Assembly (NCBI RefSeq): GCF_003594885.1
Contig: NZ_QZEZ01000001.1
Location: 372,001 to 436,000 of the forward strand
Reading direction: 5' to 3'
Source: Vallicoccus soli
GTDB taxonomy: Bacteria; Actinomycetota; Actinomycetes; Motilibacterales; Motilibacteraceae
DNA length: 64,000 nt
Shown here: positions 1 to 64,000 of the stretch, piece after piece
How the letters are laid out: each line of letters starts with the position of its first letter
How positions within the stretch are numbered: position 1 is the first letter of the stretch
Translations under genes and position numbers: made by a program
The notes under the pieces: generated by a model
Told to the model about the DNA's origin: nothing
Databases searched by the model: none
What the model saw: only the letters and a program-made list of their open reading frames with translations

Positions 1-430
1 CGACGACGTCGCCCTGCCCGCGCGCGAGCGCGGCCTCGAGCTCGTCGTCGTCGACGAGGGCGTCGGGACGGTCCTCGGCGACGAGGCCCAGCTCGAGCGG
101 GTCCTCGCGGCCCTGCTGAGCAACGCCCTGAAGTTCACCCCGCCCGGCGGGCGGGTCACGGTGACCGCCGGCACCGAGGGCGGGCGGGCCCGGGTCGCGG
201 TCGCGGACACCGGCGTCGGCATGTCCGAGGAGGAGCGGGCCCAGCTCTTCACGACCTTCTTCCGCGCCGCGGGGGCCAGCGAGCGCGCGGTCCAGGGCGC
301 CGGGGTCGGCCTCAGCGTCGCCAAGACCGTCGTGGACCGGCACGGCGGCGAGATCCGGGTGGCCTCCGCCCCCGGCGCCGGCACGACCATGACCCTGCTC
401 CTGCCGCTGCTCGTCGCGGCGCCGGCCTGA
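1..430 (+). CDS. Sensor histidine kinase, C-terminal ATPase part (5' end outside window)
   Basis: The reading frame is open from base 2 to the TGA at 428-430 and encodes the last ~142 residues of a histidine kinase. It shows the GHKL ATPase boxes in order: the N box (LLSNALKFTP), the G1 box (DTGVGM) and the G2 box (GAGVGLSVAKTVV), ending with the usual GGxI...G.GT strands. This domain binds ATP and phosphorylates the dimerisation histidine, which lies outside the window together with any sensor or membrane part. The partner response regulator is not visible. A strong hairpin follows the stop codon. Family assignment is firm; the signal sensed is unknown. Confidence 0.9.
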   Translation, partial: DDVALPARERGLELVVVDEGVGTVLGDEAQLERVLAALLSNALKFTPPGGRVTVTAGTEGGRARVAVADTGVGMSEEERAQLFTTFFRAAGASERAVQGAGVGLSVAKTVVDRHGGEIRVASAPGAGTTMTLLLPLLVAAPA

Positions 431-452
431 CGCGCAGGGGCCCCGTACGCGC

Positions 453-490
453 GACGGGGCGCCGGCAGCCGTGGCTGCCGACGCCCCGTC
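453..490. terminator. Bidirectional terminator hairpin between the kinase and cspA
   Basis: GACGGGGC and CGGCAGCC on the left pair with GGCTGCCG and GCCCCGTC on the right, giving an almost unbroken stem of about 17 bp around a 2-nt GT turn. It lies between two convergent genes, so it can end transcription from both sides. There is no T-tract, as is common in GC-rich actinobacteria. Confidence 0.75.
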
Positions 491-511
491 GGGGTGCTCC
501 TGAGCGGTCGC

Positions 512-715
512 TCAGATGGCGCGGACGTTCTCCGCCTGCGGGCCCTTCTGGCCCTGCGTGACCTCGAACTCGACGCGCTGCGCCTCGTCCAGCGAGCGGT
601 AGCCGCTGCCCTGGATCGCGGAGAAGTGGACGAAGACGTCGGCGCCGCCGCCGTCCTGCTCGATGAAGCCGTAGCCCTTCTCGGCGTTGAACCACTTCAC
701 GGTGCCCTGTGCCAT
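512..715 (-). CDS. cspA: Cold-shock protein (CspA family)
   Basis: This 67-residue single OB-fold protein carries both nucleic-acid-binding motifs, RNP1 (KGYGFI) and RNP2 (VFVHFSAI), after the typical start [10 protein letters not shown]. CspA proteins bind single-stranded RNA and DNA and act as RNA chaperones. Length and sequence match the short actinobacterial Csp type, unlike the longer CspB-like protein at 42139-42522. It has a long 5' leader containing a 10-bp hairpin (812-841), and its 3' end faces the terminator at 453-490. Confidence 0.95.
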
Positions 716-811
716 GTGCCTGTCTCCTTGCCGGTGGTCGTCCGCGTCGTGCGGACCTGTCGGGCCGACTGCCCCGCCGTCTGACCGCCCCTGACCGTGC
801 CGGAGACAGCA

Positions 812-841
812 GACGCCCGCGCTGGTGTGCTCGCGGGCGTC
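812..841 (-). promoter_or_regulatory. Stem-loop in the cspA 5' leader region
   Basis: GACGCCCGCG (812-821) and CGCGGGCGTC (832-841) form a perfect 10-bp stem with a 10-nt loop. It lies about 100 nt upstream of the cspA start on the minus strand. A TACGTT -10-like box (minus strand, 852-847) just upstream would place the hairpin at the very 5' end of the transcript. cspA genes often have structured leaders; whether this one senses temperature is inference. Confidence 0.4.
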
Positions 842-949
842 CGAAGAACGTACGAGTAGCTAGTACAACCACCGCCCACCGTAGCACCGGCGCCGCCCAC
901 GGGGAAGCGCCGCGCCCCCGGCCTCCCGCGGCGCGCCGCGGGAGGAGGA

Positions 950-978
950 ATGACACCCGTGTGGTTCGCACCTACGAT
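950..978 (+). promoter_or_regulatory. Promoter of the DUF3263 gene
   Basis: ATGACA (950-955), a 17-nt spacer and TACGAT (973-978) match a housekeeping sigma promoter. The start codon is at 1012 and a GGGGGAG ribosome-binding site lies at 1001-1007, so this gene is leadered. Confidence 0.6.
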
Positions 979-1011
979 GGCGCCAGCCAGACTCGACCCA
1001 GGGGGAGCCGT

Positions 1012-1305
1012 ATGGACGCCGCGAACGCGCTGCCGGTCACCGGCGGCCCGGACGCCGGGCTCAGCGAGCGGGACCGCGAGGTCCTCGCGTTCGAGCGCCA
1101 GTGGTGGAAGTACGCCGGCGCCAAGGAGCAGGCGGTCCGCGACCTGTTCGACATGTCGGCCACCCGCTACTACCAGGTGCTCAACGCCCTCATCGACCGG
1201 CCCGAGGCCCTGGCGCACGACCCCATGCTCGTCAAGCGGCTGCGCCGGCTGCGCGCGAGCCGCCAGCGCGCCCGCTCCGCCCGCCGCCTCGGCATCGAGC
1301 TCTGA
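1012..1305 (+). CDS. DUF3263 family small protein
   Basis: This 97-residue protein has the DUF3263 signature: an acidic-aromatic segment (LAFERQWWKYAGAKEQAV), then ATRYYQVLNALID and a basic C-terminal tail (RRLRRLRASRQRARSARR). The middle looks like a short helix-turn-helix and the tail could contact nucleic acid, but the function is unknown. The ATG at 1012 has a good ribosome-binding site (GGGGGAG, 5 nt away). It is followed after 5 nt by the LytR_C-domain gene and is probably cotranscribed with it. Confidence 0.85.
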   Translation: MDAANALPVTGGPDAGLSERDREVLAFERQWWKYAGAKEQAVRDLFDMSATRYYQVLNALIDRPEALAHDPMLVKRLRRLRASRQRARSARRLGIEL

Positions 1306-1310
1306 CCCCG

Positions 1311-1970
1311 GTGGGCGAGGAGCGGGAGGACCAGCAGGGCGGCCTCGGCGCGCGCACCCGCCGGGGCGCGCACCGCGCGCGGCCCGAGCCGTGGCGCGCG
1401 GTGGTGCCGGCGGTCGTGCTCGCCGCGGTGGTCGCGGGCGGTGCGGTGGCGCTCACCACCGGGGACGACGGGGGCGGGCCGTCGACGACGACCGCGTCCG
1501 AGCAGCAGCCGGCGGCGCAGCCCCCGGCGACGGCCACCGCTGCGGCCGAGCCGTCCGAGCAGCCGTCGGGGAGCCCGTCGGGGGAGCCGTCCGAGGAGCC
1601 GTCCGGGGAGCCGTCCGGGGACCCGTCCGGGGAGCCGTCCGAGGAGCCGTCCGAGGAGCCGTCCGAGGACGCGACGCAGGACGAGGGCGGGGCGGCCGGC
1701 GGCGCCGAGGTCGTCGTGCTCAACCAGACGTCGGTCAAGGGCCTCGCCGCGAGCCTCGCGGAGGACCTGCGCGGCGAGGGGTGGGCCGTGACCGGCACCG
1801 GCAACTTCCGCGGCACCGTGCCGTCGACGACGGTCTACTACCCCGAGGGCCTGCAGGACGAGGCCGAGGCGGTCGCCGCCGACCTGCCCGGGCCCGACCG
1901 CACGCGCCCGGTGTTCGGCAACCTGTCGCGCGACGCCCTCACGGTGGTCGTCACGGAGGACATCCGCTAG
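1311..1970 (+). CDS. Membrane-anchored LytR C-terminal domain protein
   Basis: The 219-residue product has a charged cytoplasmic N-terminus, one membrane segment (AVVPAVVLAAVVAGGAVAL, about residues 25-43), a long Ser/Pro/Glu linker made of PSGEPSEE-type repeats (about 80-125), and a C-terminal LytR_C domain (VVVLNQTSVKGLA ... VTGTGNF) of about 85 residues. LytR_C domains also occur at the end of LytR-CpsA-Psr glycopolymer transferases; here the catalytic LCP domain is absent. The protein is likely displayed outside the membrane, with the low-complexity linker spanning the wall. GTG at 1311 starts 5 nt after the upstream stop. Confidence 0.8.
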   Translation: MGEEREDQQGGLGARTRRGAHRARPEPWRAVVPAVVLAAVVAGGAVALTTGDDGGGPSTTTASEQQPAAQPPATATAAAEPSEQPSGSPSGEPSEEPSGEPSGDPSGEPSEEPSEEPSEDATQDEGGAAGGAEVVVLNQTSVKGLAASLAEDLRGEGWAVTGTGNFRGTVPSTTVYYPEGLQDEAEAVAADLPGPDRTRPVFGNLSRDALTVVVTEDIR

Positions 1971-1984
1971 GGCAGGCTGGGCGG

Positions 1985-2803
1985 GTGAGCACCCTCCCCG
2001 TCCCCGTGACCGAGGCCGGGCGCACCGCCCTGGCCGCGCTGGCCGCCGCCCCCGCGCAGGCGCTCGTCGCCTGCGACTACGACGGCACCCTGGCGCCCAT
2101 CGTCGACGACCCCGCGGCGGCGCGCGCCGACGCAGGAGTGGCCGGCGCCCTCGCCGACCTCGGGGCCGTCCTCGGCCGGGTCGCCGTCGTCACCGGGCGC
2201 CCCGCGGCCGTGGCCGTCGAGCTCGGCGGGCTCGCGGACGTCCCCGGGCTCGTCGTCCTGGGGCACTACGGCCTCGAGCGCTGGCACGGCGGCGAGCTGA
2301 GCGCGCCCGACCCCGCGCCGGGCGTCGTCGCGGCGCGGGCGGAGCTGCCCGGGCTGCTGGGCGGACTCGGTGCCGACGGCGCCCGCGTGGAGGACAAGCG
2401 CGCCGCCGTCGCGGTGCACACCCGCGGCGCCGCGGCGCCGCAGGAGCTGCTGGAGCGCCTGCGCGCCCCGCTCGGCGACCTCGCCGCCCGGCACGGCCTC
2501 GTCGTCGAGCCCGGCCGGCTCGTCCTCGAACTGCGCCCGCCGGGCGTGGACAAGGGCGCCGCGCTGCGCTCGCTCGTGGAGGCCCCGCCCTTCGACGGCC
2601 GCCCCTCCTGCGTCGTCTTCTGCGGCGACGACCTCGGCGACCTCCCCGCCTTCGACGCCGTCGACGCCCTGCGCGCCCAGGGCGTGCCCGGCCTGCTCGT
2701 CGCCAGCGGCTCCGACGAGGTGCGCGCGCTCGCCGAGCGCGCCGACCTCGTCGTCGACGGCCCCCCCGGCGTCCTGCAGGTCCTGCGCGCCCTCCTGCCC
2801 TGA
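1985..2803 (+). CDS. otsB: Trehalose-6-phosphate phosphatase
   Basis: This HAD-superfamily enzyme of 272 residues removes phosphate from trehalose 6-phosphate, the second step of the OtsAB route. The nucleophile motif DYDGTLAPI sits at residue 31, VVTGR is motif II, and CGDDLGDLPAF is the C-terminal Mg-binding motif; VEDKRAAVAVHTR is typical of OtsB. GTG at 1985 is the only plausible start in this frame after the upstream gene. The partner otsA lies at 4590-6056 on the other strand, separated by a repeat array and a LacI regulator. Confidence 0.93.
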   Translation: MSTLPVPVTEAGRTALAALAAAPAQALVACDYDGTLAPIVDDPAAARADAGVAGALADLGAVLGRVAVVTGRPAAVAVELGGLADVPGLVVLGHYGLERWHGGELSAPDPAPGVVAARAELPGLLGGLGADGARVEDKRAAVAVHTRGAAAPQELLERLRAPLGDLAARHGLVVEPGRLVLELRPPGVDKGAALRSLVEAPPFDGRPSCVVFCGDDLGDLPAFDAVDALRAQGVPGLLVASGSDEVRALAERADLVVDGPPGVLQVLRALLP

Positions 2804-2865
2804 CCCCTGCGCCCCCCGGGACTCGGGAGCCGCCATCCCCGCCTGGTCACCGCAGCGACCCGCTC

Positions 2866-3432
2866 GCCGCGATCGTGCGCGTACGGCGTCCCTGGCACCT
2901 GGGCACCGCCATCAGCGCATGATCGCCGCGGAGGGAGTCCGCCGCGATCATGCGCGGATGGCGGACCCCAGGCGCGGGAGCGGGTCGGGGAGCGGGCCGG
3001 ACCCGGTAGGGCCTGAGGGCGTCCCGCGCACCGCCCCACCCTCGGCCGCGATCATGCGCGTACGGCGGCCCCTGGCACCTGGCGGACCCCAGGCACGGAC
3101 GCGGGTCGGGGAGCGGGTCGGACCCGGCGGGGCCGGAGGGCGTCCCGCGCACCGCCCCGCCCTCGGCCGCGATCATGGGCGTACGGCGTTCCCTGGCGGC
3201 AGCTGGGCACCCGCCCTCAGCGCATGATCGCCGCAGGGGGTGCGCCGCGATCATGCGCGCATGGCGGGCCTTGGCGCGCGAGCGGGCCCGGGAGCCGGCG
3301 ATACCGTGACCGGCGGGATCGCAAAGGCGGTCCCCCGCACCCCTCAGCGCATGATCGCCGCAAGGGGTGCGCCGCGGTCATGCGCCGATGGTGGACTCCG
3401 ACTGCGCGCCGCCGTCAGCGCATGATCGCCGT
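2866..3432. repeat. REP-like array: 10 copies of a GCGCATGATCG-core element
   Basis: The 639-nt gap between otsB and the LacI gene holds no gene but ten copies of a 15-nt element with the core GCGCATGATCG. Forward copies (GCGCATGATCGCCGC) start at 2915, 3220, 3347 and 3418. Reverse copies (GCCGCGATCATGCGC, some with one change) start at 2866, 2941, 3045, 3166, 3244 and 3371. Three head-to-head pairs, 2915/2941, 3220/3244 and 3347/3371, form hairpins with 12-bp arms. The copies at 2866, 3045 and 3166 are followed by a shared GTACGGCG...CCTGG stretch. One further copy lies at 38235-38249. The layout resembles REP/BIME elements. Confidence 0.85.
2960..3201. repeat. 121-nt tandem duplication inside the repeat array
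   Basis: Bases 2960-3080 and 3081-3201 align in register as two diverged direct copies. Each runs from GGCGGACCCCAGG through GTCCCGCGCACCGCCCC to a reverse GATC-core element and GTACGGCG. Scattered substitutions without frame preservation argue against coding. Confidence 0.8.
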
Positions 3433-3442
3433 GGGGGGCGGG

Positions 3443-4474
3443 TCAGCGGCGGCGCTTGGTGCTGGCCCGGTGGACGACCTCGCCGGGGACGCGCTCGACG
3501 CGGACCCCGTCGTCCTCGGGGAGCGGGCCGAGGGCGAGGTCGGCGAGGCGGCGGCCGAGGTCGCGCAGCGGCAGGGCCACCGTGGTGAGGGCGGGGGTGG
3601 TCTCGCGGCCGACGGGGAGGTCGTCGAACCCGGCGAGGGCGACGTCCTGCGGCACCTTGAGCTTGCGCTCGCGCAGGGCTGCGAGGGCGCCGACGGCGAC
3701 GGTGTCGCTGACGGCGAGGACGCAGGAGCCGCGCAGGTCGACGGAGGCGGCGAGCTCGAGCGCGGCCTCGTACCCGCCCTCGCGGCTCAGCGCGCCGTTC
3801 ACGACCTCGCCGAGCCGGCTCTTGCGCCCGCCCGCCGTCCCGTCCTTGAAGCCCGCGACGCGGTCACGGGCGGTGACGAGCTCCTTGGGGCCGGCGAGGA
3901 CGTGGAAGCGCTCGAAGCCCTGCTCGACGAGGGAGGCGGCAAGCGCTTTCGCCGACGGCCGGTTCTCGAGGAGCAGCGTGTCGGTGCCCAGCGTCCGCTG
4001 CCCCAGGACCGCGACGCGCCCGCCGGCGAGCTCGAAACCCTCGACCTCGGCGGCGAGGCGCCGGCCGACGTCGCGGCCCGACGTGCGGCTGCCCGCGAGG
4101 ACCACGGCCCGGGCGCGGTGGTTGCGCATGGAGGACACGTGCTCGAGCTCGAGCTCCGGGTCGTGGCCGGTGCTCACCACGCTGACGAGCAGGCCCATCT
4201 CCCGCGCGACCTCGAGCACACCGGCCGCGACCTCGGCGTCCCACGGGTCCGTGATGTCGGGGACGACGAGGCCGACGAGGTCGGACGCGCCCCGGGCCAT
4301 CGCCTGGGCGGCGGGGTTGGGCCGGTAGCCGAGCTCGGCGGCCGCGGCGAGCACCTGTTCGCGCAGGACGGGCCCGACGGTGCGGACGCTGCCGTTGAGC
4401 ACCCGGGACGCGGTGGCGAGGGAGACGTCCGCGGCGCGCGCGACGTCCGCGAGGGTGACAGGACCTGAGGGCAC
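3443..4474 (-). CDS. LacI-family transcriptional regulator
   Basis: The product (343 residues from GTG 4474) has an N-terminal LacI helix-turn-helix (VTLADVARAADVSLATASRVLNG in two parts) with the hinge RPNPAAQAMARG. A periplasmic-binding-protein-like effector domain follows, ending with AGFDDLPVGRETTPALTTV. GTG 4474 is preferred over the longer GTG 4519 because a TACGGT -10-like box (4513-4508) lies inside the longer version and a GGAGAGG site precedes 4474. An AGCGCTTTC-type half-palindrome at 4579-4590 is a likely autoregulatory operator. It sits downstream of otsA on the same strand; the sugar sensed cannot be read. A solitary repeat copy (3418-3432) lies 10 nt beyond the stop codon. Confidence 0.88.
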   Translation of the reverse strand: MPSGPVTLADVARAADVSLATASRVLNGSVRTVGPVLREQVLAAAAELGYRPNPAAQAMARGASDLVGLVVPDITDPWDAEVAAGVLEVAREMGLLVSVVSTGHDPELELEHVSSMRNHRARAVVLAGSRTSGRDVGRRLAAEVEGFELAGGRVAVLGQRTLGTDTLLLENRPSAKALAASLVEQGFERFHVLAGPKELVTARDRVAGFKDGTAGGRKSRLGEVVNGALSREGGYEAALELAASVDLRGSCVLAVSDTVAVGALAALRERKLKVPQDVALAGFDDLPVGRETTPALTTVALPLRDLGRRLADLALGPLPEDDGVRVERVPGEVVHRASTKRRR

Positions 4475-4578
4475 GGGGGACCGCCTCTCCGACGTGTGGT
4501 CGCGCTCACCGTACTGCACCGGCGCCTCCCGGCACCGCCAGGACGCGGCTTTCCCGCTCCGCGTCCGGTCACTCCGGG

Positions 4579-4590
4579 CTAGCGCTTTCT
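4579..4590 (-). promoter_or_regulatory. Putative LacI-type operator upstream of the regulator gene
   Basis: CTAGCGCTTTCT contains the AGCGCT centre typical of LacI-family operators (AAAGCGCT on the minus strand). It lies ~70 nt upstream of the -10-like box of the regulator and abuts the end of otsA. Assignment rests on the family consensus only. Confidence 0.4.
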
Positions 4591-6056
4591 CACCCCAGGG
4601 CGTCGACCTGGGCCGCGAACCACCGCTCCGGGGGCACCGCCGTGGCCGCCGCGGCGAGGCGGCGGCAGCGGGAGCGGCGCTCCTCCGGGGGCATCGTCAG
4701 CGCCCGGTGGAGGGCGTCGGCGGTCTCCCCGACGTCGTACGGGTTGACGAGCAGCGCGTCGCCGCCGAGCTCCTCGGCGGCCCCGGCCTCGGTGGACAGC
4801 ACGAGCGCGCAGCCGTCCTCGGCGAGGACGGGGCCCTCCTTGGCGACGAGGTTCATCCCGTCCCGCACCGGGTTGACGAGGAGGACGTCGGCGAGCCGGT
4901 ACGCAGCGAGGCTGCGCGCGTAGTCGTCCTCGACCTGCAGGACGACGGGCTGCCAGTCGTCGGTGCCGAACTCGTCGTTGATCTCCTCGGCGACCCGCAG
5001 GACGGCGGCGGTGTACTCGCGGTACTCGGGGAGCTCGGCCCGGGAGGGGTAGGCGAAGGCGACGTGCACCACCTCGCCGACGTGCTCGGGGTGCCCGCGC
5101 AGGAGCTCGCGGAAGGCCAGGAGCCCGCGGACGATGTTCTTGCTCAGCTCGGTGCGGTCCACGCGCACGACCGTGCGGCGCCCCCGCAGGTCCTCGGCGA
5201 GGGCCGCCCGGCGCGCCTCCACGTCGGGCCGCGCCGCGCGCTCGCGCAGCTCGGCGCCGTCGACGCCGAGCGGGTGCACCCCGAGGCGGGTGGTGCGCCC
5301 GGCGTGCTCGACGGTGAGCGCCGCGCGGTCGACCCGGGCGCCCAGGACCCGCTCGGCGCAGTCGAGGAAGGCCCGCGCCCACCGGACGCTGAGGAAGCCG
5401 GCGTGGTCGGCGCCGAGCAGGCCCTCGAGGAGGCTCCGCGCGACGCGGGCGGGCAGGAGCGCGTAGTAGTCCGGCGGCGCCCAGGGGGTGTGGGAGAAGT
5501 GGGCCGTGCGCAGGTCGGGCCGCAGGTCGCGCAGCATCCCGGGCACGAGGCTCAGGTGGTAGTCCTGCACGAGGACCTTCGCGCCCGGGGCCGCGTCCTC
5601 GGCGACCGCCTCGGCGAAGGTGCGGTTGTAGGCGACGTACCCCTCCCACTCGCGCGTGAAGGGGGCGCCGAAGACCGGGGTGAACGCGGTCGACCAGAGC
5701 AGGTGGTGGACGAACCACAGCGTCGAGTTGGCCACCGCGTCGTACGCGCGGTGGAAGGTCAGCGCGTCGATGTCCAGCATCCGGACCACGGCGTGCCCGG
5801 CCCCCACCGGCTCCCCGAGGTGCCGGTCGACGTCGTGCGGCGCGAGCCGACCGCCCGGCACCGACCGGGACGCCTCGCGGTCGGCGTCGCCGAGGGCGGC
5901 GCACACCCACAGCGCCCCCGTGGCGCCCGCGACCGCGGAGAGCCCCGAGACGAGGCCGCCGCCGCCGCGGCGCGGGACGAGGCCGCCGTCCTCCGCGCGC
6001 ACGAACGTGACCGGTCCGCGGTTGGACGCGACGAGCAGGGGAGCGCTGCCGGCCAC
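4590..6056 (-). CDS. otsA: Alpha,alpha-trehalose-phosphate synthase (GT20)
   Basis: This 488-residue enzyme transfers glucose from a nucleotide sugar to glucose 6-phosphate. It begins with the SNRGPVTF loop and GGGGLVSGL phosphate-binding segment, has VQDYHLSLVPGMLR and HFSHTPWAPPD in the N-terminal Rossmann half, VDRTELSKNI in the linker, and ends with DGMNLVAKE plus LSTEAGAAEEL for donor binding. All are hallmarks of GT20. It is slightly longer than E. coli OtsA. With otsB nearby, the cell can make trehalose as a compatible solute. Confidence 0.95.
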   Translation of the reverse strand: MAGSAPLLVASNRGPVTFVRAEDGGLVPRRGGGGLVSGLSAVAGATGALWVCAALGDADREASRSVPGGRLAPHDVDRHLGEPVGAGHAVVRMLDIDALTFHRAYDAVANSTLWFVHHLLWSTAFTPVFGAPFTREWEGYVAYNRTFAEAVAEDAAPGAKVLVQDYHLSLVPGMLRDLRPDLRTAHFSHTPWAPPDYYALLPARVARSLLEGLLGADHAGFLSVRWARAFLDCAERVLGARVDRAALTVEHAGRTTRLGVHPLGVDGAELRERAARPDVEARRAALAEDLRGRRTVVRVDRTELSKNIVRGLLAFRELLRGHPEHVGEVVHVAFAYPSRAELPEYREYTAAVLRVAEEINDEFGTDDWQPVVLQVEDDYARSLAAYRLADVLLVNPVRDGMNLVAKEGPVLAEDGCALVLSTEAGAAEELGGDALLVNPYDVGETADALHRALTMPPEERRSRCRRLAAAATAVPPERWFAAQVDALG

Positions 6057-6180
6057 GGGAGTGCCTCCGGCGGGGTGGGGCGGGTCGTGGGCCAGCGACC
6101 CTAGCCGGTCCCGCCGCCGGCCCGGCGGGCGGTCCCGGCCCCGAGGGGGCCGGGCGGCCGCTGCCCGTGCCGCGGTGCCC

Positions 6181-6186
6181 TACGAT
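6181..6186 (+). promoter_or_regulatory. -10 box (TACGAT) of the riboswitch-thrC transcript
   Basis: TACGAT lies about 20 nt before the first paired base of the SAM-I aptamer, which fits a transcript starting near 6193. No clear -35 hexamer is visible in the GC-rich sequence upstream. Confidence 0.45.
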
Positions 6187-6206
6187 GGGGGGCACAACTG
6201 AAGACC

Positions 6207-6341
6207 GCTCATCCAGAGGGGCAGAGGGACACGGCCCGACGAAGCCCCGGCAACCCCGTGCGTACGACCGCGACCTCCGCGGCCCCGGCGCGCGAAAGGT
6301 GCCAACTCCGTCCCGCGGACCATCCGGCGGGAAAGATGAGG
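6207..6341 (+). promoter_or_regulatory. SAM-I (S-box) riboswitch
   Basis: All conserved S-box blocks are present in order: CTCATC P1 left arm (6208-6213), GCAGAGGGA (6221-6229), CGGCCCGACGAAGCCCC and GGCAACC (6232-6255), AAGGTGCCAACTCC (from 6297), and GGGAAAGATGAG containing the P1 right arm GATGAG (6335-6340). The P1 right arm runs directly into the purine-rich ribosome-binding site (GAGGAGAGAG, 6338-6347). SAM binding, which stabilises P1, should therefore hide that site and block translation; no terminator is seen. Control by SAM implies that the downstream genes serve methionine or homocysteine synthesis. Confidence 0.92.
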
Positions 6342-6356
6342 AGAGAGGCCTCGTAC

Positions 6357-7628
6357 GTGACTGCCACGACCACCCCCCTGCCCACCGCCGTCGAGCCCGA
6401 CGTCGACCTGGGGCCGGCCACCGGCCTGACCTGCCGCGAGTGCGGGGCGTCCTTCCCCCTCGGCGCGCGCTACGCCTGCGAGGAGTGCTTCGGCCCCCTC
6501 GAGGTGGCGTACGACTACCGCGGCGTGACCCGCGCCTCGATCGAGGCCGGTCCGCGCAACATCTGGCGCTACCGCGGCCTGCTGCCCGTGCCCTCGACGG
6601 TCACCGAGGTGCCGAACCTCGAGCCCGGCTTCACCAAGCTGGTCCGCGCGGACAACCTCGCCGCCGCGCTGGGCATGCGCCGGCTGTGGGTGAAGGACGA
6701 CTCGGGCAACCCCACGCACTCGTTCAAGGACCGCGTCGTCGGCGTGGCGCTCGCCGCCGCCCGCGAGCTCGGCTTCCAGGTCCTCGCCTGCCCGTCGACC
6801 GGGAACCTCGCCAACGCCGTCGCGGCGGCCGCGGCGCGCGCGGGCATCCGCTCGGTGGTCATGGTCCCGAGCGACCTCGAGCAGCAGAAGATCGTCACGA
6901 GCGCCGTGTACGGCGGCACGCTCGTCGCGGTCGAGGGGACGTACGACGACGTCAACCGCCTCGCCTCGGAGATCGCGGGCGAGGAGGAGGACTGGGCGTT
7001 CGTCAACGTCAACGTGCGCCCCTACTACGCCGAGGGCTCCAAGACGCTCGGGTACGAGGTCGCCGAGCAGCTCGGCTGGCGCCTGCCGGAGCAGCTCGTG
7101 GTCCCCATCGCCTCCGGCTCGCAGCTCACCAAGATCGACAAGGGCTTCCGCGAGCTCGTGCACCTCGGGCTCGTCGACGACGCGCCGTACAAGGTCTTCG
7201 GCGCCCAGGCGACCGGCTGCTCGCCCGTCGCGCAGGCCTGGAAGGCCGGGCACGACGTGGTGCGCCCGGTGAAGCCGGACACGATCGCCAAGTCCCTGGC
7301 CATCGGCAACCCCGCCGACGGGCCGTACGTGCTCGACGTCTGCCGCCGCACCGGCGGGGCCGTGGAGGACGTCACCGACGCCGAGGTGGTCGAGGGCATC
7401 CGCCTGCTCGCCCGCACCGAGGGGATCTTCGCCGAGACCGCCGGCGGCGTCACGGTGGCGACGCTGCGCAAGCTCCTCGCCTCCGGTCAGCTGGACCCCG
7501 CGGCCGAGACGGTCGTGTTCAACACCGGCGACGGGCTGAAGACGCTCGACGCCGTGTCCCCCGTCGTCGGCCCGACGGCGACCATCCCCGCCTCGCTCGA
7601 GGCCTTCCGGAAGGCGGTCAGCGCGTGA
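6357..7628 (+). CDS. thrC: Threonine synthase-like PLP enzyme
   Basis: The 423-residue product is a fold-type II PLP enzyme. It starts with a Cys4 knuckle (CRECG ... CEECF), carries the PLP lysine K124 in THSFKDR, the phosphate loop PSTGNLANAV, and a C-terminal substrate region with TAGGVTVATLRKL. Threonine synthase converts O-phosphohomoserine to threonine. However, the gene is under a SAM riboswitch and overlaps a CysO-like sulfur carrier, so an alternative role as a sulfhydrylase making homocysteine must be considered. GTG 6357 is preferred over ATG 6336, which lies inside the riboswitch P1 stem. Confidence 0.88.
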   Translation: MTATTTPLPTAVEPDVDLGPATGLTCRECGASFPLGARYACEECFGPLEVAYDYRGVTRASIEAGPRNIWRYRGLLPVPSTVTEVPNLEPGFTKLVRADNLAAALGMRRLWVKDDSGNPTHSFKDRVVGVALAAARELGFQVLACPSTGNLANAVAAAAARAGIRSVVMVPSDLEQQKIVTSAVYGGTLVAVEGTYDDVNRLASEIAGEEEDWAFVNVNVRPYYAEGSKTLGYEVAEQLGWRLPEQLVVPIASGSQLTKIDKGFRELVHLGLVDDAPYKVFGAQATGCSPVAQAWKAGHDVVRPVKPDTIAKSLAIGNPADGPYVLDVCRRTGGAVEDVTDAEVVEGIRLLARTEGIFAETAGGVTVATLRKLLASGQLDPAAETVVFNTGDGLKTLDAVSPVVGPTATIPASLEAFRKAVSA

Positions 7629-7900
7629 GCGTCAGCGTGCGCATCCCGACGATCCTGCGGACCTACACCAAGGGGGAGTCCGAGGTGAGCGCGGAGGGCT
7701 CGACGCTCGCCGAGGTCATCGCCTCGCTCGACGCCTCGTACCCCGGGATCGGCGCGCGCGTCCTCGACGACGCGGGCAAGCTGCGGCGCTTCGTCAACGT
7801 GTACGTCGGCGACGAGGACGTGCGCTTCGCCGACGGGCTGCAGACCCCGACGCCCGAGGGGGCGCAGGTCTCGGTCATCCCGGCGGTCGCCGGGGGCTGA
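7625..7900 (+). CDS. cysO: CysO-like MoaD/ThiS-family sulfur-carrier protein
   Basis: This 91-residue ubiquitin-fold protein ends in the di-glycine tail AVAGG used for thiocarboxylate formation. The segments [23 protein letters not shown] and [10 protein letters not shown] closely follow mycobacterial CysO, which carries sulfide as a C-terminal thiocarboxylate for cysteine synthesis by CysM. Its GTG overlaps the thrC stop (GTGA), so translation is coupled to the PLP enzyme. No cysM or Mec peptidase is next to it. The pairing with a ThrC-like enzyme under SAM control suggests sulfur delivery for homocysteine rather than cysteine. Confidence 0.88.
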
Positions 7901-7925
7901 CGCGGGCGGCGGTACGGTCCCCGCC

Positions 7926-10482
<2,557 letters not shown>

Positions 10483-10515
10483 GCCACGCCGCTCGCACCA
10501 CCTGAGCACCACCCC

Positions 10516-10551
10516 GAGGGGCGGTCCCGGCTCGCGCCGGGGCCGCCCCTC
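10516..10551 (+). terminator. groEL terminator hairpin
   Basis: GAGGGGCGGTCCCGGC (10516-10531) pairs with GCCGGGGCCGCCCCTC (10536-10551) around a TCGC loop. The stem is 16 bp with one G-U pair in RNA. Confidence 0.8.
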
Positions 10552-10579
10552 GCGGCGTCGCACCCCTAGGCTCCTCGTC

Positions 10580-11098
10580 GTGGAACGTCCCTGGCTGCCC
10601 CACGAGGCGCTGACGGGTGCGGCGGGCACCTTCGGCTGGACCGCCGCCCGGCACTACGACGACCGGCCCCGCCGGCGCCGGGCCGTCCGGGCCGGCGTCC
10701 TGGCGGGCCTGCTCGTCGCCGAGGCCACCCGTCCCGCGCGCCACGGGCGACCGGTCGCGCCGGCCCCCGAGCGGCACGCGGGGCCGCACCCCGCGCCGCA
10801 GGACCCCGCGCCGGAGGACCCCGCGCCGGAGCACCCCGCGCCGGAGGACCCCGCGCCGGAGGACCCGGCGCCCGGCCTCCGGGACCTCCCGTGGCCGCTG
10901 GTCGCGGCCGGGCTCGGCGCCTCGGTCGCCGGCACGGTGCTGTGGCACCGCGCCGAGGACCGCTGGCTGCGCCGGCTCGCCCGTCGCGGGCACCGCAGCC
11001 CCGCCGCCTCCCTCGGGCTGGGCCTGGCGGGGGCGCAGCTGCTCATGGCGCTCGGCGCCGGGGCGGTCGCCCGGCGCCGCGACGCCCGCCGCGGCTGA
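10580..11098 (+). CDS. Hypothetical membrane protein with PEDPAP repeats
   Basis: No family recognised. The 172-residue product has an N-terminal region with a possible membrane helix (AVRAGVLAGLLVAE), a low-complexity Pro/Glu/Asp stretch built from six-fold P(E/Q)(D/H)PAP repeats (about residues 70-97, encoded by a 15-nt tandem repeat), and two C-terminal hydrophobic segments (LVAAGLGASVAGTVLW and SLGLGLAGAQLLMALGAGAV). A TAGGCT -10 box 7 nt before the GTG supports a leaderless start. Confidence 0.65.
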   Translation: MERPWLPHEALTGAAGTFGWTAARHYDDRPRRRRAVRAGVLAGLLVAEATRPARHGRPVAPAPERHAGPHPAPQDPAPEDPAPEHPAPEDPAPEDPAPGLRDLPWPLVAAGLGASVAGTVLWHRAEDRWLRRLARRGHRSPAASLGLGLAGAQLLMALGAGAVARRRDARRG

Positions 11099-11113
11099 GG
11101 GCCCGCGGCGCCC

Positions 11114-11401
11114 TCAGCCGAAGCTGCGGGCGACCTGCTCCTCGGCGCCGGCGTACGCCGTCCCCGCCTGCGCCAGCAGGTCGGCGATGCCGGTGAGCGC
11201 CTGGTTGAGCCCCTCGGCGCTGCGCTGCCACTCGGCCCACAGCTCCTGGAAGCGCGCCTGCGCGACGCCCGCCCAGTCGCCGCCGAGGGGCGCGACGGAC
11301 GCGGCGAGCCCGCGCAGCTCGCCGTCGATGCTCCCGGCGCCGCCGCGGACCCGTCCGGAGAGGGAGTGCAGCTGCTCGGGGGTGACCCGGAACCCGGTCA
11401 T
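11114..11401 (-). CDS. WXG100-family type VII secretion (ESAT-6-like) protein
   Basis: The 95-residue protein has the size and helical hairpin of WXG100 proteins, with the W-x-G turn in GGDWAGVAQARF near the middle. Such proteins dimerise and are exported by ESX/type VII systems or escort larger substrates. The usual C-terminal YxxxD/E signal is not obvious (TAYAGAEEQ is the nearest match). ATG 11401 has an AGGAG site. No ESX ATPase or partner is adjacent, so it is an orphan copy. Confidence 0.8.
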   Translation of the reverse strand: MTGFRVTPEQLHSLSGRVRGGAGSIDGELRGLAASVAPLGGDWAGVAQARFQELWAEWQRSAEGLNQALTGIADLLAQAGTAYAGAEEQVARSFG

Positions 11402-11511
11402 GGGGTGCTCCTGTCGTGGCCGGCGGCCCCCGTCGGGCCGCGTCCGGCGCACCGTACGGCCGCGCCGCGGACCCCCGGCCCGGGCCGTCCACAGCCCTGT
11501 GGACGGTCGGC

Positions 11512-11859
11512 TCAGCCCGGCGGGAGCGCGCCCAGCGGCGCGACGACCCCGCACCCCTCGGTGCACACCCAGTGCGGGTCGGGCCCGAGCTCGGGCTCCA
11601 CGCCCAGCGGCTCGCCGTCGTGCACGCGGCAGGTCGGCCAGCGGCCCTCGGTGTCCATGAGCCGGTCCTGCACGTCCTGGGCGACCTGGCCGGCCACGTA
11701 CGCCCCGCCCTCGGGCCACTGCCCGACCCACCAGCGCCGCTCGACGACGACGTCCTCGACGAGGTCGACGACGTCGGGGGTGTCGGCGCCGTAGGCCGCG
11801 AGGTCGTGCAGCACGAGCGCGCGGGCGCGCAGCAGCGGGTCGGCGGGGGCGTCGCTCAT
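11512..11859 (-). CDS. Conserved-looking hypothetical protein
   Basis: No family recognised. The 115-residue product is acidic, starts MSDAPADPLLRARALVLHDLA, and has a Trp-rich segment (ERRWWVGQWPEGG) with a C-terminal Cys/His region (CRVHDGEPLG ... CTEGCG) that could bind a metal. ATG 11859 is preferred over ATG 11868 because the G-rich sequence between them can serve as the ribosome-binding site. It is transcribed in the same direction as the WXG100 gene, 110 nt upstream of it. Confidence 0.6.
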   Translation of the reverse strand: MSDAPADPLLRARALVLHDLAAYGADTPDVVDLVEDVVVERRWWVGQWPEGGAYVAGQVAQDVQDRLMDTEGRWPTCRVHDGEPLGVEPELGPDPHWVCTEGCGVVAPLGALPPG

Positions 11860-11896
11860 GCCCCCCATGGTGCCCCGGCGGCTAGGCTCGCCCGCT

Positions 11897-12157
11897 GTGG
11901 CGATCCTCGTCGACCCGGCCATCTGGCCCTGGCGCGACAAGCTGTGGTCGCACCTGGTGAGCGACACCGGGTACGACGAGCTGCACGCCTTCGCCGAGCG
12001 CCTCGGCGTGCCGCGCCGGGCGTTCCAGGGCGACCACTACGACATCCCGGAGGAGCTGCGGGACCGGGCGATCGCCCTCGGCGCGCAGGACGTGACGGGG
12101 CGCGAGCTCGTCACCCGGCTGCTGGCCTCGGGGCTGCGCCGGCGGCCAGCGCGCTGA
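11897..12157 (+). CDS. DUF4031 domain protein
   Basis: This 86-residue protein matches the DUF4031 pattern: AILVDPAIWPWRDKLWSHLVSD, then ELHAFAERLGVPRRAFQGDHYDIP. The function is unknown; the conserved Asp/His/Trp positions suggest a small catalytic or nucleotide-binding protein. A TAGGCT box 8 nt before the GTG suggests leaderless transcription. Its last 47 nt overlap the end of the convergent HD-domain gene. Confidence 0.8.
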   Translation: MAILVDPAIWPWRDKLWSHLVSDTGYDELHAFAERLGVPRRAFQGDHYDIPEELRDRAIALGAQDVTGRELVTRLLASGLRRRPAR

Positions 12158-12785
12158 GCTCGCGCGCGACGTTGTCCCGCGCGGCACGCTCCCCGTGCGC
12201 CCCGGTCGGCGTGCGGAAGAGCCGCGGGTGCGCCAGCAGCCCCCGCAGCACCGCGGCGCGGCCGGCGGCGAAGGCGGCGTCGGGCACGTGGGCGTGCTCG
12301 CGGCGCACGTCCGCGGCGTACTCCGCGTAGCGGGCCGGGTCGGCGGCGAGCACGCCGAGGTCGGCGTCGGCGAGGACGCACCCGTCCGCGTCGCCGTCCG
12401 CGGGGTCGTGCCCCGCGGTGAGCAGCACCAGCCGGGCGACCTCGCCCGCGGCGGGCACCCCGAGGGCGCCGAGGACCGCGGTGGCCAGCCGCGCGGAGCG
12501 CTCCTCGCTGCCGGGGCGGTGGACGTCGTACACCGCGTCGTGGAACCACGCGGCCAGCCGCACCGCGCCGGGGTCGCGGGCGTGCCGCGCGAGCGCGTCG
12601 ACCCGCTCGAGCACCTCCGCGAGGTGCCGGCGGTCGTGGTACGCGCGGTGCGGCTCGTCCCAGCGCGCCAGCAGGTCCCGCCCCGCCGCGTCCAGCGCCG
12701 GGCCGGGGCGCGCCCCGGCGCCGACCGCCGCCGCGGCCCACCGCGCGAGCAGGTCCTCGTCCGCCACGACCGTCACGTCCGCCAC
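12111..12785 (-). CDS. HD-domain family metal-dependent protein
   Basis: The 224-residue product has conserved metal-binding-type residues: YHDRRHLAEVL (His), AAWFHDAVYDV (the HD pair), and LTAGHDPADGDADGCVLADADLGVLA with further Asp residues. This pattern belongs to a family often mislabelled as NMDA receptor subunit-like in bacteria, probably a phosphohydrolase of unknown substrate. It is followed 25 nt downstream by the recQ stop region but transcribed with recQ from right to left, so recQ lies upstream. Confidence 0.75.
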   Translation of the reverse strand: MADVTVVADEDLLARWAAAAVGAGARPGPALDAAGRDLLARWDEPHRAYHDRRHLAEVLERVDALARHARDPGAVRLAAWFHDAVYDVHRPGSEERSARLATAVLGALGVPAAGEVARLVLLTAGHDPADGDADGCVLADADLGVLAADPARYAEYAADVRREHAHVPDAAFAAGRAAVLRGLLAHPRLFRTPTGAHGERAARDNVARELSALAAGAAPRPAAG

Positions 12786-12810
12786 CCCCGCATCGTCCCG
12801 CGGCCGACCG

Positions 12811-14460
12811 TCAGTCCGCGGGCTCCAGCAGGTCGGAGCGGCGGACCGCCTCGAGGGCGAGGGTGCGGTAGCCGGACTCGTCGAAGAGGACCGTCACCCG
12901 GTCGGGGTCGCCCTCGTAGCCCATGACCACCCCCTCGCCGAACTGCTCGTGGCGCACCCGCTCCTGCAGCGCGAAGGGGGCGTCGGCGACGTCGGGCACC
13001 TCCTCGGCGGTCCCGGCCCGGCAGGTGTCGCAGTGCCCGCACGGCTCGGGCAGCTCCTCGCCGAAGTACGACAGCATGAACTGGCGGCGGCAGCCGGTCG
13101 TCTCGGCGTAGCCGCGCATCATCTCCAGGCGCGAGCGCTCCATGGTCCGCTGCGCCTCCGCGAGCTCCACCGCCCGCTCCGCCGCCGCGTGCGGGTCGCC
13201 CCGGCGGTCGTCCTCCACGTCCTCGAGGAGGTTGACGATCCGCCCGAGCTTGCGGGGGCCGAGGCCGGTGCGCTCGCGCAGCTCGGCCCGGTCGTCGCGG
13301 TCCGAGGGGTCCGCGCCGGTGCGCTCGATCGCGCGGGCCACCTGCTCGACCTGCTCCTCGTCGGGGGCGCTCGTGGTGAAGAACCGCCGCAGGCCGAGGT
13401 CCTCGGGCCGGTAGAAGAGCACCGCGGAGGAGGGCTCGCCGTCGCGCCCGGCGCGCCCGACCTCCTGGTAGTAGCTGTCGGGGGAGTCGGGGACGGTGGC
13501 GTGCACGACGGTGCGGATGTCGGCCTTGTCGATGCCCATGCCGAAGGCGTTCGTCGCGACGATGACGTCGAGCTCGCCGGCCATGAACCGCTGCTGGACC
13601 TCCTCGCGGTCGCCCGCGCGCATCCCGCCGTGGTAGGCGGCCGCGCGCAGGCCGAGCTCGGCGACCGCCTCGGCGTACTCCTCGGTGTCGCGGCGGGTCG
13701 CGGTGTAGAGGATGAGCGGCTTGGCCTCGGCGGCGGTGCGCAGCAGGACCTCGTCGCGCTTCTCGGCGTCCGAGCGCAGCCGGACGACCTGCAGGTCGAT
13801 GTTGGTGCGGGCGAAGCCCTTCACCACGACCTCGGGGTCGCGCATGCGCAGGTGCTCGACGATGTCGTCGCGCACCTGGGGCGCGGCGGTCGCGGTCAGG
13901 GCGATGACCCGGGGGCGCCCGAGCGCGTCGATGAACTCGCCGAGGCGCAGGTAGTCCGGCCTGAAGTCGTGCCCCCAGGAGGACACGGCGTGCGCCTCGT
14001 CCACCGCGACGAGGCTCGGGCGCAGGGCGCGGACCCGCTCGAGGACCTCCGGGTTGGCCAGCTGCTCCGGGGCGAGGAAGAGGAACTCCGCGTCGCCCTG
14101 GCGCACGGCCTCCCAGGCCTCGCGCCGCTCCCGCGCGCTCGTCGCGGAGCTCACCGCGTACGCCTCGGTCTCGGCGCCGTGCTCGCGCAGCCCCTCGACC
14201 TGGTCCTGCTGCAGGGCGATGAGCGGGGAGACCACGAGCGTCGGGCCCTGCATGAGGACCGCGGGCACCTGGTAGACGGCCGACTTGCCGCCGCCGGTGG
14301 GCATGACGAGCAGCACGTCGTGCCCGGCGAGCAGCGCCGCCATCGCCTCCTCCTGCCCCTCGCGCAGCTGCTCGTAGCCGAAGACCTCGCGGGCCACCCG
14401 CCGGACCTCCGCCAGCGCCTCCTCGCGGGGCAGCGCGGCGTCGCGGGGGACGGTGCTCAT
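12811..14460 (-). CDS. recQ: RecQ-family ATP-dependent DNA helicase
   Basis: The 549-residue SF2 helicase has Walker A (MPTGGGKSAVYQVPA), DEAH (VAVDEAHAVSSWGHDFRP), TATAAPQVRDDI as motif III, and GRAGRDGEPSSA as motif VI. A RecQ zinc cluster follows (CRRQFMLSYFGE ... CGHCDTCRAG). The C-terminal part is a short extension with a WYL-like or RQC-like strand region rather than a clear HRDC domain. It unwinds recombination and repair intermediates. The HD-domain gene follows it on the same strand. Confidence 0.93.
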   Translation of the reverse strand: MSTVPRDAALPREEALAEVRRVAREVFGYEQLREGQEEAMAALLAGHDVLLVMPTGGGKSAVYQVPAVLMQGPTLVVSPLIALQQDQVEGLREHGAETEAYAVSSATSARERREAWEAVRQGDAEFLFLAPEQLANPEVLERVRALRPSLVAVDEAHAVSSWGHDFRPDYLRLGEFIDALGRPRVIALTATAAPQVRDDIVEHLRMRDPEVVVKGFARTNIDLQVVRLRSDAEKRDEVLLRTAAEAKPLILYTATRRDTEEYAEAVAELGLRAAAYHGGMRAGDREEVQQRFMAGELDVIVATNAFGMGIDKADIRTVVHATVPDSPDSYYQEVGRAGRDGEPSSAVLFYRPEDLGLRRFFTTSAPDEEQVEQVARAIERTGADPSDRDDRAELRERTGLGPRKLGRIVNLLEDVEDDRRGDPHAAAERAVELAEAQRTMERSRLEMMRGYAETTGCRRQFMLSYFGEELPEPCGHCDTCRAGTAEEVPDVADAPFALQERVRHEQFGEGVVMGYEGDPDRVTVLFDESGYRTLALEAVRRSDLLEPAD

Positions 14461-14585
14461 GCGGGCGGCCTCCAGGGGCTCGTGGGGGCCCGGCGGGGTG
14501 CCCGGGCGACCGCCCAGCGGTACCGCGCGGCGGCCGGCGCGAAACGCGGCCCGCGGCTGTCGGCCCCGGTGGGTAGCGTGCCCGC

Positions 14586-16634
14586 GTGCCCGAGGAGACC
14601 GACGCCACGCCCTTCCACGACCCCGCCGCCCACGTCGCGCTGGCGCGCACGACCGGCCTGGCGCTCTCGCCCGACGGGACGCGCCTCGTCGCGACCGTGG
14701 CGAGCCTGGCGCCGGACCGGACGGCCTACCGCAGCGCGCTGTGGGAGGTGGACCCGGCGGGCGGGCGACCGGCCCACCGGCTCACCCGCTCCGCCGAGGG
14801 CGAGGCCGGGGCCGCCCCCGCCCCGGGCGGCGACCTGCTCTTCCTCTCCCGCCGCCCGCTGCCGCCGGCGCCGCCCGACGCGGAGGGCCGCGGCGACGGC
14901 GACGTGGCCGCGCTCTGGGCGCTGCCCGCGGGCGGCGGCGAGGCGCGCCGGCTCGCCGAGCGCCCCGGCGGGTTCGACGCCGTCGTCGTGGCGCGCGACG
15001 CGGGCACGGTCGTCGCGCTCGCGCCCGCGCTGCCGGGCACGAGCGGCGACGCGGAGGACCGCGCGCGGCGCACCGCCCGGGAGGAGGCGGCCGTCACGGC
15101 GCTGCTGCACGAGGAGGGGCCCGTCCGCTCCTGGGACCACGACCTCGGCCCCGCGGAGTCGCGCCTGCTCGTCGTCGAGCCGGGCGAGGGCGATGCGCCC
15201 GCGGTGCTGCGCGACCTGACGCCCGCGCCGGGCCGCGCCCTCGACGAGCAGTCGCCGGTCCTCACCCCGGACGGGGCCCACGTGGTCACCGGCTGGTCCC
15301 GCGCGCAGGGCTGGCGCGAGCGGGTGCAGGACCTCGTCGCGGTGGCCACGGCCGACGGCGCGGTGCGCGTGCTCGCGGCGGCCGAGCCGGACGCGGTGTC
15401 CTGGGGAGCGCCCGCGGTGTCCCCGGACGGGCGGCTCGTCGCGTGCCTGCGCGAGGGCCTCAGCGGCTACGACCGCGTCCCCACGCTCGACCTGTGCGTC
15501 GTCGACCTCGAGGGCGGCGAGCCGCGGGTCCTCACCGCGGGCTTCGACCTGCGCCCCGGGCGGCCCGTCTTCACCGGCGACGGGGCGGCGCTGCTGTTCA
15601 CGGCCGACGAGCAGGGGCACCGCCCGGTGTTCCGGCTCGACCTCGCGACCGGCGCCGTCGTGCGGCTGACGCGGTGGGGGGCGTACGACGCGCTGTGCCC
15701 CTCGTCGGACGGCCGGCACGTCTTCGCGCTGTCCTCGTCGTACGAGCACCCGGCCGAGCCGGTGCGCCTCGACGCCGCGGCGCCCGACCAGGACCCCGTG
15801 CCGCTGCGCGGGCCGGTGCCGCGCCCGCAGGTCCCCGGCCGCCTCGAGGAGGTGCGCACGCGGGCCGAGGACGGCACGCCGCTGCGGGCCTGGCTCGTGC
15901 TGCCGCCCGGCGCGTCGCCCGACGCCCCGGCGCCGCTGCTGCTGTGGATCCACGGCGGGCCGCTGGGCAGCTGGAACGACTGGTCGTGGCGGTGGAACCC
16001 CCACCTCATGGCGGCGCGCGGCTGGGCGGTGCTGCTGCCCGACCCGGCGCTCTCCACCGGGTACGGCGACGCGTTCGTCCAGCGCGGCTGGGGCCGGTGG
16101 GGCGCCGAGCCGTTCACCGACCTCATGGCGGTGACCGACGCCGCGCTCGAGCGCGGCGACCTCGACGCCGGGCGCACCGCGGCCATGGGCGGGTCGTTCG
16201 GCGGCTACATGGCGAACTGGGTGGCCACCCGCACGGACCGCTTCCGCGCGATCGTCACGCACGCCAGCCTCTGGGCGCTCGACCAGTTCGTGCCGACGAC
16301 CGACGTGCCGGCCTACTGGGCCCGCGAGTGGGGAGCCGCGCTGGAGCAGCCGGAGCGCTACGAGGCCTGGTCGCCGCACCGCTACGCCGACCGCATCCGC
16401 ACGCCGATGCTGGTGGTCCACGGCGACCGCGACTACCGGGTGCCCATCGGCGAGGGGCTGCGCCTGTGGAGCGACCTGCAGCGGCTCGGCGTCCCCTCGA
16501 GGTTCCTCTACTACCCGGACGAGAACCACTGGGTGCTCGGGCCCGGCAACGCGCGGGTCTGGTACGAGACGGTCTTCGCCTTCCTCGACCACCACGTGCT
16601 CGGCCGGGAGTGGCGGCGGCCCGAGCTGCTCTGA
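14586..16634 (+). CDS. S9 family (prolyl oligopeptidase/acylaminoacyl-type) peptidase
   Basis: The 682-residue protein has a WD40-like beta-propeller half (SPDGTRLVATVASLAPD, LTPDGAHVVTGWSR and similar blades, about 1-420) followed by an alpha/beta-hydrolase domain. The catalytic triad is Ser537 in GGSFGGYM, Asp616 in HGDRDYRVP and His648 in DENHWVL. No signal peptide is seen, so it probably degrades peptides in the cytoplasm. TAGCGT 6 nt before the GTG indicates a leaderless transcript. Confidence 0.92.
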   Translation: MPEETDATPFHDPAAHVALARTTGLALSPDGTRLVATVASLAPDRTAYRSALWEVDPAGGRPAHRLTRSAEGEAGAAPAPGGDLLFLSRRPLPPAPPDAEGRGDGDVAALWALPAGGGEARRLAERPGGFDAVVVARDAGTVVALAPALPGTSGDAEDRARRTAREEAAVTALLHEEGPVRSWDHDLGPAESRLLVVEPGEGDAPAVLRDLTPAPGRALDEQSPVLTPDGAHVVTGWSRAQGWRERVQDLVAVATADGAVRVLAAAEPDAVSWGAPAVSPDGRLVACLREGLSGYDRVPTLDLCVVDLEGGEPRVLTAGFDLRPGRPVFTGDGAALLFTADEQGHRPVFRLDLATGAVVRLTRWGAYDALCPSSDGRHVFALSSSYEHPAEPVRLDAAAPDQDPVPLRGPVPRPQVPGRLEEVRTRAEDGTPLRAWLVLPPGASPDAPAPLLLWIHGGPLGSWNDWSWRWNPHLMAARGWAVLLPDPALSTGYGDAFVQRGWGRWGAEPFTDLMAVTDAALERGDLDAGRTAAMGGSFGGYMANWVATRTDRFRAIVTHASLWALDQFVPTTDVPAYWAREWGAALEQPERYEAWSPHRYADRIRTPMLVVHGDRDYRVPIGEGLRLWSDLQRLGVPSRFLYYPDENHWVLGPGNARVWYETVFAFLDHHVLGREWRRPELL

Positions 16635-16678
16635 GGCGCCCGCCCGGCCGGCGCGGCAGCCCGGCCCCGCCCGTCCGC

Positions 16679-18322
16679 TCAGTGCGGCGCGCGGGGCCGG
16701 CGCAGCGCCGGGAAGAGGTGGTGCGCCTCGGGCTCGCGGACGGCGAGGCTCCGCGCCCGCTGGTCCGCCGCCGCGTCCGACTCGGTCATGCGCCCCTGGT
16801 GCTGGCGCAGGTGCTCCTCCCACGAGCCGACGAGGTACGCCTCGACGAACCGGTGGGGCACCTCGCCGTCGCGGTAGAGCTGCCACCGGTACGCGCCGGT
16901 GCGCTGGCGGGCCCGGCGCACCGGCACCATCGCCTCGAGGAACGCCTCCTCGGCCTCCTCGGGGACGTCGTAGGTCGACGTGACGAGGACGGGCCCGACG
17001 TCGGGGTCCGGGTCGATGACGAGCTGCGGCTCCTGCCAGTAGATCGCCGGTGCCCGCCCGCCACCCGCGCGGCGCAAGGGCCACCACAGCACCGACGCGC
17101 CGCCGAGCGCGAGCAGCGCGGCGGCGGCGAGGAACGTCCGTACGAGCCCGAACCGGTCGGCGGCGAGGCCCCAGGCGAAGGACCCCGCGGCCTGGCTGCC
17201 GAAGAAGGTGATCTGGTAGACCGCGAGCCCGCGCGCCCGTACCCAGCCGGGCAGGAAGAGCTGCAGGGTCGCGTTCATCGTCGAGAGCACCCCGACCCAG
17301 GCGCCGCCGGCCGGCAGCAGGGCGAGCAGCACGACCGGCAGCGAGTCCACGAGGACCAGCACGGCGGTCGCGACGGCGAACAGCGCCGTGGACAGGCCGA
17401 TGACGGCGTTCGGGGAGATGCGGGCGCGGATCCGCGGCAGCACGACCACGCCCAGGACCGCGCCGATGCCGAGCGCGGCGAGCAGGACCCCGTACCCGCT
17501 GGAGCCGAGGCCGAGCTGCTGAGCGGCCACGACGGGGAGCAGCGCCCAGAGGGCGACGGCGGGGAGGATGAACAGGACGACCCGCAGCAGCAGCCGGCGG
17601 GTCACGGGGGAGTGGCGGACGTACCGCCCGCCGGCGCGCAGGGCGGGGACGAACCGCTCGCGCTGGGGCACGTCCTCGACCGGCGGGCGCCGCCAGGCGA
17701 GCAGGACCCCGACGAAGACGGTGAAGCTCAGCGCGTTGAGCCCGAACACCGCGGCGGTGCCGATGTGCGTGATGAGCAGCCCGGCCACGGCGGGCCCGAC
17801 CGCGCGGGCGAGGTTCATGCTCACCGCGCCGAGCGCGGAGGCCGAGGCCAGCATCCCGCGCGGCACGAGCTCGGGGATGAGCGACTGGTACGTCGGCGCG
17901 GTGAGGGCCGTGCCCACGCCGAGCGCGAAGGTCAGCAGGAGCAGCGTCGAGGGCCCCATCCGGTCCAGGGCGATCAGGACGGTGAGGGCGATCCCGACGA
18001 GCGCCATGTACGCCTGCACCGCGAGGAGCATGCGCCGCCGGTCGAAGCTGTCGGCCAGCACGCCCGCCGGGAGCGCGAGCAGCACCACCGGCAGGGTGCT
18101 GGCCGTCTGCACGAGGGCGACGAGCGTGGAGGCGTTGGGCCGGTCGACGAGCAGCAGCTGCGCACCGACCGTCTGCATCCAGGTGCCGACGTTGCTGAAG
18201 AGCGTGGCGAGCCAGAGGGCCCGGAACACCGGCTGGGCCAGCGGCGCCCACGGACCGCCGCCGTCGAGCGTCCCGGGGGCCGGGGGCGGCGGGTCGGCGG
18301 CGGGCACCGTGGGCGTCGTCAT
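16679..18322 (-). CDS. MFS exporter with C-terminal monooxygenase-like domain (MFS_3 type)
   Basis: The 547-residue protein has about twelve membrane segments (residues 25-420), starting with LAQPVFRALWLATLFSNVG and QTVGAQLLLV, as in EntS-like transmembrane secretion effectors. About 110 soluble residues follow, containing VTSTYDVPEEAEEAFLEAM and a HRFVEAYLVGSWEEHLRQH stretch that resembles the small ABM (antibiotic biosynthesis monooxygenase) fold common to this subfamily. It probably exports a small molecule; the substrate is unknown. A similar but shorter MFS lies at 52263-53555. Confidence 0.87.
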   Translation of the reverse strand: MTTPTVPAADPPPPAPGTLDGGGPWAPLAQPVFRALWLATLFSNVGTWMQTVGAQLLLVDRPNASTLVALVQTASTLPVVLLALPAGVLADSFDRRRMLLAVQAYMALVGIALTVLIALDRMGPSTLLLLTFALGVGTALTAPTYQSLIPELVPRGMLASASALGAVSMNLARAVGPAVAGLLITHIGTAAVFGLNALSFTVFVGVLLAWRRPPVEDVPQRERFVPALRAGGRYVRHSPVTRRLLLRVVLFILPAVALWALLPVVAAQQLGLGSSGYGVLLAALGIGAVLGVVVLPRIRARISPNAVIGLSTALFAVATAVLVLVDSLPVVLLALLPAGGAWVGVLSTMNATLQLFLPGWVRARGLAVYQITFFGSQAAGSFAWGLAADRFGLVRTFLAAAALLALGGASVLWWPLRRAGGGRAPAIYWQEPQLVIDPDPDVGPVLVTSTYDVPEEAEEAFLEAMVPVRRARQRTGAYRWQLYRDGEVPHRFVEAYLVGSWEEHLRQHQGRMTESDAAADQRARSLAVREPEAHHLFPALRRPRAPH

Positions 18323-18389
18323 GGCGGCGATGCTCTACCCGCCCACCGCCCCGGTGCACGCAACCGGGCCCCTCGGCCGGGACGACGAC

Positions 18390-18417
18390 GGGGCGGGGAC
18401 CCTCCGGTCCCCGCCCC
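18390..18417 (-). terminator. Terminator downstream of the GH51-GH43 operon
   Basis: GGGGCGGGGACC (18390-18401) and GGTCCCCGCCCC (18406-18417) form a perfect 12-bp stem with a CTCC loop. It lies 35 nt beyond the GH43 stop codon. Confidence 0.75.
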
Positions 18418-18451
18418 GCCGCCCCTCCTGCGGGCCGGCCCGCGCCCCGCG

Positions 18452-19921
18452 TCAGCTCGGCCGGAAGGTCCCCTGCCGGCCCGGCCGGCGCGCCGTGGTG
18501 AGGCGCCCGCTCGCGTGGACGAGGTACGCCCCCGAGCCGGCCACCTGCAGCGCCCAGCCCTTGTCCCGGGCGACCCGGCGGAAGCTCGCCTGCCCGGCGA
18601 ACGCGGCGCCCTCCTCGACCGGGTCGATGCGGACGACGCCGTCGACGACGCGGACGTACCGGTCCGGGTGGTTGACCGACTGCAGCGACTCGGTGCCCTG
18701 GCCGGCGAGGCCGGGGACGAAGCGCCACTGGGTGTCGGCGAGCTCGCGGACGTCGCGGTCGACCCGCACCACGGACTCGGCGTGGCGCACGAACGAGCGC
18801 GGCGCGTCGAGCGGGGAGAGCCGGACGATCGGCCCGCCCCGCCCGACCGGGACGCCGAACAGCGGGGTGCCGTCCTCGGCCCAGTAGACCCGCTGCACGC
18901 GGGCGTTGCGGTTGGGGTCGAACAGCGGGTCGCCGACGATGTCGCGGTAGTCGCGGGCGTGGTAGACCATCACGTCCGTGCCGTCCTCGGCCACGGTGAA
19001 CGAGTTGTGCCCGGGGCCCCACTGGCCGGTCTGCTCGTTGCTGACGAAGACCGGCGTCGGCGACTTGCTCCACGACGCGCGGTCGAGCAGGTCCGCGTCC
19101 GCGTCGGCGGTGAGCAGGCCGAGGCAGTACCGCGCGTCCGTCGCGCTGGCCGAGTAGGTCATGAAGACGCGGCCGTTGCGGATGAGCACCGCCGCGCCCT
19201 CGTTGACCGCGAAGCCCTGCCGCTCCCAGGCCAGGGTCGGGGTGGAGATGCGGGTCGGGGCGGTGGCCAGCTCGTACGGGTTCTTCATCCGCGCGATGTA
19301 GAGGCTCGTGTTGACCTGGATCTCCGGCTCGGCCTGCGCCCAGACGTAGTAGCGGCTGCCCCCGTGCTGGAAGGTCGTCGCGTCGAGCTTGAACGAGCCC
19401 CACGGCGTCTCGACCTCGCGCGGCGCGCCCCAGCCGGACGCGTCGCGCGGGTCGGCGAGGGAGGACGAGAGGACGTACATCTTGATCGCGAACGGGTTCG
19501 GGTCGTCGCCCGCGGCGAAGTAGATGTACCAGCGCCCGCCGATGCGGTGCAGCTCCGGCGCCCAGACGTAGCCGCCCAGGGGGCCCGTCGCCGGCCGGCG
19601 CCAGACCACGGTCTCCTCGGCGTCGGTGAGCCCGGCGAGCGTCGGCGCGCCGCGGACGACGAGGCGGTCGTACTCCGGCACGGAGCCGGTGAAGTAGTAC
19701 ATCCCCCCGACCGGGCGGGTGACGAACGGGTCGGCCCGCTGGACGACGAGCGGGTTCACGGTGGTGACGCCGTAGACCTCCGCGTCGCTCGGCGGCGCCC
19801 CCGCGGCGGCGGTGGCGGGCGCGGCGCCCGCGGCCCCGGCCCCGGCCAGGCCGAGGGGGAGCGCGGCGCCCGCGCCGAGCCCGGCGCGCAGCAGGGCCCG
19901 GCGGCTGATGTCGATGCTCAT
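18452..19921 (-). CDS. Secreted GH43 exo-alpha-L-arabinofuranosidase with AbfB (CBM42) domain
   Basis: The 489-residue product begins with a twin-arginine-like signal (ISRRALLRAGLGAGAALPL). A five-bladed GH43 catalytic domain follows (about 50-345), with the base Asp in RADPFV, the pKa-modulating Asp in FKLDATTF and the acid Glu in AVNEGAAVL. A C-terminal AbfB/CBM42-like trefoil (about 355-489, with SVNHPDRYVRVVDG and NxxxYL-like blocks) binds arabinofuranose side chains. It should release L-arabinose from arabinan or arabinoxylan outside the cell. It lies 11 nt downstream of the GH51 gene in one operon. Confidence 0.9.
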   Translation of the reverse strand: MSIDISRRALLRAGLGAGAALPLGLAGAGAAGAAPATAAAGAPPSDAEVYGVTTVNPLVVQRADPFVTRPVGGMYYFTGSVPEYDRLVVRGAPTLAGLTDAEETVVWRRPATGPLGGYVWAPELHRIGGRWYIYFAAGDDPNPFAIKMYVLSSSLADPRDASGWGAPREVETPWGSFKLDATTFQHGGSRYYVWAQAEPEIQVNTSLYIARMKNPYELATAPTRISTPTLAWERQGFAVNEGAAVLIRNGRVFMTYSASATDARYCLGLLTADADADLLDRASWSKSPTPVFVSNEQTGQWGPGHNSFTVAEDGTDVMVYHARDYRDIVGDPLFDPNRNARVQRVYWAEDGTPLFGVPVGRGGPIVRLSPLDAPRSFVRHAESVVRVDRDVRELADTQWRFVPGLAGQGTESLQSVNHPDRYVRVVDGVVRIDPVEEGAAFAGQASFRRVARDKGWALQVAGSGAYLVHASGRLTTARRPGRQGTFRPS

Positions 19922-19932
19922 GCGGGTCGCCC

Positions 19933-22473
19933 TCACCTGGTCGTGATGCGGAGGAAGGTCACGGAGTTCGGGGCGAACGTCCGCGTGAACCGGCTGGAGA
20001 TGCCGCGCACGGTGGTGGTCACCGGCCTGATCGGCTGCGCCGAGCGGGTGTTCTGCTCGCCCGGGTCGCCGGTGATGACGGTCATCCGGGCCCGGGGCGC
20101 CACGCGCTGGGCGCCGAGGTCGACCCGCGTCACCGCGGGGCGGTCCTGTGCGTTGACGACCTTGACGATGAGCTCGCCGGTCGCCTCGTCCCGCGTCACG
20201 ACCTGCGCGAAGGGCTCGACGACCCGGTCGTCGCTGAAGGTGTCCCAGACGACGCCGTCCTGCAGCAGCGTCACCTGCGTGCCGCGCACCTGGACCTGGA
20301 GCTCGTACTCCTGGCCCGTCACCACCGACTCGCCCTCGTGCGCGACGAGCGTCTCCTTGGCGCCGCCCGTGGCCTTCTCGACGACGCTGCGGGTGTTGCC
20401 CCAGCCGCCGATGTTCCACCAGTAGTAGTCGCCCGTGCCCTCGACCCCGAAGCCGAGCAGGAAGCCCTCGCGCCCGGCGGTCTTGGTGGCCTTGACGGTG
20501 ATGTCGTAGTCCGTCGCGCCCACCGCCGGCGAGACGACCATGGTGTTCTCCGCGGCCGCGTCGGACTGCTCGTAGGCGCCGTCGACGACCGACCAGGAGC
20601 CGCGGCCCTCGAGGCTGCGCCACCCGTCGGCCTCGCCGTCCTCGAAGTCGTCGGCGAGGAGGACGCTGCCGTCGGGGGCGGTGACGGTCACGTCGTCGTA
20701 CCGCGCGGCGGTCGCCCAGGTCGACAGGCCGACGGACCCGGTGATCGGCTCCGGCTGCACCACCGCGCCGCTCGCCCGGCTCGGCACGACGTGGTCCCCG
20801 ACGTTGTTCATGAACAGCTTCTGGACCTCGTACGAGGTGCTGCCCCACGACTCGTCGTTGTCGAACCAGATCATGTCCGGGCGCCACTGCACGTTGTCCA
20901 CGTCGGCGAGCAGCGGGGCGTACGACGCGAGCTTGACGACGTCGGCGTTGCGCTCGAGGCCGGTCATGTACGCCGCCTCGGACAGGCTGTTGAACAGCTT
21001 GCCGTCCTGCGAGGCGTACTCGCCGAGGAAGACCTTCGGCCCGTTGCGGTCGTACGCGTCGTAGCGGTCGTTGTTCTGGAGGAACCAGGTCGGGCTGTTG
21101 TAGTAGTGCTCGTCGACCATGTCGACGTCGTTGGCCCGGTTGTTCGCCCAGTGCTCCTCGAAGACCGGCCCCTGGTCGTCGGGGCCGGAGTTGCTGATGA
21201 CGACCATGTCCGGGTGCTCCGCCTTGATGGCGTCGCGGAACTGCACGAAGATCGGCGCGTACTCGCGGGGCAGGTTCTCCTCGTTGCCGACGCCGATGTG
21301 GGTGAGGCCGAACGGCTCCGGGTGCCCCATGTCGGCGCGCAGCTGCCCCCACGTCGAGGTGGCCGGGCCGTTGGCGAACTCGATCAGGTCGAGGGTGTCC
21401 TGGATGTGCCGCTGCAGCAGCGCGGGGTCGTCCGTCGCCCGGTTCTGCCCGCAGCCGGTCAGCAGGGCCGGCACGACCGGCAGCGGCATGGCGCCGATGT
21501 CCTCGGCGAACTGGAAGTACTCGAAGTAGCCGAGGCCGTAGGACTGGTTGTAGCCCCAGAAGTTCGCGTTCGTCGCCCGGGTCTCGACCGGCCCGACGGT
21601 GTCCTTCCACTGGTACGACCGCGCCCGCTGCCAGCCGGACGCCTCGTCGTAGCCGTAGTGGCTGTTGACGTTGACGATGCAGCCGCCGGGGAAGCGGACG
21701 AACCCGGGGTCCAGGGCCGCGATCTTCTCGGCGAGGTCCTTGCGCAGGCCGTTCTCGCGGCCCATGAAGGTGTCCTGCGGGAAGAGGCTCACCATGTCCA
21801 GGCGCAGCGTGCCAGTGCCCTTGGCGAGCACCGAGAGGCGCCCCGCGTCGCTCGTCGCGGTGGCGGTGAGCGTGCCCTCGTACTTGACCCAGCCGTCGCC
21901 CTCCGCCCGCAGCACGAGCGGCTTGGCAAGCGCCTTCCCGGACGCGGTGGCGAGGCGCACCGTGATCGGTGTCCCCGCCTTGGCCGTGGTGCGGGCCCAC
22001 ACCGAGAAGTCGTACTTCCGGCCCTCGGCCACGGCGACGCCGGTGCCGTACCCGCCGTTGGTGACCCCGTAGGCCCCGCCCGCCGCGTTGCGCAGGTCCA
22101 GCCGGAGGTAGGTGCGGTTGCGCTCGTGCAGCCGCGCGTCGTCGTTCGGCGTCGCCGCCGTGCCGGCGCCGCCCGCGAGCGCGGTCTCGCCCCACCCGGT
22201 GAGGCCGTTCCAGCCCTCCCGGTCCGCGGGCAGGAACTCGAAGGACCGGTTGCGGACCAGCTCGGCGTAGAGCCCGCCGTCGGCCGCGTCGTTGATGTCC
22301 TCGAAGAAGACGCCGTACATGGTGTCGTCGATCGCCGGGCCGGTGGCCGCGGTGTCGACGTCGATGGTGTAGTCGGGCTCGGCCGGTGCGGCGCTCGCCT
22401 GGCCGGGCACCAGCGCGGCGGCGAGCAGGGCGCTCACCGCCAGGCCGAGGCCGGCGCGTGCGGGGGTCGTCAT
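19933..22473 (-). CDS. Secreted GH51 alpha-L-arabinofuranosidase
   Basis: The 846-residue protein has a Sec signal (LGLAVSALLAAALVPGQASA), an N-terminal CBM4/9-like sandwich (RNRSFEFLPADREGWNG onward), and a GH51 TIM barrel. The acid/base is Glu398 in GVGNEEN and the nucleophile Glu485 in VFLGEYAS. The C-terminal beta-sandwich is interrupted by a laminin-G/CBM66-like insert of ~190 residues (DDFEDGEADGWRSLEG onward). Most characterised GH51 enzymes are intracellular, so export and the insert are notable. ATG 22473 has an AGGAGG site. It heads the operon with GH43 and is driven by the operator-controlled promoter at 22658-22697. Confidence 0.9.
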   Translation of the reverse strand: MTTPARAGLGLAVSALLAAALVPGQASAAPAEPDYTIDVDTAATGPAIDDTMYGVFFEDINDAADGGLYAELVRNRSFEFLPADREGWNGLTGWGETALAGGAGTAATPNDDARLHERNRTYLRLDLRNAAGGAYGVTNGGYGTGVAVAEGRKYDFSVWARTTAKAGTPITVRLATASGKALAKPLVLRAEGDGWVKYEGTLTATATSDAGRLSVLAKGTGTLRLDMVSLFPQDTFMGRENGLRKDLAEKIAALDPGFVRFPGGCIVNVNSHYGYDEASGWQRARSYQWKDTVGPVETRATNANFWGYNQSYGLGYFEYFQFAEDIGAMPLPVVPALLTGCGQNRATDDPALLQRHIQDTLDLIEFANGPATSTWGQLRADMGHPEPFGLTHIGVGNEENLPREYAPIFVQFRDAIKAEHPDMVVISNSGPDDQGPVFEEHWANNRANDVDMVDEHYYNSPTWFLQNNDRYDAYDRNGPKVFLGEYASQDGKLFNSLSEAAYMTGLERNADVVKLASYAPLLADVDNVQWRPDMIWFDNDESWGSTSYEVQKLFMNNVGDHVVPSRASGAVVQPEPITGSVGLSTWATAARYDDVTVTAPDGSVLLADDFEDGEADGWRSLEGRGSWSVVDGAYEQSDAAAENTMVVSPAVGATDYDITVKATKTAGREGFLLGFGVEGTGDYYWWNIGGWGNTRSVVEKATGGAKETLVAHEGESVVTGQEYELQVQVRGTQVTLLQDGVVWDTFSDDRVVEPFAQVVTRDEATGELIVKVVNAQDRPAVTRVDLGAQRVAPRARMTVITGDPGEQNTRSAQPIRPVTTTVRGISSRFTRTFAPNSVTFLRITTR

Positions 22474-22657
22474 CGTCCCTCCTGGGGTCGTCGGTCGTGC
22501 GGGGGTTCCGTCGGCCCGGGCCGCGGGGCTCGTCCGGGACCGCCCGGTCGGCGCGCGGCAGCTGCCGCCCGGCGCCACGGGGCGGGGGTCGGGGTGGGGG
22601 TGCGGGGGTGCCGCCACCGGCCTCTGCGGGGCAGGGCGTGATGTGCGGCACGTCACG

Positions 22658-22697
22658 ATGTGAGCGCGAACATACGGCCGGTCCCGACGTGTGTCAA
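22658..22697 (-). promoter_or_regulatory. Promoter and operator of the arabinofuranosidase operon
   Basis: On the minus strand TTGACA (22697-22692), a 17-nt spacer and TATGTT (22674-22669) form a near-consensus promoter. The palindrome ATGTGAGCGCGAACAT (22658-22673) covers the -10 box and resembles LacI-type operators. The arabinose-locus regulator at 29433-30521 is the natural candidate to bind it. Repression by blocking RNA polymerase is inferred. Confidence 0.75.
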
Positions 22698-22735
22698 CCG
22701 TGTGACGCGGGCGTGGACGAGTTGCGTCGAAGCCC

Positions 22736-22764
22736 TTGACGAGCCCGATGTGAACGCTCACTCT
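22736..22764 (+). promoter_or_regulatory. Promoter and operator of the ABC transporter-araA operon
   Basis: TTGACG (22736-22741) is a good -35. The -10 is weak (CACTCT, 22759-22764, 17-nt spacing). The palindrome ATGTGAACGCTCACTC (22748-22763, core GTGAACGCTCAC) fills the spacer and the -10 and matches the operator on the other side of the region. Both divergent operons therefore look controlled by one repressor. Confidence 0.65.
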
Positions 22765-22772
22765 TGGCGGAC

Positions 22773-22795
22773 GTGACCGCGGTGACAGCGGTCAC
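22773..22795 (+). repeat. Inverted repeat in the 5' leader of the transporter operon
   Basis: GTGACCGC (22773-22780) and GCGGTCAC (22788-22795) are perfect 8-bp arms around a 7-nt loop, followed by another CAGCGGTC copy. It could be a second regulator site or a leader hairpin. Confidence 0.45.
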
Positions 22796-22886
22796 AGCGG
22801 TCCCCCGCCACGTCCGGGACGCCCGGGGCCCGCTCGACCCGGGGCGTGGCGGGGACCGCCACGAGCCAGCCATCAGGAGGACGACG

Positions 22887-23864
22887 GTGTTCAAGAAGAT
22901 GCTCACGGGTGCGGTCGGCGCGGTCGTCCTGACCGCGCTCACGGCGTGCGGCGGCGGCGACGGCGGCAGCACCGCCGCGAGCGGCGGCGACGGCACGATC
23001 ACCATGGGCTTCGCCCAGGTGGGCGCGGAGAGCGGCTGGCGCACGGCCAACACGAAGTCCGTCCAGGAGGCCGCCGAGGAGGCGGGCATCGAGCTCAAGT
23101 TCTCCGACGCGCAGCAGAAGCAGGAGAACCAGATCAAGGCGATCCGGTCCTACATCCAGCAGAAGGTGGACGTCATCGCCTTCAGCCCCGTGGTGGAGAC
23201 GGGCTGGGACACGGTGCTGCTCGAGGCCAAGCGCGCGGGCATCCCGGTCATCCTCACCGACCGTGCGGTCGACTCCGAGGACGAGAGCCTCTACGAGACC
23301 TTCCTCGGCTCGGACTTCGTCGAGGAGGGCAAGAAGGCCGGCGAGTGGCTGGTCGAGGAGGTCGGCAGCGAGCCGACCAGCGTCGTGGAGCTGCAGGGCA
23401 CGACGGGCGCCGCGCCGGCGATCGACCGGCAGGAGGGCTTCGCCGAGGCCGTCGCGGGCTCGCCGAACATCCAGGTGGTCGCCTCGCAGACCGGCGACTT
23501 CACGCGCACCGGCGGCAAGCAGGTCATGGAGGCCTTCCTCAAGAGCCAGCCGGACATCGACGTCGTCTACGCGCACAACGACGACATGGGCCTCGGCGCC
23601 ATCGAGGCCATCGAGGCCGCCGGCAAGGTGCCCGGGAAGGACATCAAGATCATCACCGTCGACGCGGTGAAGGACGGCATGCAGGCCCTCGCCGACGGCA
23701 AGATCAACTTCATCGTCGAGTGCAACCCGCTCCTCGGGGACCAGCTCATGGAGCTCGCGGAGAAGGTCGTCGCCGGCGAGGAGGTCGAGAAGCGGGTCGT
23801 CACCGAGGAGACCACCTTCACGCAGGAGCAGGCCGTGGAGGCGCTGCCCACGCGCGAGTACTGA
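22887..23864 (+). CDS. Furanose-type sugar ABC transporter, substrate-binding lipoprotein (YtfQ-like)
   Basis: The 325-residue protein has a lipoprotein signal with the lipobox LTAC followed by a Gly/Ser linker, then a type I periplasmic-binding fold. GFAQVGAESGWRTANTKS, QQKQENQIKAIRSYI, VVELQGTTGAAPAIDRQEGF and VYAHNDDMGLGAIEAIEAAG follow E. coli YtfQ, a galactofuranose-binding protein. In this locus the expected ligand is L-arabinofuranose or arabino-oligosaccharides. GTG 22887 has AGGAGG at 22875-22880. It heads the operon with the ATPase, two permeases and araA. Confidence 0.9.
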   Translation: MFKKMLTGAVGAVVLTALTACGGGDGGSTAASGGDGTITMGFAQVGAESGWRTANTKSVQEAAEEAGIELKFSDAQQKQENQIKAIRSYIQQKVDVIAFSPVVETGWDTVLLEAKRAGIPVILTDRAVDSEDESLYETFLGSDFVEEGKKAGEWLVEEVGSEPTSVVELQGTTGAAPAIDRQEGFAEAVAGSPNIQVVASQTGDFTRTGGKQVMEAFLKSQPDIDVVYAHNDDMGLGAIEAIEAAGKVPGKDIKIITVDAVKDGMQALADGKINFIVECNPLLGDQLMELAEKVVAGEEVEKRVVTEETTFTQEQAVEALPTREY

Positions 23865-23962
23865 CCGGCGCGCGCACCGGGCGCGCCGACCAGCCGCCAC
23901 CGCGGTCCCCGCCCGTGCCCCGGCCCGGGCGGGGACCGCACCCCACGTCGAAGGAGGCAGGC

Positions 23963-25582
23963 ATGCACCCCGAGCAGGCCAGGACCGCGACCATCCCCGC
24001 CGGGGGCAGCCCGCCCGCTCCCGCCCCGCGCACCGCCGCCACCCCGGACCCCGTGGTCCAGATGCGCGGCATCACCATCGGGTTCCCCGGCGTCAAGGCG
24101 CTGCAGGACGTGGACTTCCGGCTCTTCCCCGGCGAGGTCCACGCCCTCATGGGCGAGAACGGCGCCGGCAAGTCCACGCTCATCAAGGCGCTGACCGGCG
24201 TCTACGCGGTCGACGCGGGCGAGGTCCGCGTCGGCGGGCGCGCGGTGCGCTTCGCCGGCCCGGGCGCCGCCCAGGACGCCGGCGTCAGCACGGTGTACCA
24301 GGAGGTCAACCTCTGCCCCAACCTCACGGTGGCGGAGAACATCATGCTCGGGCGCGAGCCGCGCCGGTTCGGGGCGGTCGACGGGCGCGCCATGCGGGCC
24401 CGCGCGCGCACCCTGCTCGAGCGCATGGGGCTCGGCATCGACCCGGGGTCCACCCTCGGCAGCCACCCCATCGCGGTGCAGCAGCTCGTCGCGATCGCCC
24501 GCGCGGTCGAGGTGGACTGCCGCGTGCTCATCCTCGACGAGCCGACGTCGAGCCTGGACGCGGACGAGGTCGCCGAGCTCTTCCGCGTCATGCGCGGCCT
24601 GCGCGACGAGGGGGTGGCGATCCTCTTCGTGTCGCACTTCCTCGACCAGGTCTACGAGATCGCGGACCGCATGACGGTGCTGCGCAACGGCAGGCTCGTC
24701 GGCGAGCACCTCACCCGCGACCTCGGCCGGCTCCAGCTCGTCTCGGCGATGGTCGGGCGCGACCTCGACGCCCTCGAGGCGGTCGAGGCCCGCGCCCACG
24801 CGGCGGGCGAGGCGGCCGAGTCCGCGCCGCCGCTGCTGCGCGCGGAGCGGCTCGGGCGCAAGGGCTCGATCGAGCCCTTCGACCTCGAGGTCCGCGCCGG
24901 CGAGGTGGTGGGGCTGGCGGGCCTGCTCGGCTCGGGCCGCACGGAGATGGCGCGCCTGCTCTTCGGCGCGGACCGGCCCGACACCGGCCGGCTGCTGCTC
25001 GACGGCCAGCCGCTGCGCCTGCGCAGCCCCCGGTCCGCGATCGCCGCCGGGATAGCGTTCTCCTCCGAGGACCGCAAGGGCGAGGGCATCGTCGGCGACC
25101 TCAGCGTGCGCGACAACCTGGTCCTCGCGATGCAGGCCTCGCGCGGATGGGCGCGCCCCATCCCGCGCCGCACGGCGGACGAGCTCGTCGAGAAGTGGGT
25201 CGAGGCGCTGGACATCCGCCCGGCGAACCCCGACGCCCCGGTCCGCAACCTGTCCGGCGGCAACCAGCAGAAGGTCCTGCTGGCGCGCTGGCTCGTCACC
25301 GAGCCGCGGCTGCTCGTCCTCGACGAGCCGACCCGCGGCATCGACGTCGGCGCGAAGCTGCAGATCCAGAAGCTCGTCGCGGACCTGGCGGCGCAGGGGA
25401 TGGCCGTGGTCTACGTGTCCACCGAGCTCGAGGAGGTCGTCCGCCTCGCGCACCGCGTCGTGGTGCTGCGCGACCGCCGCAAGGTCGGGGAGCTGGAGGG
25501 CGCCGACGTCAGCGTCGGCGACGTCATGGAGATGATCGCGAGCAGCGGCGCGGCCGGCCTGCTCGCCGAGGAGGCCTCGTGA
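23963..25582 (+). CDS. Sugar ABC transporter, duplicated ATPase (YtfR-like)
   Basis: The 539-residue protein carries two ATP-binding cassettes. The first has Walker A GENGAGKST and LDEPTSSLD. The second has a degenerate Walker A-like GLLGSGRTEM, the signature NLSGGNQQKV and LDEPTRGIDVG. This is the standard layout of carbohydrate uptake transporter 2 (CUT2) ATPases such as RbsA, AraG and YtfR. It energises import through the two following permeases. ATG 23963 has AAGGAGG. The stop overlaps the next gene (GTGA). Confidence 0.93.
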   Translation: MHPEQARTATIPAGGSPPAPAPRTAATPDPVVQMRGITIGFPGVKALQDVDFRLFPGEVHALMGENGAGKSTLIKALTGVYAVDAGEVRVGGRAVRFAGPGAAQDAGVSTVYQEVNLCPNLTVAENIMLGREPRRFGAVDGRAMRARARTLLERMGLGIDPGSTLGSHPIAVQQLVAIARAVEVDCRVLILDEPTSSLDADEVAELFRVMRGLRDEGVAILFVSHFLDQVYEIADRMTVLRNGRLVGEHLTRDLGRLQLVSAMVGRDLDALEAVEARAHAAGEAAESAPPLLRAERLGRKGSIEPFDLEVRAGEVVGLAGLLGSGRTEMARLLFGADRPDTGRLLLDGQPLRLRSPRSAIAAGIAFSSEDRKGEGIVGDLSVRDNLVLAMQASRGWARPIPRRTADELVEKWVEALDIRPANPDAPVRNLSGGNQQKVLLARWLVTEPRLLVLDEPTRGIDVGAKLQIQKLVADLAAQGMAVVYVSTELEEVVRLAHRVVVLRDRRKVGELEGADVSVGDVMEMIASSGAAGLLAEEAS

Positions 25583-26748
25583 GCACCGCCGCCGCCGGAC
25601 GGTCCGGCACCGCAGCGCTGGCCCGCGCCAAGGGCAGCCCGATCGCGTGGGCGGTGCTCGCCCTCCTCGCCCTGCTCGTCGGGAACGTCGTCGTGACGCC
25701 CGGCTTCCTGTCGGTGCGCGTGCAGGACGGGCACCTCTACGGCAGCGTCGTCGACATCCTGCGCAACGGCGCCCCGGTGATGATCGTGGCGCTCGGCATG
25801 ACGCTGGTCATCGCCACCCGCGGCATCGACCTGTCGGTCGGGGCCGTCGCCGCCATCGCGGGCTCGGTGGCGTGCGTGTCCATCGCGGGCGCCGAGGACC
25901 CGACGAGCGCGGGGGCGGCCGTCGTCGCGATGACGACCGCGCTCGCGCTGTGCATCGTGCTGGGCCTGTGGAACGGCTTCCTCGTCTCCGTCCTGGGGAT
26001 CCAGCCGATCATCGCGACGCTGGTGCTCATGACGGCCGGGCGCGGCATCGCGCAGCTGGTCACCGGCGGCAACATCACCACCGTCACGAACAGCGCCTTC
26101 CGCCAGCTCGGCGCCGGCTACCTCCTCGTGCCCGTCGCCGTCCTCGTGGTCGCCGCGGCCATCCTCCTCGTCTGGGGCACCACGCGGCGCACCGCGCTGG
26201 GCACGTTCGTGGAGTCGGTGGGCATCAACCCGGAGGCGAGCCGCCTCGCCGGCGTGCGCTCGCGCACCATCGTCTTCACGGTGTACGTCTTCTCGGCCTT
26301 CTGCGCCGGGCTCGCCGGCCTGATGATCGCGTCGAACGTCAGCTCCGCAGACGCGAACTCCATCGGCCTCTACCTCGAGATGGACGCGATCCTCGCGGTC
26401 GTCATCGGCGGCACCTCCCTCGCCGGCGGGCGCTACTCGCTGCCCGGGACCGTGGTCGGCGCGCTGCTCATCCAGACGCTGACGACGACCGTCTACACGG
26501 CGGGCATCCCGACCCAGGTGACGCTGGTCTTCAAGGCCGTCGTGGTCATCGCGGTCTGCCTGCTGCAGTCCCCGCGGGCGAGGGCCGTCCTCGTGCGCCG
26601 GCGCGCGCCCCGCCCGCTCGTGCCCGAGGCGCGGGCCTCCGGGGACGCACCGGCCCCGTCGGCCGCCCTGCCCGACCCCCTCGACGCCTCCGGCGGTGAC
26701 GCCGGCGGCCCGTCCTCCTCCTCCGCGCACAAGGTGGCCCAGCCGTGA
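25579..26748 (+). CDS. Sugar ABC transporter permease 1 (YtfT-like)
   Basis: The 389-residue membrane protein of the BPD_transp_2 family has eight to ten hydrophobic segments and the family motifs [23 protein letters not shown] and [21 protein letters not shown] charged 45-residue tail follows the last helix. It starts by GTGA overlap with the ATPase gene and ends by overlap with the second permease, so the three are translated together. It pairs with permease 2 to form the membrane channel. Confidence 0.9.
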
Positions 26749-27782
26749 CGACGCCCCAGCTCGCCCCCGAGGGCCCGCGCACCGAGCGCGCGCCCGCCCG
26801 ACCCCGTACGGCGCCGCGCGGCGCGCGGTTCGTGCCCCCGCAGCGCTTCGTCCCGGTCATCGCGACCTTCGTGCTCTTCGTCGCCATGTTCGGCGCGGGC
26901 TCGGCCCGCTACGAGGGCTTCGGCGACCCGCAGGTCTTCCTCACCCTGTTCGTGGACAACGCGTACCTCATCGTCCTCGCGGTGGGGATGACCTTCGTCA
27001 TCCTCACCGGCGGCATCGACCTGTCGGTGGGGTCGGTCGTCGCGCTCACCGGCATGGTGGCGTCCTGGGCGCTGCAGGAGGGCTGGTCGGCGCCGGTGGT
27101 CATCGCCGCCGTCCTGCTCATGGGCACGGCCTTCGGGCTCGTGCAGGGCGCCATCATCGCCGTGTTCGACATCCAGCCGTTCATCGTCACGCTCGCGGGC
27201 CTCTTCTTCGCCCGGGGGCTGTGCTACCTCATCAGCACCGAGTCGTTCCCGATCCGCGACGACACCTTCATCAGCCTCGCGTCGGGCTCCCTGGAGCTGC
27301 CCGGCGGCTACTACGTCTCGTACACCGCGGTCGCCGCGGTCGCGGTCGTCGCCGTCGCGGCGTTCGTCCTGCACCTGACCCGCTTCGGGCGCACCGTGTA
27401 CGCGATCGGCGGCAGCGAGGCCTCCGCGGTCCTCATGGGCCTGCAGGTGCGCCGCACGAAGATCGCGGTGTACGCCGTCAGCGGCCTCTGCGCCTCCCTG
27501 GGCGGCCTGCTCTTCGCGCTGTACTCGCTCTCCGGCTACCCGCTGGCCGCGCTGGGCATGGAGCTCGACGCGATCGCGGCGGTGGTCATCGGCGGGACGC
27601 TGCTCTCCGGCGGCGTCGGGTTCGTCGTGGGCTCGATGCTCGGCGTACTCGTCTTCGGCACGATCCTGACGCTCATCAACTTCGACGGCACCCTCAGCTC
27701 CTGGTGGACGAGGATCGTCATCGGGGCCCTGCTGCTCGCCTTCATCGTCATGCAGCGCGCCTTCCTGCGGGCCCGGGCCTAG
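26745..27782 (+). CDS. Sugar ABC transporter permease 2 (YjfF-like)
   Basis: The 345-residue BPD_transp_2 permease has the motifs [21 protein letters not shown] and [21 protein letters not shown] and a [16 protein letters not shown] loop, matching E. coli YjfF. Two different permeases after one duplicated ATPase is the YtfQRT-YjfF arrangement, unlike ribose systems that use one. GTG 26745 overlaps the previous stop. An 83-nt gap with a GCGAGGAG site leads to araA. Confidence 0.9.
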
Positions 27783-27865
27783 CCCGGCGCACCGCGGCAG
27801 CCGCCGCGCCCCCTGCTGCGCCCACCCCGGCGCACCCCACCACGGACCCTCTGCGAGGAGCACCC

Positions 27866-29371
27866 ATGCCCGACGCCAGCCTGCCCGAGGTCTGGTTCCT
27901 CACCGGGAGCCAGGGCCTCTACGGCGAGGACACCCTGCGCCAGGTCGCGGACCAGTCCCGCGACGTCGCCGCCCGGCTCGACGCGAGCCCCGCCGTGCCG
28001 CACCGCGTGGTGTGGAAGCCGGTGCTCACCGACGCCGCGGCCATCCACGCCCAGGTCCTCGAGGCCAACGCCGCGCCGCAGTGCGTCGGCCTCGTGGCGT
28101 GGATGCACACGTTCTCCCCGGCCAAGATGTGGATCTCCGGGCTCGACGCGCTGCGCAAGCCGCTGCTGCACCTGCACACCCAGGCCGGGGTGGCCCTGCC
28201 GTGGGACACCATCGACATGGACTTCATGAACCTCAACCAGGCCGCGCACGGCGACCGGGAGTTCGGGTTCGTCCAGGCCCGCCTCGGCGTGCCGCGCAAG
28301 ACCGTCGCGGGGCACGTGAGCGACCCGCGGGTCGCCGGGCGGGTCGGGGCGTGGGCCCGCGCCGCGAGCGGCTGGGCCGAGCTGCGCACCCTGCGCCTGG
28401 CCCGCTTCGGCGACAACATGCGCGACGTCGCGGTCACCGAGGGGGACAAGGTCGAAGCGCAGCTGCGCTTCGGCGTCTCGGTGAACACGTACGGGGTCAA
28501 CGACCTCGTCGCCGTCGTCGACGAGGTGCCGGACACCGACGTCGACAAGCTCGTCGCGGAGTACGCCGACGTCTACGACGTCGCCCCGGAGCTGCTTCCC
28601 GGAGGGGAGCGGCACGCCGCGCTGCGGTACGGCGCGCGCATCGAGGCCGGTCTGCGCCAGTTCCTCGCCGAGGGCGGCTTCGGGGCCTTCACCACGAACT
28701 TCGAGGACCTCGGCGGGCTGCGCCAGCTGCCGGGGCTCGCCGTGCAGCGGCTCATGGCCGACGGCTACGGCTTCGGCGGCGAGGGGGACTGGAAGACCTC
28801 GGTCCTGCTGCGCGCGGTGAAGACGATGGGGCGCGGGCTCCCGGGCGGCACCTCGTTCATGGAGGACTACACCTACGACCTCACCCCCGGGCGCGAGGTC
28901 GTCCTCGGTGCCCACATGCTGGAGGTCTGCCCGACCATCGCGTCCGGGCGCCCGCGCGTCGAGGTGCACCCGCTCGGCATCGGCGGGCGCGAGGACCCGG
29001 TGCGCCTGCGCTTCACCGCCGCGCCCGGTGCGGGCGTCGTCGTGGGCCTCAGCGACGTCGGCGAGCGCTTCCGCCTCACGGCCAACACCATCGACGTCGT
29101 CGAGCCGCCGCACGACCTGCCGCGGCTGCCCGTGGCGTGCGCGGTGTGGCAGCCCCACCCGAGCCTCGCCACCTCGGCCGAGTGCTGGCTGGAGGCCGGC
29201 GCGCCGCACCACACGGTGCTCTCGACCGCGGTCGGCGTGGAGGAGCTCGACGACTTCGCCGAGATGGTGGCGACCGAGCTCGTCGTCATCGACGCGGCGA
29301 CGACGCCGCGCCGCCTGCGCCAGGAGCTGCGGTGGAGCGCCGCGTACCACCGGCTCTCGGCCCGGCTCTGA
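27866..29371 (+). CDS. araA: L-arabinose isomerase
   Basis: The 501-residue enzyme converts L-arabinose to L-ribulose. Characteristic segments are [19 protein letters not shown] at the N-terminus, [34 protein letters not shown], and the metal-site regions [19 protein letters not shown] and [11 protein letters not shown]. Length equals the family norm. ATG 27866 follows GCGAGGAG. It is the last enzyme gene of the transporter operon and is followed by a terminator. araB (ribulokinase) and araD (epimerase) are not in the window. Confidence 0.96.
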
Positions 29372-29376
29372 GCGAC

Positions 29377-29406
29377 GGGGCCCGCGGCGCGCAGGCCGCG
29401 GGCCCC
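29377..29406 (+). terminator. Terminator after araA
   Basis: GGGGCCCGCGGC (29377-29388) pairs with GCCGCGGGCCCC (29395-29406) around GCGCAG, a perfect 12-bp stem. It may attenuate read-through into the regulator gene 27 nt downstream. Confidence 0.7.
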
Positions 29407-29432
29407 GCACCCACCACGGAAGGAGGAGCCCC

Positions 29433-30521
29433 GTGCACCTCGCCCCGGACCCCGCCGGGGCCGACGACGCCGCCGGCGCCGCCCTCGCCGCGGCCCGCGC
29501 CGGCGGGGCGGCCACCGTCCCGGCGCCGTCCCGGCCGCCGGTCATGGGCGACGTGGCCCGCCTCGCCGGGGTCTCGCACCAGACGGTCTCGCGGGTCCTC
29601 AACGACCCGCAGACCGTGCGGGCGGCGACCCGGGCCCGGGTGGAGCAGGCCATCGCGGCCCTCGGCTACCGCCGCAACCCCGCGGCCCGCTCGCTCGTGA
29701 CCCGCCGGTCGGAGACCCTGGGCGTGGTCAGCTTCGACACCACGCACTACGGCCCGGCGTCCACGCTGTGGGGCATCGAGCGCAGCGCGCGCGACGCCGG
29801 CTACTTCGTCAGCGTCGCGACGCTGTCGGCGCTGTCGCCGCGGGCGGTCCGCAGCGCGGTCGACCGCCTCCTCGCGCAGCAGGTCGAGGGCCTGGTCGTC
29901 GTGGCCCCCCAGGACGAGGTCTGCCAGGCGGTGGCGACCCTGCCGCGCGACCTGCCGCTCGTCGTCGTCGAGACCGACGACGTGCAGGGCGTGTCGCGGG
30001 TGTCGGTCGACCAGGCGCGCGGCGCCCGCCTCGCGGTGGAGCACCTGCTCGGCCTCGGGCACCGCACGGTCCACCACGTCGCCGGGCCGGCGGACTGGCT
30101 CGAGGCGCGGGCCCGCACCGCGGCCTGGGAGCGGGCGCTGCGCGACCGCGGGCGCCCGGTGCCGCGGGTGCTGCAGGGGGACTGGAGCCCGGCGTCGGCG
30201 TACCGGGCGGTGCTGGACCTCGACCTCGCCGACGTGACGGCCCTCTTCGTGGGGAACGACCAGATGGCGCTGGGCGCGCTGCGCGCGCTGCACGAGCGCG
30301 GGGTGCCGGTGCCCGAGCGGGTGAGCGTGGTCGGGTTCGACGACGTGCCGGAGGCCGCGTACTACTCCCCGCCCCTGACCACCGTGCGCCAGGACTTCCA
30401 GGAGGTCGGGCGCCGCTGCATCGGCCTGCTGCTCGAGCGGGTGCGCGAGGGCGCCGGGCCGGCCACCTCGGTCGTACGGCCCGAGCTGGTCGTCCGGGCC
30501 AGCGCCGGCCCGCCGCCCTGA
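29433..30521 (+). CDS. LacI-family regulator of the arabinose locus
   Basis: The 362-residue product has an unusual ~35-residue Ala/Pro-rich N-terminal extension, then a LacI helix-turn-helix (MGDVARLAGVSHQTVSRVLND), the hinge RRNPAARSLVTRRS and a sugar-binding core (TLGVVSFDTTHYG ... VVGFDDVPEAAYYSPPLTTVRQD). GTG 29433 has AAGGAGGAG. It closes the araA operon region and is the best candidate to bind the two palindromes at 22658-22673 and 22748-22763. L-arabinose or a phosphorylated derivative as inducer is inference. Confidence 0.88.
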   Translation: MHLAPDPAGADDAAGAALAAARAGGAATVPAPSRPPVMGDVARLAGVSHQTVSRVLNDPQTVRAATRARVEQAIAALGYRRNPAARSLVTRRSETLGVVSFDTTHYGPASTLWGIERSARDAGYFVSVATLSALSPRAVRSAVDRLLAQQVEGLVVVAPQDEVCQAVATLPRDLPLVVVETDDVQGVSRVSVDQARGARLAVEHLLGLGHRTVHHVAGPADWLEARARTAAWERALRDRGRPVPRVLQGDWSPASAYRAVLDLDLADVTALFVGNDQMALGALRALHERGVPVPERVSVVGFDDVPEAAYYSPPLTTVRQDFQEVGRRCIGLLLERVREGAGPATSVVRPELVVRASAGPPP

Positions 30522-30545
30522 CCGCGGCGGGTTCGCCCGCCGCGG
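30522..30545 (+). terminator. Terminator after the arabinose regulator
   Basis: CCGCGGCGGG and CCCGCCGCGG form a perfect 10-bp stem closed by the stable tetraloop TTCG, starting directly after the stop codon. Confidence 0.75.
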
Positions 30546-30564
30546 CGGCGGGAACCGCGGGTGC

Positions 30565-31383
30565 ATGGCTGACTCCACCCGGACCCCCCGCACCGCCATC
30601 GTCACCGGCTCCGACTCCGGCATCGGCCGGGCGACCGCCGTCGCCCTCGCCCGCGCCGGCTGCGACGTCGGCGTCACCTGGAACACCGACGAGGCGGGGG
30701 CGCAGGCCACCGCGCAGGAGGTCCGCTCCCACGGGCGGCGGGCCGAGGTGGCGCACCTGGACCTCACCCGGCTGCCGGGCGCGGGCGACGTCGTCGACGA
30801 CCTCGCCGAGCGGCTCGGCGGGGTCGACGTGCTGGTGAACTCCTCCGGCACCGGCACGTCCACGCCGCTGCTCGACCTGGAGTACGAGGACTGGCGCCGG
30901 ACCGTGGCCACCGACCTGGACGGCGCGTTCGTCTGCCTGCAGCGGGCGGCCCGGCGCATGGTCGCCCAGGGCCGCGGCGGGCGCATCGTCAACATCACGA
31001 GCGTGCACGAGCACCAGCCGCGGGTGGGCGCGGCCCCCTACTGCGCGGCCAAGGGCGGGCTGGGGCTGCTCACGCGCACCGCGGCGATCGAGCTGGCCGA
31101 GCACGGCATCACGGTGAACGCCGTCGCGCCCGGCGAGATCGCGACGCCGATGACCGGCCAGACCGACACCGAGCCGCGCGAGCGGACCGAGGACGAGAGC
31201 CGGCCGGGCGTCCCGCTGGGCCGCCCTGGCGACGCGCGCGAGATCGCCGCCGTCGTGGCGTTCCTCTGCTCGCCCGAGGCGGCCTACGTCACCGGCGCCT
31301 CCTGGCCGGTCGACGGCGGCATGCTGCAGATGGGGCCCATGGCCGGCTCGCACCTGACGTCGGACGACTGGCGCCGCCCCTGA
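30565..31383 (+). CDS. Short-chain dehydrogenase/reductase (SDR)
   Basis: The 272-residue classical SDR has the NAD(P) loop TGSDSGIG, NSSGTG in place of NNAG, the catalytic Ser in NITSVHEHQ and the Tyr-Lys pair in YCAAKGG, ending with TGASWPVDGGMLQMGPM. A variant NSSG motif is seen in some glucose-dehydrogenase-like members. The substrate cannot be told. Terminators on both sides (30522-30545, 31391-31413) make it an independent transcription unit. Confidence 0.88.
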   Translation: MADSTRTPRTAIVTGSDSGIGRATAVALARAGCDVGVTWNTDEAGAQATAQEVRSHGRRAEVAHLDLTRLPGAGDVVDDLAERLGGVDVLVNSSGTGTSTPLLDLEYEDWRRTVATDLDGAFVCLQRAARRMVAQGRGGRIVNITSVHEHQPRVGAAPYCAAKGGLGLLTRTAAIELAEHGITVNAVAPGEIATPMTGQTDTEPRERTEDESRPGVPLGRPGDAREIAAVVAFLCSPEAAYVTGASWPVDGGMLQMGPMAGSHLTSDDWRRP

Positions 31384-31390
31384 GGCCGCC

Positions 31391-31413
31391 CCCCCCGCGC
31401 CGGTCGCGGGGGG
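31391..31413 (+). terminator. Terminator after the SDR gene
   Basis: CCCCCCGCG (31391-31399) and CGCGGGGGG (31405-31413) form a 9-bp stem with a CCGGT loop, 8 nt after the stop codon. Confidence 0.65.
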
Positions 31414-31514
31414 ACGGGCCGCCGCGCCCCTGTGGACGGCCGGCGCCGCGCCGCCGGCCGGCACGGCATGCTCCCGCTGCACGGGCGGGGAGCCGCAGGG
31501 CGCGAGGGGGAGCG

Positions 31515-31793
31515 GTGGGCGAGGTGCTGGTCGAGCCGGCGGTGCTGGCGGCGGCCGAGGCGGGGGTGGCGCGCGCCGCGGAGGCCGCCGGGGCCGTCGC
31601 GCCGCGCGTGCGGGCCGTGGCGCCCGCCTCCGGCGCCCCGCTCGTCGAGGACGCCGCGCGGGTGTTCGCCGAGGAGGCGGCCGGGCGGCTCGCCCTCGCC
31701 GCGCAGGGGCTGCACGACGTCGCCCGGGCGCTGTCCGCGGCCCGCGCCGCGTACGGGACCGCCGAGCGCACCGCCACCGGGGTGCCGCGGTGA
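31515..31793 (+). CDS. Small alpha-helical protein, EspC/DUF2580-like (type VII secretion-associated)
   Basis: The 92-residue Ala-rich protein has the pattern of ESX-associated EspC-like proteins: LVEPAVLAAAEAGVARAA at the start, a G-containing turn, and ARALSAARAAYGTAERTA at the end. It has no signal peptide. A GAGGGGGAGC sequence precedes the GTG. Its stop overlaps the start of the next gene (GTGA), which has a WXG-type domain, so the two are translated as a pair. Confidence 0.6.
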   Translation: MGEVLVEPAVLAAAEAGVARAAEAAGAVAPRVRAVAPASGAPLVEDAARVFAEEAAGRLALAAQGLHDVARALSAARAAYGTAERTATGVPR

Positions 31794-33301
31794 GCCCGGT
31801 CACGACGGGGCTCGCCCCGGCGCTGGCCGCGGCGCCGCGCCCCGAGGGCGACCCGGGGGCCGTACGGGCCGCCGCCCTGGCCTGGGGGTCGGCCGCGGAC
31901 GCCGTCGACCGGGCGCGCGGTGGCCTGGGCGGGACCGTCGCCGCGGCGGCGGCCGGCTGGCGGGGCGTCGCCGCCACCGCGTGGGAGGGGGCCTGCGCCG
32001 AGGCGCTCACCCGCGCGGGCGCCGCCGCGCAGGCGCTCGACGCGGCGGCGGGGGCGCTGGCCCGCTTCGCGGCCGAGCTCGCGGCGGCGCAGGCGGCGTG
32101 GGACGCGGCGGAGCGGGCGGCCGCCCGCGACGACGAGCGGCAGGCGCTCGAGCGCGCGCGGGTGCTGGTGGCGGCCGACGCGGCGCTCGCGCAGCACGCG
32201 CGGGCGGAGGCGGTCGCGCGGGCCGCCGGCGGCCCCCGGCCCGACCCGCCCGCGCTGCCCTCGTGGTCCCCGGACCCGGCGAGCCCGGCCCGCCGGGCGG
32301 CGCTCGACGCCGCGCTCGACGCCCGGGCGCGCGCCGCGGCGGCGGCGCGCGCCTGCGCCGCCGCGCTCGACGCCGCGCGGGCCACGGCCTGGCCGGGGTA
32401 CGCCGCCGGCCCGCCGGCGCGCGAGCTGCCCGTGCTGGGTGGGCTGAGGGCGGGGGAGCCCGGCGCCTGGGGGCGCGCGGTCTCGGCCGCGCTGCTGCGG
32501 ACGCTGTGCCTGCCGGCCGCGGGCTACGACGGGGGCGGCTGGCTGCGGGGGCCCGACGGACGGGACTACCCGCTCGTCGTGCCGTTCGTCGTCGAGGACG
32601 GGGTGCGCCGCACCGGCGACGAGGCGGCGCACGGGCCGGCCGTCGAGGACCTCGACGGCCAGGACCCGGGGTGGCGGACGGTGGCCACGACGACCGGGCT
32701 GGAGCACCTCGGCGGCCGGCCGGGCGCGGGGCTGCTGCTCGCCGGCGCGCTCGCGGGCAGCGCGGGCTGGACGCCCCCGGTCGCGCCGCGCGCCGACGCG
32801 CTGCCGCTGCTGCGCGTGGGGCCGACCGGGTGGCCGTCGCTGGGCCGCGCGCCCGCTCCGGCGGCACCGGCGCCGCCGCAGAACCCGCTGGAGGTGCGCC
32901 GCGGCACGCCGCCGCGCGTGCTGCGCGACGGGGCGGGGCGCCGGCTCGCCGCGCCCCCGGGGCCGCTGGACCCGGCGGAGCGCTCCGCCGGGCGCGGGCG
33001 GGTCGGCCTGGGCGCGGCCGGGGCGTCCGACCTCGCGACGCTCGGGCTCACCGCGGCCGCGGGCGCGCGCCTCGCCGGCGACGCCCGGGCCCGGTGGACG
33101 GTCGTGCGCTTCCAGGAGCACGCCGACGGGCGGCGGCGGGCGCTCGCGCGGACGTACCGGGTGGAGGAGGGCCGTGGCGGCCCCGTCGTGCGGGTGGCGA
33201 GCCTGCACGCCGACCCGCAGGGGCGGCCGGTCGAGCGGCCGGTCGCCTGGCGGCGCACCTGCGGGCCGGTCCTGCGGCCCGCGGGCTACGCCGTCGGGTG
33301 A
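31790..33301 (+). CDS. Large protein with N-terminal WXG-like helical domain, unknown C-terminus
   Basis: The 503-residue product starts with ~210 residues of Ala-rich helices including an AAGWRGVAATAWEGACAEAL segment (W-x-G) like type VII substrates. A proline/aspartate region (WSPDPASPARRAALDAALD) and a globular part follow (about 225-503, with GRDYPLVVPFVVEDGVRR, WRTVATTTGLEHLG and a C-terminal RWTVVRFQEHADGRRRALAR beta-region). The C-terminus is not a recognised toxin. With the small EspC-like partner it looks like a type VII substrate or peptidoglycan-side effector. It ends 4 nt before the convergent XPB stop. Confidence 0.6.
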   Translation: MSPVTTGLAPALAAAPRPEGDPGAVRAAALAWGSAADAVDRARGGLGGTVAAAAAGWRGVAATAWEGACAEALTRAGAAAQALDAAAGALARFAAELAAAQAAWDAAERAAARDDERQALERARVLVAADAALAQHARAEAVARAAGGPRPDPPALPSWSPDPASPARRAALDAALDARARAAAAARACAAALDAARATAWPGYAAGPPARELPVLGGLRAGEPGAWGRAVSAALLRTLCLPAAGYDGGGWLRGPDGRDYPLVVPFVVEDGVRRTGDEAAHGPAVEDLDGQDPGWRTVATTTGLEHLGGRPGAGLLLAGALAGSAGWTPPVAPRADALPLLRVGPTGWPSLGRAPAPAAPAPPQNPLEVRRGTPPRVLRDGAGRRLAAPPGPLDPAERSAGRGRVGLGAAGASDLATLGLTAAAGARLAGDARARWTVVRFQEHADGRRRALARTYRVEEGRGGPVVRVASLHADPQGRPVERPVAWRRTCGPVLRPAGYAVG

Positions 33302-33305
33302 GCGC

Positions 33306-34958
33306 TCAGGCGTCCTCGCCGGCGAGCACGTCGTCGGCGTCGACGATGCGGTAGGCGTACCCCTGCTCGGCGAGGAACCGCTGGCGGTGCGCCGCGTACT
33401 CCTGGTCCAGGGTGTCGCGCGAGACGACGGCGTAGAACCGCGCGCCGCGCCCGTCGGACTTCGGGCGCAGGACGCGGCCGAGGCGCTGCGCCTCCTCCTG
33501 GCGCGACCCGTACGCGCCGCTGACCTGGATCGCCACCGCCGCCTCCGGCAGGTCGATGGAGAAGTTCGCGACCTTGGAGACGACGAGCGTGTGCAGCTCG
33601 CCGCTGCGGAAGGCCGCGAAGAGGCGCTCGCGCTCCTTGACCGTGGTGTCGCCCTTGATGACCGGCGCGCCGATGTGCTCGCCGAGGAGGTCGAGCTGGT
33701 CGATGTACTGCCCGATGACGAGGGTCTGGTCGCCGCGGTGCTTCTCGACGAGCTTCTCCACCACGCGGTTCTTGGTGTCGGTCGTCGAGCAGAGCCGGTA
33801 GCGGTCCTCGGGCTCGGCGGTCGCGTAGAGCATGCGCTCGCGGTCGGTGAGGGTCACGCGGACCTCCACGCAGTCCGCCGGGGCGATGTAGCCCTGCGCC
33901 TCGATGTCCTTCCAGGGCGCGTCGTACCGCTTCGGGCCGATGAGGCTGAACACGTCGCCCTCGCGCCCGTCCTCGCGCACCAGGGTGGCGGTGAGGCCGA
34001 GCCGGCGGCGGGACTGGATGTCCGCGGTGAACCGGAAGATGGGCGCGGGCAGCAGGTGGACCTCGTCGTACACGATGAGGCCCCAGTCGCGCTCGTCGAA
34101 GAGCTCGAGGTGGGCGTAGACGCCCTTGCGGCGGGTCGTCAGCACCTGGTACGTCGCGATGGTGACGGGGCGGATCTCCTTCTTCGCCCCGCTGTACTCG
34201 CCGATCTCGTCCTCGGTGAGGCTCGTGCGCTTGAGCAGCTCCGAGCGCCACTGCCGGGCGCTCACCGTGTTGGTGACGAGGATGAGCGTCGTCGCCTTGG
34301 CCTCGGCCATCGCCGCCGCGCCGACGAGGGTCTTGCCGGCGCCGCAGGGGAGCACCACGACGCCGGAGCCGCCGTGCCAGAAGCCGTCGACCGCCTCGCG
34401 CTGGTACGGCCGCAGCGTCCAGCCGTCCTGGGCGAGCTCGATGGGGTGCGCCTCGCCGTCGACGTAGCCGGCGAGGTCCTCGGCCGGCCAGCCGAGCTTG
34501 AGCAGCACCTGCTTGACCGCGCCGCGCTCGCTGGGGTGCACCTGCACGGTGTCGTCGTCGATGCGGTTCCCGACGAGCGGCGCGACCTTCTTGCTGCGCA
34601 GGACCTCCTCGAGGACCGCGCGGTCGGTGGACTCCAGGACGAGGCCGTGCACGGGGTGCTGCAGGAGCTTGAGCCGGCCGTAGCGCGCCATCGTCTCGGC
34701 GACGTCCACGAGCAGGGCGTGCGGCACGGCGTAGCGGCTGTAGGTCAGCAGGGTGTCGACGACCTGCTCGGCGTCGTGGCCGGCCGCGCGGGCGTTCCAC
34801 AGGCCGAGGTTCGTCAGCCGGTAGGTGTGGACGTGCTCGGGGGCGCGCTCCAGCTCGGCGAACGGGGCGATCGCCTTGCGGCACGCCTCCGCCTGCTCGT
34901 GCTCGACCTCGAGCAGCAGGGTCTTGTCGGACTGGACGATGAGCGGGCCGTCGGTCAC
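33306..34958 (-). CDS. DNA repair helicase XPB (bacterial ERCC3/Rad25)
   Basis: The 550-residue SF2 helicase has an N-terminal damage-recognition region (1-170), Walker A in VLPCGAGKTLVGAAAM, the DEVH box in IVYDEVHLLP, the RED-like motif VREDGREGDVFSLIG, and C-terminal VSKVANFSIDLPEA and QRLGRVLRPK. Its length matches mycobacterial XPB (Rv0861c). It is a 3'-5' DNA helicase/ATPase linked to nucleotide repair. GTG 34958 has an AGGAAGG site. The XPB/Ssl2-N-like helicase-associated protein lies 3.3 kb upstream on the same strand. Confidence 0.93.
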   Translation of the reverse strand: MTDGPLIVQSDKTLLLEVEHEQAEACRKAIAPFAELERAPEHVHTYRLTNLGLWNARAAGHDAEQVVDTLLTYSRYAVPHALLVDVAETMARYGRLKLLQHPVHGLVLESTDRAVLEEVLRSKKVAPLVGNRIDDDTVQVHPSERGAVKQVLLKLGWPAEDLAGYVDGEAHPIELAQDGWTLRPYQREAVDGFWHGGSGVVVLPCGAGKTLVGAAAMAEAKATTLILVTNTVSARQWRSELLKRTSLTEDEIGEYSGAKKEIRPVTIATYQVLTTRRKGVYAHLELFDERDWGLIVYDEVHLLPAPIFRFTADIQSRRRLGLTATLVREDGREGDVFSLIGPKRYDAPWKDIEAQGYIAPADCVEVRVTLTDRERMLYATAEPEDRYRLCSTTDTKNRVVEKLVEKHRGDQTLVIGQYIDQLDLLGEHIGAPVIKGDTTVKERERLFAAFRSGELHTLVVSKVANFSIDLPEAAVAIQVSGAYGSRQEEAQRLGRVLRPKSDGRGARFYAVVSRDTLDQEYAAHRQRFLAEQGYAYRIVDADDVLAGEDA

Positions 34959-35007
34959 GCGGGGCCTTCCTGTCGGCGCGGTACGCAGGCTGCAACGCCG
35001 GGACGCA

Positions 35008-35043
35008 CGAGGGCCTTCCCGCCGGCCGGCGGGAAGGCCCTCG
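35008..35043 (-). terminator. Long perfect hairpin between glsB-like gene and xpb
   Basis: CGAGGGCCTTCCCGCCGG (35008-35025) is the exact reverse complement of 35026-35043, a 36-nt palindrome. It would end the GlsB transcript and insulate xpb. Confidence 0.8.
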
Positions 35044-35101
35044 GGAGCTGGGGGGCCGGTCGTGCGCGGCACGACCGCGGAGGCGGGCTCCGGCGCGGGC
35101 G

Positions 35102-35365
35102 TCAGCGCACGGCGCGGCGGTTGCCCCCGGTCACCGCCTCGGCGACGCCGATGAGCAGCACGCTGGCGATGACGGCGACGACGAAGCCGATGACGTTGAG
35201 CTCGAAGACGTCGCCGGTCCCGATCGCGCTGGCGATGGTGCCGCCGATGACGGAGCCGACGAGGCCGAGCAGCAGGGTCGCGAGCAGGCCGAGGTTCTGC
35301 TTGCCGGGCTTGATGAGGCGCGCGAGGGCGCCGATGACGAGTCCGGCGACTATGAAGCCGATCAT
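35102..35365 (-). CDS. GlsB/YeaQ/YmgE family stress-response membrane protein
   Basis: This 87-residue protein has three hydrophobic segments: MIGFIVAGLVIGALARLI with the typical KPGKQNLG after it, LLATLLLGLVGSVIGGTI, and VIGFVVAVIASVLLIGVAEAV. It matches the transglycosylase-associated (YeaQ/YmgE) family, induced in acid or envelope stress in other bacteria. ATG 35365 has a perfect AGGAGG site. Upstream is a divergent promoter region shared with the MOSC gene. Confidence 0.9.
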   Translation of the reverse strand: MIGFIVAGLVIGALARLIKPGKQNLGLLATLLLGLVGSVIGGTIASAIGTGDVFELNVIGFVVAVIASVLLIGVAEAVTGGNRRAVR

Positions 35366-35486
35366 GGTTCCTCCTGGGGGTCGTTCCTCCTCCCGTGCAA
35401 CGACGGGGCTGCCCTCCCTGTGCCCGGGCGGCGCGGCGCCCACGCGCACCCGCCCGTGTGACGCGCGTCAGCGGTAGCGTCGCGAC

Positions 35487-36170
35487 GTGCGCGTCCTCAG
35501 CCTGCACCGCTACCCGGTGAAGTCGCTCCTCGGCGAGGCGCTCGAGGCCGCGCAGGTGGACGCGCGGGGGCTGTCGGGGGACCGCCGCTGGGCCGTGGTC
35601 CACCCCGACGGCAAGCTCGGGAGCGGCAAGTCCTCGCGGCGGTTCCGCCGCACCCCCGGCCTGCTCGACCTCGCTGCCGTGCTGGTGGACGGGCGCCCCG
35701 TGGTCCGGCTGCCCGACGGCCGCTCGTTCGGCCCCGGCCCGGGCGCCGACGCGGCGCTGGCCGAGCGCCTCGGCGTGGACGTCGCCCTGCGCGAGGAGGA
35801 CGGCGAGCCGTTCTTCGACGACGGCCCGGTCCACCTGGTCACGACCTCCTCGCTCGCCCGGCTGCGCGACGAGCTGGGCCACGACGTCCCGGCCGGGCGG
35901 TTCCGGGCCAACGTGGTCGTGGAGACCGGGGACAGCGCTTTCGCCGAGGACGCCTGGGTGGGGCGGGGGCTCGCGCTGGGCGAGGTGCGGCTGCGGGTGG
36001 CCGAGCGGATGCCCCGGTGCGTCATGGTGGGGATGGAGCAGGGCGCCCTCCCCGACGACCGCGCCGTGCTGCCGGGGGTCCACCGGGTCAACGAGGGGAC
36101 GTTCGGGGTCTGGGCGACGGTGGTGCGCCCGGGCCGGGTCGCGGTGGGCGACCCGGTCGCGCTCGTGTGA
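35487..36170 (+). CDS. MOSC-domain protein
   Basis: The 227-residue protein has the MOSC N-terminal barrel (LSLHRYPVKSLLGE, GLSGDRRWAVV) and MOSC domain with RFRANVVVE, FAEDAWVGRGLALGEV, and the Cys region MPRCVMVGMEQ. MOSC proteins bind molybdenum cofactor and reduce N-hydroxylated substrates (YiiM, mARC type) or sulfurate the cofactor. The conserved Cys is present. TAGCGT 6 nt before the GTG indicates a leaderless transcript. No molybdoenzyme is nearby. Confidence 0.88.
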   Translation: MRVLSLHRYPVKSLLGEALEAAQVDARGLSGDRRWAVVHPDGKLGSGKSSRRFRRTPGLLDLAAVLVDGRPVVRLPDGRSFGPGPGADAALAERLGVDVALREEDGEPFFDDGPVHLVTTSSLARLRDELGHDVPAGRFRANVVVETGDSAFAEDAWVGRGLALGEVRLRVAERMPRCVMVGMEQGALPDDRAVLPGVHRVNEGTFGVWATVVRPGRVAVGDPVALV

Positions 36171-36489
36171 CCCACCGGGCCGCGGCAGGGGGCCCCGCGG
36201 GCTCCGACGGCTCCCCCGAGCGGGCGCTCGACCGCGACGAGGGGTTCGAGGCGGACGGCGGCGAGGCGCACCGGACCGACCACGGGCCGTGGACGGCACC
36301 TGCGCCGCCGCGCCCCTGCGCGGGCTCCTCGGCGAGCCCGCGCCGGAGTCGGCGCTCCGGAGGGGCCCGCCGTACCGGGACGTGCGGTCCGGCGAGGACG
36401 AGCCGCCGTGCGGGACGCACCGGGGGCCGGGCGCTGCGCCCGCTGTGCGCCCGGCTCGACCGGCACGTCCTGGCCCGCTGGGGGCGCCC
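36171..36489. other. Gene-free interval, nothing recognised
   Basis: The 319 nt between the MOSC stop and the ABC permease stop carry several open frames, including one starting at the MOSC stop overlap and another at 36289. None shows a family pattern, a convincing ribosome-binding site or conserved motifs. No repeat or clear terminator was found. Confidence 0.4.
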
Positions 36490-37266
36490 TCAGTCGAGGG
36501 CGCGCCGCAGGAACCCGCGCACCCCGAGCGCGCCGAAGGCGCCGGTCGCGGCGGCGAGGACGAGCAGGCAGACCCAGGCGGGGATGTGCGGCACCGACGG
36601 CACCAGCGCGCCGCGCAGGGCCTCGGAGACGTAGGTCAGCGGGTTGAGCGCGGTCACCACCTGGAACCAGCGCAGCGTCTCCAGCGAGCGCCACGGGTAC
36701 TGGCTGCACCCGGTGAACAGCAGCGGGGTGAGCACGAGGGCGAACACGACGTTGATCCGGTTGGGGGTCACGGAGGTGCCGAGGACCAGCCCCAGCGCGG
36801 AGCCGGCGAGGGCGCCGAGCACGAGGACGGCGGCCACCAGCGGCAGCGCCCCGGCGCGCCAGGGGACCTCGCCGAGCACGAGCACGCCGACGGGGAACAT
36901 CACCACCGACGCGACGAGCGCCCGCAGCGACGCGAAGACCATCTTCTCCAGCGCGACCCAGGCGACGGGCAGCGGCGCCAGCAGGCGGTCCTCGATCTCC
37001 TTGGTGAACGAGAAGTCGATGACGAGCGGCAGCGCGGTGCTCTGCAGCGCGGTGAGGAACGCGGTGAGGGCGACCACGCCGGGGAACAGCAGGTCGGCGT
37101 ACGCCTGCTGCGCGTAGCCCAGCTCGGTGAGCACCCGGCCGAAGACGAACAGCAGGAACAGCGGCTGGAGCACCACCTGGGCCAGGAAGCTGGGCAGCTC
37201 GCGCCCGGTGACCCGCACGTCCCGCCACAGGACCGCGCGGAAAGCGGTTGCGGAGGTGCCGGTCAC
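36490..37266 (-). CDS. ABC-2 type transporter permease (DrrB-like)
   Basis: The 258-residue membrane protein has six segments, including FLAQVVLQPLFLLFVFG, LLFPGVVALTAFL, VASVVMFPVGVLVLG, LLVLAAATGAFGALG. It matches the ABC-2 permease family. Its GTG 37266 overlaps the ATPase stop (37263-37265), so the two are translated together. It forms the export channel for the ATPase encoded just upstream. The substrate (antibiotic, lipid or polysaccharide) cannot be told. Confidence 0.9.
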   Translation of the reverse strand: MTGTSATAFRAVLWRDVRVTGRELPSFLAQVVLQPLFLLFVFGRVLTELGYAQQAYADLLFPGVVALTAFLTALQSTALPLVIDFSFTKEIEDRLLAPLPVAWVALEKMVFASLRALVASVVMFPVGVLVLGEVPWRAGALPLVAAVLVLGALAGSALGLVLGTSVTPNRINVVFALVLTPLLFTGCSQYPWRSLETLRWFQVVTALNPLTYVSEALRGALVPSVPHIPAWVCLLVLAAATGAFGALGVRGFLRRALD

Positions 37267-38213
37267 CGCAGCGCCCGTCCCGTCAGCTCGATGAACACGT
37301 CCTCGAGGTCCTTCCGTCCGAGGGAGACGTCGGTCAGCGTGGCGCCCCCGGCGGCCACGGCCGCGGCGGCGGGGGCGAGCAGCTCGGTCGCGGGGCCGTC
37401 GACCCACAGCCGCACGGCGCCGTCGCGCGGCTCCACCCGCATGACCCGGGCCAGCGCCGCGAGGTCGTCGACGAGGTGCGGCGGGGGGTCGTCGACGGCC
37501 AGGTCCAGCGTCTCCTCGCCGGGCAGGGCCCTGACCAGCGCGTCGGGGGCGTCGAGCGCGAGCAGGCGGCCCCGGTCCATGATCCCGACCCGGTCGGCGA
37601 GCTCGGTGGCCTCGGCCATGTCGTGCGTGGTCAGCAGGACCGTGACGCCCCGCTCGCGCAGCGCCCGCACCCGCTCCCACACGAAGAGCCGGGCCGCGGG
37701 GTCGAGCCCGGTCGACGGCTCGTCGAGGAAGAGCACGCGCGGGTCGTGCATGAGGGCGCGCGCGATCATCATCCGCTGCGCCTGGCCCCCGGAGAACCGG
37801 TCGGGCTTGTCGCCGGCCCGCTCGGCGAGGCCGAACTCGTCGAGCAGGGCGTCGGCCCGCCGGCGCGCCTCGGCGCGCGGCACCCCGTGGTACGCCGCGT
37901 GGAACAGCAGGTTCTCGCGCACGGTGAGCGAGCGGTCGAGGTTGTTGCGCTGCGGGACCACGGCGAGCACCCCGCGGGCGCGGACCGGGTCGCGCACCAC
38001 GTCGACCCCCGCCACCCGGGCCGTGCCGGCCGTCGGCCGCGCCCGCGTCGTGAGCACGCCGACGGTCGTCGTCTTGCCGGCGCCGTTGGGCCCCAGCAGG
38101 CCGAAGACCTCACCGGCGGCCACGGTGAAGGAGACGCCGGCCACGGCGTCCTGCTCGGCCTTGGGGTAGCGCTTGCGGAGGTCGGCCACCTCGACCTGCG
38201 GCACGTCGGGCAC
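37263..38213 (-). CDS. ABC-2 type export ATPase (DrrA-like)
   Basis: The 316-residue ATPase has Walker A GPNGAGKTTTVGVL, the Q-loop VVPQRNNLDRSLTV, signature FSGGQAQRMM and Walker B RVLFLDEPSTGLDPAAR. A ~90-residue C-terminal extension (LDLAVDDPPPHLVDDL onward) is like the regulatory tail of DrrA-type exporters. GTG start. It drives the adjacent permease. A solitary REP-like element lies just upstream (38235-38249). Confidence 0.92.
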   Translation of the reverse strand: MPDVPQVEVADLRKRYPKAEQDAVAGVSFTVAAGEVFGLLGPNGAGKTTTVGVLTTRARPTAGTARVAGVDVVRDPVRARGVLAVVPQRNNLDRSLTVRENLLFHAAYHGVPRAEARRRADALLDEFGLAERAGDKPDRFSGGQAQRMMIARALMHDPRVLFLDEPSTGLDPAARLFVWERVRALRERGVTVLLTTHDMAEATELADRVGIMDRGRLLALDAPDALVRALPGEETLDLAVDDPPPHLVDDLAALARVMRVEPRDGAVRLWVDGPATELLAPAAAAVAAGGATLTDVSLGRKDLEDVFIELTGRALR

Positions 38214-38234
38214 GGGCGGACGCTAGCGCCCCGC

Positions 38235-38249
38235 GCGCATGATCGCCGC
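38235..38249. repeat. Solitary copy of the GCGCATGATCG-core repeat
   Basis: GCGCATGATCGCCGC is identical to the forward copies in the 2866-3432 array. It lies 11 nt from the stop codon of the helicase-associated gene, the same position and with a similar G-rich GGGTCA flank as the copy at 3418-3432 beside the LacI gene. Confidence 0.85.
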
Positions 38250-38260
38250 GGGGGAGCGGG

Positions 38261-40636
38261 TCAGTCGGCGAGGGCGGCGACGCCGGTGATGCGGTGCACG
38301 GCGAAGGTGCGCACCTCGTCGCGCAGGTGGTCGAACGCCGTCACGTGGCCGCCCTCGACCCGTACGGGGTCGATGACCCGCTCGCTGGCGTGCCCGTCGT
38401 TGTTGACGTAGCCGATCCACAGCGACGCCCCCTCCTCCGCGGCCGAGCGCAGCGCGGCGAGGGTGTCCCCGACCGCGCTGCGCGGCACGAGGGCGGCGGG
38501 GGCCGGTGCCGGGCGCCGCTCGGCGCGCACCGCGCGGTCGCCCGCCCGCACGGCCCGCACGGCGGCGGTGAGCAGGCGGTCGTCGGGGGCGGCCGGCTCG
38601 GAGCGCAGGCGCGGCGGGCGGGCCACCTCCGGCGTGCGGTGCACCCCCGGGCGGCGCACGAGCACGTCGCCGTCCGGCGTCTCGGCCATCGGCGCGTAGC
38701 CCAGCGCCCGCAGCTCCTCGAGCACCTGCTCCACCGGGGCCTGCGCCGCGAGCACCGTGGGCGCGAGCCGGCGCAGCCGCAGCCTGCCCGCGCGGCGGTG
38801 CGCGGCGAGCTCGGCGAGGACCGAGGCGTCGTCGCAGCGCACGTACGCGCTCGCGGTCCCGACCCGGATGCGCCCGTGCCGGCGGGCGACGTCGTCGACG
38901 AGGTACGTCAGCGGCTGCGGCACCGGGGTGCGCGAGCGCTCGGCGAGCACCCGGTGCACGTCGTCGGCGGTGCGCCCGGCGTCCAGGGCGCGCCGCACCG
39001 AGGACTCGCTGAACCGGTAGACCGTCGCCCCGCCGCGGCTCTCCACGTCCGCGAGCAGCGCGATCTCCTGGGCCAGCGCGGGCTCGAGGGGACCCGGCGC
39101 CACCGCCGTCAGGTCGGCCTGCAGCAGGACGTGGTCGAGCGGCTCGGGCAGCAGCCGCCCGAGCGCCCCGCCCGCCGTCTCGTCGTCGCCGGCGACGAGG
39201 AGCCGGCCGGGCCCGGACAGCGCGCCGCGCCCGGTCAGCCCCAGCAGCTCCGCCTCGCGCAGCGCGCCCGCGACGAGGTCGCTGCGCACCCGCCCGGCGC
39301 GGCGGGGGCGGCGCCACACCACGCGCTCGTCGAGGCTCGCGGGCGTGGCCGCGGCGCCCGGCGGCAGGGCGGCCAGCTCGCCGAGCACCTGCGCGCGCAC
39401 CTCCGGCGCGGCGCCGTGCGTCAGCTCGTGGGACAGCGCGTTGCGCGGCTTGTCGCGCTCGTCGCGGCTGCCGACCAGGCCCGCCACCCGCGTCGACTCC
39501 ACCCACGAGCGGGCCAGCCGGGCCCAGCGCGCGCCCGGCGGCTCCTCGAGCCAGGCGTCGTACGCGGGGGTCGGCCACCAGCGCTCGTCGACCTCGGTGC
39601 TGCGCCCCACGAGCCCGGCGGCGTACGCCAGCTCGGCGACGAACGCCGCGTGCTGCTCGTCGACGTCGAGGGCGGCGGCGGTGCGGCGCAGGTCGCGCAC
39701 GCCGAGCCCGCCGGTGCGCAGGACCGCCGGGCCGTCGGCGCTCCACGCCTCGAGCAGCTCCTCGACGTGGCGCAGCAGCTCCGACGCGGCGCCGCCCGCG
39801 GTGCGGTCGACGAGCGCCGGGTCGAGCTCGCGGACCTCCGGCGCCGGCGGCTCGGCCTCGTGGCGGGCGTGCACGTGGCCCCCGCGCAGGTGCACCGCGA
39901 CCTCGCGGGGGAGCACGACCGCGTCGCGCTCGGTCGCGACGAGCAGGCCGCGGGCGAGCAGCTGCTCGACGGGGGTGGACGCGGAGGCGAGGGTGACGTC
40001 GCGCTGGGCGTCGCCCACCCGGCCGTACGCCGGCCCCCACAGCAGCCGGTCGAGCACGGGGCGCGCCGCCCCCGGCACCTCGGCGAGGAGCCGGTCGAGC
40101 ACGGCCGGGTCGGACAGGTGGGGGGCGATCCGCTCGGTGGCCCGCGCCGGGTCGCCGGTCGCCGGCAGCCCGAGGTCGGCGAGGAGGGCGGCGGTGCGCC
40201 GCGGGCCGTACGTGCCCAGCGCCTCGCGCAGCGGCGGGCCCAGCCCGGCCGGGCTGCCCACGACCTGGCGCACCGTGCGCACCAGGCGCAGCGCGTCGTC
40301 GGGCCCCCACAGCAGGCCGAGCAGGCGCAGGCGTTGCACGCCGGGGCGCGGGTCGGCGCCGAGCCAGGCGCCGGCCTGCTCGAGCGTCGCCGGGTCCGGC
40401 AGGGCAGCGAGGACCTCGGCGACCTGCAGCACGCCCCGGTCGAGCCGGTCGAGGGCCCGGGCCACGGACGCCTGCGTGGTGGCGCGCGCGGCGAGCTGCC
40501 CGAGGTCGCCCGGCACCGGCGCGAGCAGGTCGGGGCGCTCGCGCAGGAGCGCGGCGAGGTCGGCGTCGTCCCGGGCGCGCAGGTCGTCGGACAGGCTGCG
40601 CGGCGGGTCCACCGCGGGGCTGGACATCCTCTCCAC
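38261..40636 (-). CDS. Helicase-associated protein (XPB/Ssl2 N-terminal-like domain)
   Basis: The 791-residue protein resembles mycobacterial Rv0862c: repeated winged-helix or tandem helical modules across residues 1-500 (LSDDLRARDDADLAALLRERP at the start) and a C-terminal region matching the helicase C-terminal XPB/Ssl2-N-like domain (PLDHVLLQADLTAVAPGPL, YRFSESSVRRALDAGRTADD). It lacks Walker motifs, so it is probably a partner or regulator of XPB rather than a helicase. The WYL-like segment ASLWIGYVNNDGHASERVIDP sits near the end. It lies upstream of the exporter pair on the same strand. Confidence 0.85.
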   Translation of the reverse strand: MERMSSPAVDPPRSLSDDLRARDDADLAALLRERPDLLAPVPGDLGQLAARATTQASVARALDRLDRGVLQVAEVLAALPDPATLEQAGAWLGADPRPGVQRLRLLGLLWGPDDALRLVRTVRQVVGSPAGLGPPLREALGTYGPRRTAALLADLGLPATGDPARATERIAPHLSDPAVLDRLLAEVPGAARPVLDRLLWGPAYGRVGDAQRDVTLASASTPVEQLLARGLLVATERDAVVLPREVAVHLRGGHVHARHEAEPPAPEVRELDPALVDRTAGGAASELLRHVEELLEAWSADGPAVLRTGGLGVRDLRRTAAALDVDEQHAAFVAELAYAAGLVGRSTEVDERWWPTPAYDAWLEEPPGARWARLARSWVESTRVAGLVGSRDERDKPRNALSHELTHGAAPEVRAQVLGELAALPPGAAATPASLDERVVWRRPRRAGRVRSDLVAGALREAELLGLTGRGALSGPGRLLVAGDDETAGGALGRLLPEPLDHVLLQADLTAVAPGPLEPALAQEIALLADVESRGGATVYRFSESSVRRALDAGRTADDVHRVLAERSRTPVPQPLTYLVDDVARRHGRIRVGTASAYVRCDDASVLAELAAHRRAGRLRLRRLAPTVLAAQAPVEQVLEELRALGYAPMAETPDGDVLVRRPGVHRTPEVARPPRLRSEPAAPDDRLLTAAVRAVRAGDRAVRAERRPAPAPAALVPRSAVGDTLAALRSAAEEGASLWIGYVNNDGHASERVIDPVRVEGGHVTAFDHLRDEVRTFAVHRITGVAALAD

Positions 40637-40686
40637 GGTAGTGGGAGCCCTCCCCGGCCCGCGAACGCGACCGTACGCTGGCCCGC

Positions 40687-42123
40687 GTGGCGCCCCTCAC
40701 CGTCGGCTTCGACCTCGACATGACCCTCATCGACAGCCGCCCCGGCATCGCCGCCACGTGGGCGCGGGTGTCCGAGGAGACCGGCGTGCGGGTCGACGGC
40801 GAGCTCGCGACGAGCCGGCTCGGCCCGCCGGTGGAGCTCGAGGTGGCGCAGTGGTTCCCGCCCGAGCGGGTGCAGGAGGTGGCCGACCTCTACCGGGCGC
40901 TCTACCCGTCCACGGCGGTCGCGCGGGTCGGCGCGCTCCCGGGCGCGGTGGAGTCGGTGGCGGCGGTGCGCCGCCACGGCGGGCGGGTCCTCGTCGTCAC
41001 CGGCAAGCACGCGCCGAGCGCCCGCCTGCACCTGGACCACCTCGGCATGGCCGTCGACGAGGTCGTCGGGCAGTCCTTCGCGGCGGTCAAGGGCGAGCGG
41101 CTGCTCGAGCGCGGCGCGCACGTCTACGTCGGCGACCACCTCGGCGACCTCGAGGCCGCGCGGGGGGCCGGCGCGGTCGCGGTCGGCGTCGCCACGGGGC
41201 CGTACGACGCCGCGGCCCTGCGCGCCGCCGGCTTCGACGTCGTCCTCGACGACCTCACCGGCTTCCCCGCCTGGCTCGACGAGCACGTCCTGCAGCGGCG
41301 GCTCGCGGACCTCGAGGAGCGGCTGCGGGGGCTCGGGTCGGTGCTCGTCGCGCTCTCCGGCGGTGCCGACTCGGCCTTCCTGCTCGCCGCGGCCGTGCGC
41401 GCCCTCGGCCCGGAGCGGGTCGCCGCGGCCACGGGGGAGTCCGCGTCGCTCGCCACCGGCGAGCTCGACGGGGCCCGCGCGCTCGCCGCCTCGCTCGGCG
41501 TGCGCCACCTCGCGCCGGCGACCGCGGAGCAGGAGCGCCCCGGCTACCGCGCCAACGGGCCGGACCGCTGCGCGCACTGCAAGGCCGAGCTGCTCGACGT
41601 GCTGCGCCCGCTCGCCGAGGCCGAGGGGCTCGCCGCCGTCGCCACCGGCACCAACGCGGACGACGCGGCGAGCGGCCTGCGCCCGGGCATCGCCGCGGCG
41701 CAGGACCGGGGCGCCGTCGCCCCGCTGCGCGACGCGGGCCTGACCAAGGCGCAGGTGCGCGAGGCGTCGCGCCGCTGGGGGGTCCCGACGTGGGACAAGC
41801 CGGCGGCCGCCTGCCTGGCCTCGCGGGTGGCGTACGGCCTCGAGGTCACCCCCGAGCGGCTGGCCCGCGTCGACCGCGCGGAGGCGGCCCTGCGCTCGGC
41901 GCTCGTCGCCGCGGGCGTGCCGGTGCGCGACCTGCGGGTGCGCGACCTCGGCGACCGCGCCCGCGTGGAGGTGGACGCCGCGGCCGTGGCGCGGGTTGCG
42001 GCTCTGCCCGCGGCGGCCGAGGCCGTCACCGGCGCCGGCTTCGCGGCCGTCGAGGTGGACCCCCGGGGCTTCCGCTCCGGGTCGATGCACGAGCTGCTGC
42101 CCGACCCGCGCCCGCGCGCCTGA
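40687..42123 (+). CDS. larE: HAD phosphatase fused to LarE-like sacrificial sulfur transferase
   Basis: The 478-residue protein joins two domains. Residues 1-200 form a HAD hydrolase (FDLDMTLIDSRPG nucleophile motif, VVTGKHAPS, YVGDHLGDLEAARGAG). Residues 205-478 are LarE-like: PP-loop SGGADS at 224-229, DRCAHCKAEL with Cys295 and Cys298, GTNADDAASGLRPG, and KPAAACLASR with Cys376. LarE activates and sulfurates the nickel-pincer nucleotide precursor by giving up a cysteine sulfur. No larA, larB or larC is in the window. TACGCT 7 nt before the GTG suggests leaderless transcription. The fusion is unusual. Confidence 0.85.
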   Translation: MAPLTVGFDLDMTLIDSRPGIAATWARVSEETGVRVDGELATSRLGPPVELEVAQWFPPERVQEVADLYRALYPSTAVARVGALPGAVESVAAVRRHGGRVLVVTGKHAPSARLHLDHLGMAVDEVVGQSFAAVKGERLLERGAHVYVGDHLGDLEAARGAGAVAVGVATGPYDAAALRAAGFDVVLDDLTGFPAWLDEHVLQRRLADLEERLRGLGSVLVALSGGADSAFLLAAAVRALGPERVAAATGESASLATGELDGARALAASLGVRHLAPATAEQERPGYRANGPDRCAHCKAELLDVLRPLAEAEGLAAVATGTNADDAASGLRPGIAAAQDRGAVAPLRDAGLTKAQVREASRRWGVPTWDKPAAACLASRVAYGLEVTPERLARVDRAEAALRSALVAAGVPVRDLRVRDLGDRARVEVDAAAVARVAALPAAAEAVTGAGFAAVEVDPRGFRSGSMHELLPDPRPRA

Positions 42124-42138
42124 GGCGGCTCGGGCGGC

Positions 42139-42522
42139 TCAGGCGTCCAGGTCGTCGGCGACGGCCCGCAGCACGGCGGAGACCTTCTTGGCCTGCCCGC
42201 GCTCGGGGTAGCGGCCCCGGCGCAGCCCCGCCGAAACGCCGTCGAGCAGGCTGATGAGGTCCTCGACGATGACGACCATGTCCTCGGCCGGGGTGCGGGT
42301 GTTGCGGACCACGCTGGGCGGCGGGTCGAGCAGGCGCACCTGCAGCGCCTGCGCGCCGCGGCGGCCCTGGGCCACGCCGAACTCCACCCGGGTGCCGGGC
42401 TTGACCGTGCTCACGCCGCTGGGCAGCGCGCCCTTGTGCAGGAAGACGTCCTCGCCCTCCTCGCTGGTGAGGAAGCCGAAGCCCTTCTCCGTGTCGTACC
42501 ACTTGACCTTGCCGGTGGGCAC
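42139..42522 (-). CDS. cspB: CspB-like cold-shock protein with C-terminal extension
   Basis: The 127-residue protein has an N-terminal cold-shock domain (VPTGKVKWYDTEKG, GFGFLTSEEGEDVFLHKGAL) and a ~55-residue tail (TPAEDMVVIVEDLISLLDGV and an Arg/Lys end). This matches the longer actinobacterial CspB-type (Mtb Rv0871), not the 67-residue CspA at 512-715. The tail function is unknown. GTG 42522. Its promoter region is shared with the divergent small membrane-protein gene. Confidence 0.9.
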   Translation of the reverse strand: MPTGKVKWYDTEKGFGFLTSEEGEDVFLHKGALPSGVSTVKPGTRVEFGVAQGRRGAQALQVRLLDPPPSVVRNTRTPAEDMVVIVEDLISLLDGVSAGLRRGRYPERGQAKKVSAVLRAVADDLDA

Positions 42523-42617
42523 GTGGACCTCTCTCGCACGTTCGGGGTGGACCGCCGGGACGCCGGCGCCAGCCTGCCAATGTAACCGCCGCCGCGGCGG
42601 CGCGTAGGGTCGAGCGC

Positions 42618-42845
42618 GTGAGCTCAGCCCGTTCCGCCGACCGCCTCGTGACCGCCGGCGGCGCGCTGTTCCTCGTGGGGGCCGTTGCCACGCTGGCGAC
42701 CGTGGCCCCGCTGCTGCTCGGCGCCGACCGGCTGCCGACCGTCGTGTACGTCGTCGCCGTCGTCGGGACGGCCCTGGGCTTCCTGCTCGCCCTCGTCGGG
42801 ATGCTGCGCGGCAACCGCGCCCGCCGTCGCGCGCGGGGGCGCTGA
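42618..42845 (+). CDS. Small two-helix membrane protein
   Basis: The 75-residue protein has two hydrophobic segments (AGGALFLVGAVATLATVAPLL and VVYVVAVVGTALGFLLALVGM) and a basic end. Similar small proteins sit beside cspB in other actinobacteria. TAGGGT 7 nt before the GTG supports a leaderless transcript and the start choice. Function unknown. Confidence 0.75.
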   Translation: MSSARSADRLVTAGGALFLVGAVATLATVAPLLLGADRLPTVVYVVAVVGTALGFLLALVGMLRGNRARRRARGR

Positions 42846-42850
42846 GCGGG

Positions 42851-43339
42851 TCAGTCCGCGGGGCGCAGGGTGAAGAGCCAGGCGCCGCGGGTGCCGGTCT
42901 CCTCGCCCTCACCGGTCACCGCGACGACCCGCAGGGTCACCGTGGCCTGCTCCGCCGACAGCTCCGGCAGGGCGAAGCGGTAGTACGTCGACTCGAGCGG
43001 GTCCGCGACGAGCGGCTGCTCCTGGGCGCCGGCGCCGGTCGCGACGTAGGGGATCCAGCCGCCCTCGGCGACGTCGACGTCGACGCTGATGCCGACGGTC
43101 TCCGACGCCTGGTACTCGATCGAGGGCACCTCGTCGCCGGGGGTGCAGGTCGACGGGTCGACCGGCTCCTCGTCGAAGCTCCAGCACACCGCGTGGGCGT
43201 TGACCGAGGTGGTGCCGGTGAAGACCGTCACGAGCGGCGTCGGCGCCTCGCACCCGGTGAGCACGAGCGCCCCGGCACCGGCGAGGGCCGCGGCGCGGAC
43301 CGCGGGGCGGGGGCGGGGTGCGCGGGCGCGCAGGGACAT
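42851..43339 (-). CDS. Secreted lipoprotein, DUF2771-like
   Basis: The 162-residue product has a lipoprotein signal ending in the lipobox LTGC. The Cys-containing domain after it (HAVCWSFDEEPVDPSTC, YYRFALPELSAEQATVTLRVV) resembles DUF2771, an actinobacterial family of unknown function that often sits near cspB. The domain match is from memory of the pattern and is the less certain part. Confidence 0.65.
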   Translation of the reverse strand: MSLRARAPRPRPAVRAAALAGAGALVLTGCEAPTPLVTVFTGTTSVNAHAVCWSFDEEPVDPSTCTPGDEVPSIEYQASETVGISVDVDVAEGGWIPYVATGAGAQEQPLVADPLESTYYRFALPELSAEQATVTLRVVAVTGEGEETGTRGAWLFTLRPAD

Positions 43340-43380
43340 GCGGTCTCCAGCGGAAGCGGGTGCGGGGCGTCGTGCGAAGG

Positions 43381-44838
43381 CTACCCGGCGGTGCCGGGGG
43401 ACCGCCCGCGCAGGGGCCGCTCGCGCAGGACGAGGACCAGGCCCGCGCCCAGCAGGACCGCCGCGAGGAGCAGGCCCTGCCCGCCGCCGAGGGGCACGAG
43501 GATGCCGAGGCCGCCGCCGAGCACCCAGGCGAGCTGCAGCACCGTCTCGGTGCGCGCGAACGCGGACGTGCGGACCTCCTCGGGCACCTCGCGCTGCACG
43601 ATGGCGTCGAGCGAGAGCTTGCCCATCGACTGGGCCGCGCCGGCCGCGCAGGCCACCAGGGCGAGCACGAGCGCCCCGCTGCGGTCGCGCTCGTACGTCC
43701 ACGCCCCCAGCAGGCTCGCCGCCGCCGCGACGCCGACGACGACCACGACGACGACCTCGGGCCGGCGCTCGCGCAGGAGGGTGCCCAGCGACGTGCCGAG
43801 CCCCGCGCCGGCCGCCGCGCCGACGACGACCAGGCCCAGCGCGAGGGTCGCCGGCAGCCCGTCGAGCGGCTCCTCGCGCACGAGGAAGGCGACCCACAGG
43901 GTGAGGAAGCCGGAGAAGGCGCGCAGCGCGGCGTTGGCCCGCACGCCCCTGATCACCGAGCGCCCGACGTTCCACCCGCGGCGCCCGTCGGGCTCGGGCC
44001 GCGCGCTCCACCGCGCGCCCACCTCGCCCTCGTCGGAGTCCACCGTGGGCGGCAGGCGCAGGCTCTGCACGGCGCCCAGCGCCATGACGGCCGCGCAGGC
44101 CCAGAGCACCGCACCCGGCCCCAGCAGCGCCGCCACGCCCGCCCCCAGCCCGCCGGCCACGCTGAGGGCGGCGGTGCCGGCGAGCTGCGCGCGGCCGTTG
44201 GCCGAGACCAGCCCGATGCCGGGCGGCAGCAGGCGCGGCATGACCGTGGCGCGGGTGACGCCGTACGCCCGCGACAGCACGAGCACGCCGAAGGCCGCCG
44301 GGTAGAGCCGCAGCGGGTCCTGGGTGCCGGAGACCGCGGAGGCCATGACGAGCGCCAGGACGGCGCGCAGCGCGAAGGTGCCGGCGAGCGCCCAGCGCCT
44401 GCCGCTGCGCACCCGGTCGAGCAGCGGCCCGACGACGGGGGCGAGCAGCGCGAAGGGCGCCATCGTCACGAGGAGGTAGAGGGCCACGCTGCCGCGGGCC
44501 TCGCCGACGGGCACCGAGAAGAAGAGGGTGCCGGCGAGGGCGACGGTGACGAGCGCGTCGCCGGCGTGGTTGAGGCCCTGGAGCTCGATGAGCCGGCCGA
44601 GGCCCGTCGCGCCGGCGCCCTGCGCGTGCGTGGCGCGGCGCACCCGGCGCGCACCGGCCCGGGCCCCGCGCGCGGTGGCCCCGGCGGCGCGGGCCCCGTG
44701 GCGCCCGGCGGTGCGCAGCGCGCGCCCGGCCGCCTGGGCGCCCCCGCCGGGGGCGCGGTGCGCCCCCGGCCGCCGCGCGCCCTCGTCCGCGCGCGGCCCG
44801 CCGGCGGTGGTGCCCTCGTGCGCCGCCCCGTCCTCCAC
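43381..44838 (-). CDS. MFS transporter
   Basis: The 485-residue protein has a ~70-residue Ala/Gly/Arg-rich cytoplasmic N-terminus and about twelve membrane helices, beginning GDALVTVALAGTLFFSVPVG and ending LLLAAVLLGAGLVLVLRERPL. It is a major-facilitator protein of uncertain substrate. GTG 44838. It is divergent from the DUF3027 gene, as in other actinobacteria. Confidence 0.85.
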   Translation of the reverse strand: MEDGAAHEGTTAGGPRADEGARRPGAHRAPGGGAQAAGRALRTAGRHGARAAGATARGARAGARRVRRATHAQGAGATGLGRLIELQGLNHAGDALVTVALAGTLFFSVPVGEARGSVALYLLVTMAPFALLAPVVGPLLDRVRSGRRWALAGTFALRAVLALVMASAVSGTQDPLRLYPAAFGVLVLSRAYGVTRATVMPRLLPPGIGLVSANGRAQLAGTAALSVAGGLGAGVAALLGPGAVLWACAAVMALGAVQSLRLPPTVDSDEGEVGARWSARPEPDGRRGWNVGRSVIRGVRANAALRAFSGFLTLWVAFLVREEPLDGLPATLALGLVVVGAAAGAGLGTSLGTLLRERRPEVVVVVVVGVAAAASLLGAWTYERDRSGALVLALVACAAGAAQSMGKLSLDAIVQREVPEEVRTSAFARTETVLQLAWVLGGGLGILVPLGGGQGLLLAAVLLGAGLVLVLRERPLRGRSPGTAG

Positions 44839-44983
44839 GCGCCCATCCTGCCGCGGCGGGCCGACAGCCGGGCGGGGTCCGTGCGCGTCCGTGCGGGTCC
44901 GTGCGGCTCCGGACGGGCGGCGCGCCGGCGCCGCGGCGGAGCCGGTCGCGCGCGGCGGTCCCGGCGTGCGACGATCGGTCACC

Positions 44984-45865
44984 GTGCCTCCCTCAGCGAC
45001 GCAGGACGCCCCGACCGCGCCGAAGCGCGCGCGCCGCCGTGCGCCCGTGCTCGACCAGCAGTGCGCCGACGCCGTCGACCTCGCCCGCGCCGCGGCCGAG
45101 GAGCTCGCGGCGCCGGACCCGGTCGGCGAGCACCTCGGCGTCGTGGCCGAGGGCGACCGCATCGTGACCCACCGGTTCGCCTGCACCTCGCGCGCGTACG
45201 TCGGCTGGTACTGGGCCGTCACCGTGGCCCGCGCCTCGCGGTCCCGGGTCGTGACCGTCGACGAGGCCGTCCTGCTCCCCGGGGAGGGTGCCGTGCGCGC
45301 CCCCGAGTGGCTGCCGTGGTCCGAGCGGCTGCGCCCCGGCGACCTCGGCGTCGGCGACCTGCTGCCCACGGCGGCCGACGACCCGCGCCTGGTGCCCGGG
45401 TGGGGCGAGGCGCTCGCGCCGGGCCTGGAGGAGGCCGGCGAGGACGACGCCCTGGACCGGGCGCTCGGCTGGCAGCTGGGCCTCGGCCGGGCCCGGGTGC
45501 TCTCGCAGGTCGGGCGCGACGACGCCGCGGACCGCTGGTACGCCGGGGACCGCGGCCCCGACGCCCCGATCGCGAAGGCCGCGCCGGGGCAGTGCTCGAC
45601 CTGCGGCTTCCTCGTGCCGCTGACCGGCGTGCTGCGCCGCGCCTTCGGCGTCTGCGCCAACGAGTACAGCCCGGCCGACGGCGGGGTCGTCGCCGTCGAC
45701 CACGGCTGCGGCGCCCACTCCGAGGCCGAGGTGCTGCCGCCGGCCCCCGCCGCCGCGCCCGTCGTCGACGAGCTCGGCTACGACGAGGTCGACGCGCGGC
45801 CCGCGCCGCACGAGCCGGGCTCGGTCGACGACGCCTCGCCGGGCGAGGACCTCGGGCACAGCTGA
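44984..45865 (+). CDS. DUF3027 family protein
   Basis: The 293-residue protein matches DUF3027: DQQCADAVDLARAAAEELA, HRFACTSRAYVGWYWAVTVARA, PEWLPWSERLRPGDLGVGDLLPT, and the zinc-type GQCSTCGFLVPL ... GVCANEYSPADG ... HGCGAHSE, with Cys pairs that could bind zinc. The family is restricted to Actinobacteria and its role is unknown. It lies 2 nt upstream of the Hsp90-like ATPase, so the two are cotranscribed. Confidence 0.88.
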   Translation: MPPSATQDAPTAPKRARRRAPVLDQQCADAVDLARAAAEELAAPDPVGEHLGVVAEGDRIVTHRFACTSRAYVGWYWAVTVARASRSRVVTVDEAVLLPGEGAVRAPEWLPWSERLRPGDLGVGDLLPTAADDPRLVPGWGEALAPGLEEAGEDDALDRALGWQLGLGRARVLSQVGRDDAADRWYAGDRGPDAPIAKAAPGQCSTCGFLVPLTGVLRRAFGVCANEYSPADGGVVAVDHGCGAHSEAEVLPPAPAAAPVVDELGYDEVDARPAPHEPGSVDDASPGEDLGHS

Positions 45866-45867
45866 CG

Positions 45868-48798
45868 GTGGCCGACCCGTTCGGCACCGCGGGCCTGCGC
45901 GAGCGCGTGCTCGCGGCCTGGTCCGCGTCCCCCGCCCGCCTGCGCGAGGACGCGAACGCCGAGGAGGACCTCGCGCTCGGCGGCTACCGGGACCGCCTCG
46001 TCGTCGAGCTCGCGCAGAACGCGGCCGACGCCGCGGCCCGGGCCGGCGTCCCCGGCCGACTGCTGCTGCGCCTCGACGGGAACCGGCTCGTCGCCGCCAA
46101 CACCGGCGCCCCCCTCGACGCCGCCGGCGTGCAGGGGCTCGCGACGTTGCGCGCCTCGGCCAAGGACGCCTCCGGCGCCAGCGTCGGGCGCTTCGGCGTC
46201 GGCTTCGCGGCGGTGCTCGCCGCCTCCGACGAGCCGGCCGTGGCCTCCCGGGCCACGGGCGGCGTGCGCTTCTCCAGGGCCCGCACCCGCGGGGCCGCCG
46301 GCGCCGAGCACGTGCCGGTGCTGCGCCTGCCCTGGCCCGCGGACGTCGCGGTGCCCCACGGCTACGACACGGTCGTCGACCTCCCGCTGCGCCCGGGGGC
46401 CGACCCCGGTCCGCTCCTCGACGCGGTCGGCGGCTGGCTGCTGCTCGTCCTGCCGGGCCTCGCCGAGGTGGCCGTCGAGCGGGACGGGCGCCGGCGGGTG
46501 CTGGCGGCGCGGCACGAGGGGCCGTACGCCCTGCTCGACGACGACGGCGCCACCACGCGCTGGCGGGTGCACCGCGCGTCCGGGCGGCTCGACCCGGCGC
46601 TGCTCGCGGACCGCCCGACCGAGGAGCGGGCGCGCCGGGACTGGTCGCTCGCCTGGGCGGTCGCGCTGGAGGGCGCGCAGCCCGTGGTGCCCCCGCCGGG
46701 GGTCGCGCCGGTCCTGCACGCGCCGACGCCCTCGGACGAGCCGCTCGGGCTGCCGGCGCTGCTCGTCGCGCCGTTCCCGCTGGACCCGTCGCGGCGCCAC
46801 GTCGCGCCGGGGCCGCTGGCCGACCACCTCGTGGAGCGGGCCGGGGCCGCGTACGGCGACCTGGCGCGCGCCCTCGCCGCGGACGGCGCCGACCCCGCGC
46901 CGCTGGTCCCGTCCCCGGCCGCCGTGCTCGGCGCGCTCGACACCGCCCTGCGCCGCGCGGTGCTGCGCCGGCTCGAGGACGTGCCGCTGCTGGCGTCGGC
47001 CGAGGACCCCGGGGCGCTCGTGGCGCCGTCCGCCGCCGTGGTGGTCGAGGGCGCCGGGCCCGACCTCGTGGCCGCCCTCGCCCCCGTGCTGGGCGGGCTG
47101 GTCCGCACGTCGTGGCCGCGCGCGGCGCTCGCGGCGGTGGGCGTGCGGCCGGTCGCGCTCGCCGACGTCGTCGACCAGCTCGCCGGCCTGCAGCGCCCGC
47201 CGGGGTGGTGGCACGACCTCTACGCCGCGCTGGCCGCCGGGGGAGCGCGCCCGGACGACCTCGGCGCCCTGCCGGTGCCCCTCGCCGACGGCCGCCTCGT
47301 GCGCGGCCCCGCCGGGACCCTGCTGCCCGACCCCGACGGCGCGCCCGCCGAGGCGCTGCGGGGCCTGCCGCTGCGGGTCGTCGACCCCGGCGCCGCCCAC
47401 CCCCTCCTCGAGCGGCTCGGCGCCCGGCGCGCGACGGTCGCCGCCGTGCTCGACGACCCGGCCCTCGCCGGGGCCCTGCGCGCCGCCGCCGACGACGGGG
47501 ACACCGGGCCGGGCGAGGCCGTGCTGGGCCTGCTCGCGGCCGACCCGTCGGCGGCGGGCCCCTGGCCCTGGACCGGGGAGCCGCTGCTGCCGGGCGAGGA
47601 CGGGCCTGCCCGCGCGGACGAGCTCGTCGTGCCCGGCAGCGCCGCGGACGGCCTGCTGACCGGGCTCGGGCGGGCGGCGGCGGGGCTCGTGGCGGCGTAC
47701 GGCGAGGACACGCTCGCCCGCGCCGGCGCGGTCACCGGCCTCGGCCTGCTCGCGCTGGAGGACGTGGAGCTCGGCGACGCCCTCGAGGACGCGGTGGGCG
47801 ACCCGGGGGTGGACGGCCTGCTCGACTGGGTGGACGACGCGCGCGACGCCGCCGGCGTCGCCGACGGCGACCTGCCGCCCCTCGTGCCCGGGCTGGTGCT
47901 CGTGCGCGACCTCGACCTCGTCGACCCGGCCCGCTGGGGCGGCGCGCTCGACCTGCTCGCCCGGCCGCCGCTGCGCGCCGCCGTGCTCGACCCGGTGCGG
48001 GTCGTGCTGCCCGGCGGGCGGGTGCGGGAGGTGCCCCCGTACGCCGCCTGGTGGGTCCGCGAGCACGCCCTCGTCGGGGGGCGGCCGACCGCGGCGCTGC
48101 GCCTCGCCGGCTCGGACCCGCTGCTCGAGGGCCTCTACGAGGACGTCCCCGCCGGCGCCGACGAGGAGCTGCTGAGGGCGGTCGGCGTACGGACCTCGCT
48201 GGCCGCCCTCCTCGCCGAACCGGGCGGGCCGGACGACCTGCTGCGCCGGGTCCTCGACGCTGACCTGACCGCCGCGCGGGTCCGGGCGCTGCACGCCGCC
48301 CTCGCCGCCGCCGGGGCGCGGGTCGAGGACCCGCCGGCGCGGGTGCGGGTGCCCGACGGCGACGGCAGCCGCGCCGTCGACGCCGACGACGTCGTCGTGG
48401 CGGACGGCCCGCAGTGGCTCCAGCTGCGGTGGGCGGTCCCGCCGCTGGCCGCGCCGCGGGCCGCCGCGCTCGCCGACGCCCTCGACGTCGACCTGTGCTC
48501 GGAGCGGCGCGAGGGGCGGGTGACCTCGACCGGGACCCCGGCGGACGTGCCCCCGGTCGTGGCGCGCGTGCTGCCCGGGGCGCCCGGGCGCTGGACCGCG
48601 CACGACGACCTCGAGGTCGACGGCGAGCCCGTGGACTGGTGGGTGGACGGCGCCGGGGTGCACGCCGCGACGACCGAGGGCCTGGCCGCCGGGCTCGCGT
48701 GGGCGGCCGCCGCCTGGCCGCGCCGGCACCTGGTCGCCGCGGCGCTCGCCGACCCGGCGCGCGCCGACGCGCTGCTCGCCGACGCCGCCTGGGACTGA
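45868..48798 (+). CDS. Sacsin/Hsp90-like GHKL ATPase protein
   Basis: The 976-residue protein has an N-terminal ATP-binding domain of the sacsin/Hsp90 type: LVVELAQNAADAAARAG (N box), ANTGAPLDAAGVQGLATLR (G1-like), VGRFGVGFAAVLAASD (G2). A very large region of low similarity follows (about 250-976) with repeated aspartate-rich ALLxxP segments and no known domain. Sacsin-type ATPases are poorly understood in bacteria. It is cotranscribed with DUF3027. A domain-of-unknown-function role in protein folding or signalling is a guess. Confidence 0.82.
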   Translation: MADPFGTAGLRERVLAAWSASPARLREDANAEEDLALGGYRDRLVVELAQNAADAAARAGVPGRLLLRLDGNRLVAANTGAPLDAAGVQGLATLRASAKDASGASVGRFGVGFAAVLAASDEPAVASRATGGVRFSRARTRGAAGAEHVPVLRLPWPADVAVPHGYDTVVDLPLRPGADPGPLLDAVGGWLLLVLPGLAEVAVERDGRRRVLAARHEGPYALLDDDGATTRWRVHRASGRLDPALLADRPTEERARRDWSLAWAVALEGAQPVVPPPGVAPVLHAPTPSDEPLGLPALLVAPFPLDPSRRHVAPGPLADHLVERAGAAYGDLARALAADGADPAPLVPSPAAVLGALDTALRRAVLRRLEDVPLLASAEDPGALVAPSAAVVVEGAGPDLVAALAPVLGGLVRTSWPRAALAAVGVRPVALADVVDQLAGLQRPPGWWHDLYAALAAGGARPDDLGALPVPLADGRLVRGPAGTLLPDPDGAPAEALRGLPLRVVDPGAAHPLLERLGARRATVAAVLDDPALAGALRAAADDGDTGPGEAVLGLLAADPSAAGPWPWTGEPLLPGEDGPARADELVVPGSAADGLLTGLGRAAAGLVAAYGEDTLARAGAVTGLGLLALEDVELGDALEDAVGDPGVDGLLDWVDDARDAAGVADGDLPPLVPGLVLVRDLDLVDPARWGGALDLLARPPLRAAVLDPVRVVLPGGRVREVPPYAAWWVREHALVGGRPTAALRLAGSDPLLEGLYEDVPAGADEELLRAVGVRTSLAALLAEPGGPDDLLRRVLDADLTAARVRALHAALAAAGARVEDPPARVRVPDGDGSRAVDADDVVVADGPQWLQLRWAVPPLAAPRAAALADALDVDLCSERREGRVTSTGTPADVPPVVARVLPGAPGRWTAHDDLEVDGEPVDWWVDGAGVHAATTEGLAAGLAWAAAAWPRRHLVAAALADPARADALLADAAWD

Positions 48799-48801
48799 CG
48801 C

Positions 48802-48842
48802 CGCCGGGGACCGGCCGCGCCGGGGACCGACGCCGGGGACCG
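48802..48842. repeat. Three short direct repeats between two convergent genes
   Basis: CGCCGGGGACCG occurs at 48802, 48818 and 48831. They fill most of the 55-nt gap between the ATPase gene and the DUF2530 gene. No strong hairpin was identified. Confidence 0.6.
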
Positions 48843-48853
48843 GCGCCGCCGGG

Positions 48854-49126
48854 TCAGGCCCCGTCGTCGTGGGGGCGCTCCAGGCCCGCGCGCAGCCGGG
48901 CCCGGCGGCGCAGGAGGAAGGCGGTGCCGCAGAGCCCGAGGCCGGTGCCGGCGAGCGCGGTCCAGGGCCACAGGCCGTACCCGGCCTCCGCGAGGCGGTC
49001 GCGCAGCACGAGCAGGACGACGGCGGCCAGGGCCCACACGAGCGTGCCCCCGGCGACCACCGGCACCGGGTCGACCTCGAACGGCTCCAGGTCGGCGGGC
49101 TGCGGGCGCCGGTCCGGAGGGGTCAC
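48854..49126 (-). CDS. DUF2530 membrane protein
   Basis: The 90-residue protein has the DUF2530 pattern: LEPFEVDPVPVVAGGTLVWA, a first helix (ALAAVVLLVL), a second (WPWTALAGTGLGLCGTAFLL) and an Arg-rich tail. Function unknown; actinobacterial. It is divergent from the purine permease gene. Confidence 0.82.
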   Translation of the reverse strand: MTPPDRRPQPADLEPFEVDPVPVVAGGTLVWALAAVVLLVLRDRLAEAGYGLWPWTALAGTGLGLCGTAFLLRRRARLRAGLERPHDDGA

Positions 49127-49239
49127 GGCGCCAGGCTAGCGGCGGGGACGGTTGCCGAGGCGCGTCCCGCGTCTGGCACCCTTCCTGCGTCGCGGGGCCG
49201 CGCCCCCGCCGGCCCCCCACGTCTCGCGAGAGGGTCCCC

Positions 49240-50706
49240 GTGTCCACTGCCGCCCCCGCCACGCGCGCCGGCTCCCGCCTCGACCGCTACTTCTCGATCT
49301 CCGCGCGCGGCTCGACCGTGCAGCGCGAGGTGCGCGGCGGGCTCGCCACCTTCTTCACGATGGCGTACATCGTCGTGCTGAACCCGCTCATCATCGGCAC
49401 GGCGCCCGACGTCGACGGCCGCGTCCTCGGCGTGCCGCAGGTCGCCGCGGTGACGGCGCTCGTCGCGGGCGTCATGACGATCGCCATGGGGCTCGTGGCG
49501 CGCTACCCCTTCGCCATCGCGACGGGGCTCGGGCTCAACGCCTTCCTCGCGGTGACGGTCGCCTCGGACATGACGTGGGCCGACGCCATGGGGCTCGTCG
49601 TGCTCGAGGGCCTCGTCATCACCGTGCTGGTCCTCACCGGCTTCCGCACCGCGGTCTTCCACGCCATCCCCGGCGAGCTGAAGACCGCGATCGCGGTGGG
49701 CATCGGGCTGTTCATCGCGCTCATCGGCTTCGTCGACGCGGGGGTCGTACGGCGCCTGCCCGACGCGGCGCAGACCACCGTGCCGGTCGGCCTCGGCGTG
49801 GGGGGTCAGCTGCAGGGCTGGCCGGTCGCGGTGTTCTGCTTCGGCCTGCTCGTCACCGCCGTGCTGCTCGCGCGGCGCACCCGCGGCGCGATCCTCCTGG
49901 GCATCCTGGCCACCACGGTCCTCGCCGTCGTCGTCGAGGCCGTCGCCGACGTCGGCCCCTCGGTCGGCGCGGACGGCACGCCGAACCCGACCGGCTGGAG
50001 CCTCGTCGTCCCGGGCGTCCCCGACAGCGTCGTCGACCTGCCCGACCTCGGCCTGCTCGGCGAGTTCAGCCTGCTCGGCTCCTTCGAGGCCGTCGGCGCC
50101 ACGGCGGCGCTGCTGCTCGTCTTCACGCTCCTCATCACCGACTTCTTCGACACCATGGGCTCGGCCGTCGGCCTCGGCGCCGAGGCGGGGCTGCTCGACC
50201 GCGACGGACAGCTGCCCGACGTCGACAAGGTCCTGCTCGTCGACAGCCTCGCGGCGGTCGCCGGCGGCGGCGCGTCCAGCTCGTCCAACACGACGTACAT
50301 CGAGTCGGCTGCCGGCATCGGCGAGGGCGCCCGCACCGGGCTCGCCAGCGTCGTCACGGGCGCGCTCTTCCTGCTCGCCACGTTCCTCACGCCGCTCGTG
50401 CAGGTCGTGCCGTTCGAGGCCGCCACCCCGGCCCTCGTCATCGTCGGCTTCCTCATGGCCAGCCAGGTGCGCTCGCTGCGCTGGGACGACCACGGCATCG
50501 CGATCCCCGCGTTCCTCATCATCACGGTGATGCCGTTCACCTACTCCATCGCCACCGGCATCGGCGCCGGCTTCGTCACGCACGTCGTCATCCGCGCCGC
50601 CCAGGGCCGCGCCCGCGACGTCCACCCGCTCCTGTGGGTCGTCGCCGCCCTCTTCGCGCTGTTCTTCGCCATCGAGCCGCTGCAGCAGGCGCTCGGGGTG
50701 CGCTGA
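49240..50706 (+). CDS. NCS2 (AzgA/PbuG-like) purine permease
   Basis: The 488-residue protein has the AzgA-type start (YFSISARGSTVQREVRGGL, TFFTMAYIVVLNPLIIG), the long loop GLGLNAFLAVTVA, and DFFDTMGSAVGLG ... SSNTTYIESAAGIGEGARTGL, conserved in hypoxanthine/guanine/adenine permeases. About thirteen membrane segments. It imports nucleobases by proton symport. A GAGAGGG site precedes the GTG. The palindromic repeat cluster starts 40 nt after its stop. Confidence 0.92.
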   Translation: MSTAAPATRAGSRLDRYFSISARGSTVQREVRGGLATFFTMAYIVVLNPLIIGTAPDVDGRVLGVPQVAAVTALVAGVMTIAMGLVARYPFAIATGLGLNAFLAVTVASDMTWADAMGLVVLEGLVITVLVLTGFRTAVFHAIPGELKTAIAVGIGLFIALIGFVDAGVVRRLPDAAQTTVPVGLGVGGQLQGWPVAVFCFGLLVTAVLLARRTRGAILLGILATTVLAVVVEAVADVGPSVGADGTPNPTGWSLVVPGVPDSVVDLPDLGLLGEFSLLGSFEAVGATAALLLVFTLLITDFFDTMGSAVGLGAEAGLLDRDGQLPDVDKVLLVDSLAAVAGGGASSSSNTTYIESAAGIGEGARTGLASVVTGALFLLATFLTPLVQVVPFEAATPALVIVGFLMASQVRSLRWDDHGIAIPAFLIITVMPFTYSIATGIGAGFVTHVVIRAAQGRARDVHPLLWVVAALFALFFAIEPLQQALGVR

Positions 50707-50745
50707 CGGGTACGGCCCGGGCTCCCGGCAGGCGGGCGCGACCCA

Positions 50746-50851
50746 TGAGGGGCACCCTCAGGCGCTGATCGACCGTGAGGGGCACCCTCAGCAGACTCGA
50801 CTCTGCTGAGGGTGCCCCTCATCCGTCGTGGACGCCTCGGGGTGCCCCTCA
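50746..50851. repeat. Left cluster of TGAGGGTGCCCCTCA palindromes
   Basis: Four copies of a 15-nt near-palindrome: TGAGGGGCACCCTCA at 50746 and 50776, its reverse complement at 50807, and a degenerate copy (TCGGGGTGCCCCTCA) at 50837. Copies 50776 and 50807 plus the intervening GCAGA/TCTGC make a 46-nt hairpin (50776-50821) with perfect 20-bp arms and the loop CTCGAC. The same family recurs on the far side of the next gene. Confidence 0.9.
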
Positions 50852-50963
50852 CGGGTGTCGCTGCGTCCAGGTCCGCGTACGGGGCGCACCGTCCACAGGA
50901 CCGCCACGGCCGTCGTCCACAGCCCCGGAGCGCGCAGACCTCGATGCGCACGATGCTGCGCGC

Positions 50964-51926
50964 ATGCCTGCCGCACACCACGCGTACGTCCCCGCCGTCG
51001 CTGCGCTGCTCGCCTCGGGCCAGCACGTCGTGACCCGGTCCAGGCTGCTCGCGCTCGGCATGAGCTCCGACACGATCAGGCACCACGTCACCACCGCCGA
51101 CGACTGGCAGTGGCTCCTTCCGGGGACGTACCTGCTGCGCCGGGGGACGCCGACGTGGCACGAGCGGGCGACGGCCGCGCTCGCGTACGCCGGGCCGGGG
51201 GCCCTGCTCTCCGGCGGTGCCGCGGCGCACCTGCACGGCGCGGGGGACCGGCCCGAGGCGCTCCACGTGCTGGTGCCGCACGCTCGCCGCCGCAAGGACT
51301 GCCGCTTCGTCCGGGTCGAGCGCACGCGCCGGCTCCCGGACCCCGTCGACCGCTCCGGGCTCGCCGTCGCGCCCCTCGCGCGCGCCCTCGCCGACGCCTG
51401 CCGCGCGAGCACGGCGCCCAGGTCGACGCGGGCCCTCGTCGTGGCGGCCGTGCAGCGGGGGTGCCCGCTGGACGCGCTGCGGCGCGAGCTCGAGGAGGGC
51501 CCGATCAAGCACAGCGCCCTCCTGCGCTCGGTCCTCGAGGAGGTGGGCGCGGGGGTGCGCTCCATCGCGGAGGTGGACGCCCGGCGCCTGGTCCGGCGGG
51601 CACGCCTGCCCGAGCCGCTGTGGAACGCGGACCTGCTCGACCTGCAAGGCCGCTTCCTGGCCAGGCCCGACGGCTACTGGCCGGAGGTGGGCGTCGCCTG
51701 GCAGATCGACTCGCGCGAGTGGCACACGAGCGCCGAGGACTGGGAGCGGACGCTGCGCCGGCACGCCGCGCTCGCGAGCCGTGGCGTGCTGGTGCTGCAC
51801 ACCCTGCCGAGCCAGGTGCGCACGGACGAGGCTGCGGTGCTCGCCGAGCTCGCCCGCACGCTCGAGAGCGGGCGCGGCAGGCCCGTGCCGGCGGTCGTGG
51901 TCGCCGGGCTGCAGAGCGCGGGCTGA
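50964..51926 (+). CDS. AbiEi-like N-terminal plus DUF559 (Vsr/PD-(D/E)XK-like) protein
   Basis: The 320-residue protein has an N-terminal winged-helix region of the AbiEi antitoxin type (VTRSRLLALGMSSDTIRHHV, WLLPGTYLLRRGTPTWHERA, GALLSGGAAAHLHGAG) and a C-terminal DUF559 domain like very-short-patch-repair endonucleases (RPDGYWPEVGVAWQIDSREW, then LRRHAALASRGVLVLHTLPS). The core PD-(D/E)XK acidic residues appear as D in RPDGYW and Q-I-D where an acidic-x-acidic is usual, so nuclease activity may be altered. ATG 50964 is preferred. Clusters of one palindrome flank it on both sides, and no toxin partner is present. Confidence 0.82.
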   Translation: MPAAHHAYVPAVAALLASGQHVVTRSRLLALGMSSDTIRHHVTTADDWQWLLPGTYLLRRGTPTWHERATAALAYAGPGALLSGGAAAHLHGAGDRPEALHVLVPHARRRKDCRFVRVERTRRLPDPVDRSGLAVAPLARALADACRASTAPRSTRALVVAAVQRGCPLDALRRELEEGPIKHSALLRSVLEEVGAGVRSIAEVDARRLVRRARLPEPLWNADLLDLQGRFLARPDGYWPEVGVAWQIDSREWHTSAEDWERTLRRHAALASRGVLVLHTLPSQVRTDEAAVLAELARTLESGRGRPVPAVVVAGLQSAG

Positions 51927-51976
51927 CGCCGGTCGGAGCGGCTGCCCGTACGAGCGCGGTGGCCTTGGGTGATGCA

Positions 51977-52114
51977 TGAGGGTGCCCCTCAGGCGGCCAC
52001 GACCCATGAGGGTGGCCCCGAGCAGAGTCGAGTCTGCTGAGGGTGCCCCTCAGGCGCGCACGCCGCCTGAGGGTGCCCCTCATGGGTCCACCGGGCGCCT
52101 GAGGGTGCCCCTCA
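51977..52114. repeat. Right cluster of TGAGGGTGCCCCTCA palindromes
   Basis: Five copies, at 51977, 52007 (degenerate, TGAGGGTGGCCCCGA), 52038, 52068 and 52100. Copies 52007 and 52038 with the GCAGA/TCTGC joint rebuild the same 46-nt composite unit as on the left flank (52007-52052), here with the loop GTCGAG and some left-arm mismatches. All five have the same orientation. Confidence 0.9.
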
Positions 52115-52182
52115 GCGGGGGCGACGCCCAGCGCCCACCCGCACCCGCCCCCGCAGGACGGGCACCCCGGGCAACCATGACC

Positions 52183-52188
52183 TACCCT
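52183..52188 (+). promoter_or_regulatory. -10 box of the leader-MFS transcript
   Basis: TACCCT lies exactly 6 nt before GTG 52195. The same spacing is seen at 14574-14586, 35475-35487 and 54895-54907, and indicates a leaderless transcript starting at or next to the GTG. Confidence 0.45.
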
Positions 52189-52194
52189 CGCCGG

Positions 52195-52266
52195 GTGGCG
52201 GTGGAGCGCGGGGCGGGGCGGGTCGCGGCCGCGCGGCGCCCGCCGGCGGGGGCGGCGCGCGCGTGA
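52195..52266 (+). CDS. Possible 23-codon leader peptide coupled to the MFS gene
   Basis: A GTG-started frame of 23 codons, rich in Ala, Arg and Pro (AARRPPAGAA near the end), begins 6 nt after a TANNNT box and its TGA overlaps the MFS start codon (GTGA). It would be the first thing translated on a leaderless mRNA and would couple to MFS translation. It may be a regulatory leader, a remnant of a lost upstream gene, or chance. Confidence 0.35.
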   Translation: MAVERGAGRVAAARRPPAGAARA

Positions 52267-53555
52267 GCCCGATGTTCCGCGCGCTGCGGGCGTACAACTA
52301 CCGCGTCTACTTCCTCGGCGGCCTCGTCTCCAACACGGGCACCTGGGTGCAGCGCATCGCGCAGGACTGGCTGGTGCTGCAGCTCACCGGGGGCAGCGGG
52401 ACCGCGCTGGGCGTCACGACGGCGCTGCAGTTCCTGCCGATGCCGCTGTTCGGGCTGTGGGCGGGCACGCTCGCCGACCGCTACCCCAAGCGCCGGGTCC
52501 TCGCCGTGGCGAACGCCGCGATGGGCCTGGTGGCGCTCGTGCTCGGCGTCCTCGTGCTCACCGGTGCGGTGCAGGTCTGGCACGTGTTCGTGCTGGCGTT
52601 CCTGCTGGGCACGGGCTCGGCGGTGGAGAACCCGACCCGCCAGTCGTTCGTGGTGGAGATGGTGGGGCGCGACGACCTCACGAACGCCGTGGGCCTCAAC
52701 AGCGCGTCGTTCAACAGCGCGCGGGTCGTCGGCCCCGCGGCCGCCGGCGTCCTCATCGCCGCGCTGGGCGACGAGACGGGCCCGCTGTTCCTGCTCAACG
52801 CGGCCTCGTACGCCGCCGTGATCCTCGCCCTGCGCGCCATGCGCCCGGGGGAGCTGCAGCCGGCGCCGCGCACGCCGCGGGGGCCGGGGCAGGTGCGCGA
52901 GGGCCTGCGCTACGTCGCCGGGCGCCCGGACCTGCTGCTCGTCCTGCTCGTCGTGTTCTTCGTCGGCACCTTCGGGCTGAACTTCCAGATCACCAACGCC
53001 CTCATGGCGACGCAGGAGTTCGGCCGGGGGTCGGAGGCGTACGGCCTGCTCGGGTCGGTCATGGCGGTCGGCTCGCTGTCCGGCGCCCTGCTGGCCGCGC
53101 GCCGCCGGGCGCCGAGCCTCGCCCTGCTCGTCGGGGGCTCGCTCGTGTTCGCGCTGCTCGTGGTCGCGAGCGGGCTCATGCCGACGTACGCGCTGTTCGC
53201 CGTCTCGCTGGTGCCGGTGGGGGTCGTCAGCCTCACGGTCATCACGACGGCGAACGCGTCGCTGCAGCTGGGGGTCGACCCGCTGGTGCGGGGCCGGGTC
53301 ATGGCGCTCTACATGGTCGTGTTCTTCGGCGGCACCCCGGTGGGCGCGCCGCTCGTGGGCGCGCTGGCCGAGGCCGTCGGGCCCCGCGCGAGCCTGGTGC
53401 TCGGCGGCGTCGCGGTGCTCGTCGGCGTGCTCGGCTCGCTGCTGGTCCTGGCCCGGCGCCCGGGCGTGGCCGTCGCCGCGCGCCTCGGGCGGCACCCGGC
53501 GCTGACGGTGAGCGCGGCGCCCGAGCGCGCCCGTCCGGGGCCCGCGCGCGCCTGA
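52263..53555 (+). CDS. MFS transporter (MFS_3 type)
   Basis: The 430-residue exporter has twelve predicted helices, starting FRALRAYNYRVYFLGGLVSN, TGTWVQRIAQDWLVLQLTGG, and a LADRYPKRRVLAV loop, and resembles the EntS-like family. It lacks the C-terminal domain of the MFS at 16679. GTG 52263 overlaps the end of the 23-codon leader frame. The likely substrate is a drug or natural product. It lies immediately beyond the repeat cluster. Confidence 0.88.
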   Translation: MSPMFRALRAYNYRVYFLGGLVSNTGTWVQRIAQDWLVLQLTGGSGTALGVTTALQFLPMPLFGLWAGTLADRYPKRRVLAVANAAMGLVALVLGVLVLTGAVQVWHVFVLAFLLGTGSAVENPTRQSFVVEMVGRDDLTNAVGLNSASFNSARVVGPAAAGVLIAALGDETGPLFLLNAASYAAVILALRAMRPGELQPAPRTPRGPGQVREGLRYVAGRPDLLLVLLVVFFVGTFGLNFQITNALMATQEFGRGSEAYGLLGSVMAVGSLSGALLAARRRAPSLALLVGGSLVFALLVVASGLMPTYALFAVSLVPVGVVSLTVITTANASLQLGVDPLVRGRVMALYMVVFFGGTPVGAPLVGALAEAVGPRASLVLGGVAVLVGVLGSLLVLARRPGVAVAARLGRHPALTVSAAPERARPGPARA

Positions 53556-53587
53556 CCGCGTCCGCGCGGGCGTGGGAGGCTGGCCGC

Positions 53588-54352
53588 ATGACGGTCCCGC
53601 CGGCCCCGGACGCCCCCTCCACCCGGCTCGCGCCGGAGCGCTACCTCGCGCTGCTGCGCGCCGACGCCGCGCGCGCGGCGGCGCTGGCCGTGCCCGGCGC
53701 CCTCGACGGCCCGGTGCCGCACTGCCCGGGCTGGAGCGTGCGCGACGTCCTCGTGCACACCGGGCGGGTCTACCTCGACAAGGCCGCCGTCCTGCGCACG
53801 GGCGCCCCGGCCGGGGAGCCGGACGAGCGGCCCGGCGACGACGAGGTGGTGCCCTGGTTCCTGGGCGCGCTCGGCACCGTCGTCGGCGAGCTCGAGCGGC
53901 GGGACCCCGCCGCGCCGGCGTGGAGCTGGTGGCCGCAGGAGCCGACCGTCGGCTTCTGGTACCGGCGCATGGCCCAGGAGACGGCGGTGCACCGCGTCGA
54001 CGTCGAGGGGGCGGTCGACGCGCTGACGCCCGTGGCCGCCGACCTCGCGGTGGACGGCGTCGACGAGGTCCTCACCCGGTTCCTCGTCGACCCGCGCACC
54101 CCCGCGCCGGAGGGCGTGGAGCCGGGGATCATCGCGGTGCGCACCGCGGGGCGCACCTGGCGGGTCGCGCTCGACGCCGACGGCGTGCAGGTGGCGCACG
54201 GCCCCGGCTCGTCCGACGCCACCGTGACCGGCGACCCGTCCGAGCTGCTCCTGTGGCTGTGGCGCCGCCGCGGCGAGGAGGCCGTCGACGCCTCCGGCGA
54301 GGCCGGGGTCGTCGCCGCGCTGCGGACCTGGATGGGCGCCGCGACGCAGTGA
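53588..54352 (+). CDS. Mycothiol-dependent maleylpyruvate isomerase family protein
   Basis: The 254-residue protein has the DinB-like four-helix metal-binding start (PERYLALLRADAARAAALA, PVPHCPGWSVRDVLVHTGRV) with His residues in HCPGWSVRDVLVH and MAQETAVHRVDVE, and a C-terminal SCP2-like region (VAHGPGSSDATVTGDPSELL). Such proteins use mycothiol for thiol-transfer or isomerisation; the substrate is unknown. Its stop overlaps thpR by GTGA. Confidence 0.88.
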   Translation: MTVPPAPDAPSTRLAPERYLALLRADAARAAALAVPGALDGPVPHCPGWSVRDVLVHTGRVYLDKAAVLRTGAPAGEPDERPGDDEVVPWFLGALGTVVGELERRDPAAPAWSWWPQEPTVGFWYRRMAQETAVHRVDVEGAVDALTPVAADLAVDGVDEVLTRFLVDPRTPAPEGVEPGIIAVRTAGRTWRVALDADGVQVAHGPGSSDATVTGDPSELLLWLWRRRGEEAVDASGEAGVVAALRTWMGAATQ

Positions 54353-54897
54353 GGCTGTTCGTCGCCCTCGTCCCGCCGGCGGCGGTCGTCGCGCAGGTGC
54401 GCGCCGGTACGGCGGCCGCCCGGGCGGCGGCGCCGGGGCTGCGGTGGGTGCCCCCCGACCGGCTGCACCTGACCCTGGCGTTCCTCGGCGAGGTCCCCGA
54501 CGACCGGGTCCCCGAGCTGACGGCGGCGCTGGCGCGCGCCTGCGCCCCTCTGCCCCGGCCGCGGCTCGCGCTGCACAGCGCCGGGCGCTTCGGCGGGCGC
54601 GTCCTGTGGGCCGGCGTGCAGGGCGCCACCGCGGACCTCGAGCGGCTCGCGGCGGCCTGCGGCGCGGCGGCCGCCCGCTGCGGGGTGCCGCTGGAGGACC
54701 GGCCCTACCGGGCGCACCTCACGCTGGCGCGGGCGCGGGAGCCGTACGACCTCGCGCCGCTCGTCGCGCTCCTCGACGGGCTGCGGGCCGGGCCGTGGAC
54801 CGCCCGCTCGGCGACCCTGGTCCGCAGCCGGCCGGGGCGGCTGCCCGCGTACGAGCCGCTCGCCGCCCTGCCGCTGGCCGCCCCGGGCGGCGGATAG
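54349..54897 (+). CDS. thpR: RNA 2',3'-cyclic phosphodiesterase (LigT family)
   Basis: The 182-residue protein has the two HxTx motifs (HLTLAFLGEV and HLTLARAREP) of the 2H phosphoesterase superfamily, plus the LFVALVPP start and RFGGRVLWAGV. ThpR opens 2',3'-cyclic phosphate on RNA ends. The GTG overlaps the preceding stop. The last codons provide the TAGCCT box for the following tiny gene. Confidence 0.92.
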   Translation: MRLFVALVPPAAVVAQVRAGTAAARAAAPGLRWVPPDRLHLTLAFLGEVPDDRVPELTAALARACAPLPRPRLALHSAGRFGGRVLWAGVQGATADLERLAAACGAAAARCGVPLEDRPYRAHLTLARAREPYDLAPLVALLDGLRAGPWTARSATLVRSRPGRLPAYEPLAALPLAAPGGG

Positions 54898-54900
54898 CCT
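54895..54900 (+). promoter_or_regulatory. -10 box of the 27-codon gene
   Basis: TAGCCT includes the thpR stop codon and stands 6 nt before GTG 54907, the leaderless spacing seen elsewhere in the window. Confidence 0.45.
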
Positions 54901-54906
54901 CGCCCG

Positions 54907-54990
54907 GTGGACTACCGGACCCGCAGGATCGTGGCGCTGGTCGCGCTCGTCGCGCTGGTGCTCGTGGTGGCGGCCGGCAGCCTCCTCTGA
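54907..54990 (+). CDS. Tiny single-pass membrane protein (27 aa)
   Basis: This frame encodes a basic N-terminus (VDYRTRR) and one hydrophobic helix (IVALVALVALVLVVAAGSLL). The positive-inside start, the leaderless TAGCCT box and the terminator hairpin right after it support a real small membrane protein. Such proteins are easily missed by gene finders. Function unknown. Confidence 0.5.
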   Translation: MDYRTRRIVALVALVALVLVVAAGSLL

Positions 54991-54995
54991 ACGCC

Positions 54996-55032
54996 AGCGC
55001 GCCCCGGCCCGCCGTGCGGACCGGGGCGCGCT
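54996..55032. terminator. Bidirectional terminator
   Basis: AGCGCGCCCCGG (54996-55007) and CCGGGGCGCGCT (55021-55032) form a perfect 12-bp stem with a 13-nt loop. It separates the tiny gene from the convergent nuclease gene. Confidence 0.75.
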
Positions 55033-55048
55033 GCTGCCGCCCGGGGGG

Positions 55049-57673
55049 TCAGGCGCCCGCGGCGGAGCGCCCGGGGTGGTCGACGCGGTACAGCGACTGC
55101 ACGGCCGCGCCGCGCACGGTCGCCCGCACCTGGAGCGTCGCGCTGCCCGGGGGCAGGTCGGCGAGGCCGGTGCTGCGCGTCAGGTAGACCGCGGCGCCCG
55201 GCTGCACGGTCCGCGCCGTGGTGTCGCCGTAGGCCGTCAGCATCCGCACCGACACCGGCGCCCGCCCGGTGTTGACGAGGTGGCCGGCGACGTACGCGAC
55301 GCGCTCCTGCGGGTGGACCCAGCTGCCGCCGCTCGCGCGGCCGGTCGGCAGGGCCCGCGCCGGGCCGCCCTGCAGGTCGACCCCGACCACGAGCGGGTCG
55401 TGGTCGCTGGAGCGGTACGGGTCCGGCGCGAAGAGCGCCTCGTCGCCGGAGTACTGGTAGGCGGAGGACTCGACCGAGTTGATGTTCCAGTGCGTCGCGC
55501 CCGTCACCTTCGCGGCCATCGCGCGCGTCGCGAGCGCGTGGTCGAGGGAGCCGGACAGCGCCTCGAAGACGTAGCTGTAGCGGCCCGGGTCGAGCGCGCT
55601 GCCGAGGTCGACGAGGCCCTCGCGCTCCAGCAGGTCGATCGGGTCCTCGCGGGTGTAGGCGTTGTAGTCGCCGAGCGAGACGACGTCCGGGTCGCCGGTG
55701 CTGCGCACGAGCCGGTCGAGGAAGGCGTCCAGCGACGCGGCCTGGCGGACCCGGTCGCCGTTGTACGCGCCCTGGCCGTTGTCGGCGTTGTCGCCGGTGC
55801 CGGTGCCGCCCTTGGACTTGAAGTGGTTCGCGACGACCGTGAACGTGTCGCCCCGGGCCTTGAAGGTCTGCGCGACCGGCTCGCGCGCGTTGGACCAGAC
55901 GGTCTCGTCGACGAGCCCGACCGGGGCGCCGACCGGCCTGACGGCCGCGCGCTTGTAGATGATCGCGTTGCGGATCACGTCGCGCTCGACGCCGTAGAGC
56001 TCCTGCGGGAAGGGCGAGTACGCCCACACCCGCCCGCCGGCCGCGGCGTTGAGGCGGGCGACGAGGTCGGCCACCGCGGTGTCCGCGTCGCCCGGGGTCA
56101 GCCCGGTGGAGTCGGTGTCCTCGATCTCCATGAGCGTCACGACCTCCGCGTCGAGGCCGCCCAGGGCGCTCACGACCTTCGCGGCCTGCTGCTCGAACTC
56201 CGCGTCGGTGCGGGCGCCGCGGCCCGGCTCCTCCCGGGTGAGGAAGTAGTTGAGCACGTTGAAGGCGCCGACCCGCAGGTCGCCGCCCACCGGCTCCGGC
56301 GCCTCCGGGCGGGTGTCCTGCGGGGCGAAGGTGCCCTCGGCGGTGCCGTCGGCCGGCTGCAGGCGCCAGGCGTCGAAGCCGTACCCGAGCACGAGCGGCG
56401 CCGTGAACCGCAGGGCGTCGCCGACCCGCACGGGGGTCTGCGGGGTGAGGTACGGCAGCGTGGTCACGCTGACCCGCGAGCTCACGGCGTCGTCGAGCAC
56501 GATGCTGCGCAGCGCGCCCTGCGCCGCGACGGCCTCGGCGGCCTCGCCCGGGCGGGCGACCTCGGTCGGCTGCACGAGGAGGCCGCCCTCGGAGAGGGTC
56601 AGCTCGCCGAAGGAGGTGAGGTCGTACACCTCGCTGACGGTCAGCGCGTCGGCGGGCGCGACGAGCATGCCCTCGAGGCGCTCGCGCTCCGCGTCCCCGG
56701 CGGGCAGGTCGAGCGCGGCGGGCGCGGGCAGGTCCGCGGCGGTGCCGTCGGCGCACACCTCGACCCGGTCCGCGGAGACCTGGGTCTGCGCGAAGTACTC
56801 CTCGGCCTCGCCGGTGACCGCGACCTCGTCGCCGAGGTCCACCTGCGCGCCGGGCTCGAACACGAAGACGCCGTCGGAGGTCGCCGGGTCGCCGTCGCCG
56901 TCCGCGTCCTGCAGGTAGAACCCGGACAGGCCCTCGACGTCGCCGACGACGGTGCCGCGCACCCTGACGGTGCTGCCGGCGAGCGGGGTGGCGTCGCCGC
57001 TGCCCTGCACCGCGCCGACCTGGTGGGTCGGGGTCGCCGCGCAGGGGTCGCCGACCGGCGGCTCCTCCGGACCGGTGCCGCCGCCGGGGTTGACGGCGCC
57101 CCGCGTGGCGGGGGCCGGGCCGGACCAGACGAGGGCGTCCGCGGCGGCGTCGTACGTCCGCGACAGCGACTGCCCGGCGGGCTCGCTGCCGGCCTCGGCG
57201 ACGCCGATGTCGGTGCTGGTCCTGCCGGCGGCCGGGCCGTTCGTGGCGGTGAGGACGCCCTCGTAGGACAGGAGCTCGAGGACCTCGCTGCCGCGGACCA
57301 GGGCGATCCCGTCCGGGCTGCCGTTCTGCACGCCGTTGGCCGGGTAGTCGACCACGGCGACCGCGGGCGCGTCGGCCGGGGCGGTCACCAGGGGCAGCGC
57401 GTCGGTGTCGTACACCGCCCCGCCGCTGCCGTTGTAGAGGACCACCGAGAGGCCGGCGGAGCTGGTGCCGGGCGGCAGCTGGACCTCGACGAACTCGCCG
57501 GTGTCGGCCCCGTCGTTGTCGTAGTGGACCTCGGAGACGAACGGCGCGGCGGGCGGGGCGGCGGCGGCGGGCAGCGCGCCGACCGCGCCGAGCGCCGTCG
57601 CGGCGAGCGCGCTCAGCGCGGTCGCGCCGGCGAGCGCGGCGCGCCGGGCCGGGGAGGGGGTGGTGGGGAGCAC
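55049..57673 (-). CDS. Secreted ExeM/NucH-type endonuclease
   Basis: The 874-residue protein has a signal peptide (ALAGATALSALAATALGAVGAL), an N-terminal lamin-tail-like domain (FVSEVHYDNDGADTGEFVEV), an OB-fold region (VRGTVVGDVEGLSGFYLQDA), and a C-terminal endonuclease/exonuclease/phosphatase domain (VGAFNVLNYFLTRE, VVTLMEIEDTDS, VVANHFKSKGG, VVSLGDYNAYTRED, SSDHDPLVVGV with catalytic Asp/His). It is the ExeM/NucH family of extracellular DNases, used to degrade environmental DNA or biofilm matrix. GTG 57673. Confidence 0.93.
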   Translation of the reverse strand: MLPTTPSPARRAALAGATALSALAATALGAVGALPAAAAPPAAPFVSEVHYDNDGADTGEFVEVQLPPGTSSAGLSVVLYNGSGGAVYDTDALPLVTAPADAPAVAVVDYPANGVQNGSPDGIALVRGSEVLELLSYEGVLTATNGPAAGRTSTDIGVAEAGSEPAGQSLSRTYDAAADALVWSGPAPATRGAVNPGGGTGPEEPPVGDPCAATPTHQVGAVQGSGDATPLAGSTVRVRGTVVGDVEGLSGFYLQDADGDGDPATSDGVFVFEPGAQVDLGDEVAVTGEAEEYFAQTQVSADRVEVCADGTAADLPAPAALDLPAGDAERERLEGMLVAPADALTVSEVYDLTSFGELTLSEGGLLVQPTEVARPGEAAEAVAAQGALRSIVLDDAVSSRVSVTTLPYLTPQTPVRVGDALRFTAPLVLGYGFDAWRLQPADGTAEGTFAPQDTRPEAPEPVGGDLRVGAFNVLNYFLTREEPGRGARTDAEFEQQAAKVVSALGGLDAEVVTLMEIEDTDSTGLTPGDADTAVADLVARLNAAAGGRVWAYSPFPQELYGVERDVIRNAIIYKRAAVRPVGAPVGLVDETVWSNAREPVAQTFKARGDTFTVVANHFKSKGGTGTGDNADNGQGAYNGDRVRQAASLDAFLDRLVRSTGDPDVVSLGDYNAYTREDPIDLLEREGLVDLGSALDPGRYSYVFEALSGSLDHALATRAMAAKVTGATHWNINSVESSAYQYSGDEALFAPDPYRSSDHDPLVVGVDLQGGPARALPTGRASGGSWVHPQERVAYVAGHLVNTGRAPVSVRMLTAYGDTTARTVQPGAAVYLTRSTGLADLPPGSATLQVRATVRGAAVQSLYRVDHPGRSAAGA

Positions 57674-57750
57674 CTGGTTCCTTCGTGTCGTGCGGTGTGT
57701 ACGTGCTGTGACGCCCCATGGTGCGGGTTCGTCCCCTCCGGGCGCCATCG

Positions 57751-57766
57751 CCCGGGTGAACCCGGG
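57751..57766. repeat. Palindrome in the region upstream of both the nuclease and pgmB
   Basis: CCCGGGT (57751-57757), GA, ACCCGGG (57760-57766) is a perfect palindrome between the two divergent genes. It could be an operator for either. A TAGCCT -10 box (57806-57811) follows, serving pgmB. The rest of the 193-nt gap shows nothing else. Confidence 0.5.
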
Positions 57767-57866
57767 ATGACGGGCTCGTCGAGGGGAGTGCCGGCCCGTC
57801 GTGGGTAGCCTCCCGGGCGACCTGCGGCCGGCCGGCGGTGGGACGGGGCCGGACGCGAGGAGCGAC

Positions 57867-58619
57867 GTGCTGGGGCTGCCCGAGGGCGTGACGGCGTGCC
57901 TGTTCGACCTGGACGGGGTGCTCACGGACACTGCGGCCGTGCACGACGCCGCGTGGACGGAGGTCTTCGACGCGTTCCTGCGCGAGCGCGCGGAGCGGAC
58001 GGGCGGGCGCTTCGTGCCCTTCGACCCGGTGCAGGACTACGCCGACCACGTCGACGGCAAGCCGCGGGCCGACGGGGTGCGCGACTTCCTGGCCAGCCGG
58101 GGCGTGCACCTGCCGGAGGGGTCCCCCGACGACGGGCCCGCGGAGCCGACGGTGCACGGGCTCGGGAACCGCAAGAACGAGGCCCTGCTGCGGCGGGTGC
58201 GCGAGGACGGCGTCGAGGTGTTCGCGGGCTCCCGGCGCTACCTCGAGGAGGCGGCGGCGCTCGGGCTGCGCCGCGCGGTGGTGTCGAGCAGCGCCAACAC
58301 CCGGGAGGTGCTCGAGGTGACCGGCCTCGCCGCGCTCGTGGAGGAGCGGGTGGACGGCGTGGTGCTGCGCGAGACCGGGCTGCGGGGCAAGCCGGCGCCC
58401 GACACGTTCCTCGAGGGGGCGCGCCGGCTCGGCGTCGCGCCGGCCGCGGCCGCGGTCTTCGAGGACGCCCTGGCGGGGGTCGAGGCGGGCCGGGCGGGCG
58501 GCTTCGGGGCGGTCGTGGGGGTGGACCGGGTGGGCGGCGGGCACGCGGACGACCTGCGCGTGCACGGGGCGAGCGTCGTCGTCCGCGACCTCGCCGAGCT
58601 GCTGGGGGAGGGCGCGTGA
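57867..58619 (+). CDS. pgmB: Beta-phosphoglucomutase-like HAD protein
   Basis: The 250-residue protein has the phosphorylation motif [19 protein letters not shown] with nucleophile Asp14 and Asp16. The cap domain contains [19 protein letters not shown], and [28 protein letters not shown] and [18 protein letters not shown] are the remaining HAD motifs. GTG 57867 is preferred over GTG 57801 because a TAGCCT box lies inside the longer frame and AGGAG precedes 57867. It overlaps the GH65 gene by GTGA. The pair would convert glucosyl disaccharide to glucose plus beta-glucose 1-phosphate, then glucose 6-phosphate. Confidence 0.88.
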
Positions 58620-60970
58620 ACGGCGGCACCCCCTTCCCGGTCGACCCGTGGCAGGTGCGCGAGACGCACCTCGACCTCGGGCTGCTCGACCGGTCCGAGT
58701 CGCTCTTCGCGCTGTCCAACGGGCACATCGGCCTGCGGGGCAACCTCGACGAGGGCGAGCCGCACGGGCTGCCGGGGACGTACCTCGGGTCCTTCTTCGA
58801 GCTGCGCCCCCTGCCCTACGCCGAGGCCGGCTACGGCTACCCGGAGGAGGGCCAGACCGTCGTCAACGTCACGAACGGCAAGGTCCTGCGGCTGCTCGTG
58901 GACGACGAGCCGTTCGACGTGCGCTACGGCGTGCTGCACGCGCACGAGCGAGCGCTCGACCTGCGCGCCGGCACGCTCGTGCGCGACGTCGACTGGGAGT
59001 CGCCCGCGGGACGGCGCGTCCGGGTCCGCTCGACCCGCCTCGTCTCGTTCACCCAGCGCGCGGTCGCCGCGGTCGAGTACGTCGTCGAGGCCGTCGACCG
59101 CCCGGTGCGGCTCATCGTGCAGTCCGAGCTCGTCGCCAACGAGGAGCTGCCGCAGCAGGCGGCCGACCCCCGCGTCGCGGCGGTGCTCGAGCGCCCGCTC
59201 GAGGCGCTGGAGCAGGGGCACCTCGAGCGCGGCGCGGTGCTGCTGCACCGCACCCGGCGCAGCGACCTGCAGATGGCCGCCGCGATGGACCACGACGTCG
59301 AGGCGCCGGGGAGGGTGGAGACCGAGACGCGGGTGCACGAGGACTGGGCCCGCACGACCATCGTCTGCTCGCTGCAGCCGGGCGAGCGGCTGCGCGTCCT
59401 CAAGCTCCTCGCGTACGGCTGGTCGAGCGTGCGCTCGCGCCCCGCCCTGCGCGACCAGGTGGCCGCGGCCCTCACGGGCGCCCGCTACAGCGGCTGGGAC
59501 GGGCTGCTGCGCGAGCAGCGCGACTACCTCGACGACTACTGGGTGGGGGCCGACGTCCAGGTCGACGGCGACCCGGAGGTGCAGCAGGCCGTCCGGTTCG
59601 CGATGTTCCACGTCCTGCAGGCCGGGGCGCGCTCCGAGGGCCGGTGCATCCCGGGCAAGGGCCTGACCGGCCCGGGCTACGACGGCCACACCTTCTGGGA
59701 CACCGAGGCGTACGTCCTGCCCGTGCTCTCGCACGTCGCCCCCGCCGCGGCCGCGGACGCGCTGCACTGGCGCTACACGACGCTGCCGCTGGCCAAGGAG
59801 CGGGCCGAGACGCTGGGGCTGCACGGCGCGGCGTTCCCGTGGCGGACGATCCGCGGGCAGGAGTGCTCCGGCTACTGGCCGGCGGGCACCGCGGCGTTCC
59901 ACGTGAACGCCGACGTCGCCATCGCCGTCGAGCACTACCGCGACGTCACCGGCGACGACGGGGTCGAGCTGCGCGGCGGGCTCGAGCTGCTCGTCGAGAC
60001 CGCGCGGCTGTGGATGTCGCTGGGGCACCACGACCGCGAGGGGCGCTGGCACGTCGTCGGGGTCACCGGCCCCGACGAGTACAGCGCCGTCACCGAGGAC
60101 AACGTCTTCACCAACCTCGCCGCGGCGCGCAACCTCCGCGCCGCGGTGCAGGCGGTGCACCGGCACCCCGACATGGCCCGCGGGCTCGGCGTGGACCTCG
60201 AGGAGACGGCCCGCTGGCGCGCGGCCGCGGAGCACGTCGTCGTCCCCTACGACGAGGACCTGCGGGTGCACCAGCAGTCGGCGGGCTGGACGCGGCTGCC
60301 GGAGTTCGACTTCGAGGGCAAGCGCTTCCCCCTGCTGCTGAGCACGCCGTACTTCGACCTCTACCGCAAGCAGGTCGTCAAGCAGGCCGACCTCGTCATG
60401 GCGATGCTGTGGTTCGGCGACCTGTTCACCCCGGAGGACAAGGCCCGCAACGTCGACTACTACGAGCGGCGCACCGTCCGCGACTCGTCCCTGTCGGCGT
60501 GCGTGCAGGCGGTGATGGCCGCCGAGGTGGGCCACCTCGAGCTGGCGCACGACTACCTGCACGAGGCCGCGCTCGTCGACCTGCGCGACCTGCACGGGAA
60601 CAGCCGCGACGGCCTGCACATCGCCTCGCTGGCCGGCACCTGGACGGCGCTCGTCGCCGGCTTCGGCGGCCTGCGCGACCGCTGCGGGCACCTCGCGCTC
60701 GACCCGCAGCTGCCGGACGGGATCACCGGCCTGCGCTTCCGGGTGCGCTGGCGCGGCCTGTCGCTCGTCGTCGCGGTCGAGCCGGAGCAGGTGACGTACG
60801 AGCTCCTCGACGGCGAGGGCTCCTCGCTCGCCTTCCGCCACGCCGGCGAGGACGTCGTCGTGACCGTCGGCGAGCCGCTCGTGCGCCCGCTGCGCCGGCG
60901 GGCGCCGCTGCTGGACCGGCCGCGCCAGCCCCCGGGCCGGGCGCCGGTGGAGCGCCGCGACCGGCGCTGA
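58616..60970 (+). CDS. GH65 disaccharide phosphorylase (maltose/trehalose/kojibiose type)
   Basis: The 784-residue protein has the GH65 N-terminal beta-sandwich ([20 protein letters not shown]), the (alpha/alpha)6 barrel with [15 protein letters not shown], WKxxGA-type [22 protein letters not shown], the general acid Glu488 in GPDEYS, and [16 protein letters not shown], then [16 protein letters not shown]65 enzymes phosphorolyse alpha-glucosides, giving beta-glucose 1-phosphate. The partner beta-phosphoglucomutase overlaps upstream. Which disaccharide is used cannot be read; trehalose would complement otsAB. Confidence 0.93.
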
Positions 60971-60999
60971 GGCGCGCAGCCGGCGCTGCGGCCCGGGGG

Positions 61000-61929
61000 T
61001 CAGCGCACCGCGAGCCCGGCGACGACCGCCCGGTGGTCGGTGCCCGGCAGGGCGACGGTGCGCGAGCCCGTCGGCACGGCCGCGCCCTCGCGGACGAGGA
61101 CGTGGTCGATCCGCACGAGCGGCGGCACGCCGAGGTCGGCCGGCCAGGTCGGGCGCACCAGCGCGCCCGGACCGCCCTCGGCGGCGTCGACGAGCCCCGT
61201 GCCCAGCAGGGCCCGGAAGGGGCCGTGGTCGCGGGTGGCGTTGAGGTCCCCGGCCACGACGACGCGCTCCCCGGCGCCGCGCGACCAGGCGGCGAGCCGG
61301 CGCAGGTCGCCCCGCCAGGCGCCCTCCGTCTCGGGCCGGGGCGAGACCGGGTGCACCGCCGCGACGAGCAGCGGTGCGCGGCCGGGCAGCTCGAGGGCCG
61401 CGACGGGGGCCGGGAAGGTCGTGCCGCCGACCAGCCCCGCCGGGCGCAGCGGCGTCCGCGCGTACACCGCCGCGCCCGCGGCCCCCTCGCGCGCCTCGAC
61501 CACGCGCTCCGGCAGCTCGCGCGCGAGGCCCGCCGCGTCGAGCCGGTCCGCCAGGCCGGTCGTCAGCTCGACGAGCACCAGCACGTCGACGGCGTGGTCC
61601 CGCACGGCGGCCACCACCGCGTCGGGGTCGGCCCGGCCGACCTCGACGTTCGCGGTCATCACCGTGAGGTCCGCGGCCCCCCTGGGCGGCGCCGGGTGCG
61701 GTGCGACCTGCGGCGCCGCCCAGGCCACCTGCAGCAGGAGGAGCGCGGCCGCGGCGGCCGCGAGCGGGCGCGCGCGCAGCAGGCCGGCCGCCAGGAGGAC
61801 GAGCAGCAGCCCCGGGGCCAGCAGGGGGACGAACGCGACCACCTGGGGGAGCGGGGCCGAGCCGTCGAGGCGCAGCAGGCTCACCAGCGCCGCGGCCGCG
61901 ACCGCGGCCCACAGCCCGCCCCGCAGCAC
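61000..61929 (-). CDS. Membrane-anchored endonuclease/exonuclease/phosphatase-family protein
   Basis: The 309-residue protein has three N-terminal membrane segments (LWAAVAAAALVSLL, VVAFVPLLAPGLLLVLLAAG, LAAAAAALLLLQVAWAA) and a C-terminal EEP domain (TVMTANVEVGRADPD, VLVLVELTTGLADRL, VVVAGDLNATRDHGPF, RIDHVLVREG, GTDHRAVVAGL). It is a DNase-like or sphingomyelinase-like hydrolase facing outside. GTG 61929 lies 5 nt after the preceding stop codon, so it shares the operon with the two following (upstream) genes. Confidence 0.87.
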   Translation of the reverse strand: MLRGGLWAAVAAAALVSLLRLDGSAPLPQVVAFVPLLAPGLLLVLLAAGLLRARPLAAAAAALLLLQVAWAAPQVAPHPAPPRGAADLTVMTANVEVGRADPDAVVAAVRDHAVDVLVLVELTTGLADRLDAAGLARELPERVVEAREGAAGAAVYARTPLRPAGLVGGTTFPAPVAALELPGRAPLLVAAVHPVSPRPETEGAWRGDLRRLAAWSRGAGERVVVAGDLNATRDHGPFRALLGTGLVDAAEGGPGALVRPTWPADLGVPPLVRIDHVLVREGAAVPTGSRTVALPGTDHRAVVAGLAVR

Positions 61930-61934
61930 CCGCC

Positions 61935-62600
61935 TCAGGGCAGGACCCCGTCGAGCAGCTCGGCCACGGGCTCGGGGTGCTCCCACGCCGCGAAGTGCCC
62001 GAGGAGCAGGCGGTGCACGGGCAGGCCGCGCCCCCGCGCCTCGTCGGCCACGGCGTCGTACGCCGCCGACAGCTGGACGTAGGAGGCGGGCGCGTCCGGC
62101 CAGCCCGGCGTGGCGGGGACGGGCTCGTCGAAGAAGGCGAGGTCCCGCGGCCGCAGCGTCGCCGCCAGCGCCGGGTCCCCCAGGGCGTCGCCGTAGTCCG
62201 GGAAGCGCCTGCCCTCGCGGAGGACCTCCTCCACCGCCGCGGCCGCGACCGGGTCCTCCGCGCGCAGCAGCGCGAGCCGCGTCGCGGGCACCGCGGGGGG
62301 CAGCACCGCGTCGAGCAGGACGTGCGCCTCGACGTCCGTACCGCCCTCGCGCAGCAGCGCCGCCACGAGCCCGGCCAGGGCGCCCGCGCCGGAGTGCGCG
62401 ACGAGCACCGCGGAGCCGGCGGCGGCGCACTGGCGGGCGGCGGACGCCGCGTACGCGGTCGCGAAGGGCGGGTCGAGGTCGTCGCCGACGTCGGGCGCGT
62501 GGACGCGCCGGCCCCGCTCGAGCAGCGCCGCGGGCAGCCCGCCCCAGACGGCGGCGCTCGTCAGCGGGCTGTGCAGCAGGACGACCGTCGGGCCCCTCAC
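61935..62600 (-). CDS. Alpha/beta-hydrolase
   Basis: The 221-residue protein has VVLLHSPLTSAAVWGGL at the start, the nucleophile elbow LVAHSGAGALAG, and the late His in LLGHFAAWEHPEPVAELL. Its substrate is unknown. It is 4 nt downstream of the aldo/keto reductase gene and 5 nt upstream of the phosphatase gene, forming one operon. Confidence 0.85.
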   Translation of the reverse strand: MRGPTVVLLHSPLTSAAVWGGLPAALLERGRRVHAPDVGDDLDPPFATAYAASAARQCAAAGSAVLVAHSGAGALAGLVAALLREGGTDVEAHVLLDAVLPPAVPATRLALLRAEDPVAAAAVEEVLREGRRFPDYGDALGDPALAATLRPRDLAFFDEPVPATPGWPDAPASYVQLSAAYDAVADEARGRGLPVHRLLLGHFAAWEHPEPVAELLDGVLP

Positions 62601-62604
62601 CGGC

Positions 62605-63576
62605 TCACCACGCGTACGCCTCGGGCGCGGGCCCGCCGGGGCCGGGGAAGACCGCGTCGAGCCGCTCGAGCACGTCCTCGCCGAGGTCGAGCTCGAGCGC
62701 GCGCAGCGACCCGTCGAGCTGCTCCAGCGTCCGCGGGCCGACCAGCGGGGCCGTGACGCCCGGCCGGCCGAGCAGCCACGCGAGGGCGACGTCGGCCGGC
62801 TGCTCGCCCAGCTCGCGGCACAGGTCCTCGTACGCCTGCACCGTGCTGCGGTGCCTGCCCAGCAGCTCGCGCAGGCGCGGCGAGGCCCGCCGGCCCTCCT
62901 CCGCCCTGCCGAGGGCGCCCGCGAGCAGGCCCTGCATGAGCGGGGACCACGGGACGACGCCGATGCCGTAGTCCTGCGCGGCCGGCAGCACCTCCAGCTC
63001 CACGTCGCGCACGAGCAGGTTGTAGATCGACTGCTCGCTCACCAGCCCGAAGGAGCCGCGCCGCCGGGCGGCCTCCTGCGCCTTGGCCAGGTGCCAGCCC
63101 GCGAAGTTCGACGAGCCGACGTACACGACCTTGCCCTGGTGGCGCAGCACGTCCATCGCCTCCCACACCTCGTCGAAGGGCGTGGAGCGGTCGACGTGGT
63201 GCATCTGGTACACGTCGACGTAGTCGGTCCGCAGCCGGCGGAGGGAGGCGTCGCACGCATGGCGGATGTTCCGGGCCGACAGGAAGGTGTCGTTGGGCCA
63301 GTCGCTCATCGACCCGTAGAGCTTGGTGGCGAGCACGGTGCGCTCGCGCCGGCCGCCGCCCTGGGCGAACCAGCGCCCGATGATCTGCTCGGTGACGCCC
63401 TCGCCCTGCACCCACCCGTAGACGTTCGCGGTGTCGAAGAAGTTGATGCCGTGCTCGTGCGCCCGGTCCATGATCGCGTGGGAGTCCTCCTCGGAGGTCT
63501 CCGGCCCGAAGTTCATCGTGCCGAGGCACAGCCGGCTCACGCAGAGGCCGCTGCGCCCGAGGTGGGTGTGCTCCAT
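62605..63576 (-). CDS. Aldo/keto reductase
   Basis: The 323-residue protein matches the AKR family: MEHTHLGRSGLCVSRLCLGT, NFFDTANVYGWVQGEG with catalytic Asp and Tyr, LATKLYG with Lys, and YQMHHVDRSTPFDEVWEAM with His, then VVPWSPLMQGLLAGAL and PLVGPRTLEQLDGSL for NADPH. It resembles the YajO/general stress AKR group. First gene of a three-gene leftward operon. A divergent gene starts within its first few codons. Confidence 0.92.
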   Translation of the reverse strand: MEHTHLGRSGLCVSRLCLGTMNFGPETSEEDSHAIMDRAHEHGINFFDTANVYGWVQGEGVTEQIIGRWFAQGGGRRERTVLATKLYGSMSDWPNDTFLSARNIRHACDASLRRLRTDYVDVYQMHHVDRSTPFDEVWEAMDVLRHQGKVVYVGSSNFAGWHLAKAQEAARRRGSFGLVSEQSIYNLLVRDVELEVLPAAQDYGIGVVPWSPLMQGLLAGALGRAEEGRRASPRLRELLGRHRSTVQAYEDLCRELGEQPADVALAWLLGRPGVTAPLVGPRTLEQLDGSLRALELDLGEDVLERLDAVFPGPGGPAPEAYAW

Positions 63577-64000
63577 GCGCCCACGCTGCCACAGCCCGCC
63601 CCCGGCCGCGCCGGGCGCAGGACCGCGGCGGTGGCCGCCGGCGTGCTCGCGGTGCTCCCGTCGGCGGCCGCCGCGGCCGCCGCGGCCTCCCCGGACGTCG
63701 TGCTGCGCATCGAGGACCCGGGCATCACCGAGTCCAGCGGCCTCGCGGTCGGGGTGCGCCACCCCGACGTGCTGTGGACGGTGGACGACAGCGGCGGCGG
63801 CCCCGTCGTGCACGGCGTCGGGCGCGACGGCAGCACGGTCGCCGAGCTCGAGCTCGAGGGGGTCGAGCCGCGGGACTGGGAGGCCCTCGCTCCGGCCCGG
63901 ACGCCCGACGGGCGCCCCGCCCTGCTCGTCGGCGACATCGGCGACAACTCCGCGAGCCGCGACCGCGGCATCCTCCTGCACCTCGTCGAGGAGCCGCGCG
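63568..64000 (+). CDS. Secreted protein of unknown function (3' end outside window)
   Basis: The visible ~144 residues start with a signal sequence (GRAGRRTAAVAAGVLAVL then AAAAA) and continue with SSGLAVGVRHPDVLWTVDDS and VLxGDIGDNSASRDRGI, a WTxDD...GDxGDN pattern seen in secreted beta-propeller proteins of unknown or esterase-like activity. GTG 63568 keeps the Arg pair in the signal n-region but overlaps the divergent aldo/keto reductase start by 9 bp. GTG 63631 is the alternative but has no positively charged n-region. Confidence 0.65.
   Translation, partial: MLHAPTLPQPAPGRAGRRTAAVAAGVLAVLPSAAAAAAAASPDVVLRIEDPGITESSGLAVGVRHPDVLWTVDDSGGGPVVHGVGRDGSTVAELELEGVEPRDWEALAPARTPDGRPALLVGDIGDNSASRDRGILLHLVEEPR

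Follow-up and report, generated by a model that had tools for sequence, protein, structure and literature searches.

The closest described systems are the REPtrons, in which REP or REPIN repeats are paired with a RAYT (TnpA-REP) enzyme of the HUH (Y1) type. REPs with RAYTs, as well as CGTC REPs without a known transposase, have been described, as have TIRtrons, in which long terminal inverted repeats enclose a RAYT gene (Di Nocera 2013, PMC3733652). Single-copy, vertically inherited RAYTs are discussed in PMC8049555.

The repeats considered here resemble the REPtron repeats in being 20-40 bp long, extragenic, of mixed orientation and present in 100-300 copies. They also favour gene ends and convergent gaps, bracket the enzyme gene, and are related where the enzymes are related. 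However, the enzyme is an AbiEi-like winged helix (wHTH) joined to a Vsr-type nuclease rather than an HUH transposase, and one repeat subtype forms strict 22-bp tandems. As in TIRtrons, inverted repeats enclose a single small gene, and some of these repeats belong to dispersed families, but the enzyme superfamily is different. EDxHD and Vsr-like homing endonucleases of the 3r3p type are similar in the nuclease domain (by profile, E 5e-4) and in the selfish-looking bracketing of the gene; they differ in that here no intron or intein was seen, the AbiEi-like wHTH is present, and the presumed target is a high-copy repeat. The AbiE type IV toxin-antitoxin systems share the AbiEi_4/AbiEi_1 N-terminal region, whereas the genes considered here have a C-terminal nuclease part, dispersed repeats and no AbiEii partner found at five loci of this genome. 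AbiEi of abortive-infection systems autoregulates via inverted repeats.

Our preferred reading, with a probability of roughly 0.6, is that the repeats belong to a REPtron-like system in which an AbiEi-Vsr-type nuclease, not an HUH transposase, spreads the repeats.

The array between otsB and lacI

The window, by which we mean the whole stretch of 64,000 nucleotides that was analysed, contains two convergent genes separated by a gap of 639 bp (2804-3442). The trehalose-phosphatase gene otsB (1985..2803, plus strand; TIGR00685 over cut-off) abuts the array with its end. The other side is formed by a gene for a LacI-family regulator (3443..4519, minus strand; NCBIfam LacI-family models below equivalog cut-offs), whose stop codon is at 3443. 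All genes were called with a codon-usage script of our own instead of a standard gene finder; the script calls no gene in the gap, in agreement with the sequence-only reading. A search of Rfam gave no relevant match.

The ten-copy array reported earlier between these genes is indeed present: the 12-mer GCGCATGATCGC occurs in ten copies with at most one mismatch, in mixed orientation, at 2869-3429. At up to two mismatches, the whole window contains 26 matches versus 15.4 expected. According to the weight matrix the array unit is 29 bp long with the core GCATGATCRCSGC, and the array consists of ten units and one degenerate unit (2830..2858, plus strand, score 13.0). The first complete unit (2861..2889, minus strand, score 20.2) belongs to subtype A and has one mismatch in the core. 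The next two, also of subtype A (2906..2934, plus strand, score 32.9, and 2936..2964, minus strand, score 30.1), lie within an inverted pair at 2895..2975 with arms of 38 nt, 87% complementary, and a loop of 5 nt. Two more inverted pairs are formed by 3211..3239 (plus strand, score 30.9) with 3239..3267 (minus strand, score 24.2), and by 3338..3366 (plus strand, score 24.4) with 3366..3394 (minus strand, score 18.4). The last unit (3409..3437, plus strand, score 29.3) ends 5 nt short of the lacI stop codon.

Compared with shuffled sequence, the first pair folds far better (z -10.8 and -9.7 on the two strands), and the other two moderately better (z -4.8 and -4.1 over 3210-3268; z -2.3 and -4.0 over 3341-3395). 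Thus, of the three hairpins with 12-bp arms proposed earlier, the hairpins themselves stand, but the strongest has the 38-nt arms given above. A conserved hairpin within a single unit was considered and rejected, as its GCG/CGC stem is broken by a common G-to-A variant without compensation and covariation is unsupported.

The longer shared unit noted around some copies corresponds to a tandem duplication of 118 nt on the plus strand at 2959..3197 (2959-3076 and 3080-3197, 91% identical, spacing 121). Each duplicate contains one repeat copy on the minus strand, at 3040..3068 (score 32.6) and 3161..3189 (score 24.8), and a third, partial version lies around 2869.

Distribution of the repeats in the genome

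The exact core of the GCATGATC family occurs 57 times in the genome (4.04 Mb, GC content about 77%), versus no occurrences of the reversed control pattern; with one mismatch the counts are 254 and 32. All but one of the exact copies (56/57) are intergenic. Both outcomes that would have spoken against a dispersed family, restriction to the array and position 38235 and placement within genes as often as between them, are thus ruled out. The sequence model finds 194 places, and in about 390 kb of DNA around copies and nuclease genes there are 195 copies in 54 clusters, nine of them inside called genes. Dispersed, non-autonomous REP-like clusters number roughly 55-100, the otsB/lacI array among them; they consist of short, high-copy and extragenic elements with inverted pairs. 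A solitary intergenic copy lies in the window at 38226..38254 (plus strand, score 29.1), in a 47-bp gap between two minus-strand genes.

The unit derived from the weight matrix is GCATGATCRCSGC(S)GGG, in two subtypes. Subtype A has CGCCAYC upstream of the core. Subtype B has GCCGGGGAG upstream and forms a strict 22-bp tandem (GCGCATGATCGCCGCCGGGGAG), with 105 copies in this register. Neither form of the consensus has the GTAG or CGTC end tag. One run of about 20 tandem 22-bp GCATGATC units (G000:C9, approximately 47855-48350; L062:3556-4052) is likely a variable-number tandem repeat, of use for strain typing.

Convergent gaps make up 29 of the 46 repeat-bearing gaps versus 12 of 161 repeat-free ones (Fisher test, 2e-14); as the sample was drawn around repeat copies, only the contrast is meaningful, not the rate. 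Arrays lie a median of 24 bp from a stop codon. Divergent gaps rarely hold repeats (2/58).

A second palindromic family, TGAGGG, forms hairpin arrays in the window at 50744..50856 and 51975..52114. It has 146 copies at up to one mismatch in this genome and 0-2 in nine other genomes. The genome therefore carries two dispersed families unrelated in sequence, as had been suggested.

Nuclease genes and their flanking repeats

Two loci of this genome encode sister proteins with an AbiEi-like wHTH and a Vsr/DUF559-like nuclease part. Subtype B units flank the intact gene at C2:137623-138648, in minus orientation to its left and plus orientation to its right. A second gene, at C1:1035823-1036750 and frameshifted near residue 198, is flanked by subtype A units with this same left-right polarity. 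In total the genome has seven matches to the nuclease family, and bracketing is described for six. The remaining four, more distant, are bracketed by unrelated inverted repeats: C7:212364, C2:224408, C2:446136, and the gene at 50964..51926 (plus strand) of the window, which lies between the TGAGGG arrays. The latter is an AbiEi-like wHTH joined to a Vsr/MTES_1575-like nuclease (AbiEi_1 E 7e-4 and MTES_1575 E 0.007, both under cut-offs; PADLOC AbiEi 5e-14). Hence the suggestion that each repeat family has a different partner gene, of DUF559 or RAYT type, survives in its first half: a DUF559/AbiEi-type gene lies between copies of each family.

Between the subtype A and B nucleases, identity is 56% in the N part and 65% in the C part, and the two are mutually closest among the copies of this genome compared. 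Their identity to the remaining ones, which have unrelated repeats, is about 39% or less. The chance of at least two of seven genes having repeats on both sides is 2e-4, a conservative estimate with 194 occupied gaps and an assumed number of about 3,500 genes. However, inverted arrays also enclose two ordinary genes (C5:99.4-100.3 kb and C3:69.8-70.9 kb), and thus bracketing in this genome alone is not decisive.

Among 57 family members, Pfam matches were obtained for AbiEi_4 (28), MTES_1575 (26), DUF559 (18) and AbiEi_1 (14). MTES_1575 has been described as a Vsr-fold domain (PMC3710099). In profile searches against PDB the nuclease part matches 3hrl (2e-5), the mobile intron protein 3r3p (5e-4) and Vsr (0.006), and its relatives there include a DUF559-like endonuclease. 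D230, E241, D243 and R259 are near-invariant. The C-terminal part is thus a predicted Vsr/DUF559-like nuclease, based on the profile match and the conserved acidic residues. An AlphaFold prediction from two sequences yielded an unusable model (pLDDT 35). No AbiEii toxin was found among ten neighbour genes at five nuclease loci of this genome; nine of the ten have Pfam matches, to housekeeping, transport or DUF families.

DUF559 alone was rejected as a marker: it gives one weak PF04480 match in the genome, and the wider AbiEi/MTES_1575 profile was required. DUF222-HNH genes were considered and rejected as repeat partners, since repeats occur in or near just three degraded copies. The apparently degraded DUF222-HNH (13E12-like) genes with repeats inside or adjoining are at L035:3214-4013, L041:4135-4737 and L056:4195-4906; two of the three copies are 94% identical to each other over about 300 bp.

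Several further observations concern individual loci. A membrane-protein-like gene (L102:2374-3357) and a NUDIX-like gene (L103:2281-3411) each lie between inverted subtype B arrays and are possible passengers. The nuclease gene G000:C2:224408-225259 (L106:2903-3766), with its own inverted repeats, splits a probable carotenoid operon, its neighbours being an amine-oxidase/desaturase-like gene and a phytoene-synthase gene. The region G000:C6:50000-55277 (L107) and the start of L101 comprise about 5 kb without a called gene, and 34-bp direct repeats occur near C6:51895.

Comparison of related genomes

Using a profile of four proteins of this genome, the nuclease family was found in 71 of 79 genomes searched, this one included. 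A scan of genome contigs with one nuclease protein had Nocardioides soli as its sole match. Together with a DUF3151 gene in this genome, a family of actinobacterial distribution, this match makes the high-GC host most probably an actinomycete. The flanks were compared by the best inverted match between the two 450-bp sequences on either side of a gene, for 45 nuclease genes (five loci of this genome and 40 more, one of those also from this genome) and 214 neighbouring genes from the same loci. Scores of at least 20 were obtained for 27 of the 45 nuclease genes versus one of the 214 neighbours (Mann-Whitney p 1.9e-19), and 18 nuclease genes scored lower; the tested loci are higher-scoring matches, and therefore the 60% need not hold family-wide. 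Direct matches between the flanks are likewise elevated, since many units are palindromic. Different genes have different flank units, many of them long, near-perfect palindromes. That nucleases of this family are associated with private palindromic repeats is well supported.

The search with the 12-mer GCGCATGATCGC missed the repeat family in relatives, which was uncovered with the core GCATGATCRCSG. Among the 79 genomes this core is expanded in G000 (this genome, 197 copies), G004 (269) and G033 (250), the next highest count being 46 and the control 0. Each of the three has a nuclease flanked by GCATGATCRCSG. Core density varies more than 20-fold between genomes, and those with a nuclease so flanked have density ranks 1, 2, 3, 4, 5, 6, 25 and 51 of 79 (p 1.5e-4). 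The nuclease of G053 has GCATGATC flanks without any enrichment of the family in that genome, and the count in G003 is close to background. A 35-row clade (SH-aLRT 93) of the 107-protein tree contains all nine GCATGATC-flanked nucleases, and a 14-row clade (SH-aLRT 99) six of them. The flank label requires five changes versus a minimum of seven in 300 shuffles; this is a quick tree with some near neighbours among its rows, and the two frames of the frameshifted C1:1035823 protein were placed side by side, unmended. The nuclease gene occupies the corresponding position in G004 and G003 (74% over 11 kb), and therefore vertical inheritance is possible while copy number differs.

Inverted copies of its own repeat lie on both sides of the nuclease gene, and wherever loci were compared, the repeat-gene-repeat stretch is what otherwise different neighbourhoods have in common. 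Two paralogues in G016 have about 1.5 kb in common, repeat-gene-repeat, and nothing beyond, and for the sister nucleases of G065 and G048 the bracketed stretch is the main part in common. The 22-bp unit CCACGAACCGTG bracketing the G048 nuclease has 74 copies in G048 and 0-3 in nine other genomes. The dispersed G048 arrays have the same polarity as those around the nuclease gene, and several appear to span from stop codon to stop codon. That dispersed arrays are internal deletions of a nuclease element was rejected: inspected by eye, the centres of the G048 arrays have no common sequence or obvious gene remnant. The unit of G016 L155/L156 occurs in 11-16 places in 400 kb versus 0-2 in a control genome. 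For three of the five G016 families and all four G065 families dispersal is not clearly separable from background.

Minus/plus GCATGATC pairs with a spacing of exactly 52 bp, resembling REPIN dyads, occur in two genera (G060: C2, C7, C21, C97, C219, C290; G075: C107).

Possible mechanism and alternatives

Binding, cutting, copying and the terminator effect, as we infer them, would proceed as follows. The cognate enzyme would consist of two parts: an N-terminal AbiEi-like winged helix for binding the 29-bp unit, and a C-terminal Vsr/DUF559-type nuclease for nicking or cutting it. Through repair or strand transfer, units would then be copied to new places, where they may multiply both in tandem, giving the 22-bp register of subtype B, and as inverted pairs. 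The copies that survive would mainly be those right after stop codons, most of all between two convergent genes; hairpins there may do no harm, or may serve as two-way transcript ends.

A classical RAYT/REP system would explain the size, extragenic placement, alternating orientation and hairpins of the repeats. However, no Y1 transposase (Y1_Tnp, PF01797) was found in this genome, a small part of which is missing from the assembly, or in 11 relatives, the E. coli control being positive; this also disposes of the RAYT half of the partner-gene suggestion. As the end tags are absent too, we regard such a system as extremely improbable. Another possibility is that the repeats are immobile binding sites of an AbiEi-like repressor or of a reader of self and non-self. 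The assignment of the N part to AbiEi by both PADLOC and Pfam is consistent with such a regulatory or defence role, as is the autoregulation of AbiEi via inverted repeats, but the lack of AbiEii among the ten neighbours at five loci, the position of the sites behind genes with few in divergent gaps, and the large differences in core density between genomes make it a poor candidate.

The main rival to a nuclease that spreads its repeats, somewhat less improbable than a regulatory role but still unlikely, is that the repeats came first and were spread or maintained otherwise, for instance as two-way terminators selected by the host, and that the nuclease, a parasite of the homing type, cuts pre-existing repeats and so inserts its gene there. 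The placement at gene ends and in convergent gaps agrees with this, as do the position of nuclease genes between outward arrays with the polarity of the dispersed G048 arrays, and the profile match to 3r3p. On the other hand, expansion follows the nuclease clade and not the host, with 8 copies in G002 versus 269 in G004 of the same genus, and no uninterrupted array matching a nuclease locus was identified. REPtron-like spread by the nuclease thus remains our preferred reading: cognate repeats flank the enzyme gene and the two co-vary, a REPtron trait seen here with another enzyme superfamily.

Significance

It seems slightly better than an even bet that REP-like systems of this kind are class-wide, with AbiEi-wHTH/Vsr-type nucleases each recognising and spreading a private palindromic repeat. 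They would then represent a second, non-homologous solution to the role of RAYTs. Among the open-access PMC papers to which the search was limited, none joins DUF559, AbiEi or MTES_1575 to REP-like repeats; the novelty of the link is thus provisional.

REP-like repeats without a RAYT had no candidate enzyme, and in actinobacteria there is now a named one, along with numerous naturally occurring repeat-enzyme pairs on which recognition can be tested. If the proposed relationship is true, it would assign a role to the common "DUF559/AbiEi" gene family, which databases file under phage defence, and would help to account for the intergenic repeat DNA of such genomes. The family may then also be a source of compact sequence-specific nucleases with readable targets.
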